Part shown: positions 1 through 43,747 of the stretch, piece after piece
Layout of the letters: every line of letters begins with the position of its first letter
How positions within the stretch are numbered: the stretch's first letter is position 1
DNA from: a candidate division BRC1 bacterium HGW-BRC1-1
GTDB lineage: Bacteria; Sumerlaeota; Sumerlaeia; Sumerlaeales; Sumerlaeaceae
Direction: 5' to 3'
DNA: 43,747 nt
Assembly: GCA_002842095.1 (NCBI GenBank)
Contig: PHCB01000026.1
Location: forward strand, 1-43,747
Made by a program: the position numbers and the translations under genes
Notes under the pieces: generated by a model
Database searches by the model: none
What the model saw: the letters and a program-made list of their open reading frames with translations, nothing else
What the model was told of the DNA's origin: nothing

Positions 1-2
1 CG

Positions 3-404
3 ATTATCGTGGTGGTAGTGTTGGGGGCGTTGTTCTCCATCGCGGCGGCCACCGAGCACGCCATCCGCAACGTCGCGCCCATTTATCACAAGGTGGGTCT
101 GGTGCTGGGTGCGCGGGGGATTGTGTTCTGGAAGGACATCCTGATTTTCGCGGCCCTGCCCGAGCTGGTGGGCGGGTTGAAGCTGGGCTGGTCCTTCGCA
201 TGGCGCAGTCTCATGGCGGCGGAATTGATCCGGCAGGATGTGCTGGGCGTGGGACGGCTGTTGGAAACCGGCCGACAATTCAACGATGTGCCGATGATGG
301 TCGCGTCGATGCTGATCATCCTCACGATCGGGTTGACGGTGGACCGCGTCGTGTTTGGTTTCGCGGAGCGCCGCATCCGCAAACGCTGGGGCCTGACCCG
401 CTAA
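3..404 (+). CDS. ABC transporter permease, SsuC/TauC-like (5' end missing)
   Basis: This is the C-terminal 133 codons of an inner-membrane permease; the reading frame is already open at base 3, so the start lies before the window. The visible part contains the cytoplasmic EAA-type coupling region (a GARG segment followed about 13 residues later by an ALPELVGGLKLGWSFAWRS segment). A late transmembrane helix (MMVASMLIILTIGLTVDRVVF) and a basic tail ending in RRIRKRWGLTR follow. This arrangement is typical of binding-protein-dependent permeases of the nitrate/sulfonate/taurine group (BPD_transp_1). The family imports sulfonates, taurine, nitrate or riboflavin precursors; the substrate cannot be read here. 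A matching SsuB/TauB-type ATPase lies about 32 kb away at 32235-33080, not in this operon. The gene converges on the SirB1 gene with 25 bases between their ends. Confidence 0.75.
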   Translation: MIVVVVLGALFSIAAATEHAIRNVAPIYHKVGLVLGARGIVFWKDILIFAALPELVGGLKLGWSFAWRSLMAAELIRQDVLGVGRLLETGRQFNDVPMMVASMLIILTIGLTVDRVVFGFAERRIRKRWGLTR

Positions 405-429
405 AGGCCGGCGCGCGCACAGCGGCTGA

Positions 430-1269
430 TCAGTTTAGCTGTTGAAGTTGTCCCAAAAGCAGTTCGATCTGCCGCTGCACCACGTCGGAGTCGGTAGCGT
501 CGGGAGCAAGCTCGAGGTAGTGCGTGAGGTCGCAAAGGGCCGCACGCATCTGGTTCATCTGCATGAGCGAGATTCCGCGCTCGCGGAACAATGCGGGGTG
601 TGGAGAATGCTGCTGGGTCTGGATGATGCGGGTAATGACACGTGCCGTTCTTGGATGATCGCTGCTTTGCGCATAGATGACTTTTAGGTTAACGAGCATA
701 CGTTGCAATATGTGTAGGTTGCCGACCGGCTCCAGCACTTCGGGGCTCATGCGAACCTGATCATTAAAAATTTCCGCTGCAAATTCATGACAATCGAGGG
801 CTGACAGAAGGTGCCCGTGATGGAATGGATCCGCAAAAAGCGGCGGGTCTGCGACGGTGTGTCGCACCACAAAATGTCCGGGTAATCCCACGCCGCGTAC
901 TGGAATGTTGAGACGCGCGGCGACATCGATCATGATGACCGAGAGGGTTATGGGAATCCCCAGGCGTCGGTCGAGGACATCGTTCAGGTAGCTGTTGCGG
1001 GGATCGTAATAGTTGTCCGTATTGCCCGCGAACTTGGATCGGACGAAGAGATATTGGCCCAGGGCCAGGAGGGACTTTTCGGGGTCGCTGTCGTGGACGT
1101 CGTCGGGGGCGTGGGCGGCCAGCGCTTCGAGGCGGCGCAGGTAGGCGTCAACATCCAGCCCGGGATATTCGTCGCTCGCCAGAAGCAATGCCGCGTGGGC
1201 GAGGGGAATTGCCGGGTCGGGAAGTTTGACTAATTGCGCGAAGGCGTTACTCGACGGGTTTTCAGACAC
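430..1269 (-). CDS. SirB1-family transglutaminase-like/TPR protein
   Basis: A 279-residue protein of the SirB1 family. The first two thirds match the transglutaminase-like core (Transglut_core2): the conserved block around YYDPRNSYLNDVLDRRLGIP, the LSVIMIDVAARL helix and the VGLPGHFVVRH strand are all present. The last 80 residues look like a pair of TPR-type helices (RERGISLMQMNQMRAALCDL). Family members are widespread in Gram-negative bacteria and their biochemical role is poorly known. They lack a clear catalytic triad, so I do not claim enzyme activity. Nothing in the neighbourhood points to a partner: upstream on this strand come the 9-bp array and then sfsA. Length and start are normal for the family. 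Confidence 0.85.
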   Translation of the reverse strand: MSENPSSNAFAQLVKLPDPAIPLAHAALLLASDEYPGLDVDAYLRRLEALAAHAPDDVHDSDPEKSLLALGQYLFVRSKFAGNTDNYYDPRNSYLNDVLDRRLGIPITLSVIMIDVAARLNIPVRGVGLPGHFVVRHTVADPPLFADPFHHGHLLSALDCHEFAAEIFNDQVRMSPEVLEPVGNLHILQRMLVNLKVIYAQSSDHPRTARVITRIIQTQQHSPHPALFRERGISLMQMNQMRAALCDLTHYLELAPDATDSDVVQRQIELLLGQLQQLN

Positions 1270-1336
1270 GTTTGATACTCGTGGGCGAAGTGATCATAAG
1301 AATATATCGGTGGCAACTTGAAAAAGTTTGGGGGAG

Positions 1337-1390
1337 ATGGACGAAATTGACGATATGGACACTATGGACGAAATGGACGCTATGGACGTT
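1337..1390 (+). repeat. 9-bp-period array, ATGGACNNN class, 6 units (copy A)
   Basis: Six consecutive 9-bp units follow the pattern ATGGAC plus three variable bases (GAA, GAT, ACT, GAA, GCT, GTT); the second unit reads ATTGAC. The array fills the spacer between the 3' end of sfsA and the start of the SirB1 gene. Related arrays of the same class lie at 3881-3916 and 16180-16224. The last three bases vary but are mostly GAN, NCT or NTT. It is not a CRISPR, because there is no long repeat or spacer. Confidence 0.9.
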
Positions 1391-1400
1391 AGTGGGGAGG

Positions 1401-2225
1401 TTAAGATTTAGAATCTTCGAGGCGTTGTTTGGCGGCGGCTTGGGCCTCGTCGCGCCAGCGGAAGACTCGGGTGGTGCGGTAGGGTTTCAGTTCCACGGGC
1501 ACGCCCCGGTGGATGATGATGGAGTCGGGTGTGTGGGACACGGCGATGGCGTGGAAGCGCACGCCGGCCTCGCGGGCGGCGCGGGCCGCAAGGGCGAAGG
1601 CGGGGTCGTGCACGTCGCTGGGGCGCACGCTTTTCACGAGGGGAGTTTGCACGCAGAAAATAACCTCGGCGGTGTGGCCGTCCTGAACTACCTGCACCAA
1701 CTCGCGCAGGTGACCCGTGGCGCGTTCCGATATGCAGTCGGGGAAGTACGCGCGGTCATCGGGATAAATCAGGTGGCAGTTTTTCACTTCGAGGTAATGC
1801 AGACGTTTGCCGCGAGCGAGTCGGAAATCCACGCGGCTGCGCTCGCCGTAGCGCACTTCGGCGCGCACCTCGTCCCACGGCCGGCGGTGCCAAGGGAGGC
1901 GCGTTTCACGCAGCAGATGGCCGATGATGCGGTTGGGCATGGACGTGTTCACGCCAAAAACACGACCGTCGATTTCTGCCAGTTCCCATGTGTAGTGGAG
2001 CTTGCGTGCCGGGTTGTCGGCCAGCGAAAGCCACACACGTCCGCCGGGGCGGGTGAGACCCTCCATGGCGCCGGTGTTCACACAATGGGCGGTTACAATT
2101 TCGCCGGTGGCGGCAAGGCGTACGTCGGCGAGGAAGCGTTTGTATCGGGTGAGGAACGTGCCTTCCACCAGGGTGAGAGCCCGCGGAATGATTGCCAGCG
2201 GCGGCGCCTCAGATGATGCGTTCAT
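1401..2225 (-). CDS. sfsA: SfsA-family DNA/RNA nuclease-like protein
   Basis: A 274-residue SfsA (sugar fermentation stimulation) family protein, somewhat longer than the roughly 235 residues of the E. coli protein. Family hallmarks are visible: an N-terminal OB-like part (FLTRYKRFLADV, then CVNTGAMEGL) and a nuclease-like core with RVDF and LHYLEVKNCHLI carrying the acidic residue and Lys of a PD-(D/E)XK-type site. The conserved PDCISERATGHLREL block follows. SfsA was first linked to maltose gene expression; structural work places it among nuclease-fold proteins. I chose the ATG at 2225 because the family similarity begins soon after it. This start overlaps the 3' end of the thyX-type gene by 17 bases, so the two are probably translated in a coupled way. 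A small perfect hairpin (AAGATT-CTA-AATCTT) spans the stop codon. Confidence 0.88.
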   Translation of the reverse strand: MNASSEAPPLAIIPRALTLVEGTFLTRYKRFLADVRLAATGEIVTAHCVNTGAMEGLTRPGGRVWLSLADNPARKLHYTWELAEIDGRVFGVNTSMPNRIIGHLLRETRLPWHRRPWDEVRAEVRYGERSRVDFRLARGKRLHYLEVKNCHLIYPDDRAYFPDCISERATGHLRELVQVVQDGHTAEVIFCVQTPLVKSVRPSDVHDPAFALAARAAREAGVRFHAIAVSHTPDSIIIHRGVPVELKPYRTTRVFRWRDEAQAAAKQRLEDSKS

Positions 2226-3789
2226 ATTCTTCCATGGCGAGTCGCCAAACGGGCACGCCGCAGTAGCGGTCGCCTTCGGGGCAGATCGGTTTGCGCGATG
2301 CGTGTTTCCGCAGGCCGCACGGGGGCAGCAGCCACGGGCCGATGAGCGGGTTGACGGCGGTGATGGCGCGGGTTTCATCCAGCGACGCGCGCCAGATTTC
2401 CTCCTGCGCATTATAGCAAAGTCGCATGGCCATTTTGTGGTGCTGGTTCAGCAGATCGGCGGCCTCGGTGAAGCGCACGGCCACGGCGTTGGGCAGCAGA
2501 TACGAGACATCTTCGGGCGTTTCGCTGTCGTGCAGAAGCTGGTTGATGGTCTCGTAGGTGTCGGCCATGGCGGCGTTGTAAAGCTCCATGGCGGGTTCGC
2601 TCTCGCGCATGATTTCGGGCGTGATGAAGTCGGGCTCGCCGGTATAATGGCGCATGAGGATGGGGCGCGAACCGGGGGTCAGGCGGTGGCGCTGGTCCTG
2701 ACTGTCGGCCGCGTGGCTGAGCTTTTTGCGGAAAACGTAATGGGGGTGCACCAGCGCGCGGCTCAGCTTGGACAGCGTGGTGACGTTCATCGACTCGCCC
2801 AGCAGGCGGTTGCGCGCGGGGTCGAGCACGGCGGCGATGGCATCGGCGTCGGTCATGGAGTCGCGGGTCACGCCCAGCACCTCGCGCACGGCATCGGCCA
2901 GCGAGCCCTCGTTGTTCATGCCATGGTTCACCAGAATGCTGACCGCACCGTTCAGTTCGGCGTCGAACTGCCGCGTGAACAGGCGCGCGTTGTCGGTGTC
3001 GACTTCGCACAGCCCGCGCTCGGCGAAGAAACCGTATTCGGGCGTATCCTCGATGGGGAGCGGCTCTTCGAGGACGACGGCAAATTCAGGCTCGTGGGCC
3101 AGCAGCGCGGCCACCATGGCATCGGTCACGCGGCGTTGCTCGGCGGAGGTGTCAAACTCCTGCGCCACGCGGTGATAGCGCAGCAGCGTGATAACGCTGA
3201 TGGTGTGATAAAGATAAGCGTGCGTGGCCACGGGCAACACGTAGCGTGCGGCCTCCTGCGCTTTTTTGCGGATGTCGGTGTCGGCGCGCTTGCTGCCCTG
3301 GCGCCCGTTGAAGCGCGCAAAATATGCCTGCGCCACCACCGGTTGCAGCAGCTCGCACAGGGTGTGGTAATCCTTCATGCGCGCGCGCACGCAATCCAGA
3401 TACCGCTGGGCGCTTGCGGGGGCGAGGGTGTCGGGCAGGTGAAAGTTTTCCTCTTTCACGGTCACGTAGCGCTGGCTCACCTGCTCGCTGTTATAGAACG
3501 GATGGGCGTGGAGGAAGCTCCAGATGAAGTGGCGCGACACGCGATCGAGGGCAAACTGTACGTGGGCGTGTTGCAGCGTGGTGTGGTGGCCGGCCTTGAA
3601 CAGGCTGGTGGCCAGGGCGTGTTTTCGCTGGCGGCGTTTTTCCAACTCGCTGGGTTCGAGGTCGGGAGGCCCGACGACATCTTCCACGGCCACAATGCCG
3701 CGGCCCGAATAACAGGTGCGAGCCGTGGCGACGAAATTGTCGAAGGCATGATGGAAAATGTTAATCAGTTGAACGTGCGGCTGGGACAT
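2209..3789 (-). CDS. thyX: Long (two-domain) FAD-dependent thymidylate synthase-like protein
   Basis: A 526-residue protein, about twice the length of classical ThyX, with ThyX-type signatures in both halves. The N-terminal half has HHTTLQH (residues 69-75), RH at 86-87 and NSEQVSQRY at 100-108. The C-terminal half has SQDQRHRLTPGSRP around RHR 367-369. ThyX makes dTMP from dUMP using methylene-tetrahydrofolate, NADPH and FAD. In classical ThyX one stretch, RHRxxSxNExSxRY, carries these elements; here they are split between the halves. A C-terminal Cys set (Cys491, Cys503, Cys510) resembles a metal site. I start at ATG 3789; a TTG ten codons upstream adds no similarity and has no Shine-Dalgarno sequence. 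The gene overlaps sfsA. It could be a specialised paralogue rather than the sole dTMP source, since thyA cannot be excluded elsewhere. Confidence 0.8.
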   Translation of the reverse strand: MSQPHVQLINIFHHAFDNFVATARTCYSGRGIVAVEDVVGPPDLEPSELEKRRQRKHALATSLFKAGHHTTLQHAHVQFALDRVSRHFIWSFLHAHPFYNSEQVSQRYVTVKEENFHLPDTLAPASAQRYLDCVRARMKDYHTLCELLQPVVAQAYFARFNGRQGSKRADTDIRKKAQEAARYVLPVATHAYLYHTISVITLLRYHRVAQEFDTSAEQRRVTDAMVAALLAHEPEFAVVLEEPLPIEDTPEYGFFAERGLCEVDTDNARLFTRQFDAELNGAVSILVNHGMNNEGSLADAVREVLGVTRDSMTDADAIAAVLDPARNRLLGESMNVTTLSKLSRALVHPHYVFRKKLSHAADSQDQRHRLTPGSRPILMRHYTGEPDFITPEIMRESEPAMELYNAAMADTYETINQLLHDSETPEDVSYLLPNAVAVRFTEAADLLNQHHKMAMRLCYNAQEEIWRASLDETRAITAVNPLIGPWLLPPCGLRKHASRKPICPEGDRYCGVPVWRLAMEEYERII

Positions 3790-3880
3790 CGGAGGTCGGG
3801 TTCCTGTTAGCGTTGCCAAGGATTACGCAAAGAGGAGAGCGGAATTCGTTGGGAGGGGAAAGGGGGGTGTAGCGGGGGGG

Positions 3881-3916
3881 ATGGACGAGATGGACACTAT
3901 GGACGATATGGACATT
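3881..3916 (+). repeat. 9-bp-period array, ATGGACNNN class, 4 units (copy B)
   Basis: Four exact 9-bp units read ATGGAC followed by GAG, ACT, GAT and ATT. The array lies about 90 bases upstream of the thyX-type start, in the spacer between divergent genes, and is preceded by a G-rich run. It has the same class and orientation as copy A, so the two arrays bracket sfsA-thyX as direct repeats. Confidence 0.9.
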
Positions 3917-3974
3917 GCCGATGGGGGATGGTTGTTACGGCGAGCGAAACCCGATCGGCCTATGGGCACGAAAA

Positions 3975-4096
3975 AGCCAAGATGCCATCGGGGCCGGGAA
4001 GTTGGGGGGGGAGTGGTGGATCCGCGGCACTGATTGCATCTTGGCTGGTTTTATGTCTGCATTTTTGGGGTGGGGGTATTCAAGCAAAAAATGCAG
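3975..4096. other. Intergenic tandem inverted repeats with G-rich loop
   Basis: The 494-base spacer between thyX and the giant repeat protein has no convincing gene. It holds two successive perfect inverted repeats. The first has 11-bp arms AGCCAAGATGC (3975-3985) and GCATCTTGGCT (4036-4046) around a 50-base loop. The second has 10-bp arms CTGCATTTTT (4057-4066) and AAAAATGCAG (4087-4096) around a 20-base loop. The first loop contains G-tracts at 3990-4011 able to form a G-quadruplex on the + strand. On the minus strand the first stem is followed directly by five T. Role unknown: a leader structure, a terminator or a small RNA are all possible. Confidence 0.5.
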
Positions 4097-4283
4097 GCGA
4101 ATGCATTATTATTTAACGCGCATAGTTCGGTATTGGAAAATCAATTCAAGGGAGACGCCTCATGGGAATATCCCTGCCATACGCCGTACTTCTTCTGTGA
4201 GTTTAGCACGCGTTCCTCATTATGGCGAGAATGGATTTTCTTATTGCTCCATGGCCGCACTTTGCGGAGGATAACTGCCTGAG

Positions 4284-7200
4284 ATGACCGGATGGAAGGT
4301 CAGAGGCGCACTATTGGCCGCGATGTTGATCGCCGCCCTGACTCTCTTCTACGCTGCAGGCGAAGGCCCGGCGGACGAGGGTGGTGGTGCGGTTACGCGC
4401 GTGACCCGCGTTTTCAAGCGTGCCTGGAACCGCATGGCGGGTGCCGTATTGCTGGTGACCGAATCCGACGATACCACCGGCTCACGCACTGGCGGCAAGC
4501 GATCAAAGGGGAAATCGGCGTCCACCAAGGCGGGCGATCATCACACCTCTTGCGCCCTGCTGGGCACGGTGATGGACGAGGCCCGGGCCCCCATCAAGGG
4601 CGCCAAGATCACTGTGCGGGCGGTCGAGACCAATTGGGAGAAGAACGTCGAGTCGGACGAAAAGGGACGCTTTCGTGCCATCGATCTGGAACCCGGTGTT
4701 TTTAATATTCTCGCCACGCACCCCAAATATGTGGGGCTCATTCGCCCCAACCTGAACATCGAACCGAGCGAGCGTCCGCCGGAAATCGAATTCCGCATGC
4801 CGCTGGGAGCGGTGATAAAAGGTAAAATCAAGGACGAGGGCGGCAAGCCGCTGAATGGCGTGCGCGTGGCGGCACGGCGTCGGTCGCTGGAGCAGATCGG
4901 CAAGGGCGAGGTTTATCAGGACGATTCGACCTACAAGCTGAAACGTACCGACAGAGACGGCACCTTCACGCTTGAAGGCGTGGCGGTGGGCGAGAGTGTG
5001 TTCGAGTTCTTCAAGCGGGGCTATGAACTGGAGACGAAAATCGTCAACGTTCAGCCGGACAAGATCCCGTCGTTGAACGATGTGGTGTTGCGCAAAACTG
5101 GCCGCCTGGCAGGCTTGGTGATGACCGAGGAGGGCCGGCCCCTTTCCGATAGCAAAGTAACCCTCGTGCGTTACCGCGGCCCCGAGGGTGCCGACGAGAC
5201 GTTGCCCAAAGATGGCTGGACCACCACCACGGGGGCCGACGGCGCTTTTGCGTTCGGCAAATTGTTTACCGAGGGGGTGTACGACATCGCGGCGGAGAAC
5301 GCCAATTTCGCGCCCGGTGGCGAGCAGTCGGTGCCGGTGGGCACGGATCGCGTGGCCATCAAGCTGGAGCGCGGCGGCATTATTTATGGTACCACGGAGC
5401 TGGTGGATCGCGACACCACGCCCGTCAGCGTGCAGGTGCGGGCCGACAGCATCATCAAGGGAACCACGGTTACGCGCGAGGTGAAATCGACGGGGGCGGG
5501 CACGTTCCGGTTCGATATGCTGCCTTATGGTACGTATAAACTCGAGGTCGTTTCCGAGCAATTCGTGAGCGAGGGAAAAGCGGGTGTGGCGGTGGAGCGC
5601 GGCAAGGCTGCCGGCGATGTGGTGGTGGAGGTTTACGAGGCTGCCACAGCGCGCGGGCGCGTCCAGGAGCTTTCCAGCGAGGCGCCCATCGCCGGGGCGA
5701 AGGTGACTGTGCAGGCCAGTTACGGCATCGGACGCACGCGTAAAAAGACTTTCACGGCGGAGACCAATTCGCTGGGTCAGTTCGAGTTTCGAAGTCTGCC
5801 CGGAGGACTTCATTCGGCACAGGCCGAGGCGGCGGGTTACGCCCGCACGCCGGGTGCGTCTGCGCAGACCTTCACGCTGGACCCCGGCGAGCGTAAGACC
5901 GACATTGCGCTGCGCCTTGACCAGGGCGGCACCGTTGACGGCGTGGTGACCACCCCCAACGGCGCACCCCTCAGCGAAGCAACGGTTCAGTTGTACACGG
6001 CGTCGTCGGCCTTTGGCAGCGTGGACCCGAAGAACCTGAAGGCCACTACCGACGGTACGGGCCATTTCAAAATTCGCGGCATCGAGTTTGGCGAGCGGCT
6101 CCAGCTTTACGCCAGCGCCACCCACGACGGGTACGCCAAGAGTCGCAGTAGCATTATCGATCTGACGGCAAAAAAACGCAGCGAAACGGTTCAGATCACC
6201 ATGAGCTTCGGTGGAACCATTACCGGGAAGGTGACAGACGAACGGGAACTGCCGATCTCCAACGTGGAAATCGCGTTTAACAGTTATGAGTTCCCCTCGG
6301 ATCCCTCGTCGAGCAAGCTGGTGGCGCACACCAGCCCCGACGGCAGCTACTCCATCGACCACGCACCTCCCGGCGGCGCGGGGATGAAGGTCAGCAGTTC
6401 GGGTTACGTGGAGCAATCGCGCTCGATTACCGTGCCCGAGGCCAGCGTGACAGATAATGTGAACTTTCGCATGACCTCCGGTCGCGGCATCAGCGGACGC
6501 GTGACCACGCTGGCAGGGAAAGCCATTTCCAACGCCCGCGTCACGGCATCGCCGAAGACCGGAGCAACCGGACGCGATGACGCCATCACCGATAAAGAGG
6601 GGCGCTACACGCTGAAGAACCTCGGCTCGGGAAGTTTCGATTTGCGCGCTTCGTTCAAGATGAAGACGTCCCTCGGGGAACAGAGCTATGCCTTTATGCT
6701 GAAAGACGTTCCATCGGGCGAGGGCATGGCGGATTTCGACTGTGACGTGAACCCGGCCGTGGCGGGAATTGTGAAGGGCGAGGATGGCAAGGGGGTCGAT
6801 AAGTTCACCCTCAGCCTGCGCTCGCTGACGGCCCAAAGCGTGGGTCAGGATTTCGTCTTCAACCTCGACCGCGGCTACGACGCCGCCCGTGGCATTTACA
6901 ACGTGATGAACATTCCCCGTGGCGTTTACTCGCTCAAGGTTACGGCGCAGGGTTATGAGGTTTATGAAGATGAGTCGGTGTTTGTCGGACCCAAGATGAA
7001 CACGTCCATGAAAGACATCCGACTGAAACAGGCCGGCGGAGTTTTTGGCACGCTCATCTCGGGCAAGAGCAAGCGCCCGGTGAACAACGTGCTGGTGAAG
7101 CTGACCGATCTCAGCCTGCCGGAGGACGATCCCAAGCGCGCGGCTGCTTCCGCCCGCACCGATTTCGCCGGACGATTCCACGTGAACACCGTGGGAGCGG

Positions 7201-8138
7201 GTAACTACTCGGTCGCGTTTCAGCATCCCAACTACGTGCCGCTGACCCTCGCGTCGGTGCGCGTGGAGAAACGCAAACCAACCGACCTGGGCGAAGTGAA
7301 ACTGACCGCCGGTGGCACCGTGCAGGGCACAGTGACGGACCTGCAGGGCGAACCGGTCTCGGGAATGGAAGTCCGCGCCAGCGGCGTGGAACCGCGCAAA
7401 CGCACCCGCACTGATGGTGGCGGAAATTTCATTCTTCAGGGCATCCCCGAAGGGCGCGTGCCCATCGTGCTGGAAGGCAGCTACGGCGAGCGGCGCATCT
7501 ATCAGTTCCAGACGGTGATGGTGGAACCCGAGGAAAGCGAAACCGCGAACTTCCTGGTTGAGACCGAGGCAAATCTGCGAGGGACGCTGCTGGCCTCGGA
7601 GGGGCCGACGGTATCGGGGGAGGTGAACATCCATCCCTTCGATGAGAACGCCGTCGTGCTCGATCGCATCAAATACAGCGGCAACGTCAACGCATCGAAC
7701 TACGCCATCGACAAGGTTCCATCGGGGCAGTATTTCCTGTGGTCCAACGGGCTTGCGGCCGGGTCGCCATACTCGTTGTGGCGGAATATTTTCCTGCGGC
7801 GCGGCAGCAATAATCAGGAACTGGCCATGTCGGGCGCGGTGTTGCGGGGCCAGGCCAAGCAACCCGAAGGCAGCGCTGTAGCGGGCGTGGGGGTGCAGTT
7901 GCTGCCCATGGTCGACGGCGTGAGGCTGCCACAATCGCTGTACGACAATCTTGTGCAGCGCACCAACACCAACAGCATGGGCAATTTCCGGTTCAAAAAT
8001 CTGCAGTCGGGCAGCTACCAACTTCTTTATCAGGATGCGGCCGGCAACCCCAACGGCGGATGGATGGCGATGCCGCCCTTCTTCATCGGCGAGGGGCAAA
8101 CCATCAACGACTACCCCCTGCCCGTGGGTGGACAGTAG
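4284..8138 (+). CDS. Giant surface protein of about 13 carboxypeptidase-regulatory-like domains
   Basis: A 1284-residue protein. Residues 7-26 form one hydrophobic segment (membrane anchor or signal peptide), followed by a basic Ser/Lys-rich linker to about residue 87. After that the chain is about 13 tandem beta-sandwich domains of roughly 90 residues each. Each has the plan G-x-V/I-x-(6)-G-x-P-(I/L/V)-x-(G/N)-(A/V)-x-V, then a (T/S)D-x-x-G-x-(F/Y) turn and a G-x-(Y/F)-x-(L/V)-x-(A/V) strand. This is the carboxypeptidase-D regulatory-like / CnaB-like fold, used in extracellular adhesive or scaffold proteins; no catalytic domain is visible. It is probably exported and stalk-like. GGAGG at 4266-4270 is a possible but rather distant Shine-Dalgarno sequence. 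The gene stands alone between the hairpin-rich spacer and tRNA-Arg. Binding partners are unknown. Confidence 0.8.
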   Translation: MTGWKVRGALLAAMLIAALTLFYAAGEGPADEGGGAVTRVTRVFKRAWNRMAGAVLLVTESDDTTGSRTGGKRSKGKSASTKAGDHHTSCALLGTVMDEARAPIKGAKITVRAVETNWEKNVESDEKGRFRAIDLEPGVFNILATHPKYVGLIRPNLNIEPSERPPEIEFRMPLGAVIKGKIKDEGGKPLNGVRVAARRRSLEQIGKGEVYQDDSTYKLKRTDRDGTFTLEGVAVGESVFEFFKRGYELETKIVNVQPDKIPSLNDVVLRKTGRLAGLVMTEEGRPLSDSKVTLVRYRGPEGADETLPKDGWTTTTGADGAFAFGKLFTEGVYDIAAENANFAPGGEQSVPVGTDRVAIKLERGGIIYGTTELVDRDTTPVSVQVRADSIIKGTTVTREVKSTGAGTFRFDMLPYGTYKLEVVSEQFVSEGKAGVAVERGKAAGDVVVEVYEAATARGRVQELSSEAPIAGAKVTVQASYGIGRTRKKTFTAETNSLGQFEFRSLPGGLHSAQAEAAGYARTPGASAQTFTLDPGERKTDIALRLDQGGTVDGVVTTPNGAPLSEATVQLYTASSAFGSVDPKNLKATTDGTGHFKIRGIEFGERLQLYASATHDGYAKSRSSIIDLTAKKRSETVQITMSFGGTITGKVTDERELPISNVEIAFNSYEFPSDPSSSKLVAHTSPDGSYSIDHAPPGGAGMKVSSSGYVEQSRSITVPEASVTDNVNFRMTSGRGISGRVTTLAGKAISNARVTASPKTGATGRDDAITDKEGRYTLKNLGSGSFDLRASFKMKTSLGEQSYAFMLKDVPSGEGMADFDCDVNPAVAGIVKGEDGKGVDKFTLSLRSLTAQSVGQDFVFNLDRGYDAARGIYNVMNIPRGVYSLKVTAQGYEVYEDESVFVGPKMNTSMKDIRLKQAGGVFGTLISGKSKRPVNNVLVKLTDLSLPEDDPKRAAASARTDFAGRFHVNTVGAGNYSVAFQHPNYVPLTLASVRVEKRKPTDLGEVKLTAGGTVQGTVTDLQGEPVSGMEVRASGVEPRKRTRTDGGGNFILQGIPEGRVPIVLEGSYGERRIYQFQTVMVEPEESETANFLVETEANLRGTLLASEGPTVSGEVNIHPFDENAVVLDRIKYSGNVNASNYAIDKVPSGQYFLWSNGLAAGSPYSLWRNIFLRRGSNNQELAMSGAVLRGQAKQPEGSAVAGVGVQLLPMVDGVRLPQSLYDNLVQRTNTNSMGNFRFKNLQSGSYQLLYQDAAGNPNGGWMAMPPFFIGEGQTINDYPLPVGGQ

Positions 8139-8230
8139 CCCCGGCGAGGTTTTCCCCGCAAGGTTACAATAGAAGCAGCGGGGACGCGGTATACACAAAC
8201 GGCAACAACTCCCCGCATCTCCCCATGTGC

Positions 8231-8307
8231 GCGCCCGTAGCTCAGCTGGATAGAGCGTTAGCCTCCGGAGCTAAAGGCCGTAGGTTCGAACCCTACCGGG
8301 CGCACCA
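8231..8307 (+). tRNA. tRNA-Arg (anticodon CCG), CCA encoded
   Basis: A full cloverleaf can be drawn by eye. The acceptor stem is GCGCCCG/CGGGCGC and the D-arm GCTC/GAGC. The anticodon stem TTAGC/GCTAA closes the loop CTCCGGA, giving anticodon CCG, which reads CGG. The T-arm is GTAGG/CCTAC around TTCGAAC. Discriminator A is followed by encoded CCA, and a run of seven T follows directly. Its position just downstream of a protein gene and upstream of the dispersed-repeat spacer is that of a single tRNA gene. Confidence 0.97.
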
Positions 8308-8527
8308 TTTTTTTCTGCGGGTGGCAGGTAAAAGCTAAATGCTTTGACGCAAAGGCGCGAAGACCGCAAAGAAAAGCGAAAGCAATCACCTGCCGTTTAG
8401 CGGTTCTCCGAGACCCGTTTTGGTCCGGTAAGGCTGATGTGGTAAAGGTGCCTTTGTTAAGTCGCGGGTGTTTGGCCTTTTTAGTCAGCACCTACTGACC
8501 CTTTGTTTTCGGGGAAGTCCGCGTTGC
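8308..8527. other. Intergenic spacer after tRNA-Arg, no gene seen
   Basis: No credible reading frame. A T-run follows the tRNA directly. An inverted pair GGCAGGT (8323-8329) / ACCTGCC (8388-8394) encloses a purine-rich stretch with a CTTTG-ACG-CAAAG mini-hairpin. A second small hairpin, GTCAG-CACCTA-CTGAC, sits at about 8484-8499. This leads into the dispersed repeat at 8528. Confidence 0.4.
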
Positions 8528-8646
8528 TTGCTTTTGCCCGCAGAGCTGGCGCGGCAAGTAGGCGGGGCGTGGAGGTCGCGCAGCGATCGGAACCCCCGTA
8601 ACCGTCCGACCCAACATCCCGCTCCGGAGGAGCGGCGGAATCTGAC
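8528..8646 (+). repeat. 119-bp dispersed hairpin element, copy 1
   Basis: A 119-bp stretch recurs at 35073-35191 in the same orientation with no gaps and, by hand count, 104 identical positions (about 87%). Invariant parts are the leading TTGCTTTTGCCCGCAG, the CGGAACCCCCGTAAC block and the trailing CGCTCCGGAGGAGCG hairpin (6-bp stem, GGA loop) followed by GCGGAATCTGAC. The first part can also fold, because TTGCC...GGCAA arms enclose the GC-rich core. It lies in the spacer between tRNA-Arg and the lipid operon. It is not near any transposase and looks like a REP/MITE-type intergenic element. The minus strand has an open frame through both copies, probably a GC-content side effect. Confidence 0.85.
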
Positions 8647-8720
8647 ACCGGTCTCGACCCATAACCCCCATGAGGAAGTGAGAAGATCAAAGCTATTTGG
8701 CATTTTTTTGCTTGAAAGTA

Positions 8721-8748
8721 TTGAACAAATATAACCCTTGTCTAATTA
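8721..8748 (+). promoter_or_regulatory. Possible sigma70-type promoter of the lipid operon
   Basis: TTGAAC (8721-8726) and TAATTA (8743-8748) are spaced 16 bases apart inside an unusually AT-rich stretch directly before the FAD oxidoreductase start at 8763. The predicted transcript start would be only a few bases before the ATG, which would explain the absence of a Shine-Dalgarno sequence (leaderless or nearly so). Weak call from visual matching only. Confidence 0.3.
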
Positions 8749-8762
8749 TAGAATTGTTCATC

Positions 8763-10127
8763 ATGAGCCTCTCAACCACTTCCTTCAACAATTCAGCGGT
8801 TCTCCCTCATCAGCCTCTTGCCGGAGAAGGACTTCCTTCTGCTGCCGACCCGGTTGTGGCCCGCCAGCGCATTGCTGTCATCGGTGCCGGGGCTGCGGGA
8901 ATTGCGGCGGCGCATCTGTTGCAGCGGCGGCATGACGTGGTGCTGTTTGAAAAGGAGAACCGCCTGGGCGGTCACGCCAACACGCACATCCTTGAGGACG
9001 GCCCCGACGCGGGTACGCCCGTTGATACGGGGTTCATCGTGTGCAACGATTGGACCTATCCGAATTTTTTGCGGTTCATGGCCGACCTGAACGTGCCGCT
9101 GCGCGACAGCGATATGTCGTTCAGCTTCCAGTGTCGTGGCAGCGGGCTGCAATATGCGGGCAGCAATCTGAACACGCTTTTCGCCCAGCGTCGCAACCTC
9201 ATGCGTCCCCGCTTCTGGCGTATGCTGGCCGACATTATCCGCTTCAACCGTGCGGCCCCGGTGGCTTTGGAGAGCGGGCATCTGGCGCACCTGACCCTGG
9301 GCGCGTATGTTGTCGAGGGTGGCTGGTCGCAGCAGTTTGTGGACGATTATCTTCTGCCCATGGGCGCCGCCATTTGGTCGACGCCCTCGGCACAGATACT
9401 CGATTTTCCGGCGGAGGCATTCGTCTCGTTCTGCAAGAATCATGGGCTCCTCAACATCGAGAACCGCCCCACGTGGAAAACGGTGGAGGGCGGAAGTCAT
9501 CAGTACCTCAATGTTTTCGCAGCCCGTTTTCGCGGCGAGATTCGGCTGAATGCAGCCGTGCGCCATGTGTTGCGCGAAGGTGCGTCGGTGCGTGTGGTGA
9601 CGGGCTCTGTGGGCGAACCGGAATCGGACGTTTTTGATGCGGTGGTGATGGCGTCCCACGCCGACCAGACGCTGGCCATGTTGGCCGATGCATCGCCCGA
9701 TGAGCAACGGGTGCTGGGCCCCTGGCGCTATCAGGACAACCCCACCGTGTTGCACAGTCACGACGGCGTGATGCCCGCAGCCCGGCGGGCATGGTCGTCG
9801 TGGAATTACGTGCGCGACCCCCGCGTGGCGGGCGCGGGCGTGTCGGTAAGCTATTACATGAATCGCTTGCAGGGGCTGACGACGAAGCGTAACTATTTCG
9901 TTACGTTGAACGGACTGGAGGCCCCACCGCAAGAGTCGGTCGTGCGCGAAATCATGTATGCTCACCCAACTTATACGTTCGATGCGCTGCGCTCGCAGGC
10001 CGAGCTTCCTGCGCTTCAGGGGGTGCGTAACACCTATTTCTGCGGCAGCTACCACGGGCATGGGTTTCATGAAGACGCGGTGGCATCAGGCTTTGCGGTG
10101 GCGGCGAGGCTGGGGGTGACATTGTGA
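8763..10127 (+). CDS. FAD-dependent amine-oxidase-like oxidoreductase of CFA-type lipid locus
   Basis: A 454-residue flavoprotein. The dinucleotide-binding GxGxxG motif reads VIGAGAAGIAAAHLL (about residues 40-54). It is followed by the second FAD motif VVLFEKENRLGGHANT and a C-terminal YFCGSYHGHGFHEDAVASG stretch that closes the FAD site. This is the amine-oxidase / desaturase-like family regularly encoded beside DUF1365 and cyclopropane-fatty-acyl-phospholipid synthase genes. There it is thought to oxidise or desaturate a lipid acyl chain; the exact reaction is unproven. It overlaps the next gene by four bases (GTGA), so the two are co-translated. I chose ATG 8763; upstream in-frame codons run into the AT-rich promoter-like stretch and are not protein-like. 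Confidence 0.85.
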   Translation: MSLSTTSFNNSAVLPHQPLAGEGLPSAADPVVARQRIAVIGAGAAGIAAAHLLQRRHDVVLFEKENRLGGHANTHILEDGPDAGTPVDTGFIVCNDWTYPNFLRFMADLNVPLRDSDMSFSFQCRGSGLQYAGSNLNTLFAQRRNLMRPRFWRMLADIIRFNRAAPVALESGHLAHLTLGAYVVEGGWSQQFVDDYLLPMGAAIWSTPSAQILDFPAEAFVSFCKNHGLLNIENRPTWKTVEGGSHQYLNVFAARFRGEIRLNAAVRHVLREGASVRVVTGSVGEPESDVFDAVVMASHADQTLAMLADASPDEQRVLGPWRYQDNPTVLHSHDGVMPAARRAWSSWNYVRDPRVAGAGVSVSYYMNRLQGLTTKRNYFVTLNGLEAPPQESVVREIMYAHPTYTFDALRSQAELPALQGVRNTYFCGSYHGHGFHEDAVASGFAVAARLGVTL

Positions 10128-12121
10128 CTTCGTTCATCGGCACCGGCGAGATTATGCACGCGCGGCTGCAGCCGGTGCATCATGCGTTCAAGTTTCCGCT
10201 TCTGATGATGGCGGTTGATCTGGCCGAGTTACCTGCGTTGTCGCGCACCGTGCGGGGGTTCGGGTACAACCGGCGCGCGGCGGTTTCGTTGCGCGACCGT
10301 GATTATCTTTCGCAGGGTGAAGAACCGATTCGCGAAAAGCTGGACGGTTTTCTCCGGCGGGCGGGCCTGGACGAGGCGCTGGCACAAACGGCGCGGGTGA
10401 TGCTGGTCACGTGTCCGCGAGTGCTGGGTTATGCATTCAATCCGGTGAGTTTTTATTTCTGCGAGCGCGCCGATGGCACCGCGCCCATCACCGTGGCCGA
10501 GGTTAATAACACCTTCGGCGAACGGCATCTCTATGTGCTGAACAATCCTCCCGTGGCAGAACCAAGCGCCGCGACGGACGCGATGCGCACCAGTTTTCAC
10601 GCGGACAAACGCTTTCACGTTTCGCCTTTCAACGACATGGAGGGCCGCTACGAATTCGAGTTTGGCGACATGTCGCGGGGGATGGTGGATGCGGTGGTGA
10701 ACCTGTGGCGCGAGGAGACGTGTGTGTTCCGATCGCGTCTTCGGGTGGCGCTGACGCCGCTCACATCGCGCAGTTTGGTGGCGAGCGTCGCGGCCCAGCC
10801 TCTGGCGGTATTTCTGACCATGCCGCGCATCTGGGGCCAAGCGGCCCGACTCTACTTTCAAAGGAAATTGCCCGTGTTTTCAAAACCACCGCCTTCTGAT
10901 TCGATGACCATCCGCACGATGCCTCTTTCGCTGCGCCAAAGCGCGGCGCGGCGCGTGTTGCGTGCGGCGCTGGGCCGCTTGCGGGCGGGCACCTTGGAAG
11001 TCATTTTGCCGGGACGTGTTCATGACGTTTTTGGCGGATCGGAACCGGGTCCGTCGGCGGTGATTCAGGTTCACGATGCGGCGTTTTTCACGCGCGTGCT
11101 TGCCGGGGGCGATGTGGGGCTGGGCGAGTCCTATCAGGCGGGCGAGTGGTCATCGCCAGACCTCGTCGCTGTGCTGGAAATGTTCGCAGTGAACATGCGC
11201 TATTTCGATGATCGCTCCGTCTGGCTTTCTTGGCCGTCGCGCGTGGTGAACGCTTTGCGGCACCGCTTCCGGCCCAATTCTCTGCGCGGCAGCGAGCGCA
11301 ACATCCGGGCGCACTACGACCTCGGCAACGATTTCTATGAGAAGTTTCTCGACCCGACCATGATGTATTCCTGCGGAATTTTCCCGACCGAGGTCACCAC
11401 GCTGGAGGAATCCCAACACGAAAAAATCAAGGCCATGGCGGCGCTCGCGGACATCCGGCCCGAGCATCATGTGCTGGAGATCGGGACCGGCTGGGGAGGG
11501 TTCGCCATTGAAACCGCAAAGGCCACCGGGTGCCGCATAACGACGGTTACGCTGTCGCTGGAACAACATGCCATGGCCACGGCGCGGGTGCGTGAGGCTG
11601 GGCTGGAGGATCGCATCGACGTGCAACTGCGCGATTATCGCGATCTCGATGGGACGTTCGATCGGATTGTTTCCATCGAAATGCTGGAGGCCGTGGGCGA
11701 GAAATACCTGCCGGTGTTCTTCCGCACCTGCGACCGTCTGCTAAAACCCGGCGGACGGCTTGCGCTGCAGGTGATCACAATTCCCGACCAACGCTACGAT
11801 GCTTACCGGCGCGGGTGCGATTGGATCCAGAAGCACATCTTTCCCGGCGGGTTCATTCCGTCGGTGGGGGCGTTGTCGCGGGTGTCGCGCGAGAACTCGC
11901 GGCTTTCCATCGATGTGCTCAATAACATCGGGCCGCATTACGCAACGACCCTTGCCGAATGGCGCCGCAGGTTCGACGCCAACTGGGCGGCCCTGCGTGA
12001 CCTCGGATTCGACGACCGATTCCGTCGCACGTGGGATTATTATTTCTCGTACTGCGAGGCCGGGTTTCGAACGGGGGCCGTGGGCACCGCGCAGATGCTG
12101 ATGACGCGGGGGAGCGATTGA
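10124..12121 (+). CDS. DUF1365 - cyclopropane-fatty-acyl-phospholipid synthase fusion
   Basis: A 665-residue two-part protein starting with GTG. Residues 1 to about 240 are a DUF1365 domain (VHHAFKFPLLMMAVDL, GYAFNPVSFYFCERADG, AEVNNTFGERHLY, FHVSPFNDMEGRYEF). Residues 265-665 are a complete CFA synthase with the SAM site VLEIGTGWGGFAIE. Conserved CFA residues are also visible: MMYSCGIF, IEMLEAVGEKYL, WIQKHIFPGGFIPS and a final YYFSYCEAGFRTG. CFA synthases methylenate or methylate double bonds of membrane phospholipid acyl chains using S-adenosylmethionine. DUF1365 and CFA synthase are normally separate adjacent genes, so the fusion supports a joint function. The join is in frame with a linker at about 243-265, and base composition is unchanged across it. 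Its stop codon abuts a 9-bp-period array. Confidence 0.9.
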   Translation: MTSFIGTGEIMHARLQPVHHAFKFPLLMMAVDLAELPALSRTVRGFGYNRRAAVSLRDRDYLSQGEEPIREKLDGFLRRAGLDEALAQTARVMLVTCPRVLGYAFNPVSFYFCERADGTAPITVAEVNNTFGERHLYVLNNPPVAEPSAATDAMRTSFHADKRFHVSPFNDMEGRYEFEFGDMSRGMVDAVVNLWREETCVFRSRLRVALTPLTSRSLVASVAAQPLAVFLTMPRIWGQAARLYFQRKLPVFSKPPPSDSMTIRTMPLSLRQSAARRVLRAALGRLRAGTLEVILPGRVHDVFGGSEPGPSAVIQVHDAAFFTRVLAGGDVGLGESYQAGEWSSPDLVAVLEMFAVNMRYFDDRSVWLSWPSRVVNALRHRFRPNSLRGSERNIRAHYDLGNDFYEKFLDPTMMYSCGIFPTEVTTLEESQHEKIKAMAALADIRPEHHVLEIGTGWGGFAIETAKATGCRITTVTLSLEQHAMATARVREAGLEDRIDVQLRDYRDLDGTFDRIVSIEMLEAVGEKYLPVFFRTCDRLLKPGGRLALQVITIPDQRYDAYRRGCDWIQKHIFPGGFIPSVGALSRVSRENSRLSIDVLNNIGPHYATTLAEWRRRFDANWAALRDLGFDDRFRRTWDYYFSYCEAGFRTGAVGTAQMLMTRGSD

Positions 12122-12148
12122 TGGGATGTGATGGGAAGAATGGGTTGG
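12121..12148 (+). repeat. 9-bp-period array, ATGGGANNN class, 3 units (copy D)
   Basis: Three units begin ATGGGATGTG, ATGGGAAGA and ATGGGTTGG. The first has one extra base; the others keep the 9-bp period. The array starts on the last base of the CFA-fusion stop codon, in the spacer between convergent genes. Same class as the arrays at 21066 and 22481. Confidence 0.7.
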
Positions 12149-12185
12149 TGTTCTGGGCGGCTAACTGAGCTAGCTGTGTTGGCCA

Positions 12186-12782
12186 TTACTTGCTTTTTGG
12201 GGGCAGCATTTTCTTCACGGCATCGCGAAGCTCTTTGACCTTTTCGTCCGTCATCTTGCCCTCAATGTGGAAGGTGACACTGCCATCGGCCCGCACCAGA
12301 AACAGGTGAATGGTTTCTTCGTTGGGAATTCCCAGCGATTCGCGGAACTCGGCCTTGTCGAGGTACAGCGTGATGGTGGCCTTGCGGGCCTCTAAGCTGG
12401 GAATCCCGGATGCCATGCCCTTGTCCAGCCAGAACCGGAAGAGCGGGTTGCCTCGGTAAATCGTGGGCAGTTCGTAGTATTTAAAACCCTCGTGTTCGGC
12501 CGTCAGTTCTTTCGCCACACCGATCCACGGGTCAACGAGGTCCTGATGCCAGCGCTGGAAAGCCACGATGGCCAGGTTTGCTTCGCCTTTGAAATCCTTT
12601 GGCAGACTGAACTTTTCGCCTTCGAGATTTTTTCCCTCAACGTTGGGGAAGCGAAGCGAACCGCTGGTTTCTGCTGACGCTGCGTGGGAGAAAAGTGCGC
12701 AGAAGGCGACTAGAAACCCGCCTGTTATGCGCCGGATGCGGTGGGCGGTGTGATCAAGGGTCATGGTATTAGTTTGTGTCAT
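12186..12782 (-). CDS. Secreted thioredoxin-fold protein, ATP10-like
   Basis: A 198-residue exported protein. A basic N-terminus and hydrophobic segment (GGFLVAFCALFSHAASA) form a signal peptide, probably cleaved after ASA. The rest reads as a thioredoxin-like fold without a CxxC pair: FSLPKDFKGEANLAIVAFQRWHQ, then YYELPTIYRGNPLFRFW, and a late block FRESLGIPNEETIHLFLVRADGSV. That block resembles the end of the ATP10 (F1Fo assembly factor) family. ATP10 similarity is my reading of the motif pattern, so the role is uncertain; a lipoprotein-free periplasmic or outer-face protein is the safe statement. I start at ATG 12782; earlier in-frame codons lie in the divergent promoter region. It is transcribed divergently from the DUF1475/DUF1295/CFA genes and may share their control region. 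Confidence 0.6.
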   Translation of the reverse strand: MTQTNTMTLDHTAHRIRRITGGFLVAFCALFSHAASAETSGSLRFPNVEGKNLEGEKFSLPKDFKGEANLAIVAFQRWHQDLVDPWIGVAKELTAEHEGFKYYELPTIYRGNPLFRFWLDKGMASGIPSLEARKATITLYLDKAEFRESLGIPNEETIHLFLVRADGSVTFHIEGKMTDEKVKELRDAVKKMLPPKSK

Positions 12783-12822
12783 TATGATGTTCTCTTTTTT
12801 GAGGCGAATCAATGTTGTTGAA

Positions 12823-12855
12823 ATTGGAACATATACTTGTGCGCTTTGTTCCAAT
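12823..12855. promoter_or_regulatory. Palindromic operator candidate between divergent genes
   Basis: Perfect 9-bp arms ATTGGAACA (12823-12831) and TGTTCCAAT (12847-12855) are separated by 15 bases. A third half site, AGGAACA, lies at 12860-12866. The site sits centrally in the 116-base spacer between the secreted ATP10-like gene and the DUF1475-DUF1295-CFA genes. It is well placed to control both. GGAAC also resembles the -35 element of ECF sigma factors, so an ECF promoter is an alternative reading. Confidence 0.45.
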
Positions 12856-12898
12856 AAGATAGGAACAGCAAATTTGGCCGAGGGAGACGGCAACGCCC

Positions 12899-13234
12899 AT
12901 GATACGTTTGATTCAGTTCACCGCGGTGCTGGTTCTAACTTCCCTGCTTGTTTCGACAACTCGCGCGGGGATGGAGATTCCAATCTGGGCGGTGGCGCGC
13001 GATTATTTCGATCACCCGTGGGTGTTGCCGACCCTTATCGATGCGTATGGTGGTTTCCTGATCTTTTACCTGTGGATCTTTTACAAAGAGCCACGGGCCA
13101 CCGGTCGCATTGTCTGGTTTGTGCTGATGATGGCACTGGGGAATATGGGCGCGGCGATTTATCTGCTGATTGAATCGTTCAAACTGAAACCCGGCGCTCC
13201 GTTAGAAAACTTTTTGCTGCGAAGGAAAACGTAA
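12899..13234 (+). CDS. Small membrane protein, DUF1475-like
   Basis: A 111-residue protein with an N-terminal hydrophobic segment (LIQFTAVLVLTSLLVSTT) and two further transmembrane stretches (TLIDAYGGFLIFYLWIFY and IVWFVLMMALGNMGAAIYLLI). The YGGFLIFYLWIFYKE and MALGNMGAAIYLL blocks resemble the DUF1475 group of small membrane proteins found beside DUF1295 and CFA-type genes; no activity is known. It overlaps the DUF1295 gene by one base (TAATG), so the two are translationally coupled. A GGGAGA sequence about 11 bases upstream may act as the ribosome site. The palindrome at 12823-12855 lies just upstream. Confidence 0.6.
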   Translation: MIRLIQFTAVLVLTSLLVSTTRAGMEIPIWAVARDYFDHPWVLPTLIDAYGGFLIFYLWIFYKEPRATGRIVWFVLMMALGNMGAAIYLLIESFKLKPGAPLENFLLRRKT

Positions 13235-14049
13235 TGTCTCAATTTTTTTCCCTGCCGCTGATCGGCCTGGTCCTTCTTGTGGTGATGATGGTGGTGCTGT
13301 GGGGGATTAGTCTGAAGATCCGCAACGCCGCCGTGGTGGATGTGGGTTGGGGTTCGGCCATGGTGGTGCTGGGGCTGCTTTATGCGGTGATGAGCGACGG
13401 CTACCTTCCCCGCCGCGTGGCCCTGGCGGCCATGACCACGGCGTGGGGATTGCGGTTGGCAGGGTATTTGTTTTTCACGCGGATCTGGGGTCAGCCCGAG
13501 GAAGGGCGCTACAAACAATTGCGTGAGGAGTGGGGGCCCAATGCGGACAAAAAACTGCTGGGCTTTTTCCTCATGCAGGCTACCGTTGCCGTTGTCATGT
13601 CGGTTGTGGTGTTGGTGCCGGCGTTGAATGGTGCGGTTCCGGCTGGCGCAACCGTGGCCGGGTTGTCGCTGCTGGAGGCAGGTGCGGTGGTGGTGTGGTT
13701 CATTGGATTTATCGGAGAGTGGGCGGCGGACAATCAGCTCAAGCGTTTTAAGAGTGCCCCCGCCAATCAGGGCAAAGTTTGCACGCGCGGGTTATGGCAT
13801 TACTCGCGGCATCCGAATTACTTTTTTGAGTGGCTGATGTGGGTTGCGCTGGCGGTGTTTGCGCTGGCGTCACCGTGGGGATGGTTGGGGCTGATAAGTC
13901 CCATCATCATTACTTTCTTTCTGTTCCGCGTCACGGGGATTCCCGCCACCGAGGAGCAGGCTGTGCGGAGCAAGGGCGATGCATATCGTCGCTATCAGCG
14001 CACCACCTCCGCGTTTTTTCCGTGGTTTCCGAAAGAGGATGCGGCGTGA
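13234..14049 (+). CDS. DUF1295 steroid 5-alpha-reductase-like membrane protein
   Basis: A 271-residue polytopic membrane protein of the DUF1295 family, related to the C-terminal domain of steroid 5-alpha reductases and isoprenylcysteine methyltransferase-like (ICMT) proteins. Six or seven hydrophobic helices are visible. The family signature in the last third is clear: LWHYSRHPNYFFEWLMW, then GIPATEEQAVRSKGDAYRRYQ and the terminal TSAFFPWFPK. Members bind NADPH or SAM-like cofactors at the RHPNYF region and are assigned to lipid modification. In CFA-type loci they accompany the methyltransferase and FAD oxidoreductase. It is coupled to the small membrane protein upstream and followed after 39 bases by the second methyltransferase. 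Confidence 0.85.
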   Translation: MSQFFSLPLIGLVLLVVMMVVLWGISLKIRNAAVVDVGWGSAMVVLGLLYAVMSDGYLPRRVALAAMTTAWGLRLAGYLFFTRIWGQPEEGRYKQLREEWGPNADKKLLGFFLMQATVAVVMSVVVLVPALNGAVPAGATVAGLSLLEAGAVVVWFIGFIGEWAADNQLKRFKSAPANQGKVCTRGLWHYSRHPNYFFEWLMWVALAVFALASPWGWLGLISPIIITFFLFRVTGIPATEEQAVRSKGDAYRRYQRTTSAFFPWFPKEDAA

Positions 14050-14088
14050 CAATCGAGATGAAGCGCGAGAGCGCGAGGGAGGTGGGCA

Positions 14089-15123
14089 ATGGCACTGGCG
14101 ATTGATCTGTTGGAGAAGAACCTGCTACCGGATGTGGCGGTGCGATGGGGCATTCGACGGTTGCTGGCGCAGCGTCTGCGCGAGGAAAGCCGTGCCACGC
14201 CCGAGGCGCTGGAAGCGCACAAGCGCGAGCTGACCGCCCAATGGCATGCGGGTCCGGTGGCGGTGAACACACGCGAGGCCAACGAGCAGCACTACGAGGT
14301 TCCCGCGCGGTTTTTCGATCTCGTGCTAGGGCGACACATGAAGTATAGTTGCGCGCTGTTCGAACCGGGCGTGACGGACCTGGATCAGGCCGAGGAGGCG
14401 ATGTTGGAGCTTACCTGTCAGCGGGCCGAGTTGGCAGACGGACAGGATATTCTCGACCTCGGTTGCGGCTGGGGCGCGTTTACGTTGTATGCTGCGCGAC
14501 GGTTTCCGGGGGCGCAGGTCACCGCGCTTTCCAATTCGCATTCACAGCGCGAGAGCATCGAGGCGCGGGCGGCGGCGCAGGGGCTGATCAACGTTCGCGT
14601 GATTACCGCCGACATCGCCGATTATCAGCATGACGCGCAGGTGGATCGCATCGTGAGCGTCGAAATGCTCGAGCATGTACGCAACCACGAGGCGCTTTTC
14701 CAGCGCGTGCGCGGCTGGATGCGGCCTGACGCGCGGATGTTTGTGCACGTCTTCTCGCACCACGAGGTGCTTTATCCGTTCGAGGTGCAGGGCGATTTCG
14801 ATTGGATGGCGCGGGAGTTTTTCACGGGCGGAATCATGCCCAGTCACGACCTCCTGCTGAACCGCCAGACCGCGTTGGCGCCGGTCAAAGATTGGACCGT
14901 GAATGGCACCCATTACCAGAAGACCTGCGAGGCCTGGCTGGCCCGCATGGACGCCAATCGCGAGGCGGTGGAAGCGATATTCGCCGAGACGTACGGCCCG
15001 GGGGAAGTTCGCCGATGGGTGGCTCGCTGGCGAACTTTCTTCATGGCATGCGCGGAACTCTTTGGTTATCACGGCGGGAAGGAATGGATGGTGTCGCACT
15101 ATCTTTTCCGGCGCGCTGACTGA
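14089..15123 (+). CDS. Second CFA-synthase-like SAM methyltransferase
   Basis: A 344-residue class I SAM-dependent methyltransferase of the cyclopropane-fatty-acid synthase superfamily. It has YEVPARFFDLVLGRHMKYSCALF near residue 65-90, the SAM motif ILDLGCGWGAFTLYAA and VSVEMLEHVRNH. It is shorter than classical CFA synthase (about 380) and distinct from the fusion protein at 10124; the canonical WIQKHIFPGG segment is replaced by DWMAREFFTGGIMPS. Such second methyltransferases are common in loci with DUF1365, CFA synthase and DUF1295, and are assumed to act on unsaturated or already modified acyl chains. GGAGGT is spaced six bases before the ATG, a good ribosome site. It probably ends the operon that began at 12899. 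Confidence 0.87.
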   Translation: MALAIDLLEKNLLPDVAVRWGIRRLLAQRLREESRATPEALEAHKRELTAQWHAGPVAVNTREANEQHYEVPARFFDLVLGRHMKYSCALFEPGVTDLDQAEEAMLELTCQRAELADGQDILDLGCGWGAFTLYAARRFPGAQVTALSNSHSQRESIEARAAAQGLINVRVITADIADYQHDAQVDRIVSVEMLEHVRNHEALFQRVRGWMRPDARMFVHVFSHHEVLYPFEVQGDFDWMAREFFTGGIMPSHDLLLNRQTALAPVKDWTVNGTHYQKTCEAWLARMDANREAVEAIFAETYGPGEVRRWVARWRTFFMACAELFGYHGGKEWMVSHYLFRRAD

Positions 15124-15161
15124 CGGGGCGCGCTTCCCATCAAACTGAGGTGAACGGACCC

Positions 15162-16157
15162 ATGGACCACACGACGGATATTTCTCGCGAGGCGAAAGTC
15201 TGCATCACGCGCAATGTGAAGGGCTCATGGAAAGAGATGCTGAGCGATGCCGGGGTGCGGGTAGTCTGCCCCGACGATGATGGCGGTGACCGCGCGTGGA
15301 GTCGTCAGGAGTTTCTCACGTGCATTCAAGGTTGCCATGGGGTCGGCTGCATGTTGAGCGAGCGGTGGGATGCCGAGGCTTTCGACGCTGCCGGCGAGCA
15401 GTTGCGCGTGGTGGCCAACTACGCTGTTGGCTATAACAACATCGATCTCGAAGAAGCCCGGAGCCGTGGTGTGTGGGTGACCAATACGCCGGATGTATTG
15501 ACCGACGCCACGGCCGACGTTGCGTGGGCGTTGCTCATGGCGGCGGCGCGTTGCACGGGTTCGGCCGAACGTTCTCTGCGGGCGGGGGAGTTTCACGGGT
15601 GGGAACCCAATGGTTTTCTGGGAGTGGATTTGGTCGGGCGCACGCTGGGAATCATCGGCGCGGGGCGCATCGGTACCGCCACTGCTCGGCGTGCGCGCGG
15701 ATGGGATATGCAGGTTGTGTACGCCCACCATCGCTCGAAACCGGAATTCGAGCAGGCCACCGGAGGGCGACGCGTGGACCTGGACTCGTTGCTGGCGGAG
15801 TCAGATTTTATCTCGCTGCATGTGCCGCTGACGCCCGAAACCCGTCACATGATAGGCGCCCGAGAGTTTGGGCTGATGAAACCCACCGCCGTGCTGGTGA
15901 ACACAGCCCGAGGTCCGGTGGTGGACGAAGCGGCGCTGGTGGAAGCGTTGCGCAGCGGCCAGATTTTTGCAGCCGGACTGGACGTTTATGAAGATGAACC
16001 CCGGATGGCTGACGGTTTGGTTGGGCTGGAAAACGCCGTTCTCCTGCCCCACATCGGCAGCGCCACCGAGCACACCCGAGCGGTCATGGGCGAGCTGATG
16101 GCAACAAACATCCTCGCCGCTTTAAGAGGACAAGAACCCCCAAACAAGATCAGTTAA
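15162..16157 (+). CDS. D-isomer-specific 2-hydroxyacid dehydrogenase (glyoxylate/hydroxypyruvate reductase-like)
   Basis: A 331-residue NAD(P)-dependent D-2-hydroxyacid dehydrogenase. It has the family's catalytic set: Arg in NTARGPVVDE, Glu in DVYEDEP and His in LLPHIGSAT. The Rossmann motif is LGIIGAGRIGTATARRA, and VVANYAVGYNNIDLEEA matches the substrate-side loop. Closest by pattern are glyoxylate/hydroxypyruvate reductases (GyaR, GhrB), which reduce glyoxylate to glycolate or hydroxypyruvate to glycerate. Formate or phosphoglycerate dehydrogenase is less likely given the length. I prefer ATG 15162 over the GTG 12 bases upstream, because GAGGTGA is correctly spaced for the ATG. It follows the methyltransferase by 38 bases and may be read through from it, but no metabolic link is obvious. 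Confidence 0.88.
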   Translation: MDHTTDISREAKVCITRNVKGSWKEMLSDAGVRVVCPDDDGGDRAWSRQEFLTCIQGCHGVGCMLSERWDAEAFDAAGEQLRVVANYAVGYNNIDLEEARSRGVWVTNTPDVLTDATADVAWALLMAAARCTGSAERSLRAGEFHGWEPNGFLGVDLVGRTLGIIGAGRIGTATARRARGWDMQVVYAHHRSKPEFEQATGGRRVDLDSLLAESDFISLHVPLTPETRHMIGAREFGLMKPTAVLVNTARGPVVDEAALVEALRSGQIFAAGLDVYEDEPRMADGLVGLENAVLLPHIGSATEHTRAVMGELMATNILAALRGQEPPNKIS

Positions 16158-16179
16158 TTACTGCGCGGCCCTTCGCCAC

Positions 16180-16224
16180 CACGTCCATAAAGTCCATAGT
16201 GTCCATAACGTCCATTTCGTCCAT
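16180..16224 (-). repeat. 9-bp-period array, ATGGACNNN class, 5 units (copy C)
   Basis: Read on the minus strand this is five exact 9-bp units: ATGGAC plus GAA, GTT, ACT, TTT and GTG. It fills the spacer between two convergent genes and is in inverse orientation to copies A and B. Next to it, the end of the GAF gene and the bases after its stop form a CCCTCGCC/GGCGAGGG hairpin with a repeated GGCGAGGG arm and no U-tract. Confidence 0.9.
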
Positions 16225-16266
16225 TCTAACCGCTCCGAGCACCCTCGCCCCCTCGCCCCCCCCCGC

Positions 16267-17670
16267 CTACCTCCGCGTGGCGAGGGTCAGGTCGGGAAAG
16301 TCTTCGAAGGGCTTGATCAGGTTTTCGATCATGCTGGTCTCAGCGTCGGTGAACAACCCGTTTCCCTGATCGCGTCGGTCGATGTAAAGAATGGCGATCA
16401 CTTCTCCGTCGGCCTGAATGGGCACGGCGGCTGCCGCATCGATGCGGTTCATGATCATGCTGCCCGTCGCCTCCTGGCCTGCGGGGCCGGATGCGTGGGT
16501 TACAATGGTGCGCCGACGCAGAGCGTCCATTACGACAGTGGTGGAGATGGGCATTCCCTCGCCGTCACCCCAGGTCAGCTTGTCGCCGGCCTGCACGTGC
16601 ATGGCCAGCGAGTCGCCGCCGGGCATTTTCGTGAGAATACACACCGCAGAGGCCCGCATGACCGGGATGATTTCGTTCAGCAGAGCCTCGCTGTTTTTCA
16701 GGCAACGCGAGGCATTGGCTCCAACCAGAGCGCGGTACATGCGTGCCTTTGCCTCGGCTGCATCACGGGCCAGCAGAGCATTGGATTCTATGCCGGATGC
16801 TTTACGCGGTGCGGCGGCGGCAGGTGGTGGCGGCGGAGGAGCAACGCGGGGTGGAACATTCATACTGGGGTGAGGTGCCGTCGGTGTATCGTCGATCGAT
16901 TTGGGGGGTTGCGCAGTGGGCGGCGGAGGAAACGACGAAGGCGCACTGGGGCGCGGTGCTGCCTCCACGGGAGGAATCATGCCCAGGGGCTCATCCGGAT
17001 CGGCTGCCCGTGGTGCTCTCGCCGGAGCGGCTTTGCCCTTTGAACCGGATTTTCCCAACGTACCATAAAACTCTTCAAAGGCGGCTTCGAATCCCGGGCG
17101 GATAATTTCAGTGGTGAACCGGTCAACTTTGTTTTCGAGAGCTTCGACAATCTTCGGCAGCCAATGGAGCAGCCGGTTGCCCTCTTTGTTCATCTTAACG
17201 TTCGTGGTGGAGATGGTATGCTGCACACGTTCGGAGAACATGAGCGTCATGGCGCGCATGACCGCACTCAGCGTGAGGATCTTCGCGGTGAGGTTGGGGG
17301 CCAGTTCCTTGTCGCTGTCGTCGACGAGTTTGTAACCTTCGCTCTTCAGTTCGCGGGCCACGGATCGGATCATCTCTTCGGCGGGGATAATCTCAACCTC
17401 GGCCAGACCGGTGTAGGTTTTGTCGAGCTTGAGAGTGTCGACGATGAAGCCGTTGCGGTCGAAGAAACCACGGATGACATTTTCTTCCTCGGCGGCCAGC
17501 AGGTTTGTGCCGAAGGCCATCATGGTAACTTCGCCCATGTCCTGCAGTTCGGCGAAGAACAGGCCGTCCTGCACGATGAACTTACCCTCTGCCTCTGCGG
17601 TGCGAAGGTCTGTTTGAAGGTCTTTGATCTTGCGGCGAAGGCGCCAGGAGCGTTTATCGAACCAGCCCAT
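16267..17670 (-). CDS. GAF-domain protein with proline-rich linker, function unknown
   Basis: A 467-residue cytoplasmic protein that I do not recognise as a named family. Residues 1 to about 210 are charged and mostly helical, with a strand-rich stretch around EAEGKFIVQDGLFFAELQDMGEV. Residues 215-300 are a Pro/Ala-rich linker with runs of six prolines. Residues 310-455 form a GAF domain: SRCLKNSEALLNEIIPVMRASAVCIL, then GEGMPISTTVVMDAL, AAAAVPIQADGEVIAILYIDRR and a final helix FTDAETSMIENLIKPF. GAF domains bind cyclic nucleotides, haem or other small ligands, or mediate dimerisation. No output domain is attached, so it may regulate a partner. The spacing of LYIDRRD and the start of the domain resemble adventurous-motility or FhlA-type GAFs, but this is only a resemblance. 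Its 5' leader is AT-rich. Confidence 0.6.
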   Translation of the reverse strand: MGWFDKRSWRLRRKIKDLQTDLRTAEAEGKFIVQDGLFFAELQDMGEVTMMAFGTNLLAAEEENVIRGFFDRNGFIVDTLKLDKTYTGLAEVEIIPAEEMIRSVARELKSEGYKLVDDSDKELAPNLTAKILTLSAVMRAMTLMFSERVQHTISTTNVKMNKEGNRLLHWLPKIVEALENKVDRFTTEIIRPGFEAAFEEFYGTLGKSGSKGKAAPARAPRAADPDEPLGMIPPVEAAPRPSAPSSFPPPPTAQPPKSIDDTPTAPHPSMNVPPRVAPPPPPPAAAAPRKASGIESNALLARDAAEAKARMYRALVGANASRCLKNSEALLNEIIPVMRASAVCILTKMPGGDSLAMHVQAGDKLTWGDGEGMPISTTVVMDALRRRTIVTHASGPAGQEATGSMIMNRIDAAAAVPIQADGEVIAILYIDRRDQGNGLFTDAETSMIENLIKPFEDFPDLTLATRR

Positions 17671-17780
17671 GAGTTACTTACTTCCCTTTATGTCGTGATT
17701 AAGCCTGTTTATATTATCAAATTAGACAGGGGTGGCACGGAAAAGGGAAGAGAAATGGTAATTTTCCAGTGTTCAGTGCG

Positions 17781-18419
17781 CTAACCCTGTGGGTGCGGGC
17801 AGTGAATGAGACGTTTTTCCGTGAGAAGTGCGTGAACGGGGCGATCCCACGGGTCTATGGGGATCATATCCACAACCTGCCATTCGTAAGCGAGGCCGAG
17901 GATGTGCGCGTCGGGTCGGGCCTGGGAGAGTAGCCAGTCAAAATATCCGCCGCCGAAACCCACCCGATAGCCCCGCGGGTCCCAGACGATGCCGGGAACG
18001 ATGAACAGGTCGATGTCGGAGAGGTCGAGGGCCGAGGTGATGTCGGGTGTGACCGAGCGGGGAGGGAGCGCACCCGACAGGGCGGGGTCGCCGCGATAGA
18101 CGAAGTGGACCGCTTCGTGAATTTCGGAAGCTTGGTCAACGGGGGGGGCGATGACGCTTACGCCCTGATCGAGAAGCGCGTTGATAACCGGGCAGGTGTC
18201 CACTTCATTTTGGATGGTGATGTAAGAGAAAATCGTTCGGGCGTTTTGCAGAGCCGGAAGCAGGAGGAGTTTCCGGGTAATGGCATCGTTGGCGGGGGAA
18301 AGGTCGCTGGCAGTCAGCGCCCGTCTATGTCTTTTAAACACAGTGCGCAGAGAGGCCTTGTCGCGTTGGGCGGGCGGTGGAATTTCCAGGTGAGGACTAT
18401 GGCTGGCGGCGTCTGGCAT
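17781..18419 (-). CDS. 5-formyltetrahydrofolate cyclo-ligase
   Basis: A 212-residue protein of the 5-FCL (MTHFS/YgfA) family, which uses ATP to convert 5-formyl-THF into 5,10-methenyl-THF. The Lys/Arg-rich N-terminal start (KASLRTVFKRHRRAL), the substrate strand IFSYITIQNEVDT and the nucleotide-binding GFGGGYFDWLL are present. VPGIVWDPRGYRVGFG is the family fingerprint. I start at ATG 18419; codons upstream of it to 18551 are open but carry no family similarity. With the thyX-type gene in the same window it feeds one-carbon folate chemistry, though the two are not neighbours. 6S RNA genes lie next to this gene in some proteobacteria; I see no 6S-like fold here. Confidence 0.88.
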   Translation of the reverse strand: MPDAASHSPHLEIPPPAQRDKASLRTVFKRHRRALTASDLSPANDAITRKLLLLPALQNARTIFSYITIQNEVDTCPVINALLDQGVSVIAPPVDQASEIHEAVHFVYRGDPALSGALPPRSVTPDITSALDLSDIDLFIVPGIVWDPRGYRVGFGGGYFDWLLSQARPDAHILGLAYEWQVVDMIPIDPWDRPVHALLTEKRLIHCPHPQG

Positions 18420-18589
18420 GTCGGTTTTACAGAGATAATGGCTCCGTTGATGGGCCGCGTCAACAATGGAAAAAGAGATTGCGCGCCGAACATGGTTGAG
18501 AGGGGCTGGTAAAAGAATCGTTAAACCTTCCATCACGACGTTTTTCGTCAACCTGACATATCCTTATTTTGTAAGAGGACCTTACTTTT

Positions 18590-20974
18590 ATGTTCCGTTT
18601 ATTTTCATCCGATACATTGCGCGTTGCTTTAGCCACGGGGGCTATCCTGGCGGGGGCTGTGGTCGCGCAGGCGGGGGCGCCGGTCAGTTATTACAATACG
18701 GCAAACACGGCATCGGGGGCCACGCTGCGCAGTTCGCTGAACGACATTATTTCGGCGGGCTTTTCGCGGGTGGGATACAGCAGTGCCGAGGTGGCCCTGA
18801 ATGTGATCGATGAAGACCCGGCTAATGCCTCAAATAATTTACTAATGTATGGCCGCCAGTCGCGGAACAAAAACTCGGGAACCTCGCAAGATGGCAACGC
18901 TGCCACGGGCGGATGGAACAAGGAACATTCCTGGCCGCAGAGTTCCTTCAATGAGAACGAACCCATGCGCAGCGATATCCACGCGCTGTTCCCGTGTGAC
19001 TCCGATGCCAATAATTATCGTTCCAATTATCCGTACAAGATTGTGACGAACCCCAGCTATACGGATGTTTTCGGAAATAAGGATGATAACAAGGATTTCG
19101 AACCGGCGAACATCGACAAGGGTCGCGCGGCGCGGGCAATTCTGTATATGGATGTGCGCTATGCGGGCGAGAGCGGCGAGAGGGATTTGGTTGTCATCAA
19201 CTCTGCACCTGGCGGAACGGGCGCCGGAGAGATGGCGTACCTGAGCTACCTGCTGGCCTGGCACATTGCCTATCCGCCGGATGCATGGGAGCGCGTGCGT
19301 AATCAAAAGGGTTATAACCGCCAACGCAATGCGAATCCGTTTGTGGATCACCCCGAATGGGTGGCCACGATTTTTGGCGGCACAGCCTGGGCGATGACCG
19401 ACAACGACACGCTGACCGTGACCGGGCAAAACCGAGCCCCGGTAGCGAATCAATCAGCGGGCGCGCAAGACATCCCTTTGATGACCTTGAACCTCGGGCT
19501 TGCGGCCAACCAGTTTCATGTAAACTCTGTTGCACTGGGCAAGCTGGGCACCATTGCCGACTCCGAAGTGGCGGCGGTGAAACTGTGGTGGGATGTGGAC
19601 AACGACGGCTATGCAACCACGGCCGACGTGCTGCTGGATACGCGTACGTTCTCCGGCGGCAATGCCACCTTTACGCTCTCGCACCCGTTTTACGTAGCCC
19701 CGGGCAATACCAAATTGCTGGTTACGGGTTCCCTTTCCACGAGCATCGGCGGTTCGCGCACGTTTGGCGTTCGCGCCGTGGCCAATGGCATCACTCATCA
19801 CGCCTCGGGTGGTACAGATGTTGCGCCCGCGTTCACCAATCTCGACAGCGGTCAGGTGACCATCGTCGGGGCCTACGCCAACGGCGACACTCTCAACCCC
19901 GTTACGTTTGTGGATCGCTCCACAACGAGCGCGGAGATTGGTGCACTGGATGTGCCGCTGGTCGGCATGACCCTCGCAGCCGCGACGAACGAATGGGACC
20001 TCGGCTCGGTTGACGTGACGCAGACCAGTTCGGCTGCGGATCTGGATATCGATGTTTTGAGTTTGATCGTGGACAATAATAATAATGGTAAAGTCGACAG
20101 CGGCGAGCCTCTGCTGGCTTCGACGGTGTTGAGTGGAGGTGCTGCCACTTTCAACCTGTCGCCGCCTTACCGCTTGCTGGCCGCATCGCCACGCAATCTG
20201 TTGATCACGGCAGACATTTCTGACACGGCGGTGCTGTACAACGGCATCAAACTGCGCGTGAATGCGAGTGGGATTCATTCCAGCCCGACGGGCGGCGCGG
20301 ATGTGGACCCGGCCAATGCGGCCTTTGAGAGCGCAGGCACGCTGTTTCTTCCGATAACGCCCGGTGGCGGTGATGAAGATCCGCCGACGACCTCCACGTG
20401 GACCAAGCTCCTGATTTCCGAGGTGTTCGAGGGAACGTCGGGCAACTTGAAATTCGTGGAGATTCATAACCCCACGGGCGCCGCCATCGACTTGGATTCG
20501 CCGAACGATTACATCCTCAAGAAGTTCGGAAATGGTGGAACAACAGCGACTAACATTCCGTTGGCAGGATCGGTTCCTGCCGGTGGCTATTTCGTAATTG
20601 CCAATAACTCCGCTGATTTCACCCCCGTCTTTGGCACGGTCAGCGGCGTGGTTTATAACACCAATGTTAACCATAACGGCAACGAAGAGTATCAGTTGTT
20701 TAACAACACAACCTCCTCGGTGACCGACACTTTCGGTGGTGATCGGATTGGCAATGCCGCCGACTTTGCGAAAGATATTGTGGCCATGCGCAAGCTTGAT
20801 GTGCCTGAGAACGATGGCAACTGGGGCGGCACCCAGCCGTCAGCAGACAGCGACTCTCCAAGCGGTTATTGGGCAACACGGGTCGTAACGGCGATTAACG
20901 GCAACGCAACCACGGTGGCTCTTCCGGGAGGCTTTAACGTCCCGGTCACGATGAGTGCTTTCAGCATAGATTGA
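18590..20974 (+). CDS. Secreted endonuclease I with beta-repeats and lamin-tail domain
   Basis: A 794-residue exported nuclease. Residues 1-28 are a signal peptide (VALATGAILAGAVVAQA). Residues 30-275 are an endonuclease I (EndA/NucM-type) domain with the beta-beta-alpha-metal signature WNKEHSWPQSSF and SDIHALFPCDSDANNYRSNYPY, carrying the catalytic His and metal-binding Asn/Asp. Residues 280-600 are two similar beta-rich repeats of about 150 residues. Each has a calcium-loop-like stretch (DVDNDGYATTAD in one, DNNNNGKVDSGEP in the other). Residues 620-750 are a lamin-tail (LTD) domain (LLISEVFEGTSGNLKFVEIHNPTG). The plan matches extracellular DNases that digest environmental DNA. AAGAGGA lies upstream as a ribosome site, and a strong intrinsic terminator follows. 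Confidence 0.88.
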   Translation: MFRLFSSDTLRVALATGAILAGAVVAQAGAPVSYYNTANTASGATLRSSLNDIISAGFSRVGYSSAEVALNVIDEDPANASNNLLMYGRQSRNKNSGTSQDGNAATGGWNKEHSWPQSSFNENEPMRSDIHALFPCDSDANNYRSNYPYKIVTNPSYTDVFGNKDDNKDFEPANIDKGRAARAILYMDVRYAGESGERDLVVINSAPGGTGAGEMAYLSYLLAWHIAYPPDAWERVRNQKGYNRQRNANPFVDHPEWVATIFGGTAWAMTDNDTLTVTGQNRAPVANQSAGAQDIPLMTLNLGLAANQFHVNSVALGKLGTIADSEVAAVKLWWDVDNDGYATTADVLLDTRTFSGGNATFTLSHPFYVAPGNTKLLVTGSLSTSIGGSRTFGVRAVANGITHHASGGTDVAPAFTNLDSGQVTIVGAYANGDTLNPVTFVDRSTTSAEIGALDVPLVGMTLAAATNEWDLGSVDVTQTSSAADLDIDVLSLIVDNNNNGKVDSGEPLLASTVLSGGAATFNLSPPYRLLAASPRNLLITADISDTAVLYNGIKLRVNASGIHSSPTGGADVDPANAAFESAGTLFLPITPGGGDEDPPTTSTWTKLLISEVFEGTSGNLKFVEIHNPTGAAIDLDSPNDYILKKFGNGGTTATNIPLAGSVPAGGYFVIANNSADFTPVFGTVSGVVYNTNVNHNGNEEYQLFNNTTSSVTDTFGGDRIGNAADFAKDIVAMRKLDVPENDGNWGGTQPSADSDSPSGYWATRVVTAINGNATTVALPGGFNVPVTMSAFSID

Positions 20975-21022
20975 AGAGCTCCGGTTGCGCCATAAGGCGG
21001 GGCCGTTAAAGCAAAAATAATT

Positions 21023-21064
21023 GGCGGAGGGACGATGTTGGATTCGTCTCTCCGCCGTTTTTTT
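21023..21064 (+). terminator. Rho-independent terminator of endonuclease gene
   Basis: A 13-bp stem GGCGGAGGGACGA / TCGTCTCTCCGCC (one G-T pair) with an 8-base loop is followed by GTTTTTTT. It lies 48 bases after the endonuclease stop. It is among the clearest terminators in the window. Confidence 0.93.
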
Positions 21065-21065
21065 G

Positions 21066-21101
21066 ATGGGAGTAATGGGAGATATGGGAAGAATGGGGAG
21101 G
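21066..21101 (+). repeat. 9-bp-period array, ATGGGANNN class, 4 units (copy E)
   Basis: Four exact 9-bp units: ATGGGAGTA, ATGGGAGAT, ATGGGAAGA, ATGGGGAGG. They begin one base after the terminator's T-run and end before the pfk stop codon. The class is repeated in inverse orientation on the other side of pfk at 22481-22510. Confidence 0.85.
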
Positions 21102-21129
21102 CGGGTGGCCGGTTAGACTTTTCGGCTGG

Positions 21130-22400
21130 TTATCCCATCATGCTGGCGGGTTGGCCGGTGGACATCATTACGCTTAGCCACAGGTTGCTTTCGGGGTCGA
21201 GCTGTTTGCGCTGGCCGGCCACGAGTTGCATGGGGATGTGAGTGGGCATCCCGTGCCATTCGCCCACCACCATCTCGGTTTTTCCGGCCAGGGCGGCGTG
21301 CACGGCGTTGCGGCCCAGTTGGTCGCACAGCAGGTTGTCGGTCGTGTTGGCCGGCACGCTGCGGATGATGTAGCTGGGATCGAAGTACTTGATGTTCACG
21401 GCCATATGTTCGCCGTGAAAGTACTCGTAGATGGCGTCCTTGAGAAACAGACCGATGTCGCCGTGGCGCACGTTACCCGATGCGTCGCTGGAGGGGTCTT
21501 TGCATTCGAGCAGGTTGCGCCCGGCCCCCTCGGCGATGGCTATCACGGCATGGCCACGGTTCTCGATGCGTTTTTTCAAGGTAGCGAGAAATCCCTTCTC
21601 GCCTTTCAGGCTGAAGGGCATTTCGGGGATGAGCGTGAAGTTAACCTGCTGGCTGGCCACTGTTGCGCCGGCTGCGATGAAGCCCGAGTCGCGCCCCATG
21701 AGCTTGACGATGGAGATGCCGTTGGGCACTCCACGGGCCTCGGCGTGGGCGCAGTCGAGCACCTTGCGGGCTTCGTCGATGGCCGTTGCCAGGCCGAAGG
21801 TGCGGGTGACGTAGGCGATGTCGTTGTCGATGGTTTTTGGGATGCCGATGATGGAGATGGCCATGTTGCGCCGTTCGCATTCGCGGGCGAGAAGATAGGC
21901 ACCAGTTTGGGTGCCGTCGCCGCCCACGGTGAAGAAAAGGTTGATGCGCTGGTCGCGAAGGAAATCCGCCATGACCTCGACCGACTGCTGGCCTCGGCTG
22001 GAACCGAGAATGGTGCCGCCGTCGCGGTGGGCATTGTCGAGCATGGGCATGGTAAGTTGAATGGGCTCGAACCCATTGGCGGGGGTTATTGGAAGCGCAG
22101 TTGGACGTAAATGGATCGGATGACGTCGTTCAAGCCGGGGCAGAGGCCGCCGCAGGTGACGACCGCAGCGCGGCTCTTGGCCGGGTTGAAAAAAAGCTCG
22201 GAGCGGGGTCCGGCCTTTTCGAAGGAGAGATTGCTGGCACGGGGCGGCCGGCCGGGGATGACGTCTACTTCAAAGCGGACGCGATCTTCGTCGGTTACGT
22301 AATTGGCGACAAGGTCGCCATAGATGGAACTGAGGCCCAGCGGTGAGGGGAATCTGCGAGGGCCGAGATTTTTTATGCGGGTGCCTTCAAGTGTGAGCAT
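21130..22400 (-). pseudogene. 6-phosphofructokinase, disrupted by internal deletion/frameshift
   Basis: Two reading frames together make a phosphofructokinase. The N-terminal part (22086-22400, 104 codons) has the nucleotide loop VVTCGGLCPGLNDVIRSIYVQLRFQ and then a stop. The C-terminal part, frame shifted, resumes at EPIQLTMPMLDNAHRDGGTILGSSRG and has FFTVGGDGTQTGA, IPKTIDNDI and KLMGRDSGFIAAG to a normal end. Gly in GGDGT with Lys in PKTIDND is the combination of trypanosome/spirochaete-type ATP-PFKs. Aligning by eye, about 16 residues are missing between the pieces, including the usual GFRYG motif. The frames can only be rejoined if the missing length is 1 modulo 3, such as 49 nt. Upstream there is no Shine-Dalgarno sequence. 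It is either a decayed gene or an assembly error; the rest of the sequence looks well conserved, which favours a recent event or an error. Confidence 0.8.
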
Positions 22401-22480
22401 GATGAGGATAATTTAATGGCCCAATAATACGATGACAAGCAGAAGTGGGTGGGGCGGTTGCTGTTTGGTGCAAGGTGCCT

Positions 22481-22510
22481 CATCCGTCCCATGGCTCCCA
22501 TGCCTCCCAT
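22481..22510 (-). repeat. 9-bp-period array, ATGGGANNN class, 3 units (copy F)
   Basis: Read on the minus strand: ATGGGAGGC, ATGGGAGCC, ATGGGACGG and a partial ATG. It lies in the 179-base spacer between pfk and the URO-D gene. It is inverted relative to copy E, so the two flank pfk as inverted repeats. An additional 8-bp pair TGGGGCGG/CCGCCCCA brackets the array. Confidence 0.8.
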
Positions 22511-22579
22511 TGATAATTAATTGAGAAACCCAAACGCCCGCCCCATAAGCATAACCAAACCTTCTCAGGAGCGTGAGCC

Positions 22580-23662
22580 ATGGCTGATGTTCGACCCTAC
22601 ATTACCCGCAAGCCCGATTGGAAGCGCGCGCGAACGGCGTTGCTGTGCGAGGGCGAGCCGGACCTGGTGCCGTTCATCGAACTGGGGGTGCATCCGCTGT
22701 TCAAGGGGCGCATGCTGGGGCATCCGTGCGTGACGGTGGCTGACGAAATCGAATTCTCGCACATTGCGGGCTACGACTATATTAAGGTTCAACCGGGCAT
22801 CAACATGAACCCGGCAAACATCCAGCCCGGGGGCGATGCGTCGGCACGCGAAAGCGTGGTGGCCGAGGGTGGTCCCGTGCGCCGCTGGGCAAACGAGCAC
22901 GACGGCGTGATTCAATCGTGGGCAGATTTCGATCGTTACCAATGGCCCACGCCCGAGAGTGTGAGCTACGCGCGGCTGGAGGAGGCGTGCCGCACCCTGC
23001 CGCCGGAGATGGGGCTTATCGGGCAATACGGCGACATTTACACTTTCATTTGGGAGAGCATGGGGTTCGAGACTTTTGCCATCGCGCTGTACGAAGAGCC
23101 CGAACTGGTGGCGGCGATGTTCGATCGTGTGGGGGCCGCGGTGACGAATTTATACGAGAACATGATCGACCTCGACCGGCTGTCGGCCATCTGGTACACG
23201 GACGATCTGGCGTACACCGGCGGGTTGATGATCGCCCCGGAGTTCTTCCGCGAATTGCTGTTTCCGTGGGTGCGCAAAATGGGTGCCCTGGCGCAGCGGC
23301 GCGGAATTCCGTTTTTGTATCACAGCGACGGCGTGCTGTGGGACGTGATGGAGGATTTCATCGATTGCGGCGTGACGGCGCTGCATCCCATTGAACCCAA
23401 AAGCATGGACGTGGCCGAGGTGAAAGAGCGCACCGGCGGGCGGCTGTGTGTGCTCGGCAGTGTGGAGGTGGATACGCTGTGCCGCGGTTCGCAGGAAGAT
23501 GTGCGCGAAATGGTTCGCGACCGGGTGCGCCGTGCGGCCCCCGGTGGAGGGTTCTGTCTCGGGTCGAGCAACAGCGTGCCCGAGTATGCGAATTACGACA
23601 ACTACATCGCCATGTTGGAAGAGGGCGACAGGGTGGGGCGGTATCCGCTGGGAGATTTCTAA
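22580..23662 (+). CDS. URO-D-fold protein (uroporphyrinogen decarboxylase-like, not HemE)
   Basis: A 360-residue TIM-barrel protein of the URO-D superfamily. Visible blocks are IGQYGDIYTFIWESMGFE, IWYTDDLAYTGGLMIAPEFFRELLFPWVRKM and the late FLYHSDG, LHPIEPKSMDV and GGFCLGSSNSVPEYANYDNYIAML. True HemE uses a conserved N-terminal PVWxMRQAGRY signature, which is absent. Methyltransferases of the MtaA/CmuA type use a His-x-Cys zinc site; here it is HSD, so neither activity can be assumed. Members of this branch are frequent in PVC-type and related bacteria and their substrates are unknown. AGGAG before ATG 22580 is a good ribosome site. A glycosyltransferase follows 107 bases later. Confidence 0.8.
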   Translation: MADVRPYITRKPDWKRARTALLCEGEPDLVPFIELGVHPLFKGRMLGHPCVTVADEIEFSHIAGYDYIKVQPGINMNPANIQPGGDASARESVVAEGGPVRRWANEHDGVIQSWADFDRYQWPTPESVSYARLEEACRTLPPEMGLIGQYGDIYTFIWESMGFETFAIALYEEPELVAAMFDRVGAAVTNLYENMIDLDRLSAIWYTDDLAYTGGLMIAPEFFRELLFPWVRKMGALAQRRGIPFLYHSDGVLWDVMEDFIDCGVTALHPIEPKSMDVAEVKERTGGRLCVLGSVEVDTLCRGSQEDVREMVRDRVRRAAPGGGFCLGSSNSVPEYANYDNYIAMLEEGDRVGRYPLGDF

Positions 23663-23768
23663 CGGAGGCGAAGGTTGCCGACAGGAATATCTGCGTCACA
23701 TGTTTTGAGGTTATGCGCCCCCTTAGTCCGCACTTGATCTTACCGCGCGCACCGGCCATATCACTTTC

Positions 23769-25136
23769 ATGACCATTGTGATAACAGGCTGTGGACCCAT
23801 GCCGTGTGAGCCTCAGTTTCCGGTGATGGCTCCGGGTGCGCGGACGTGGCAGATCGTACAGACTTGTGCCCGTGCGCTGGCACGGTCGGGCACCACGCCG
23901 CGCATTATTGTGGCTGCCCTCGAGCAGCAACTGCGCACCGGCGGCAACCATGCTTTTGACGTTGTTGTTCCGCTGGATGACACGCCATCCGGTCCCGTCT
24001 GCAATGTGCGCTATCTGCCGCTCACCTTCGACGACTTTCTGGCCTTTGGCACGGGCAAAGCCACCGAGGTGCCCATGTCAGACCTTCCCGATGATGTGAC
24101 CGCCGTCGTGGCCACGGCTTCTTCACAGCCTTGTGCCACAGGCGCGGCGCTGGCGCAACGCTTGGGTGTGCCCTTGTGGGTGGACTTTTTCGGCGATCCT
24201 TTTACCGAGATCCAAACCAAGGCCGCTTCGGCCCCCGACCAGCGCAGCGAAAACCAGACGCGGCTGCACCATGTGTGGAAACTTCATCTCGCGGCCATGT
24301 TGCAGGGAGATTTTTTCAGCGCCCTCAGTGAGCGCCAGCGGTTTGCGTTAATCGGGCAACTGGGCGCGGCGGGGCGTTTGAACCGTCACACCGCACCACA
24401 CGATTTTGTTGCGGCGCTTCCGTTCGGATTGTTCGCCTCGGACATCCCTGCGCGGCACGGCGCCACGCGCCTGCCGGGAACAGAATTCACCGCCATGTGG
24501 AGCGGCAGCTTCAACACATGGATGGATGTTGACGCCCTCGTTGGCGGGCTGGCGCAGGCTGTTGCCACGAACCCCCGCATACGTTTGCTGGTGGTGGGCG
24601 GAGGCATTCCGAATTATCACGATGACGCCTTCACGCGCTTTTGCGCGGGGGTGAAATCGGCGGGTGTTGCCCACGCCGTGGAGATGACCGGCTGGCAACC
24701 CCTGAGCGAGTTGCGCAATCTGTATCCGCGCTGTCAGGTGGGGATGAACGTCGATCGCGCTTCCTACGAAGCCCTCCTCGGCAGCCGCACGCGAATCGTG
24801 CAGTTTCTCGCGGAAGGCAAACCGGTGATCAGCACCGTGGTAACGGAGCTATCGCAGGAGTTGGCCGGGGCGGGCTTTGTGCTGCCGTTTGAACTGGGCA
24901 ACGCGACCAGCCTGGCCGAGGCTCTTGTGGCAGCGGCGGCTCGACAAACAGACCTGCGCGAGTTGGGCATGCAGGGACGCGAGTTTGTGATGAAGCGTTT
25001 CGGCGCCTGGCAGTTGGGCGAAAAGCTGGGAGCGTGGATTTGCGCGCCGCACTTCTCTCCCGATAAAATCAAGGGCGTTGCGGGTGGGGATGACAATCCG
25101 CTGACGACCTTCTGGCGCGACCGCGCCGGCGTTTGA
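23769..25136 (+). CDS. Glycosyltransferase, GT-B fold (GT4-like)
   Basis: A 455-residue protein with the two-domain plan of GT-B glycosyltransferases. The N-terminal part has a pocket start (GCGPMPCEPQFPVMAPGARTWQIVQTCARALA) and a strand LPDDVTAVVATASSQP. The C-terminal part has FTAMWSGSFNTWMDVDALVGGLA, LLVVGGGIP and GVKSAGVAHAVEMTGWQPLSEL. It ends with the sugar-nucleotide side LLGSRTRIVQFLAEGKPVISTVVTEL, which sits where GT4 enzymes place their donor-binding Glu. Acceptor and donor sugar are unknown. It is preceded by a URO-D gene with no obvious link and followed by an M20 peptidase after a spacer of 150 bases. Start ATG 23769 has no strong ribosome site. Confidence 0.7.
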   Translation: MTIVITGCGPMPCEPQFPVMAPGARTWQIVQTCARALARSGTTPRIIVAALEQQLRTGGNHAFDVVVPLDDTPSGPVCNVRYLPLTFDDFLAFGTGKATEVPMSDLPDDVTAVVATASSQPCATGAALAQRLGVPLWVDFFGDPFTEIQTKAASAPDQRSENQTRLHHVWKLHLAAMLQGDFFSALSERQRFALIGQLGAAGRLNRHTAPHDFVAALPFGLFASDIPARHGATRLPGTEFTAMWSGSFNTWMDVDALVGGLAQAVATNPRIRLLVVGGGIPNYHDDAFTRFCAGVKSAGVAHAVEMTGWQPLSELRNLYPRCQVGMNVDRASYEALLGSRTRIVQFLAEGKPVISTVVTELSQELAGAGFVLPFELGNATSLAEALVAAAARQTDLRELGMQGREFVMKRFGAWQLGEKLGAWICAPHFSPDKIKGVAGGDDNPLTTFWRDRAGV

Positions 25137-25286
25137 TCTTTTTGCGAACTGGATTTCCGAACGCGATGGGACCCGAATTTACGCCGCTGCAAAGTGAAAT
25201 GCCGCTTCACAAGAAAACGCTTCACAACCGGCAACCCGCGTCATTAGGTAATGAACACTATACGAGATGAAGAAACTGGAGACCCG

Positions 25287-26768
25287 ATGACGGCACAGGG
25301 GTTGAAGCAGAGCATTGAAGCACTGGTGGAAAGCCACCGCGACGAGATTATTGCGGGGCTGAGCACGCTGCTGAAATTCCGCACCGTGGGTGGCGACCCG
25401 GCACCCGAGGCCGAGGAGGCGTTCCGCGCCGAGACGCTGAGCTGTCTGGAGTTTCTCAAGGGTGAAGCGCAACGGATGGGTCTTGAATGGCGCTGCCATG
25501 ACAACGAGCTGGCCGTGGCTGCCATCCCCTACAAGGGCAAGTTTGTGGCGATGCCGGTGCACACCGACGTGGTGCCGCCCGGCGAAGGCTGGACGCACGA
25601 TCCCTTCGGCGGCGAAGTGGCCGACGGCGTGATCTGGGGACGTGGCTGTCAGGATGACAAGGGTCCTGTGATCCAGTGCCTGTGGGCTATCAATCTTCTT
25701 CAAAAGTTGGAGCGCCCCTATCGGCGCGGCGCGCGTTTGGTGGTGGGGACGGCTGAGGAATTCGGCCACTGGGGCGACATCAAGCGTTATGCCGAGCTCG
25801 AGCAGGAGCCCGAGTTCACCATCGTGAGCGATGCATCGTTCCCCATCGTGAATGGCGAAAAGGGGATGCTGAACCTGAAGATGATCGTGGAAGTGCCCGA
25901 CGAAGGCGCGCCCGAGAGCGGCGGTTTCTATCTGGTGAGCGCCCACTCGGGAGATCGTGCGAACATCGTTCCGGCGAAGGGCGAGATACGTTTCGGCGGT
26001 GATTCTTCGGCTGAGATTTCTCTCATCGAGCGCGAGTTGGATTCCTTCCTGAAGCACAACTCCGAGGCGAAGGCCACGCTTTCACGCCCCGAAGATAATC
26101 CCCAAGATGCCATCATCACATTCCACGGTCGCAGTGCCCATGGGTCCTGCCCCCACGAGGGTCATAACGCCGCGGTGGATATGCTGCAGTTTATCACCGA
26201 GAGTGGTTTCGTGACCGATGACGAGGCCGACATGGCCGAGTTCCTGTATTCGTCAGCGTCCGACACCACCGGCGAAGGTCTGGATGTGGAAGGGTCGCAC
26301 GAAATACTGGGCGACACAACCTCAAGCCTCGGCATCGTCAACTGGGAGGGCGGCAAGGTTGAAGCGGTCTTCAACATTCGCCCCACGCTGGGTTTCCCGG
26401 CAGAAGAATGCTATCATCGCGCCAAGAAACGTCTGGATGCGTTCAGCGAAGAAACCGGTTTCAGCGTTTCGAGCGACGCCATGGGCAACGTGTTGGACGC
26501 CATTCATGTCGATCCCAACGAATACCCCGATTTCATCCAAGCGCTGCAAAGCGCGTATGAAGACGTGACCGGCCGCGAAGCGAGTCTGTTGAGCATTGGC
26601 GGCAGTACCTATGCCAAGGCATTCCCGCGGGCGGTTTGTTTCGGTCCGGTGGAGCCCGCCGAGGAAGAGGATCTGATTCACAAGGCCGATGAGCGCATCT
26701 CGGAGGAGCATCTCCTTCGCAATGTAAAAATATACACGCTGGCTCTGGCGCATCTGTGTCTGGGGTGA
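25287..26768 (+). CDS. M20-family metallopeptidase, PepV-like
   Basis: A 493-residue zinc peptidase of family M20 (PepV / carboxypeptidase-like). Its metal ligands and catalytic residues are visible in order: His in MPVHTDVVPPGEGWTHDPF, Asp in WGRGCQDDKGP, the Glu pair in VVGTAEEFG, Asp in IVSDASFPI and the late His region ITFHGRSAHGSCPHEGHNA. The C-terminal ligand area is GGSTYAKAFPRAVCFGP. PepV-type enzymes cleave dipeptides with an unblocked N-terminus. I chose ATG 25287 over 25251 because GGAG is well spaced before it. The MalF-like permease starts one base after the stop codon, so the two are co-transcribed; a peptide or amino-acid link is plausible but unproven. Confidence 0.87.
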   Translation: MTAQGLKQSIEALVESHRDEIIAGLSTLLKFRTVGGDPAPEAEEAFRAETLSCLEFLKGEAQRMGLEWRCHDNELAVAAIPYKGKFVAMPVHTDVVPPGEGWTHDPFGGEVADGVIWGRGCQDDKGPVIQCLWAINLLQKLERPYRRGARLVVGTAEEFGHWGDIKRYAELEQEPEFTIVSDASFPIVNGEKGMLNLKMIVEVPDEGAPESGGFYLVSAHSGDRANIVPAKGEIRFGGDSSAEISLIERELDSFLKHNSEAKATLSRPEDNPQDAIITFHGRSAHGSCPHEGHNAAVDMLQFITESGFVTDDEADMAEFLYSSASDTTGEGLDVEGSHEILGDTTSSLGIVNWEGGKVEAVFNIRPTLGFPAEECYHRAKKRLDAFSEETGFSVSSDAMGNVLDAIHVDPNEYPDFIQALQSAYEDVTGREASLLSIGGSTYAKAFPRAVCFGPVEPAEEEDLIHKADERISEEHLLRNVKIYTLALAHLCLG

Positions 26769-26769
26769 A

Positions 26770-27732
26770 ATGGATGCGGTGAAAATATCGCCCGTCCGTC
26801 CAACGTTCTGGCATGAGATAAAGCGTCAACGAAACGCCTATTTTTTCATTGCGCCGTTTTTCACCGTCTTTCTGCTCTTCATGGTTTTTCCCATTGGCTA
26901 CTCTGCGGCCCTCAGCCTCACACGCTGGAACGGCATCGTTGAGGCGCAGTTTGTGGGATTGGACCATTATCGCCGTGCGATGGGGGATAACAACTTCCAT
27001 CGGGCACTGTTGAACACGCTTGTTTTCTCCGCTCTCACGGTGACCATTTCCGTGGTGGTGGGGCTGACACTGGCGTTGTTTCTTAACTCGGTTCGCTTTT
27101 TCCAACGCTTCTTCCGCAGCGTCTTTTTCATCCCGTCGGTGGTGTCGTTGGTCGTGGTGGCGCTGCTGTGGAAGATGATCCTGAACAGCGAAGTGGGCAT
27201 GTTCAACGAAGCGGTGCACGGGTTTGGTGTGTTCATGCAGTGGATCGGATTCAAGACCCCCGAGTGGACCCGCCACCAATACCGCTTCCTGGACAGCTCG
27301 CACCATTTCGTGCCGCTGATTACCATGACGTTAGTCAACGTGTGGGGCGTGGTGGGGTTCAATACTGTCATTTTTCTCGCGGGCTTGCAGGGCATCCCGT
27401 CCACCATGTACGAAGTGGCTCACATGGATGGTGCCACCTGGCGGCAGGACCTGCGTTATGTAACGCTGCCCATGTTGCGCCCCACGATGTTCTTTGTGGT
27501 GCTCATCACCACCATCGATTCGCTGCAGGTGTTTGTGCTGCCGAACGTTATGAATCGCGGCGCGGCTTCCACCATGACCGTGGTGTATTACCTGTTCCAG
27601 AATGCGTTCGAGTTTTACCGCATGGGTTACGCGTCTGCCATCGCGTACGTGCTTTTCGCGCTTACGTTAATCTTCAGCATCATCATTCGTTTGGTGATGG
27701 GTCGCCGGGGTCGGGCGGAAGATTTTCTATGA
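26770..27732 (+). CDS. Sugar-type ABC transporter permease, MalF/UgpA-like (orphan)
   Basis: A 320-residue inner-membrane permease with six hydrophobic segments and the EAA loop EVAHMDGATWRQDLRYVTLPMLRP. This is the MalF/UgpA subfamily that imports sugars or glycerol-phosphate with a MalG-type partner, a binding protein and a MalK ATPase. None of these partners is in the window: no MalG-like second permease, no binding protein, and the only ATPase (32235-33080) is of the SsuB type. The start lies one base after the M20 stop. Its last 50 bases overlap the 3' end of the convergent small gene at 27683-28063. An incomplete operon or a permease recruited by the peptidase are both possible. Confidence 0.85.
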   Translation: MDAVKISPVRPTFWHEIKRQRNAYFFIAPFFTVFLLFMVFPIGYSAALSLTRWNGIVEAQFVGLDHYRRAMGDNNFHRALLNTLVFSALTVTISVVVGLTLALFLNSVRFFQRFFRSVFFIPSVVSLVVVALLWKMILNSEVGMFNEAVHGFGVFMQWIGFKTPEWTRHQYRFLDSSHHFVPLITMTLVNVWGVVGFNTVIFLAGLQGIPSTMYEVAHMDGATWRQDLRYVTLPMLRPTMFFVVLITTIDSLQVFVLPNVMNRGAASTMTVVYYLFQNAFEFYRMGYASAIAYVLFALTLIFSIIIRLVMGRRGRAEDFL

Positions 27733-28063
27733 CCGGCGGTTCGTGAACGGGATCCAGGTAGAAGACCAGGCTGTGGGCACCCTGACTGTAAAAGATAGTC
27801 ACCATGCCCGTGACACCCGCAATGTTGAAGGGCATCTCGTAATTGTCGTTCGTGTGAAGCATGGTCAGTTGGGCGCCATCGGTTAGCTGATGCACGATGG
27901 CTTCGGTGTCGTGAAAGGTGAGGTTCGGCTCGGCGAGGGGGGGCTGGAGTTTCCGCCCGATACGGATGCAGGGCGGGTTGCCGGCGAGAAACAAAACGCT
28001 CGAGGCACCGCGCTCGGCGGCATCGCCAAGGATTTCGGCCAGGGGTGAGAGTGGAATGCTCAT
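27683..28063 (-). CDS. Small protein resembling the PilT/T4P ATPase N-terminal domain
   Basis: A 126-residue protein. Residues 5-70 (LAEILGDAAERGASSVLFLAGNPPCIRIGRKLQPP...DTEAIVHQL) match the pattern of the small N-terminal domain of PilT/PilB-type ATPases (GAS-x-L-x-x-GxPPxxRIxGxL). The Walker A ATPase core that normally follows is absent, so it is a stand-alone or truncated domain. The remainder (YEMPFNIAGVTGMVTIFYSQGAHSLVFYLDP) is a beta-rich tail. It overlaps the end of the permease gene by 50 bases in convergent orientation. The ATG at 28063 is preferred; no clear ribosome site. Its role is not known; a link to type IV pili would be guesswork. Confidence 0.55.
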   Translation of the reverse strand: MSIPLSPLAEILGDAAERGASSVLFLAGNPPCIRIGRKLQPPLAEPNLTFHDTEAIVHQLTDGAQLTMLHTNDNYEMPFNIAGVTGMVTIFYSQGAHSLVFYLDPVHEPPVIENLPPDPGDPSPNE

Positions 28064-28112
28064 GGATGATTGTACATCCGGCGAGGCGGAGCCTTTGATG
28101 AGGGCTGGAAAC

Positions 28113-28268
28113 AAAAAAGAAGCGCGGGGAAAAGTGCGTGATATTCGAGCCTTCGATTACACGGAATCCCGAATAAGTCTTCCGTATCGGAGGCTATCGC
28201 CGAGCCGAAACGGGAAAGACCGAGAAGCTATTTCTTGCTGCCCGAACCTGCGCTTTCCCCGCGCTTTC
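28113..28268 (-). ncRNA. Predicted rod-shaped small RNA (6S-like fold), U-tract terminated
   Basis: Minus-strand transcript candidate of about 155 nt in the spacer between the metallophosphoesterase and the PilT-N-like gene. A perfect 13-bp closing stem pairs 28254-28266 with 28120-28132. A 7-bp stem follows (28240-28246 with 28144-28150, one G-U pair), then a large internal loop. Next is a 9-bp stem (28177-28185 with 28210-28220, two bulged bases), a 4-bp stem (28187-28190 with 28205-28208) and a GGC-GATA-GCC tip at 28192-28201. Directly after the closing stem comes C and six T, as in an intrinsic terminator. A closing stem, a central bubble wider on the 3' side and an apical arm recall 6S RNA, but I see no 6S sequence signature. 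A leader RNA for the downstream gene is the alternative. Confidence 0.55.
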
Positions 28269-28361
28269 TAATTAAGATACATGCGAGAAAGGCGACCTGA
28301 ACGTCAACATAAATCGGCTCGTGAGAAGTGGAAGTTTTTTAAGCGGAGATGATGCTACTTC

Positions 28362-29438
28362 TTACAAAATCAATCCGGCCGGGGTGAGGTCGAAGATCGT
28401 TACTTCGGCGGGGGCTTTGTACCGCAGCGGCACACCGCTGGTGCCGATCCCGTTGTTGATGTAGACCGGAAACGCCGGACCGTCGACCCATCCGCTGGCG
28501 TACTTCCCGCCGTAGAGCGACGGGATGACCGGCGTGCCCAGGCGCGGAATGCGGACCTGTCCGCCGTGGGTGTGCCCGGAAATCATGAGGTCCACGCGGT
28601 GACCCGCTGAAAGAAATGCTGCGTCTTCGGCCACGTCGGGATTGTGCGAGAGCAACAATCGCGGCATCGCATCGGGCAGTCCACCCAACGCGTCGTCGGC
28701 GGAAACGCGGTCTTCCCAGTAGTCGCCCACGCCCGCCACAGCGAGACCCAGCGGGCTATCCGCGCGCCGCGATGTGATGAGGCTGCGCTCGGGAGACACC
28801 ACCACATGACGGTTATCGACCATCGGGATTCCCGCGCTTTCCAACGCTGCACGCATGCGCCCGGCGCCCTCCCACCAGTCGTGGTTACCCAGCACGGCGA
28901 ACACGCCGATGCTAGGACGAAGCGTGGCGAAGGCGCGCGCCACCGGGTCGATGTAGCGCGGCGAGTTAATGACGTAATCGCCCGTGAGCAAAACCAGATC
29001 CGGTTTCGTTGCGTTCACCTGCGCCATAATTGCGGCGATGTATTCGGCCGGCAACCACGGGCCATGATGCACGTCGGTTATCTGCGCCACACGCAGTCCA
29101 TCCAGTGAAGGCGGCAGGCCCGCGACGGGCAATATGATGCGCGTGAAATGCACCCGAGCCGGACCGTTCACGCGCTGGTAGGCGCGCTCCGCGGAAGGCG
29201 AATTGACCACCGCCTGCGCCATGGCACGCGACACAGCCAGCTTAAATTTGCGCGATTTTTTAACCGTCCCGGTTTCGCTGCGGAAGCGGCGCTCGGTCAT
29301 GCGGTTACTGAGCCAGTCAAACATCGGGCGCAGACTTTCGAAGTCGGGCGAATCCAGCGCGGCCTGGTGGGCTTCGTGCAGTTCGTTGGCGTGCACCGTA
29401 CGCTGCACGGAATGGGACGAGATTTTCAGATGTGGCAT
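28362..29438 (-). CDS. Metallophosphoesterase, YkuE/LpxG-like
   Basis: A 358-residue calcineurin-fold phosphoesterase with all five metal-site motifs: ITDVHHG (D-x-H), LTGDYV (GD), GNHDWW (GNH), LLSHNPD (H) and SGHTHGGQVRIPRLG (GHTH). The YkuE-like subgroup includes membrane-associated UDP-diacylglucosamine pyrophosphatases and related phospholipases. Unlike most of these it has no N-terminal transmembrane helix; the first 100 residues are a charged extension of unknown function. It begins 32 bases after hisF ends on the same strand, so it may be read in the same transcript. Catalytic substrate not deducible. Confidence 0.87.
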   Translation of the reverse strand: MPHLKISSHSVQRTVHANELHEAHQAALDSPDFESLRPMFDWLSNRMTERRFRSETGTVKKSRKFKLAVSRAMAQAVVNSPSAERAYQRVNGPARVHFTRIILPVAGLPPSLDGLRVAQITDVHHGPWLPAEYIAAIMAQVNATKPDLVLLTGDYVINSPRYIDPVARAFATLRPSIGVFAVLGNHDWWEGAGRMRAALESAGIPMVDNRHVVVSPERSLITSRRADSPLGLAVAGVGDYWEDRVSADDALGGLPDAMPRLLLSHNPDVAEDAAFLSAGHRVDLMISGHTHGGQVRIPRLGTPVIPSLYGGKYASGWVDGPAFPVYINNGIGTSGVPLRYKAPAEVTIFDLTPAGLIL

Positions 29439-29470
29439 CGGTTAATGCAATTCAGACAAGAAGCGGTGTG

Positions 29471-30250
29471 TTAACGTTCCACATTCTCTCGAACGGCAAT
29501 GCCGCGCGTGGCCAGGTGGGCCTTGGCTTCTGAAATCGAAAATTCGCCGAAGTGAAAGATGGAGGCCGCAAGCACCGCCTCGGCGTGACCCTTGAGCACA
29601 CCCTCGGCGAGATGCTCCAGGTTTCCCACGCCGCCCGAGGCGATCACAGGGATTCCCACGGCATCGGCTATAGCGGCGGTCAGCTCCAGATCGTAGCCGT
29701 CGCGGGTTCCGTCGCGGTCCATGCTGGTCAGCAGAATTTCACCGGCTCCGAGTTTCTCCATGCGTTGAGCCCAGGCCACGGCGTCCAGGTCTCGGGCCGT
29801 GCGTCCGCCGTGGGTGTACACCTCGAACGGATAAGGGCGGCTGCCGTTGGTGCGTTTCGCATCGATGGCCACCACGATGCACTGTGTGCCAAACCTCGCC
29901 GCTGCCGCCTGTACGAAATCGGGGTCTTCCACGGCGGAAGTGTTGAGCGAAACCTTGTCGGCGCCGGCTCGCAGCATCGCCTTGATGTCGTCGAGGGTGC
30001 GGATTCCACCGCCCACCGTAACGGGCATAAAAACCTCGGCGGCGGTGCGACGCAGCACGTCGATGATGGGCGCGCGGCCCTCGTGGCTTGCGGTGATGTC
30101 GAGGAAAACCAGTTCATCGGCTCCCGCGCGGTCATAAGCGATGGCGCAGGCAACAGGGTCGCCGGCGTCGATGAGATTGACGAAGTTGACGCCTTTCACG
30201 ACGCGACCGTCTTTCACGTCGAGGCAGGGGATAACGCGTTTGGTTAACAT
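29471..30250 (-). CDS. hisF: Imidazole glycerol phosphate synthase cyclase subunit HisF
   Basis: A 259-residue TIM barrel starting [26 protein letters not shown], the classic HisF N-terminus with catalytic Asp11 in CLDVKDG. The second catalytic Asp lies in IVVAIDAKR, and the phosphate-binding loops [12 protein letters not shown] and [12 protein letters not shown] are complete. HisF joins the ammonia made by HisH to PRFAR, giving imidazole glycerol phosphate and AICAR. The gene shares a strand and neighbourhood with hisA, but trxA and a GNAT gene lie between them. hisH is not in the window. Length and start are normal. Confidence 0.97.
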
Positions 30251-30282
30251 GAATTTATATTAACGCGCTACAGGCTGCGTGT

Positions 30283-30843
30283 TCATGCAGAAATGACGGG
30301 CTTTACGAGCAACAACTCATCGCGCCCCACCACCACACAGTCTTTGAAGCACGTCATTTCGGTGTAGCCGAGTCGCGCGTAAAAGCGCCGCGCCGCTGCG
30401 TTGAAATCCGATACACACAGGTAGAGGCGTTCCGACCCATCGCGGGCAGTTTCAGCCTCGGCGTATTGCAGCAACTCCAGACCAATCCCGCGCCCTTGCT
30501 GGTTACCAAACACGGCGAGGCAATTCACATAGCCACCGTCGGGATAGTCCGGGGCCTGGGTTTCGCTGACGTCGCCCAGACCTGCATTGCGCTGTGACCG
30601 CGCCCGAAGCGCCGAGACGTATTCCATGCCTCGCATCGTCCGGAAGGCAACCATGCCCAGAAGCGTGTCGTCCTCTGCGGCCACCTGCACACGCCTTATG
30701 TCTGCGTCGCGGGCAAAGGCTGTTTCCAATGACGTCGCTGTGATGCCCAGCGTCAGCCACGGTTCCATGCCTGCCAGTATCCGGCAGATCGGCGCGATTT
30801 CATCCGGGCGGGCTGGGCGCAGCAGGTAAGGGGAAGCGGACAT
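30283..30843 (-). CDS. GNAT-family N-acetyltransferase, RimI-like
   Basis: A 186-residue acetyltransferase. It has the acetyl-CoA loop NQQGRGIGLELLQYAEAETA (Q/R-x-x-G-x-G/A pattern), the strand YVNCLAVFGNQQ before it, and the late NAAARRFYARLGYTEM segment typical of the family. Such enzymes acetylate small molecules or protein N-termini; the substrate is unknown. I prefer ATG 30843 over an ATG four codons upstream because GAGGAG is correctly placed for the inner one. It lies between the trxA terminator and hisF, so it is probably transcribed with hisF. Confidence 0.8.
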   Translation of the reverse strand: MSASPYLLRPARPDEIAPICRILAGMEPWLTLGITATSLETAFARDADIRRVQVAAEDDTLLGMVAFRTMRGMEYVSALRARSQRNAGLGDVSETQAPDYPDGGYVNCLAVFGNQQGRGIGLELLQYAEAETARDGSERLYLCVSDFNAAARRFYARLGYTEMTCFKDCVVVGRDELLLVKPVISA

Positions 30844-30873
30844 GGGGCTCCTCATTCATCCATCGATGAAAAG

Positions 30874-30915
30874 AAAAAAGCCGGGAGGAACGCAGAGCAG
30901 CGCGCCCATCCCGGC
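30874..30915 (-). terminator. Rho-independent terminator of trxA
   Basis: On the minus strand GCCGGGA pairs with TCCCGGC (stem extended by GG/CC with one bulged T) and is followed by TTTTTT. It sits between trxA and the GNAT gene, so hisA-trxA transcripts are expected to end here. A further GC hairpin lies at about 30930-30951. Confidence 0.85.
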
Positions 30916-30967
30916 AAAGGATCGTGCAGCCCGCCTGACGCGCAGGCGGCAACCCGTGTCGGGGGTC

Positions 30968-31294
30968 TCAGATATGTTTGTCGATGTGCTGCTTGAGGAT
31001 GTTCTTGGGATATGCGCCGGTGATGCGCTCGACGATTTCGCCGTTCTTGAAAATCAGCAGCGTCGGAATGGACTGAATTCCGTAACTGGCGGCGACCCTT
31101 TGGTTGGTGTCGACGTCAACCTTGCCGACCTTCAGCTTGCCTGCGTATTCCGTGGCCAGCTCGTCAACGATGGGACCGACAGCCTTGCACGGTCCGCACC
31201 AGGTGGCCCAGAAATCGACCAGCACGGGGGTTTCGGATTTCAGGACTTCCTCATCGAACTTGTCATCGGTGATTTCGAGTGCGTTTTCGCTCAT
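30968..31294 (-). CDS. trxA: Thioredoxin
   Basis: A 108-residue classical thioredoxin. WATWCGPCKAVGP holds the redox-active CGPC pair, the buried Asp lies in VDFWATW, and the cis-proline loop reads YGIQSIPTLLIFKNGE. The start is fixed by similarity: MSENALEITDDKF begins the normal thioredoxin N-terminus, preceded by AAAGGA. It follows hisA by 73 bases on the same strand and is closed by a terminator. Cytoplasmic disulfide reduction is the expected role. Confidence 0.96.
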   Translation of the reverse strand: MSENALEITDDKFDEEVLKSETPVLVDFWATWCGPCKAVGPIVDELATEYAGKLKVGKVDVDTNQRVAASYGIQSIPTLLIFKNGEIVERITGAYPKNILKQHIDKHI

Positions 31295-31367
31295 CTTGTT
31301 GTGTGTCCTTTCGGTGTGGAATTTATCGGAGCTTGAAATTCTTTTCCTGCCTGCAGCAGGCTGGTAA

Positions 31368-32102
31368 TTATGATTTCGACGCGGCGCGGAGCGCGTCCTG
31401 CAACTCCACCCTGCCATCGTATAATGCCTTGCCCACAATTACGCCAACCAAATTGGACCTATTCAGGTCCCTAAGGGCGGCCACGTCGCCGGCGGTGCCC
31501 ACGCCCCCCGATGCAATCACGTTCAACCCTTTTATATCAAGCACTTCGCAAAGTGCCGTGTGGTTGGGCGAGGTAAACATTCCGTCGCGGGCGATGTCGG
31601 TGAAAATCACGGTTTGCACGCCGGTTTCGTCGCGCAGGCGCGTGAGAAAGGGCACGGTTTCCAGCTCGGTGGCGGTGGTCCAGCCGCGCGTGGAGAGGAA
31701 GCCGTCGCGGGCGTCGGCTCCCACGATGATCGCTCCGCTGTGGGCGGCCGTCATGGTGGCCAGGAAGGCCGGGTCTTCGAGAGCGCGGGTTCCGATGACG
31801 GCGTAATTGATGCCGGCGTCTAACAGCGTGGCCACGGTTTCAGCAGAGCGGATGCCACCGCCCACTTCGATCTCGCACGAGACCGCCGCGCGGATGGCGC
31901 GGATGGCGTCGAGATTGCGCGGCGAGCCGCCGAAGGCGCCGTCGAGGTCCACCACGTGGATGCGTTGGGCACCGGCCTCCTCATACTGGCGGGCGATGTT
32001 GGCGGGTGCCACGGGGTACACGGTCTTGCGGGTGGCGTCGCCCTGCTGCAGGCGCACCACGGCGCCGTCCATCAGGTCAATGGCGGGAATGAACTGGAAC
32101 AC
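31368..32102 (-). CDS. hisA: Phosphoribosylformimino-AICAR ribotide isomerase HisA
   Basis: A 244-residue TIM barrel. FIPAIDLMDGAVVRLQQGD carries catalytic Asp8. IFTDIARDGMFTSPN carries the second catalytic Asp and the HisA-specific RDGM turn. EVGGGIRSAETV and IASGGVGTAGDV are the phosphate-binding loops. HisA isomerises ProFAR to PRFAR, the substrate of HisF. The start codon is GTG at 32102; no better start is available. The his genes here are hisA, trxA, GNAT gene, hisF. Since trxA carries its own terminator, hisA and hisF are probably not in one transcript despite being close. Confidence 0.96.
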   Translation of the reverse strand: MFQFIPAIDLMDGAVVRLQQGDATRKTVYPVAPANIARQYEEAGAQRIHVVDLDGAFGGSPRNLDAIRAIRAAVSCEIEVGGGIRSAETVATLLDAGINYAVIGTRALEDPAFLATMTAAHSGAIIVGADARDGFLSTRGWTTATELETVPFLTRLRDETGVQTVIFTDIARDGMFTSPNHTALCEVLDIKGLNVIASGGVGTAGDVAALRDLNRSNLVGVIVGKALYDGRVELQDALRAASKS

Positions 32103-32234
32103 GTTTCAAAAATCCTTCGCTGGTTATTGGGGAGTGCCGCGATGGTTGCGGGAAACCTGATCTGACATTGGGCGCTCGCCGCAACGGGCGCAAGAAAAAC
32201 GGGAGTGTGGAAATGGAAAGCCGCGGACACGCCG

Positions 32235-33080
32235 TCAGATGCCGCTGGCGATGTCGTTGGCGGGCTTGGTGGGCATCAGTTCCGGAGTCCAGTCGGGGTC
32301 CAATTCACGCGCGGCCACCTTGTCCACTTCCTCTTTTATCTGCACGTGCAGCGCGGCGGTGAACGTGCCGAGGTCGGCGCTCGACTTGGCCCGGGGGTGC
32401 GCGAAGGGCACGCGCACCAGTCGCTTCACGCTGCCCGGGGCGGCCGTCATGATCAACACGCGATCGGCCAAAAACACCGCCTCGCTGATGTTGTGCGTCA
32501 CCAGCACGATTGTGGTTTTCGTCTCCTGCCAGATGCGCTGCACTTCGTCGTGCAGCACGTCGCGGGTCTGGGCGTCCAGCGCGCTGAAGGGTTCGTCCAT
32601 CAGCAACACCTTCGGCTCCAGCGCCAGAGCCCGGGCGATGGAAACCCGCTGGCGCATGCCGCCGGACAACTCATGGGGCATGGCGTTGGCATACTTGGAA
32701 AGGTGCACCATTTTCAGAAAATGCTCGGCCCGTTCGCGGCGGTCGGCGGCCTTCATGCCGCGCAGCTTCAAGCCATATTCGATGTTGCGGCTCACCGTCA
32801 TCCACGGCATCAGCCCGGCTTCCTGGAACACCACCACGCGGTCGGAACCCGCACCGCGCACAGGAACGCCGTCCACCAGCACCTCGCCCTCGTCGGGCGT
32901 GTCCAGCCCCGCAAGGATGTTCAGCAGCGTACTTTTGCCGCAACCCGACGGCCCGATGATGGCGAAGAACTCGCCCTTCGGAATGGTCAGGTTCACCGGC
33001 ATCAACGCCTGCACACGGCGGCGCGATCCGTTGCCCTGCTGTGCGAAGGTTTTGGAGACGTTGCGAAACTCTATCTTCAT
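32235..33080 (-). CDS. ABC transporter ATPase, SsuB/TauB-like
   Basis: A 281-residue ATPase with Walker A GPSGCGKST, signature LSGGMRQRVSIARAL, Walker B VLLMDEPFSALD and the H-loop region VLVTHNISEAVFLADRV. This is the nitrate/sulfonate/taurine subfamily (SsuB, TauB). It needs a permease of the type seen at the start of the window and a binding protein. Neither is nearby; instead the gene overlaps a lipoprotein gene by four bases (ATGA). The nearest upstream genes are cysK and an Rrf2 regulator, which suggests sulfur import controlled by the cysteine pool. hisA follows 132 bases downstream. Confidence 0.9.
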   Translation of the reverse strand: MKIEFRNVSKTFAQQGNGSRRRVQALMPVNLTIPKGEFFAIIGPSGCGKSTLLNILAGLDTPDEGEVLVDGVPVRGAGSDRVVVFQEAGLMPWMTVSRNIEYGLKLRGMKAADRRERAEHFLKMVHLSKYANAMPHELSGGMRQRVSIARALALEPKVLLMDEPFSALDAQTRDVLHDEVQRIWQETKTTIVLVTHNISEAVFLADRVLIMTAAPGSVKRLVRVPFAHPRAKSSADLGTFTAALHVQIKEEVDKVAARELDPDWTPELMPTKPANDIASGI

Positions 33081-33478
33081 TGCTTGTCCGGGGTGGTGAT
33101 GCGGATCTTCGTGCCCGTGCCGGCCGCGTAATCAATGATGGTTTGTGAGGAGTCGCGGCCCAGTATCCACGATGCCGTGTTCACGTTGGCCGACTGGCTT
33201 ATCTGCGACCAGCCGTTTTTCTTGAACCAATCCGCATAGCGCTCGCCGAGGGTGTTTGAGTTATCGCTCATGGAAATCAGTTGCACGCGGTTTGTGCCCA
33301 CCGTGCTCACCATTCCCACCTCAGGCTCACCTTCGCTCAGTACGGGCAGCGGCTTATCCAGCAGATCCACGCTCACGGTTTTGGTGCAGCCCGCCAGCGC
33401 GAGGATTGCGATGGCGCACAGCATGAGGGTGGCCAGTCGGCTGGCCCCAAGGAGGCGGCTGATTGTTATGTGGTTCAT
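33077..33478 (-). CDS. Small lipoprotein coupled to ABC ATPase
   Basis: A 133-residue predicted lipoprotein. The signal is TLMLCAIAILALAGC, a lipobox whose Cys is near residue 25. The mature part is about 108 residues, with a block YADWFKKNGWSQISQSANVNTASWILG that I do not recognise. It is too short for a classical sulfonate-binding protein (about 300 residues). AAGGAGA upstream of ATG 33478 is a strong ribosome site. The stop codon overlaps the ATPase start (ATGA), so co-translation suggests a physical or functional partner of the ATPase. Function unknown. Confidence 0.75.
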   Translation of the reverse strand: MNHITISRLLGASRLATLMLCAIAILALAGCTKTVSVDLLDKPLPVLSEGEPEVGMVSTVGTNRVQLISMSDNSNTLGERYADWFKKNGWSQISQSANVNTASWILGRDSSQTIIDYAAGTGTKIRITTPDKQ

Positions 33479-33536
33479 GATGATTTCTCTCCTTATGGAC
33501 GACTGAGTTGCTGCTTCGATTTTCGGGCGGCGAGAT

Positions 33537-34490
33537 TCAGACCTCGTCGCTCTCCATGCTGATGTCTTCAAACAACCATGTGCTCAGGTAACGCTCGGCG
33601 GGGGAGGGGACGATGACAACGATGGTCTTGCCCGCGACGTCAGGACGCGCCGCCAGGCGGCAGGCCGCTGCAATGGCGGCACCGCTGGAAATGCCCACGG
33701 CGATACCCTCCTCCATGGCGCAGCGCTTGGCGTAACGCGCGGACTCTTCCTCGGTGACCAGAATCACCTCGTCGATAATGTCGGTGTTCAGCACCTCGGG
33801 GATGAACCCCGCGCCGAGACCCTGCAAACGATGCGGGCCCGCTTCGCCGCCGCTCAACACGGGGCTGGTGTCAGGTTCCACGGCAATCGCCTTGAAGTTC
33901 GGGTTGCGCTTTTTGAGCACCTCGGACACACCCGTGATGGTGCCGCCCGTGCCCACGCCCGACACCAGAAAATCCACCTGACCATCGGTGTCTTTCCAGA
34001 TTTCTTCGGCTGTGGTCTTGCGGTGAATTTCGGAATTTGCGGGGTTGGAAAATTGCTGCGGAATGACCGCGTTGGGAATCGTGGCGGCCAGTTCCTCGGC
34101 CCGTGCGATGGCTCCGCGCATTCCCTTGGAGGCTTCTGTCAGCACGATCTTCGCGCCATAAACCTTCAGCAGCTTGCGCCGCTCCATGCTCATGGATTCT
34201 GGCATGGTTAGGATTAGGCGGTAACCCTTGGCAGCGGCCGCAAAGGCCAGCGCGATTCCCGTGTTACCGCTCGTCGGCTCGATGAGTGTTGTCACGCCGG
34301 GCTTGATTCCCTGCTCGCGTTCCAGATAAGCGATCATCGCCGCCCCGATCCGATCCTTTACGCTGGATGCCGGGTTGAAAAATTCGAGCTTGGCCAGCAC
34401 CGTCGCGGCGGCGCCGTCGGTTACTTTGTTCAGCCGCACCAGCGGGGTGCCGCCGATGGTTTCCAGAATGTTATTGAACACGCGTGCCAT
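33537..34490 (-). CDS. cysK: Cysteine synthase A (O-acetylserine sulfhydrylase)
   Basis: A 317-residue PLP enzyme making cysteine from O-acetylserine and sulfide. The pyridoxal lysine lies in [11 protein letters not shown], and the substrate loop is [15 protein letters not shown]. The phosphate loop is [10 protein letters not shown] and the C-terminal SSGAA site reads [11 protein letters not shown] start at ATG 34490 ([18 protein letters not shown]); the codons before it are not family-like. It lies 25 bases after an Rrf2 regulator gene and is followed by the lipoprotein gene. In Bacillus the Rrf2-type CymR binds CysK itself, so the order rrf2-cysK suggests the same sensing pair. Confidence 0.95.
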
Positions 34491-34515
34491 GAGATTCAGT
34501 CGCACCTCGGATCGT

Positions 34516-34974
34516 CTAAATATACCACATTAACGCTTCCACATGTTCCTCGGGCAAGTCTTTAGAGGCGATGTCTGCCAGAGAAATACCATCAAGTTTT
34601 TGCCGCACGTACGCGCGAATGTCGTCCAGCGTGTCGCTCAGGCGCAGAGCCGAATCCGCCCCCGCGGGAGCCTGTTCACCAGCCGCCGTTCGCGCGCCCT
34701 TGGGCATGGAAATGGGTTCCTCCACTGCCTCAAGAATGCGTCGGACAGAAATGCCCTCGGGAGAGGCCAGCAGATCGTAACCACCCCGGGGGCCGGCCTT
34801 GCTGTGAACCAACCCGGCGGCTTTGAGAGCCAGCAAAATCTGCTCGAGAAACTTTTTGGGAATGTCCTGCGCGGTGGCAATCTGCTGGATGGTCAACGAC
34901 CCGCCAGCCGCGTGAGCGAGCGCAATCATCGCCCGCAACGCGTATTCGCCTTTTTTGGAGAGTTTGATAGCCAT
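34516..34974 (-). CDS. Rrf2-family transcriptional regulator, CymR-like
   Basis: A 152-residue Rrf2 regulator. The winged-helix N-terminus is complete: [22 protein letters not shown], then [31 protein letters not shown], and [14 protein letters not shown]. There is no cysteine anywhere in the protein, so it cannot hold an IscR- or NsrR-type iron-sulfur cluster through cysteines. That fits a CymR-type regulator, which senses the cysteine supply through CysK. It is the first gene of the module rrf2, cysK, lipoprotein, ATPase. Upstream at 34983-34999 is a small palindrome placed for self-control. Confidence 0.9.
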
Positions 34975-34982
34975 GTTTAATA

Positions 34983-34999
34983 TCTACCCATACCGTAGA
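34983..34999. promoter_or_regulatory. Palindrome upstream of rrf2-cysK
   Basis: TCTAC (34983-34987) and GTAGA (34995-34999) form a 5-bp inverted repeat with a 7-base centre. It lies 9-25 bases before the rrf2 start. The position suits repressor binding over the start region. The arms are short, so chance is not excluded. Confidence 0.35.
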
Positions 35000-35017
35000 G
35001 GTTGCAGAAGGATTCGA

Positions 35018-35067
35018 GGAAAACCGCTATGTATGCGGGAAAAACCGCGATATGCGAAAAAAAACGC
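35018..35067. repeat. Short direct repeat upstream of rrf2-cysK
   Basis: Two 19-base units, GGAAAACCGCTATGTATGC (35018-35036) and GGGAAAAACCGCGATATGC (35037-35055), are followed by a truncated GAAAAAAAACGC. They lie between the rrf2 palindrome and the 119-bp element. They could be direct-repeat operators or decayed tandem DNA. Confidence 0.5.
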
Positions 35068-35072
35068 TTCGA

Positions 35073-35191
35073 TTGCTTTTGCCCGCAGCGCGGGCGCGGC
35101 AAGTAGGCGGGCGGTGAAGGGAGCGCAGCGACCGGAACCCCCGTAACAGTCCAACAAATCATATCGCTCCGGAGGAGCGGCGGAATCTGAC
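35073..35191 (+). repeat. 119-bp dispersed hairpin element, copy 2
   Basis: Second copy of the element at 8528-8646, same orientation, no gaps, about 87% identical. The 3' hairpin CGCTCCGGAGGAGCG and the CGGAACCCCCGTAAC block are fully kept, while the middle varies. It starts six bases after the short direct repeat upstream of rrf2. It lies between two genes read from the minus strand. Confidence 0.85.
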
Positions 35192-35292
35192 CACGTAATA
35201 TTTCCAGAAAGACCCAACTGAGGAATCACGGGCTGGGAGGGTGTTTCCGAAATGCCCGGAGTCACAGCCTTCCTCCACCTCCACGTTTTGCG

Positions 35293-35316
35293 GCGACCGG
35301 CGAGGGCGCCGGTCGC
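35293..35316. other. Perfect GC hairpin downstream of the HD-GYP gene
   Basis: GCGACCGGCG-AGGG-CGCCGGTCGC: a perfect 10-bp stem with a 4-base loop, 86 bases past the HD-GYP stop codon. No U-tract follows on either strand, so it is not a standard intrinsic terminator, but it may slow transcription or protect the 3' end. No gene is seen in 35192-35401. Confidence 0.5.
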
Positions 35317-35401
35317 ACATTTAAAGCACCGAACACGAACCGCCTTCACCGGTGCCTCACGCATGGCGGGTTTCGTCTGCGTTTCTACGCCCCCGGTTCG
35401 G

Positions 35402-38400
35402 TCAGGCGTCTTTGTCTTCTGCAAGCACGCGGAAGAACACTTCCACGGCCTTTGGGTCGAAATGTGTTCCGGACAGTGCGCGAATGTGTTCCAGCACCCT
35501 CTCCTCGTCCCAGGCCTTGCGGTAAGGGCGGTCGGACCGAAGCGCGTCCCACACATCCACAACCGCAAACAGTCGGGCGGCGAGCGGAATGCGCTCGCCC
35601 TTCAGACCGCGCGGATAGCCGGTGCCGTCCCACTTCTCGTGATGGCAGCCGGGAATGTCCAGCGCCGGACGCAGGAAGGTAATTGGAGCAAGCATGTCAA
35701 ACGCGAGCGACGGGTGCGTGCGCATGATGGTCATTTCCTCGTCGGTCAGCGGGCCGGGCTTGAGCAAAATACTGTCCGGGATGCCCATCTTGCCCATGTC
35801 GTGCAGCAGCGCGCCGCGCCGCACGTGTACCAGATCTGCATCGCTGATGCCCGCCGCTCGCGCCATTTTGATGGTCATGTCGGTCACACGCAGGGAGTGC
35901 CCCTCGGTTTCCTCGTCGCGCAGGTCCATGGCCTTCGACCAGCCCTCGATGGTCGCGTCGTAAGCCAGCGCCTGTTCCATGTTGGCGCGCTGCAAGTCGT
36001 CGAACAACTGGGAACTGTCGATTGCAATGGCGGCCTGTCCCGCCAGGGCTTCCAGAAACTCCAGCCAATCCGGCTCGGGATCCAGCGCGGAGCGGTGGAA
36101 TAACGTCAGCACCCCCTTGACCTGCGCCTTCGAAATAAGCGGGATCGCAACCATGGCCACAAAACCCTCTTCCATGGCCAGTTCCGCACAGGGAAAGGGC
36201 GATTTGATCTCGTCCAGATGGGGGACGCAGACCGTGTGCCGCTCGAGTGCCGCCTTGCCGATCATGCCATCACCCAATTTCGGACACATACGGGTAATGC
36301 CTGTCCCGTTAAAGCCGCGTCCGGTGGCGTACTCCAGTTGGTTGATCCCAGGGCTGAGAAGGAATACAGCCGAGGCGTCCACGCGCAACTCGCCGATGAC
36401 CTGTTCGAGGAGGATCGTGAGCGTGACACGCAGGTCAAGACTGGAACTGATTGCCAGGTCGATCGCGCGCAACGCAGAGAGATGGTGAAGGTGCTCCTCA
36501 GTCCGGTCTTCCGCCGCCCTGCGCTGCTGTTCCTGTTTGTTGAACGTCATTGCGAAGGAGATATCCGCCGCCATTCCGTCCAGCACCCTGACTTCCTCGT
36601 CATCAAAGAACCCCGTTTCGATTGAATACAGGTTGAGCGTGCCGTAGACCTCGCCCGCTATGACCAGCGGAAAAGCGGCGGCAGCCCCGCAGCTAAGCTG
36701 GTGCGCGTTGCGCCAGGCCGCCGTACTGGGGTCGAACTCGAGGTCGTTGACCACCACATGCTTCCCGGTGCGCACGACGGCTGCAGTCAATCCTGGATCC
36801 GATTCGCCGTGTTCCGGAGCAGAACTCCACTGTTCGACGCACTTCTCGTTGCCAGCCCGTGCAACGGGGACAAACTGCTGCGTTTGCGGATCGGGCAATC
36901 TGATCCGGGCCATGCAGAATCCACCGACCTCCACCGCGATGCGGCAGACTGCCTCGAACACAGCCTGTGTGTCGCGCTCATGCACGATCATCTGGTTGAC
37001 CTCGCTCAGAAGCGAGTAGGTCCGGTTGAGCTTGTGAAGCTGTTCCTCCATCAGTTTGCGTTCGGTGATCTCCGATATCACCCCGACCACCTTAACGGGC
37101 CTTCCATCCGCATCTTTCTCCAACACCGCAATGGATCGAATGGTCTTGGTTTTGCCGCTGTCTACTGCGATAATATCGAACTCCAGCTCGTAGGGGGTGC
37201 CCTTTTCGATCAGGTCCAGAAGCGCCTGATGCACCCGTATACGGTCCGGGATGCAAGCTTCCACCTCATCGGGACTGAACCCGGGCTGGTCGGGGTCGAA
37301 TCCGTAGATTCTTTTCGTTTCTTCAGAGCCCCAGAACCAGTCGGTCGCCGGTTCGTATTCCCAGTTACCCACCATGCCAATGGCTTGCGCCTTGCGGTAT
37401 CTGGCTTCGCTTGTTCTTAGTTCCTCCTCCATCCGCTTGCGTTCGGTGATGTCATGGACCACCCCGACCACTTTAACGGGCCTTCCATCCGCATCTTTCT
37501 CCAACACCGCAATGGATTGAATGGTCCTGATTTCTCCGCTGTCTACCGTGACAATATTGTACTCGATATCGTAGGCGGTGCCCTTTTCGATCAGGTCCAT
37601 GAGCACCTGATGCACCCGTTTACGGTCCGGAATGCAGCTTTCCACCTCATCGACGGTGAACCCGGACTGGTCGGGGTCGAATCCGAATAATCTTTTCGTC
37701 TCTTCAGAGGCCCAGAACCAATCGGTCACCGGATCGTATTCCCAGTTACCCACCCTGCCAATGGTTTGCGCCCTGCGGTATCTGGCTTCGCTTGTTCTTA
37801 GTGCCTCCTCCTTCAGCTTGCGATCGGTGACATCCTGAACGATCCCGAACATGGTCACGGGTCGGCCTTCGCTGTCGAATGCGAGGGCGCCATGGCTGCG
37901 CACCCAGCGTTCGGCACCGTCGTTCGCCCTCAGGATGCGGAATTCCCTGTCCATGGGGTTCCGTCCGGCAAGCACACGATTCGCAAAGTGTGAGGCCATT
38001 TCCTCGCGTTGGTCGGGGTGAATGAGCCCGAGCCACCCGTCGACATCCCGGGTGAAGTTCGCGTCGATGCCATAAACCTCGTCAAGCATCTCCGAACTGC
38101 TCCAGATCCCCGTCGCGACATCGAAATAATAGTGCCCCAGGGCGGCGGCGCGCTGGGATTCCTTGAGCATCGCCTCGCTTTTCTCGAGGGCTTGCTGTGC
38201 GCGCCGCTCCTCGCTCTGGTCGCGGAACACCAGCACCGCTCCGGTGATCTCATTCTCCTCGTTGCGGATGGGAGCGCCCGAGTCGGCGATGGGTCGCATC
38301 TCGCCGTCCCTGGCTATCAGCAGGGTGTGATTGGCAAGTCCAACCACCACTCCCTCGCGCAGCACCCTGGCGATCGGGTCATCCATCCTTTCGCCCGTAT

Positions 38401-39598
38401 CCTCGCTGACAATGTGGAAGATTTCTTGCAGCGATCTGCCGCTGGCTTCGGCGTCCGTCCAGCCGGTAAGCGCCTCTGCAACGGGGTTGAGCAGTTCCAC
38501 GCGACCGTGCGCGTCGGTAGAGATGACACCGTCACCAATGGACTTCAGCGTGATGCTGTGACGCTCCGTTGCGGCGCGCCGGGCGGCTTCCAATTGGTAA
38601 AGCGTCCGGAAGTGCGCTTTTCTTTCCCGCTGCGACAGAAGCAGACCGATCGCGCCGATCGCGGCAATCAGCACAAGGACAGCCGCCATGATCAGCACGG
38701 ACCGTAAACGCCAGACGGCGTAGACTTCCGCCGCGTCCTGCTTTGCCTCCATCAGCCAGGGCGAGTCTGGAATGGGCTCGACCACCCCCACGACTGAAAC
38801 ACCGCGGTAATCCAGACCCTGGACAACGCCCCGTTCGCCCAGCAGGCCTTTGACCGCAATGACATCCGTTTGCCGCAGGGGGATCCTGACGTTCAGGGCC
38901 GCGCCCTGATTGAAACGCAATGGATTCAGGAAAAGTGCATCCTGTCCCTCGCGGCGGACAAGCAGGGTTTCCGCGGTGCGGCTTGATTGCGGCCAGGACT
39001 GGATCATGGGATAGAGGAACTCTTCGGGGTCGATGACGAGGACGATGGCGCCGGCTGGCGCAGGCGCGGTTCCACCTCCGGCAAAGAGCGGCGTGACCAC
39101 CGCGCAATGCGGAGCAGAGGTTCGCTCACTTGCGTGGAGATCAATGAACATCGGACTGCGCTCACGGATCGCGGCAGGCAGGACCGCCGCATACGCGCCA
39201 CACCGCCCCCCCTCGCCGCCCGGGAGACTGAGCAACACCCTGCCGTCGGGCGCCACCAGAAGGATTTCCATGTAATCGTAACGAGTCTGCAGGCTGCTAA
39301 AACACGCAACCAGTCCCTGGCTGGTCACGGTGTCTGGCGTTTCAATGAAGCGGGCCACGGCGTCCGCGAGAAACGGATTCTCTGTCAACACGAACGCGTC
39401 GGCCAGTCGCTCAGTGCGCCATCTGGCAATCTGATCCACCTTGAGCCGCGCAATGGCACTCAAGTTCTCGTTGGCCGCCTGCAGCGTGGATTGCATCTGG
39501 GCGCGGTAGAACCATGCGCCGCCAACCAGCAGAACCAGCACTGCCGCCGACAGAACGAGCTTTATCCAGCGAGAGAATACCGCCCTATCCTGCTTCAT
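35402..39598 (-). CDS. Membrane PAS/GAF sensor with HD-GYP c-di-GMP phosphodiesterase domain
   Basis: A 1398-residue sensor. Residues 12-31 form a transmembrane helix and about 32-298 an extracytoplasmic sensor region. Residues 301-321 form a second helix. Four PAS domains follow (about 345-465, 475-597, 602-722 and 729-848), with PAS3 and PAS4 near-duplicates. Two GAF domains lie at about 870-1018 and 1045-1198. The C-terminal HD-GYP domain has LLHDMGKMGIPD (His1266, Asp1267) and HHEKWDGTGYPRGLKG. HD-GYP enzymes hydrolyse cyclic di-GMP; all key residues are present, so activity is likely. I start at ATG 39598, whose product begins with the membrane anchor; 149 in-frame codons upstream are doubtful. 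It is divergent from the chemosensory genes and probably works with them in c-di-GMP control. Confidence 0.9.
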   Translation of the reverse strand: MKQDRAVFSRWIKLVLSAAVLVLLVGGAWFYRAQMQSTLQAANENLSAIARLKVDQIARWRTERLADAFVLTENPFLADAVARFIETPDTVTSQGLVACFSSLQTRYDYMEILLVAPDGRVLLSLPGGEGGRCGAYAAVLPAAIRERSPMFIDLHASERTSAPHCAVVTPLFAGGGTAPAPAGAIVLVIDPEEFLYPMIQSWPQSSRTAETLLVRREGQDALFLNPLRFNQGAALNVRIPLRQTDVIAVKGLLGERGVVQGLDYRGVSVVGVVEPIPDSPWLMEAKQDAAEVYAVWRLRSVLIMAAVLVLIAAIGAIGLLLSQRERKAHFRTLYQLEAARRAATERHSITLKSIGDGVISTDAHGRVELLNPVAEALTGWTDAEASGRSLQEIFHIVSEDTGERMDDPIARVLREGVVVGLANHTLLIARDGEMRPIADSGAPIRNEENEITGAVLVFRDQSEERRAQQALEKSEAMLKESQRAAALGHYYFDVATGIWSSSEMLDEVYGIDANFTRDVDGWLGLIHPDQREEMASHFANRVLAGRNPMDREFRILRANDGAERWVRSHGALAFDSEGRPVTMFGIVQDVTDRKLKEEALRTSEARYRRAQTIGRVGNWEYDPVTDWFWASEETKRLFGFDPDQSGFTVDEVESCIPDRKRVHQVLMDLIEKGTAYDIEYNIVTVDSGEIRTIQSIAVLEKDADGRPVKVVGVVHDITERKRMEEELRTSEARYRKAQAIGMVGNWEYEPATDWFWGSEETKRIYGFDPDQPGFSPDEVEACIPDRIRVHQALLDLIEKGTPYELEFDIIAVDSGKTKTIRSIAVLEKDADGRPVKVVGVISEITERKLMEEQLHKLNRTYSLLSEVNQMIVHERDTQAVFEAVCRIAVEVGGFCMARIRLPDPQTQQFVPVARAGNEKCVEQWSSAPEHGESDPGLTAAVVRTGKHVVVNDLEFDPSTAAWRNAHQLSCGAAAAFPLVIAGEVYGTLNLYSIETGFFDDEEVRVLDGMAADISFAMTFNKQEQQRRAAEDRTEEHLHHLSALRAIDLAISSSLDLRVTLTILLEQVIGELRVDASAVFLLSPGINQLEYATGRGFNGTGITRMCPKLGDGMIGKAALERHTVCVPHLDEIKSPFPCAELAMEEGFVAMVAIPLISKAQVKGVLTLFHRSALDPEPDWLEFLEALAGQAAIAIDSSQLFDDLQRANMEQALAYDATIEGWSKAMDLRDEETEGHSLRVTDMTIKMARAAGISDADLVHVRRGALLHDMGKMGIPDSILLKPGPLTDEEMTIMRTHPSLAFDMLAPITFLRPALDIPGCHHEKWDGTGYPRGLKGERIPLAARLFAVVDVWDALRSDRPYRKAWDEERVLEHIRALSGTHFDPKAVEVFFRVLAEDKDA
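37060..37821. repeat. 381-bp tandem duplication inside the HD-GYP gene (PAS3/PAS4)
   Basis: Two direct repeats of exactly 381 bp (127 codons), 37060-37440 and 37441-37821, encode PAS4 and PAS3. Anchors such as CCCCGACCAC (37081 and 37462) and CAATGG (37378 and 37759) confirm the period. The copies differ by scattered substitutions and remain in frame, so both look selected. The duplication is younger than the other PAS domains in the protein. Confidence 0.9.
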
Positions 39599-40157
39599 CA
39601 CTTCAGCGCCCTCAAGACAGGTTGCGATACGAACCTCAAACCGCCCGCAATTGATCAGAACATGACGAAACGCCGGTACCCATGCAAATTTCACGGGGTT
39701 GCTGTCAATCTCTTTTTTCGCCCCAGTTTCTGTGTCCAGATTTCTGAAGGCACCACATTCGCAGGTTGGATCAGCGGAGAGCAGGTGTTGCCACAAGTCA
39801 ACACTAACGAGGCTTGCACACGCTTTGTACACCGGTTGCACACCGGGGGCGAATCTACAGAAAGACCTGGACACAATCAGCAAATGTCCACGTTTGCGAA
39901 GAAAGATTACTTCGGCACCCCCCAAAGGCTCGCGCCACTCAGCCCACAGTACCTCGTTGATGAACTGCCTGTGTAAGACCGGGCGCAGTGTCCTCTTGGA
40001 ACATGCTTGACACCGAGGCAACTTTGGCGAAGGTCTTTTTTGCATACTTCGATCCGGGCGAGAAGGGATGATCTCTGGCAGTGCGGTGGCCGCGAGAGTG
40101 TCGGACCGAGCCAGAACGTTCCGTTTGCAACCGCATTCCAGCAGTTGAGGCGAATGG
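39599..40157. other. Divergent spacer between HD-GYP and chemosensory genes
   Basis: 559 bases separate the two divergent start codons. No promoter is clear enough to annotate. The minus strand stays open in frame with the HD-GYP gene for 149 codons from an ATG at 40045. This product has cysteine pairs (CQAC, CECGAF), but lower GC at third positions than its neighbours and no ribosome site. It may be a decayed gene fragment or non-coding. Both operons probably start in this region. Confidence 0.5.
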
Positions 40158-40652
40158 ATGGAATCAGAACAATCACTGGTGGTTTTCTCCCTTGACGAGG
40201 AACGCTACGCGCTCGCTGTCGGTTGCGTGCAACGGGTGATTCGAGTGGTTGCCATTACGCCGCTTCCCCAGGCCCCCCCGATTGTCATTGGCGTCATCGA
40301 CCTGGGCGGGGTTGTCATCCCCGTCGTGAATGTGCGAGAACGTTTCAACCACCCGCCACGCGATGTTCGTCTGTCCGACCATCTGCTTATCGCCACGACC
40401 GGGAAGCGAACTGTCGCTCTTTTGGTCGACGAAACCAACGGGGTGCTGGATAGTCCGCCGGAGAGTTATGCGCCCGCAGAAAACATTCTCCCCGGACTCG
40501 AGATGTTTGACGGAGCGGTGAAGCTTGCGGACGGGCTGATACTGATCCACGATCTGGATCGCCTGCTCTCCCTTGATGAGGTGACGGCGATCGAGCACGC
40601 TCTGAACGCCAGCGCCAGCATCGAACCGACAGAGAAGCGCCGCGAGCCATGA
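40158..40652 (+). CDS. CheW-like scaffold protein (WspB-like position)
   Basis: A 164-residue CheW-domain protein. The SH3-like folds are visible: LVVFSLDEERYALAVGCVQRVIRVVAITPLP, then VIGVIDLGGVVIPVVNVRERF, and LLIATTGKRTVALLVDETNGV. CheW links chemoreceptors to the histidine kinase CheA. GAGG is spaced seven bases before the ATG. The stop codon overlaps the cheR start by four bases (ATGA). The order cheW, cheR-TPR, cheW, receptor matches the Wsp-type systems that control surface-related c-di-GMP, where this gene would be wspB. Confidence 0.88.
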   Translation: MESEQSLVVFSLDEERYALAVGCVQRVIRVVAITPLPQAPPIVIGVIDLGGVVIPVVNVRERFNHPPRDVRLSDHLLIATTGKRTVALLVDETNGVLDSPPESYAPAENILPGLEMFDGAVKLADGLILIHDLDRLLSLDEVTAIEHALNASASIEPTEKRREP

Positions 40653-42127
40653 CCGTCACTTTGGACAACGCGCTCATGGGCGAGGTCAGCAAGTTCATCG
40701 CCGAGCGGATGGGCCTCCATTTCCCCGAAGAACGCTGGCCGTATCTGGCGGATGGTCTCAAGACAGCGGCCCCGGAATTGGGCTTTGAGGATGCCGAAGC
40801 CTGCGCGCGCTGGCTCATAACCCGGCAACCCACCGTTCGGCAAATCGAGACACTGGCCAGCTTCCTGACCGTCGGCGAGACCTACTTCTTTCGCGATCCG
40901 GCCAGTTTCCAATATCTCGAGCAGGAGATCCTGCCGCGGCTCGTTGCGAGCCGCGCTCAAGCCGGCCGGACCCTTCGGTTGTGGAGCGCAGGATGCTGCT
41001 CGGGCGAAGAGGCCTACTCACTGGCCATCACCTGCATGCGCTCGGTTCCCAAACTCGACGAGTGGAACGTCTCCGTACTTGCCACCGACATCAACCCCAG
41101 GTTTCTCGCCAAGGCCGATGCGGGCGTTTATTCTGACTGGTCATTCCGCGGCACCCCGGACTGGGTTAAGGAGCGTTTCTTTTCCCCCATGCCAGACCGA
41201 AAGATGGCGATTAAACCGGAGGTCAGGCGTCTCGTTCAGTTCAGCTTTCTCAATCTGGCAAGGGACATCTACCCGTCGCTTCATAACCAGACCAACGCCA
41301 TGGATGTGATCTTCTGTCGCAACGTTCTGATGTACCTCACATCAGGGCACCAGCGAACCGTCGTGGCGGCTCTCCATCGCTGCCTGGTGGACGGTGGCAT
41401 TCTCCTGGTCAACCCCGCCGAGGCCACTCCGGCTCTCTTCCCGATGTTCGCCGTGGAAAATCGCGACGGAATCATCCTTTTCCGCAAGACCTCGCAGCCG
41501 ACCCACCCCGAACCCCGGCCGGTGTTTGTCGCGTCCGTCCCCCTGCCTGTTGTCCCGGCGATTGAACCGGTATTCCAAGCCCCCCGGGAGCCGTCTGCGC
41601 CGGTTGCTTCGTCTCCCCGCGAAGTTCCGCCGCCGCCCCCGGCGTCGTTCGAGACGGCCACCCGTCTCTTTGCCGAGGGAGACTGGGACGCTGCGGAGGC
41701 CCAACTCACACAGATCGCACAGGTCGAGCCGGATCGCGCACGCTCGCTGCTGTTACTCGCGCGCATCCACGCCAATCAAGGCAGGCTCGACGATGCCCTC
41801 ACGTTGTGCCAACGCGCCATCGTAACGGAGCGCACTAATCCCTCCGCATACTTTCTGTTCGCGACGATCTGCAACGAGCTTGGCCAGCTTGAGGAAGCGA
41901 TTGCCGCGCAGAACAAGGCTCTCTACCTCGATCAAGATTTTATTCTCGCCCACCACGCGCTGAGTGGCCTCTACAAGCGACTCGGAAAGCAGAAGCAAGC
42001 CAGGCGCCACCTGAGCGTTGCGCTCGACCTTCTGTCGGCTCGGAGCAAAGGCGAGATTGTGCCTGAATCCGACGGGATGACCTGCGGCCGGCTTGTGGAG
42101 GCCGTCCGGGCCATGAAAGGAGAATAG
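40649..42127 (+). CDS. CheR methyltransferase with C-terminal TPR domain (WspC-like)
   Basis: A 492-residue protein. The N-terminal helical domain and catalytic core of CheR are clear: VRQIETLASFLTVGETYFFRDPASF, the SAM site LRLWSAGCCSGEEAYSLA, VLATDINPRFLAKA and DVIFCRNVLMYL. CheR transfers methyl groups from SAM to glutamates of chemoreceptors. After a Pro-rich linker (about residues 285-330) come TPR repeats (about 335-480). CheR-TPR fusions are the hallmark of WspC and FrzF-like proteins, where the TPRs guide receptor choice. It overlaps cheW by four bases and is followed three bases later by the second cheW. Confidence 0.92.
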   Translation: MTVTLDNALMGEVSKFIAERMGLHFPEERWPYLADGLKTAAPELGFEDAEACARWLITRQPTVRQIETLASFLTVGETYFFRDPASFQYLEQEILPRLVASRAQAGRTLRLWSAGCCSGEEAYSLAITCMRSVPKLDEWNVSVLATDINPRFLAKADAGVYSDWSFRGTPDWVKERFFSPMPDRKMAIKPEVRRLVQFSFLNLARDIYPSLHNQTNAMDVIFCRNVLMYLTSGHQRTVVAALHRCLVDGGILLVNPAEATPALFPMFAVENRDGIILFRKTSQPTHPEPRPVFVASVPLPVVPAIEPVFQAPREPSAPVASSPREVPPPPPASFETATRLFAEGDWDAAEAQLTQIAQVEPDRARSLLLLARIHANQGRLDDALTLCQRAIVTERTNPSAYFLFATICNELGQLEEAIAAQNKALYLDQDFILAHHALSGLYKRLGKQKQARRHLSVALDLLSARSKGEIVPESDGMTCGRLVEAVRAMKGE

Positions 42128-42130
42128 ACC

Positions 42131-42733
42131 ATGGATTCACGCGTTGTGGACTGGGATGTCATCCACCGCCGCCTCGCTGAAGTGACGGGCGCGATAGCCG
42201 GCAATCTCGACTGCGGACAGGATAAAATGCGCCAAGTCCTTCAGGCACGGGCGCGAGTGCTTGCCCAGCCGCCCGCGAAGCCGGACGCAGCCGAGCGTCT
42301 CGAGCTTCTGGCTTTTTCCCTTGCCAGCGAAAGTTATGCAATCGAGACCTGCTTTGTATGGGAGGTGTGCCAACTCAAAGACCTCACGGCGTTGCCTTGC
42401 ACGCCGTCCTTTGTCGCTGGTGTCATGAATCTGCGCGGCCGGATCCTCGCTATCCTTGACCTGCGCAGGCTCTTCGATCTGCCGGCAAGAGGTCTGACCG
42501 AACTCAACCGGATCATCGTTCTCAGTGGTGGTAACAATGAGTTGGGCCTGCTCGCGGATTCCATCGAAGGAGTGTGTTCGGTGACGACATCGACGTTGCA
42601 GGAGGGTTTGCCCACACTCACCGGTATCCGCGAAAAGTATCTAAAAGGCATTACAGGGCAGAGTGTGGCAGTGCTTGACGGCGACCGGCTGCTCGCCGAC
42701 GCCAGCCTCAAAGTGAACGAAAATGCGATTTAA
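42131..42733 (+). CDS. Second CheW-like protein (WspD-like)
   Basis: A 200-residue CheW-domain protein with a 60-residue helical N-terminal extension (WDVIHRRLAEVTGAIAGNLDC). The CheW fold reads LLAFSLASESYAIETCFVWEVCQLKDLTALP, then VAGVMNLRGRILAILDLRRLF, and LGLLADSIEGVCSV. Two CheW genes flanking a cheR-TPR gene is the Wsp pattern, where the second is wspD. It starts three bases after the cheR stop, and the receptor gene begins 39 bases later. No CheA or CheB is inside the window; they would lie downstream. Confidence 0.88.
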   Translation: MDSRVVDWDVIHRRLAEVTGAIAGNLDCGQDKMRQVLQARARVLAQPPAKPDAAERLELLAFSLASESYAIETCFVWEVCQLKDLTALPCTPSFVAGVMNLRGRILAILDLRRLFDLPARGLTELNRIIVLSGGNNELGLLADSIEGVCSVTTSTLQEGLPTLTGIREKYLKGITGQSVAVLDGDRLLADASLKVNENAI

Positions 42734-42772
42734 CACAATGAGCTGACAACCTTAGTAAGAAGGATAGTCAAA

Positions 42773-43747
42773 ATGAGACTTAGCATCGGCGTCAAGATCA
42801 TGGCGGGCTATGTGTTTGCCTTACTCGCGCTTGTCATCATCGGGGGTGTCGCCTACTCAAGATCCGCCAGTATGCTCGAAACGGCGGGCTGGGTAACGCA
42901 TTCCCACAAAGTCATCGATTTGATAAGCAGGGAGTTATCGTTGCTTCAGGATGCCGAAACAGGGCAACGGGGCTACTTGTTAGTGGGAGAGGAACGCTAC
43001 AAGGAACCGTATATCAACGCCTTGAAAGCAATGGGAAACAACCTGCAGGAACTGCGCAAAATGACGGAAGACAACCCCACTCAGCAAAAGCGGTGGAAAA
43101 CCCTCGAAACCCTGGTTCAAGTCAAATCTGCGGAGCTTGCCGAGACGATTAGCCTGCGTTCGGACACATTAAATGGCTTTGAAGCCGCTCTCGCGGTCGT
43201 CAGGACTGACAAGGGCAGGCAGGCTATGAGCGACATTCGTAAGTTGATAGCCGAAGCCCGCGCGGACGAGGAAACATTGCTCCAGAAACGGGATGCTGAG
43301 GCAATAGCCGCCTATAAGTCTTTAATGATGACCGTGGTGATTGGTACGGCGATCTCCGTGATAGTCCTCATGGCACTGGGCTTATTTATCACCCGTGGCA
43401 TCACGGCACGAGTGGGCAAGGCCATGCAAATGCTTCTCAGCATGAGCCAGGGCAATCTGAAAACCCGTCTGGAAATGCAACCCACTGACGAGATCGGCAT
43501 CATGGCCGGTGCCATGGACAAGCTCGCCGACATCGTGCAATCCATGTCGGTGGAGGCTAACCTTCTTACCAAGGCCGCAGTCGACGGCAAGTTGTCCACG
43601 CGCGGTAACTCTGACAAGTTCGAGGGCGATTTCCGCAAGATCGTCCAGGGCGTGAATGACACGCTCGACGCGGTGATCGGGCCGCTGAACATGGCTGCCG
43701 CTATTGTCGACCGCATCGCCAAAGACGACATCCCCCAGCCCATCACC
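42773..43747 (+). CDS. Chemoreceptor with CHASE3 and HAMP domains (3' end missing)
   Basis: The first 325 codons of a methyl-accepting chemotaxis protein; the frame stays open to the last base of the window. Residues 8-30 form a transmembrane helix (IMAGYVFALLALVIIGGVAYS). Residues 38-185 form a CHASE3 sensor (LSLLQDAETGQRGYLLVGEERYKEPY). The second helix is at about 186-208. A HAMP domain follows (ITARVGKAMQMLLSMSQGNL), and a second HAMP-like part ends in VNDTLDAVIGPLNMAAAIVDRIAKDDIP. The signalling coiled coil with the methylation helices lies beyond the end. CHASE3 receptors sense unknown small ligands; in Wsp systems the receptor responds to surface contact. AAGGA precedes ATG by nine bases. 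It is the likely partner of the two CheW proteins. Confidence 0.9.
   Translation, partial: MRLSIGVKIMAGYVFALLALVIIGGVAYSRSASMLETAGWVTHSHKVIDLISRELSLLQDAETGQRGYLLVGEERYKEPYINALKAMGNNLQELRKMTEDNPTQQKRWKTLETLVQVKSAELAETISLRSDTLNGFEAALAVVRTDKGRQAMSDIRKLIAEARADEETLLQKRDAEAIAAYKSLMMTVVIGTAISVIVLMALGLFITRGITARVGKAMQMLLSMSQGNLKTRLEMQPTDEIGIMAGAMDKLADIVQSMSVEANLLTKAAVDGKLSTRGNSDKFEGDFRKIVQGVNDTLDAVIGPLNMAAAIVDRIAKDDIPQPIT

What the first reader, a model, noticed from the sequence alone, without database searches (positions are those of the whole stretch)
28113..28268. Rod-shaped RNA with a U-tract: a candidate new 6S-like or leader RNA
A perfect 13-bp closing stem, further stems, a GATA-type tip and an immediate CTTTTTT tract on the minus strand form a complete small-RNA layout. 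The spacer has no gene. A central bubble with more bases on the 3' side is the shape of 6S RNA, but the sequence is not recognisably 6S.
Basis: partly seen in the sequence, partly recalled or inferred. Interest (0 to 1): 0.6.

Follow-up and report, generated by a model that had tools for sequence, protein, structure and literature searches.

The report
New structured small RNA of Sumerlaeaceae
The window holds a real, previously uncatalogued structured RNA of about 150 bases, found once in each of seven genomes (six genera) of an uncultivated bacterial family; it is not 6S RNA, and it usually sits just ahead of a small gene that encodes only the front domain of a pilus motor protein.

Summary
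The stem, tip and U-tract are all present on the minus strand at the stated coordinates, and the fold is far better than chance (-66 kcal/mol, z -4.3, 0 of 200 shuffles). No Rfam family matches. Comparison shows a real RNA: six other genomes of the same family (Sumerlaeaceae) carry one homologue each, 49% identical on average against 16-27% in the flanks. Covariation is strong (17 of 28 consensus pairs compensatory; alignment fold z -8.2). A model trained without genome G003 still found its copy. All seven genomes with the RNA also have a separate canonical 6S, and six have a separate SRP RNA match, so it is neither. It is not a rod: a long closing stem (P1) encloses the nearly invariant strand GGWUCGGGNAGCA and a branched interior. 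In six of seven genomes a gene for a lone PilT N-terminal domain starts 27-73 nt downstream; in G003 the RNA persists with an unrelated gene there. I favour a stand-alone, trans-acting RNA, co-transcribed by read-through with its neighbour (raiA/ModT precedent); a cis-acting leader of the PilT-N gene is almost as likely. Transcription was not tested. No copy was found in 32 other genomes of the phylum or about 350 others.

The parts
28113..28268 (-). structured small RNA (model match 28120-28266 plus U-tract)
   Evidence: fold z -4.3; covariance model match 98.3 bits, E 2e-18, one copy in genome
28254..28266 (-). P1 closing stem, 5' strand AAGCGCGGGGAAA
   Evidence: perfect 13 bp with 28132-28120; 5 of 7 modelled P1 pairs have two-sided compensatory changes among homologues
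28120..28132 (-). P1 closing stem, 3' strand TTTCCCCGCGCTT
   Evidence: as above
28235..28248 (-). conserved strand GGTTCGGGCAGCAA
   Evidence: GG, UCGGG and AGCA invariant in 7 homologues
28240..28246 (-). P2 5' strand UUCGGGC, can pair with GCUCGAA at 28150-28144
   Evidence: five or six pairs possible in all 7 homologues; sixth position C-G, A-U, or U-U in one
28144..28150 (-). P2 3' strand GCUCGAA; its UCGA can also form the competing hairpin P4
   Evidence: P4 read from sequence
28176..28221 (-). P3 conserved central hairpin with GAUA tip, UUA after its base
   Evidence: compensatory changes in all three segments of P3
28113..28118 (-). U-tract directly after P1 (terminator-like)
   Evidence: sequence; at least 7 T in the 12 nt after P1 in 5 of 7 homologues
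27683..28063 (-). downstream gene: lone PilT N-terminal domain, 126 aa
   Evidence: orthologues in 5 other family genomes, each downstream of the RNA; profile matches PilT N-domain, 5fl3 at 2.6e-10
28362..29438 (-). upstream gene: metallophosphoesterase; not conserved next to the RNA
   Evidence: Pfam PF00149; different upstream neighbours in relatives

Best explanation
It is a family-specific, single-copy structured RNA of about 130-155 nt. SHOWN (by comparison): a closing stem P1 of about 12-18 bp brings the two ends together, usually followed at once by a U-rich stretch. Inside lie the nearly invariant strand GGWUCGGGNAGCA, a covarying hairpin P3 with a conserved tip, and a 3' element that can pair either with the invariant strand (P2) or locally (P4). 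INFERRED: it is transcribed as its own RNA, ended or processed at P1, and acts in trans, probably as an RNA-protein particle or target-binding RNA. The UCGGGNAGCA strand would be the working part, exposed or hidden by the P2/P4 alternative. The downstream PilT-N gene, whose start lies 27-73 nt after P1, would be expressed by read-through of the same transcription unit.
For: One copy in each of 7 of 8 family genomes at 98-123 bits, next best match 26 bits. G003 was found by a model built without it (55.8 bits, E 4.8e-10), and there the downstream gene is unrelated, so the RNA outlives the gene. Covariation: 11 of 19 modelled pairs with two-sided changes against 3.8 +/- 1.5 in shuffles, 0 of 500; it drops when the partners are slid. 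RNAalifold: 17 of 28 pairs compensatory, z -8.2. RNA about 49% identical, flanks 16-27%, no shared open frame. Upstream neighbours differ and are divergent in five of seven, so the RNA needs a promoter of its own there. raiA/ModT RNA is a precedent: first taken for a cis element because of its location, then shown to act in trans (PMC11706538).
Against: No transcript data. In 6 of 7 genomes the same gene follows within 27-73 nt while upstream neighbours change, which is also what a cis leader would show. No sigma-70 promoter was found by scan, and TTGA-like boxes upstream have irregular spacing. The U-tract is poor in G003 and G005. The P2/P4 switch is read from sequence and thermodynamics only (P2 state 0-3.4 kcal/mol above the minimum).
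Confidence: 0.5

Rival explanations
1. Cis-acting structured leader (attenuator or riboswitch-like) of the PilT-N gene: P1 plus U-tract is a terminator whose formation depends on the P2/P4 choice.
For: Same gene 27-73 nt downstream in 6 of 7 genomes, too close for an obvious separate promoter; downstream gene constant while upstream genes vary; alternative pairings of the 3' element.
Against: RNA retained in G003 with an unrelated downstream gene; one copy per genome; an antiterminator partner for P1 was not looked for systematically and none was seen; U-tract poor in two genomes.
Confidence: 0.4
2. Second or divergent 6S RNA regulating RNA polymerase.
For: Similar size, long closing stem, downstream gene possibly in the same unit (as in E. 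coli ssrS-ygfA, from general knowledge).
Against: No RF00013 match to E = 10; separate 6S in all seven genomes; this RNA's model does not match the 6S loci; branched fold without a large central bubble between two rods.
Confidence: 0.04
3. Only a terminator or decaying sequence of the upstream metallophosphoesterase gene, without further function.
For: It lies about 93 nt after that gene's stop codon and ends in a stem with a U-tract.
Against: Interior conserved in sequence, strong covariation, and other upstream genes, mostly on the opposite strand, in relatives.
Confidence: 0.02

Closest known systems
raiA motif RNA / ModT (C. difficile, PMC11706538)
   Same: Conserved structured RNA often beside one gene, suspected as riboswitch, persists where the neighbour differs
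   Different: No Rfam match between them; different lineage; function here untested
6S RNA (RF00013)
   Same: Similar length, closing stem, possible read-through into a downstream gene
   Different: No sequence or structure match; separate 6S in every one of these genomes; branched interior
Ribosomal protein L20 leader (RF00558)
   Same: Weak chance-level match of the terminator stem, 16.6 bits against a cut-off of 58.7
   Different: Far below cut-off, E 1.2; no L20 gene downstream
Bacterial small SRP RNA (RF00169)
   Same: Small structured RNA
   Different: Separate SRP RNA match in six of the seven genomes, five above the cut-off

Membership tests
6S RNA (RF00013) | Match to the covariance model | tested here: not met
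   No hit to E = 10 at the locus; the genome's 6S is on contig C3 at 69.8 bits
6S RNA (RF00013) | Rod with one large central bubble mimicking an open promoter | tested here: not met
   Consensus and single-sequence folds are branched inside P1; predicted, not probed
6S RNA (RF00013) | Binds RNA polymerase and templates pRNA | not testable with these tools
   needs biochemistry
Any Rfam 15 family | Match at gathering score | tested here: not met
   None for the window at this locus; relatives checked to E = 1 and G003 to E = 10 without a match that covers the RNA
Bacterial SRP RNA (RF00169) | Match to the model | tested here: not met
   None at the locus; separate SRP RNA at C8:152709-152806, 45 bits
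Cis-regulatory leader | Consistently upstream of the regulated gene | tested here: inconclusive
   6 of 7 upstream of the PilT-N gene, G003 not
Cis-regulatory leader | Mutually exclusive structures that change expression | tested here: inconclusive
   P2 state lies 0-3.4 kcal/mol above the minimum; no expression data
Stand-alone sRNA | Own transcript with defined ends | not testable with these tools
   U-tract in most homologues; no clear sigma-70 promoter; RNA-seq needed

The most novel reading that the evidence does not exclude
A new class of bistable regulatory RNA, in which an invariant strand (UCGGGNAGCA) is alternately sequestered and exposed, working with a lone PilT N-terminal-domain protein as an RNA-protein pair that tunes type IV pilus retraction.
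Probability: 0.08. Interest if true: 0.8.

Novelty: new variant of a known kind. Interest (0 to 1): 0.52.

Why it matters
It is a well-supported RNA family with no Rfam entry, from a candidate phylum of which, according to PMC8092238 (2021), no pure culture had been obtained. It comes with a covariance model, a near-invariant motif and a family-specific neighbouring gene. That makes direct tests possible, for example a search of existing metatranscriptomes for a discrete transcript. It may also show how a lineage adds a house-keeping-like RNA beside 6S and SRP RNA.

Tried and rejected
6S membership and SRP RNA were tested and rejected. Homologues outside the family: DNA search gave only short chance matches; models R1 and R2 gave nothing above 26 bits elsewhere. 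Conserved small ORF: none. Sigma-70 promoter scan: nothing above chance. The CRISPR array upstream in G004 is not near the RNA in other genomes, so a CRISPR-linked RNA was dropped. Pairing of the invariant strand with the downstream mRNA was looked at by eye in a few genomes only and was not consistent. The papers searched held no report of this RNA.

Full report
OBSERVATION. The minus strand carries a perfect 13-bp stem (28266-28254 with 28132-28120), an immediate CUUUUUU (28119-28113) and a GGC-GAUA-GCC tip (28201-28192). The stretch folds at -66 kcal/mol, z -4.3 against dinucleotide shuffles, none of 200 as good. The fold is branched rather than rod-shaped. Rfam 15 gives no match, with only chance-level hits when relaxed to E = 10.

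NOT THE 6S. The same genome (34 contigs, 3.77 Mb; the window is contig C7) carries a canonical 6S on C3 at 69.8 bits. So does every one of the seven family genomes that have the new RNA, at 65-86 bits. The model of the new RNA does not match the 6S or SRP loci tested. A separate SRP RNA match is present in six of the seven, five of them above the cut-off.

HOMOLOGUES. The downstream gene, a 126-aa protein, has orthologues in five other genomes of the family. Upstream of each lies an RNA of the same layout, with GGWUCGGGNAGCA, a GAYN-type tip hairpin and a conserved UUA after the hairpin. A core covariance model from six sequences then found a seventh copy in G003, which lacks that gene, at 55.8 bits. 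A full-length model found one copy each in seven of eight family genomes at 98-123 bits and nothing above 26 bits in the rest of the phylum. Nothing outside the family reached E = 0.01 in a set of 386 genomes (scored there with stricter filters that can lose weak matches). The eighth family genome is 66% complete. The seven genomes belong to six genera. The family is identified as Sumerlaeaceae because contig G002:C33 has the length (56,180) of a record titled Candidatus Sumerlaeaceae; this is an inference.

STRUCTURE. On the structural alignment, 11 of 19 pairs show two-sided changes against 3.8 +/- 1.5 in shuffles, 82.7% of cells pair against 72.8%, and sliding the partners lowers this to 40-52%. 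That alignment was fitted to the model, so it leans towards it. RNAalifold on the same alignment predicts P1 and P3, with 17 of 28 pairs compensatory. Its energy is -23.6 against -4.5 +/- 2.3 in 300 column shuffles. The RNA is conserved (49% mean pairwise identity; 58% in a 60-nt core) against 27% and 16% upstream and 27% downstream, and no reading frame is shared. The invariant strand can pair with a 3' element in all seven (UCGGGM with KCUCGA or GCCUGA). This state lies 0 to 3.4 kcal/mol above the minimum; the same 3' element otherwise forms a local hairpin. This is suggestive of a switch, not proof.

CONTEXT. Upstream neighbours vary: a metallophosphoesterase (this genome), divergent aminotransferases (G001, G007), divergent FtsW/RodA genes (G002, G005), a divergent C39-like peptidase gene (G003), and CRISPR-like repeats about 1 kb away (G004). 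Downstream, six of seven have the PilT-N gene starting 27-73 nt after P1. That protein matches only the N-terminal domain of PilT (5fl3, 2.6e-10) and is itself restricted to this family (174-196 bits; all others at most 43). G003 still has full-length T2SSE/PilT-type ATPases, so the absence of the small gene there is not a loss of the whole ATPase family.

MECHANISM. Two readings remain close. A trans-acting RNA is favoured (0.5) by persistence in G003, single copy, a closing stem around the whole domain, and the raiA/ModT precedent, where location suggested a riboswitch but experiments showed trans action (PMC11706538). A cis leader (0.4) is favoured by the short, conserved distance to one gene while upstream genes change. 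Expression of the gene by read-through fits both. No promoter of sigma-70 type was found. TTGA-like boxes occur upstream of the homologues, but at irregular spacing.

VERDICT. It is rated a new variant of a known kind because structured bacterial RNAs of unknown function are a known kind, while this family itself matches no Rfam entry. Function is inferred, not shown.

Noticed in passing
window 27683-28063 (-): A stand-alone PilT N-terminal domain protein, restricted to this bacterial family and, wherever found, next to the RNA; possibly a modulator of pilus ATPases.
   Followed up: partly
L001 1501-1681 (G000:C3:283721-283901): Canonical 6S RNA of this genome at 69.8 bits; 6S copies also in six other family genomes.
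   Followed up: yes
L024 3092-3255 / L111 2999-3326: CRISPR-like repeats about 1 kb upstream of the RNA in G004 only.
   Followed up: partly
L023, L024, L025 against L022, L026, L027, L058: The 3' part of the RNA comes in two forms: a CUUAGGUC/GGCCUGAG-type hairpin in one group, a CGUAAAGUCGA...UCGA-type element in the other.
   Followed up: partly
genome G003: No small SRP RNA match was found in G003 although it is 92% complete; may be an assembly gap or a divergent SRP RNA.
   Followed up: no
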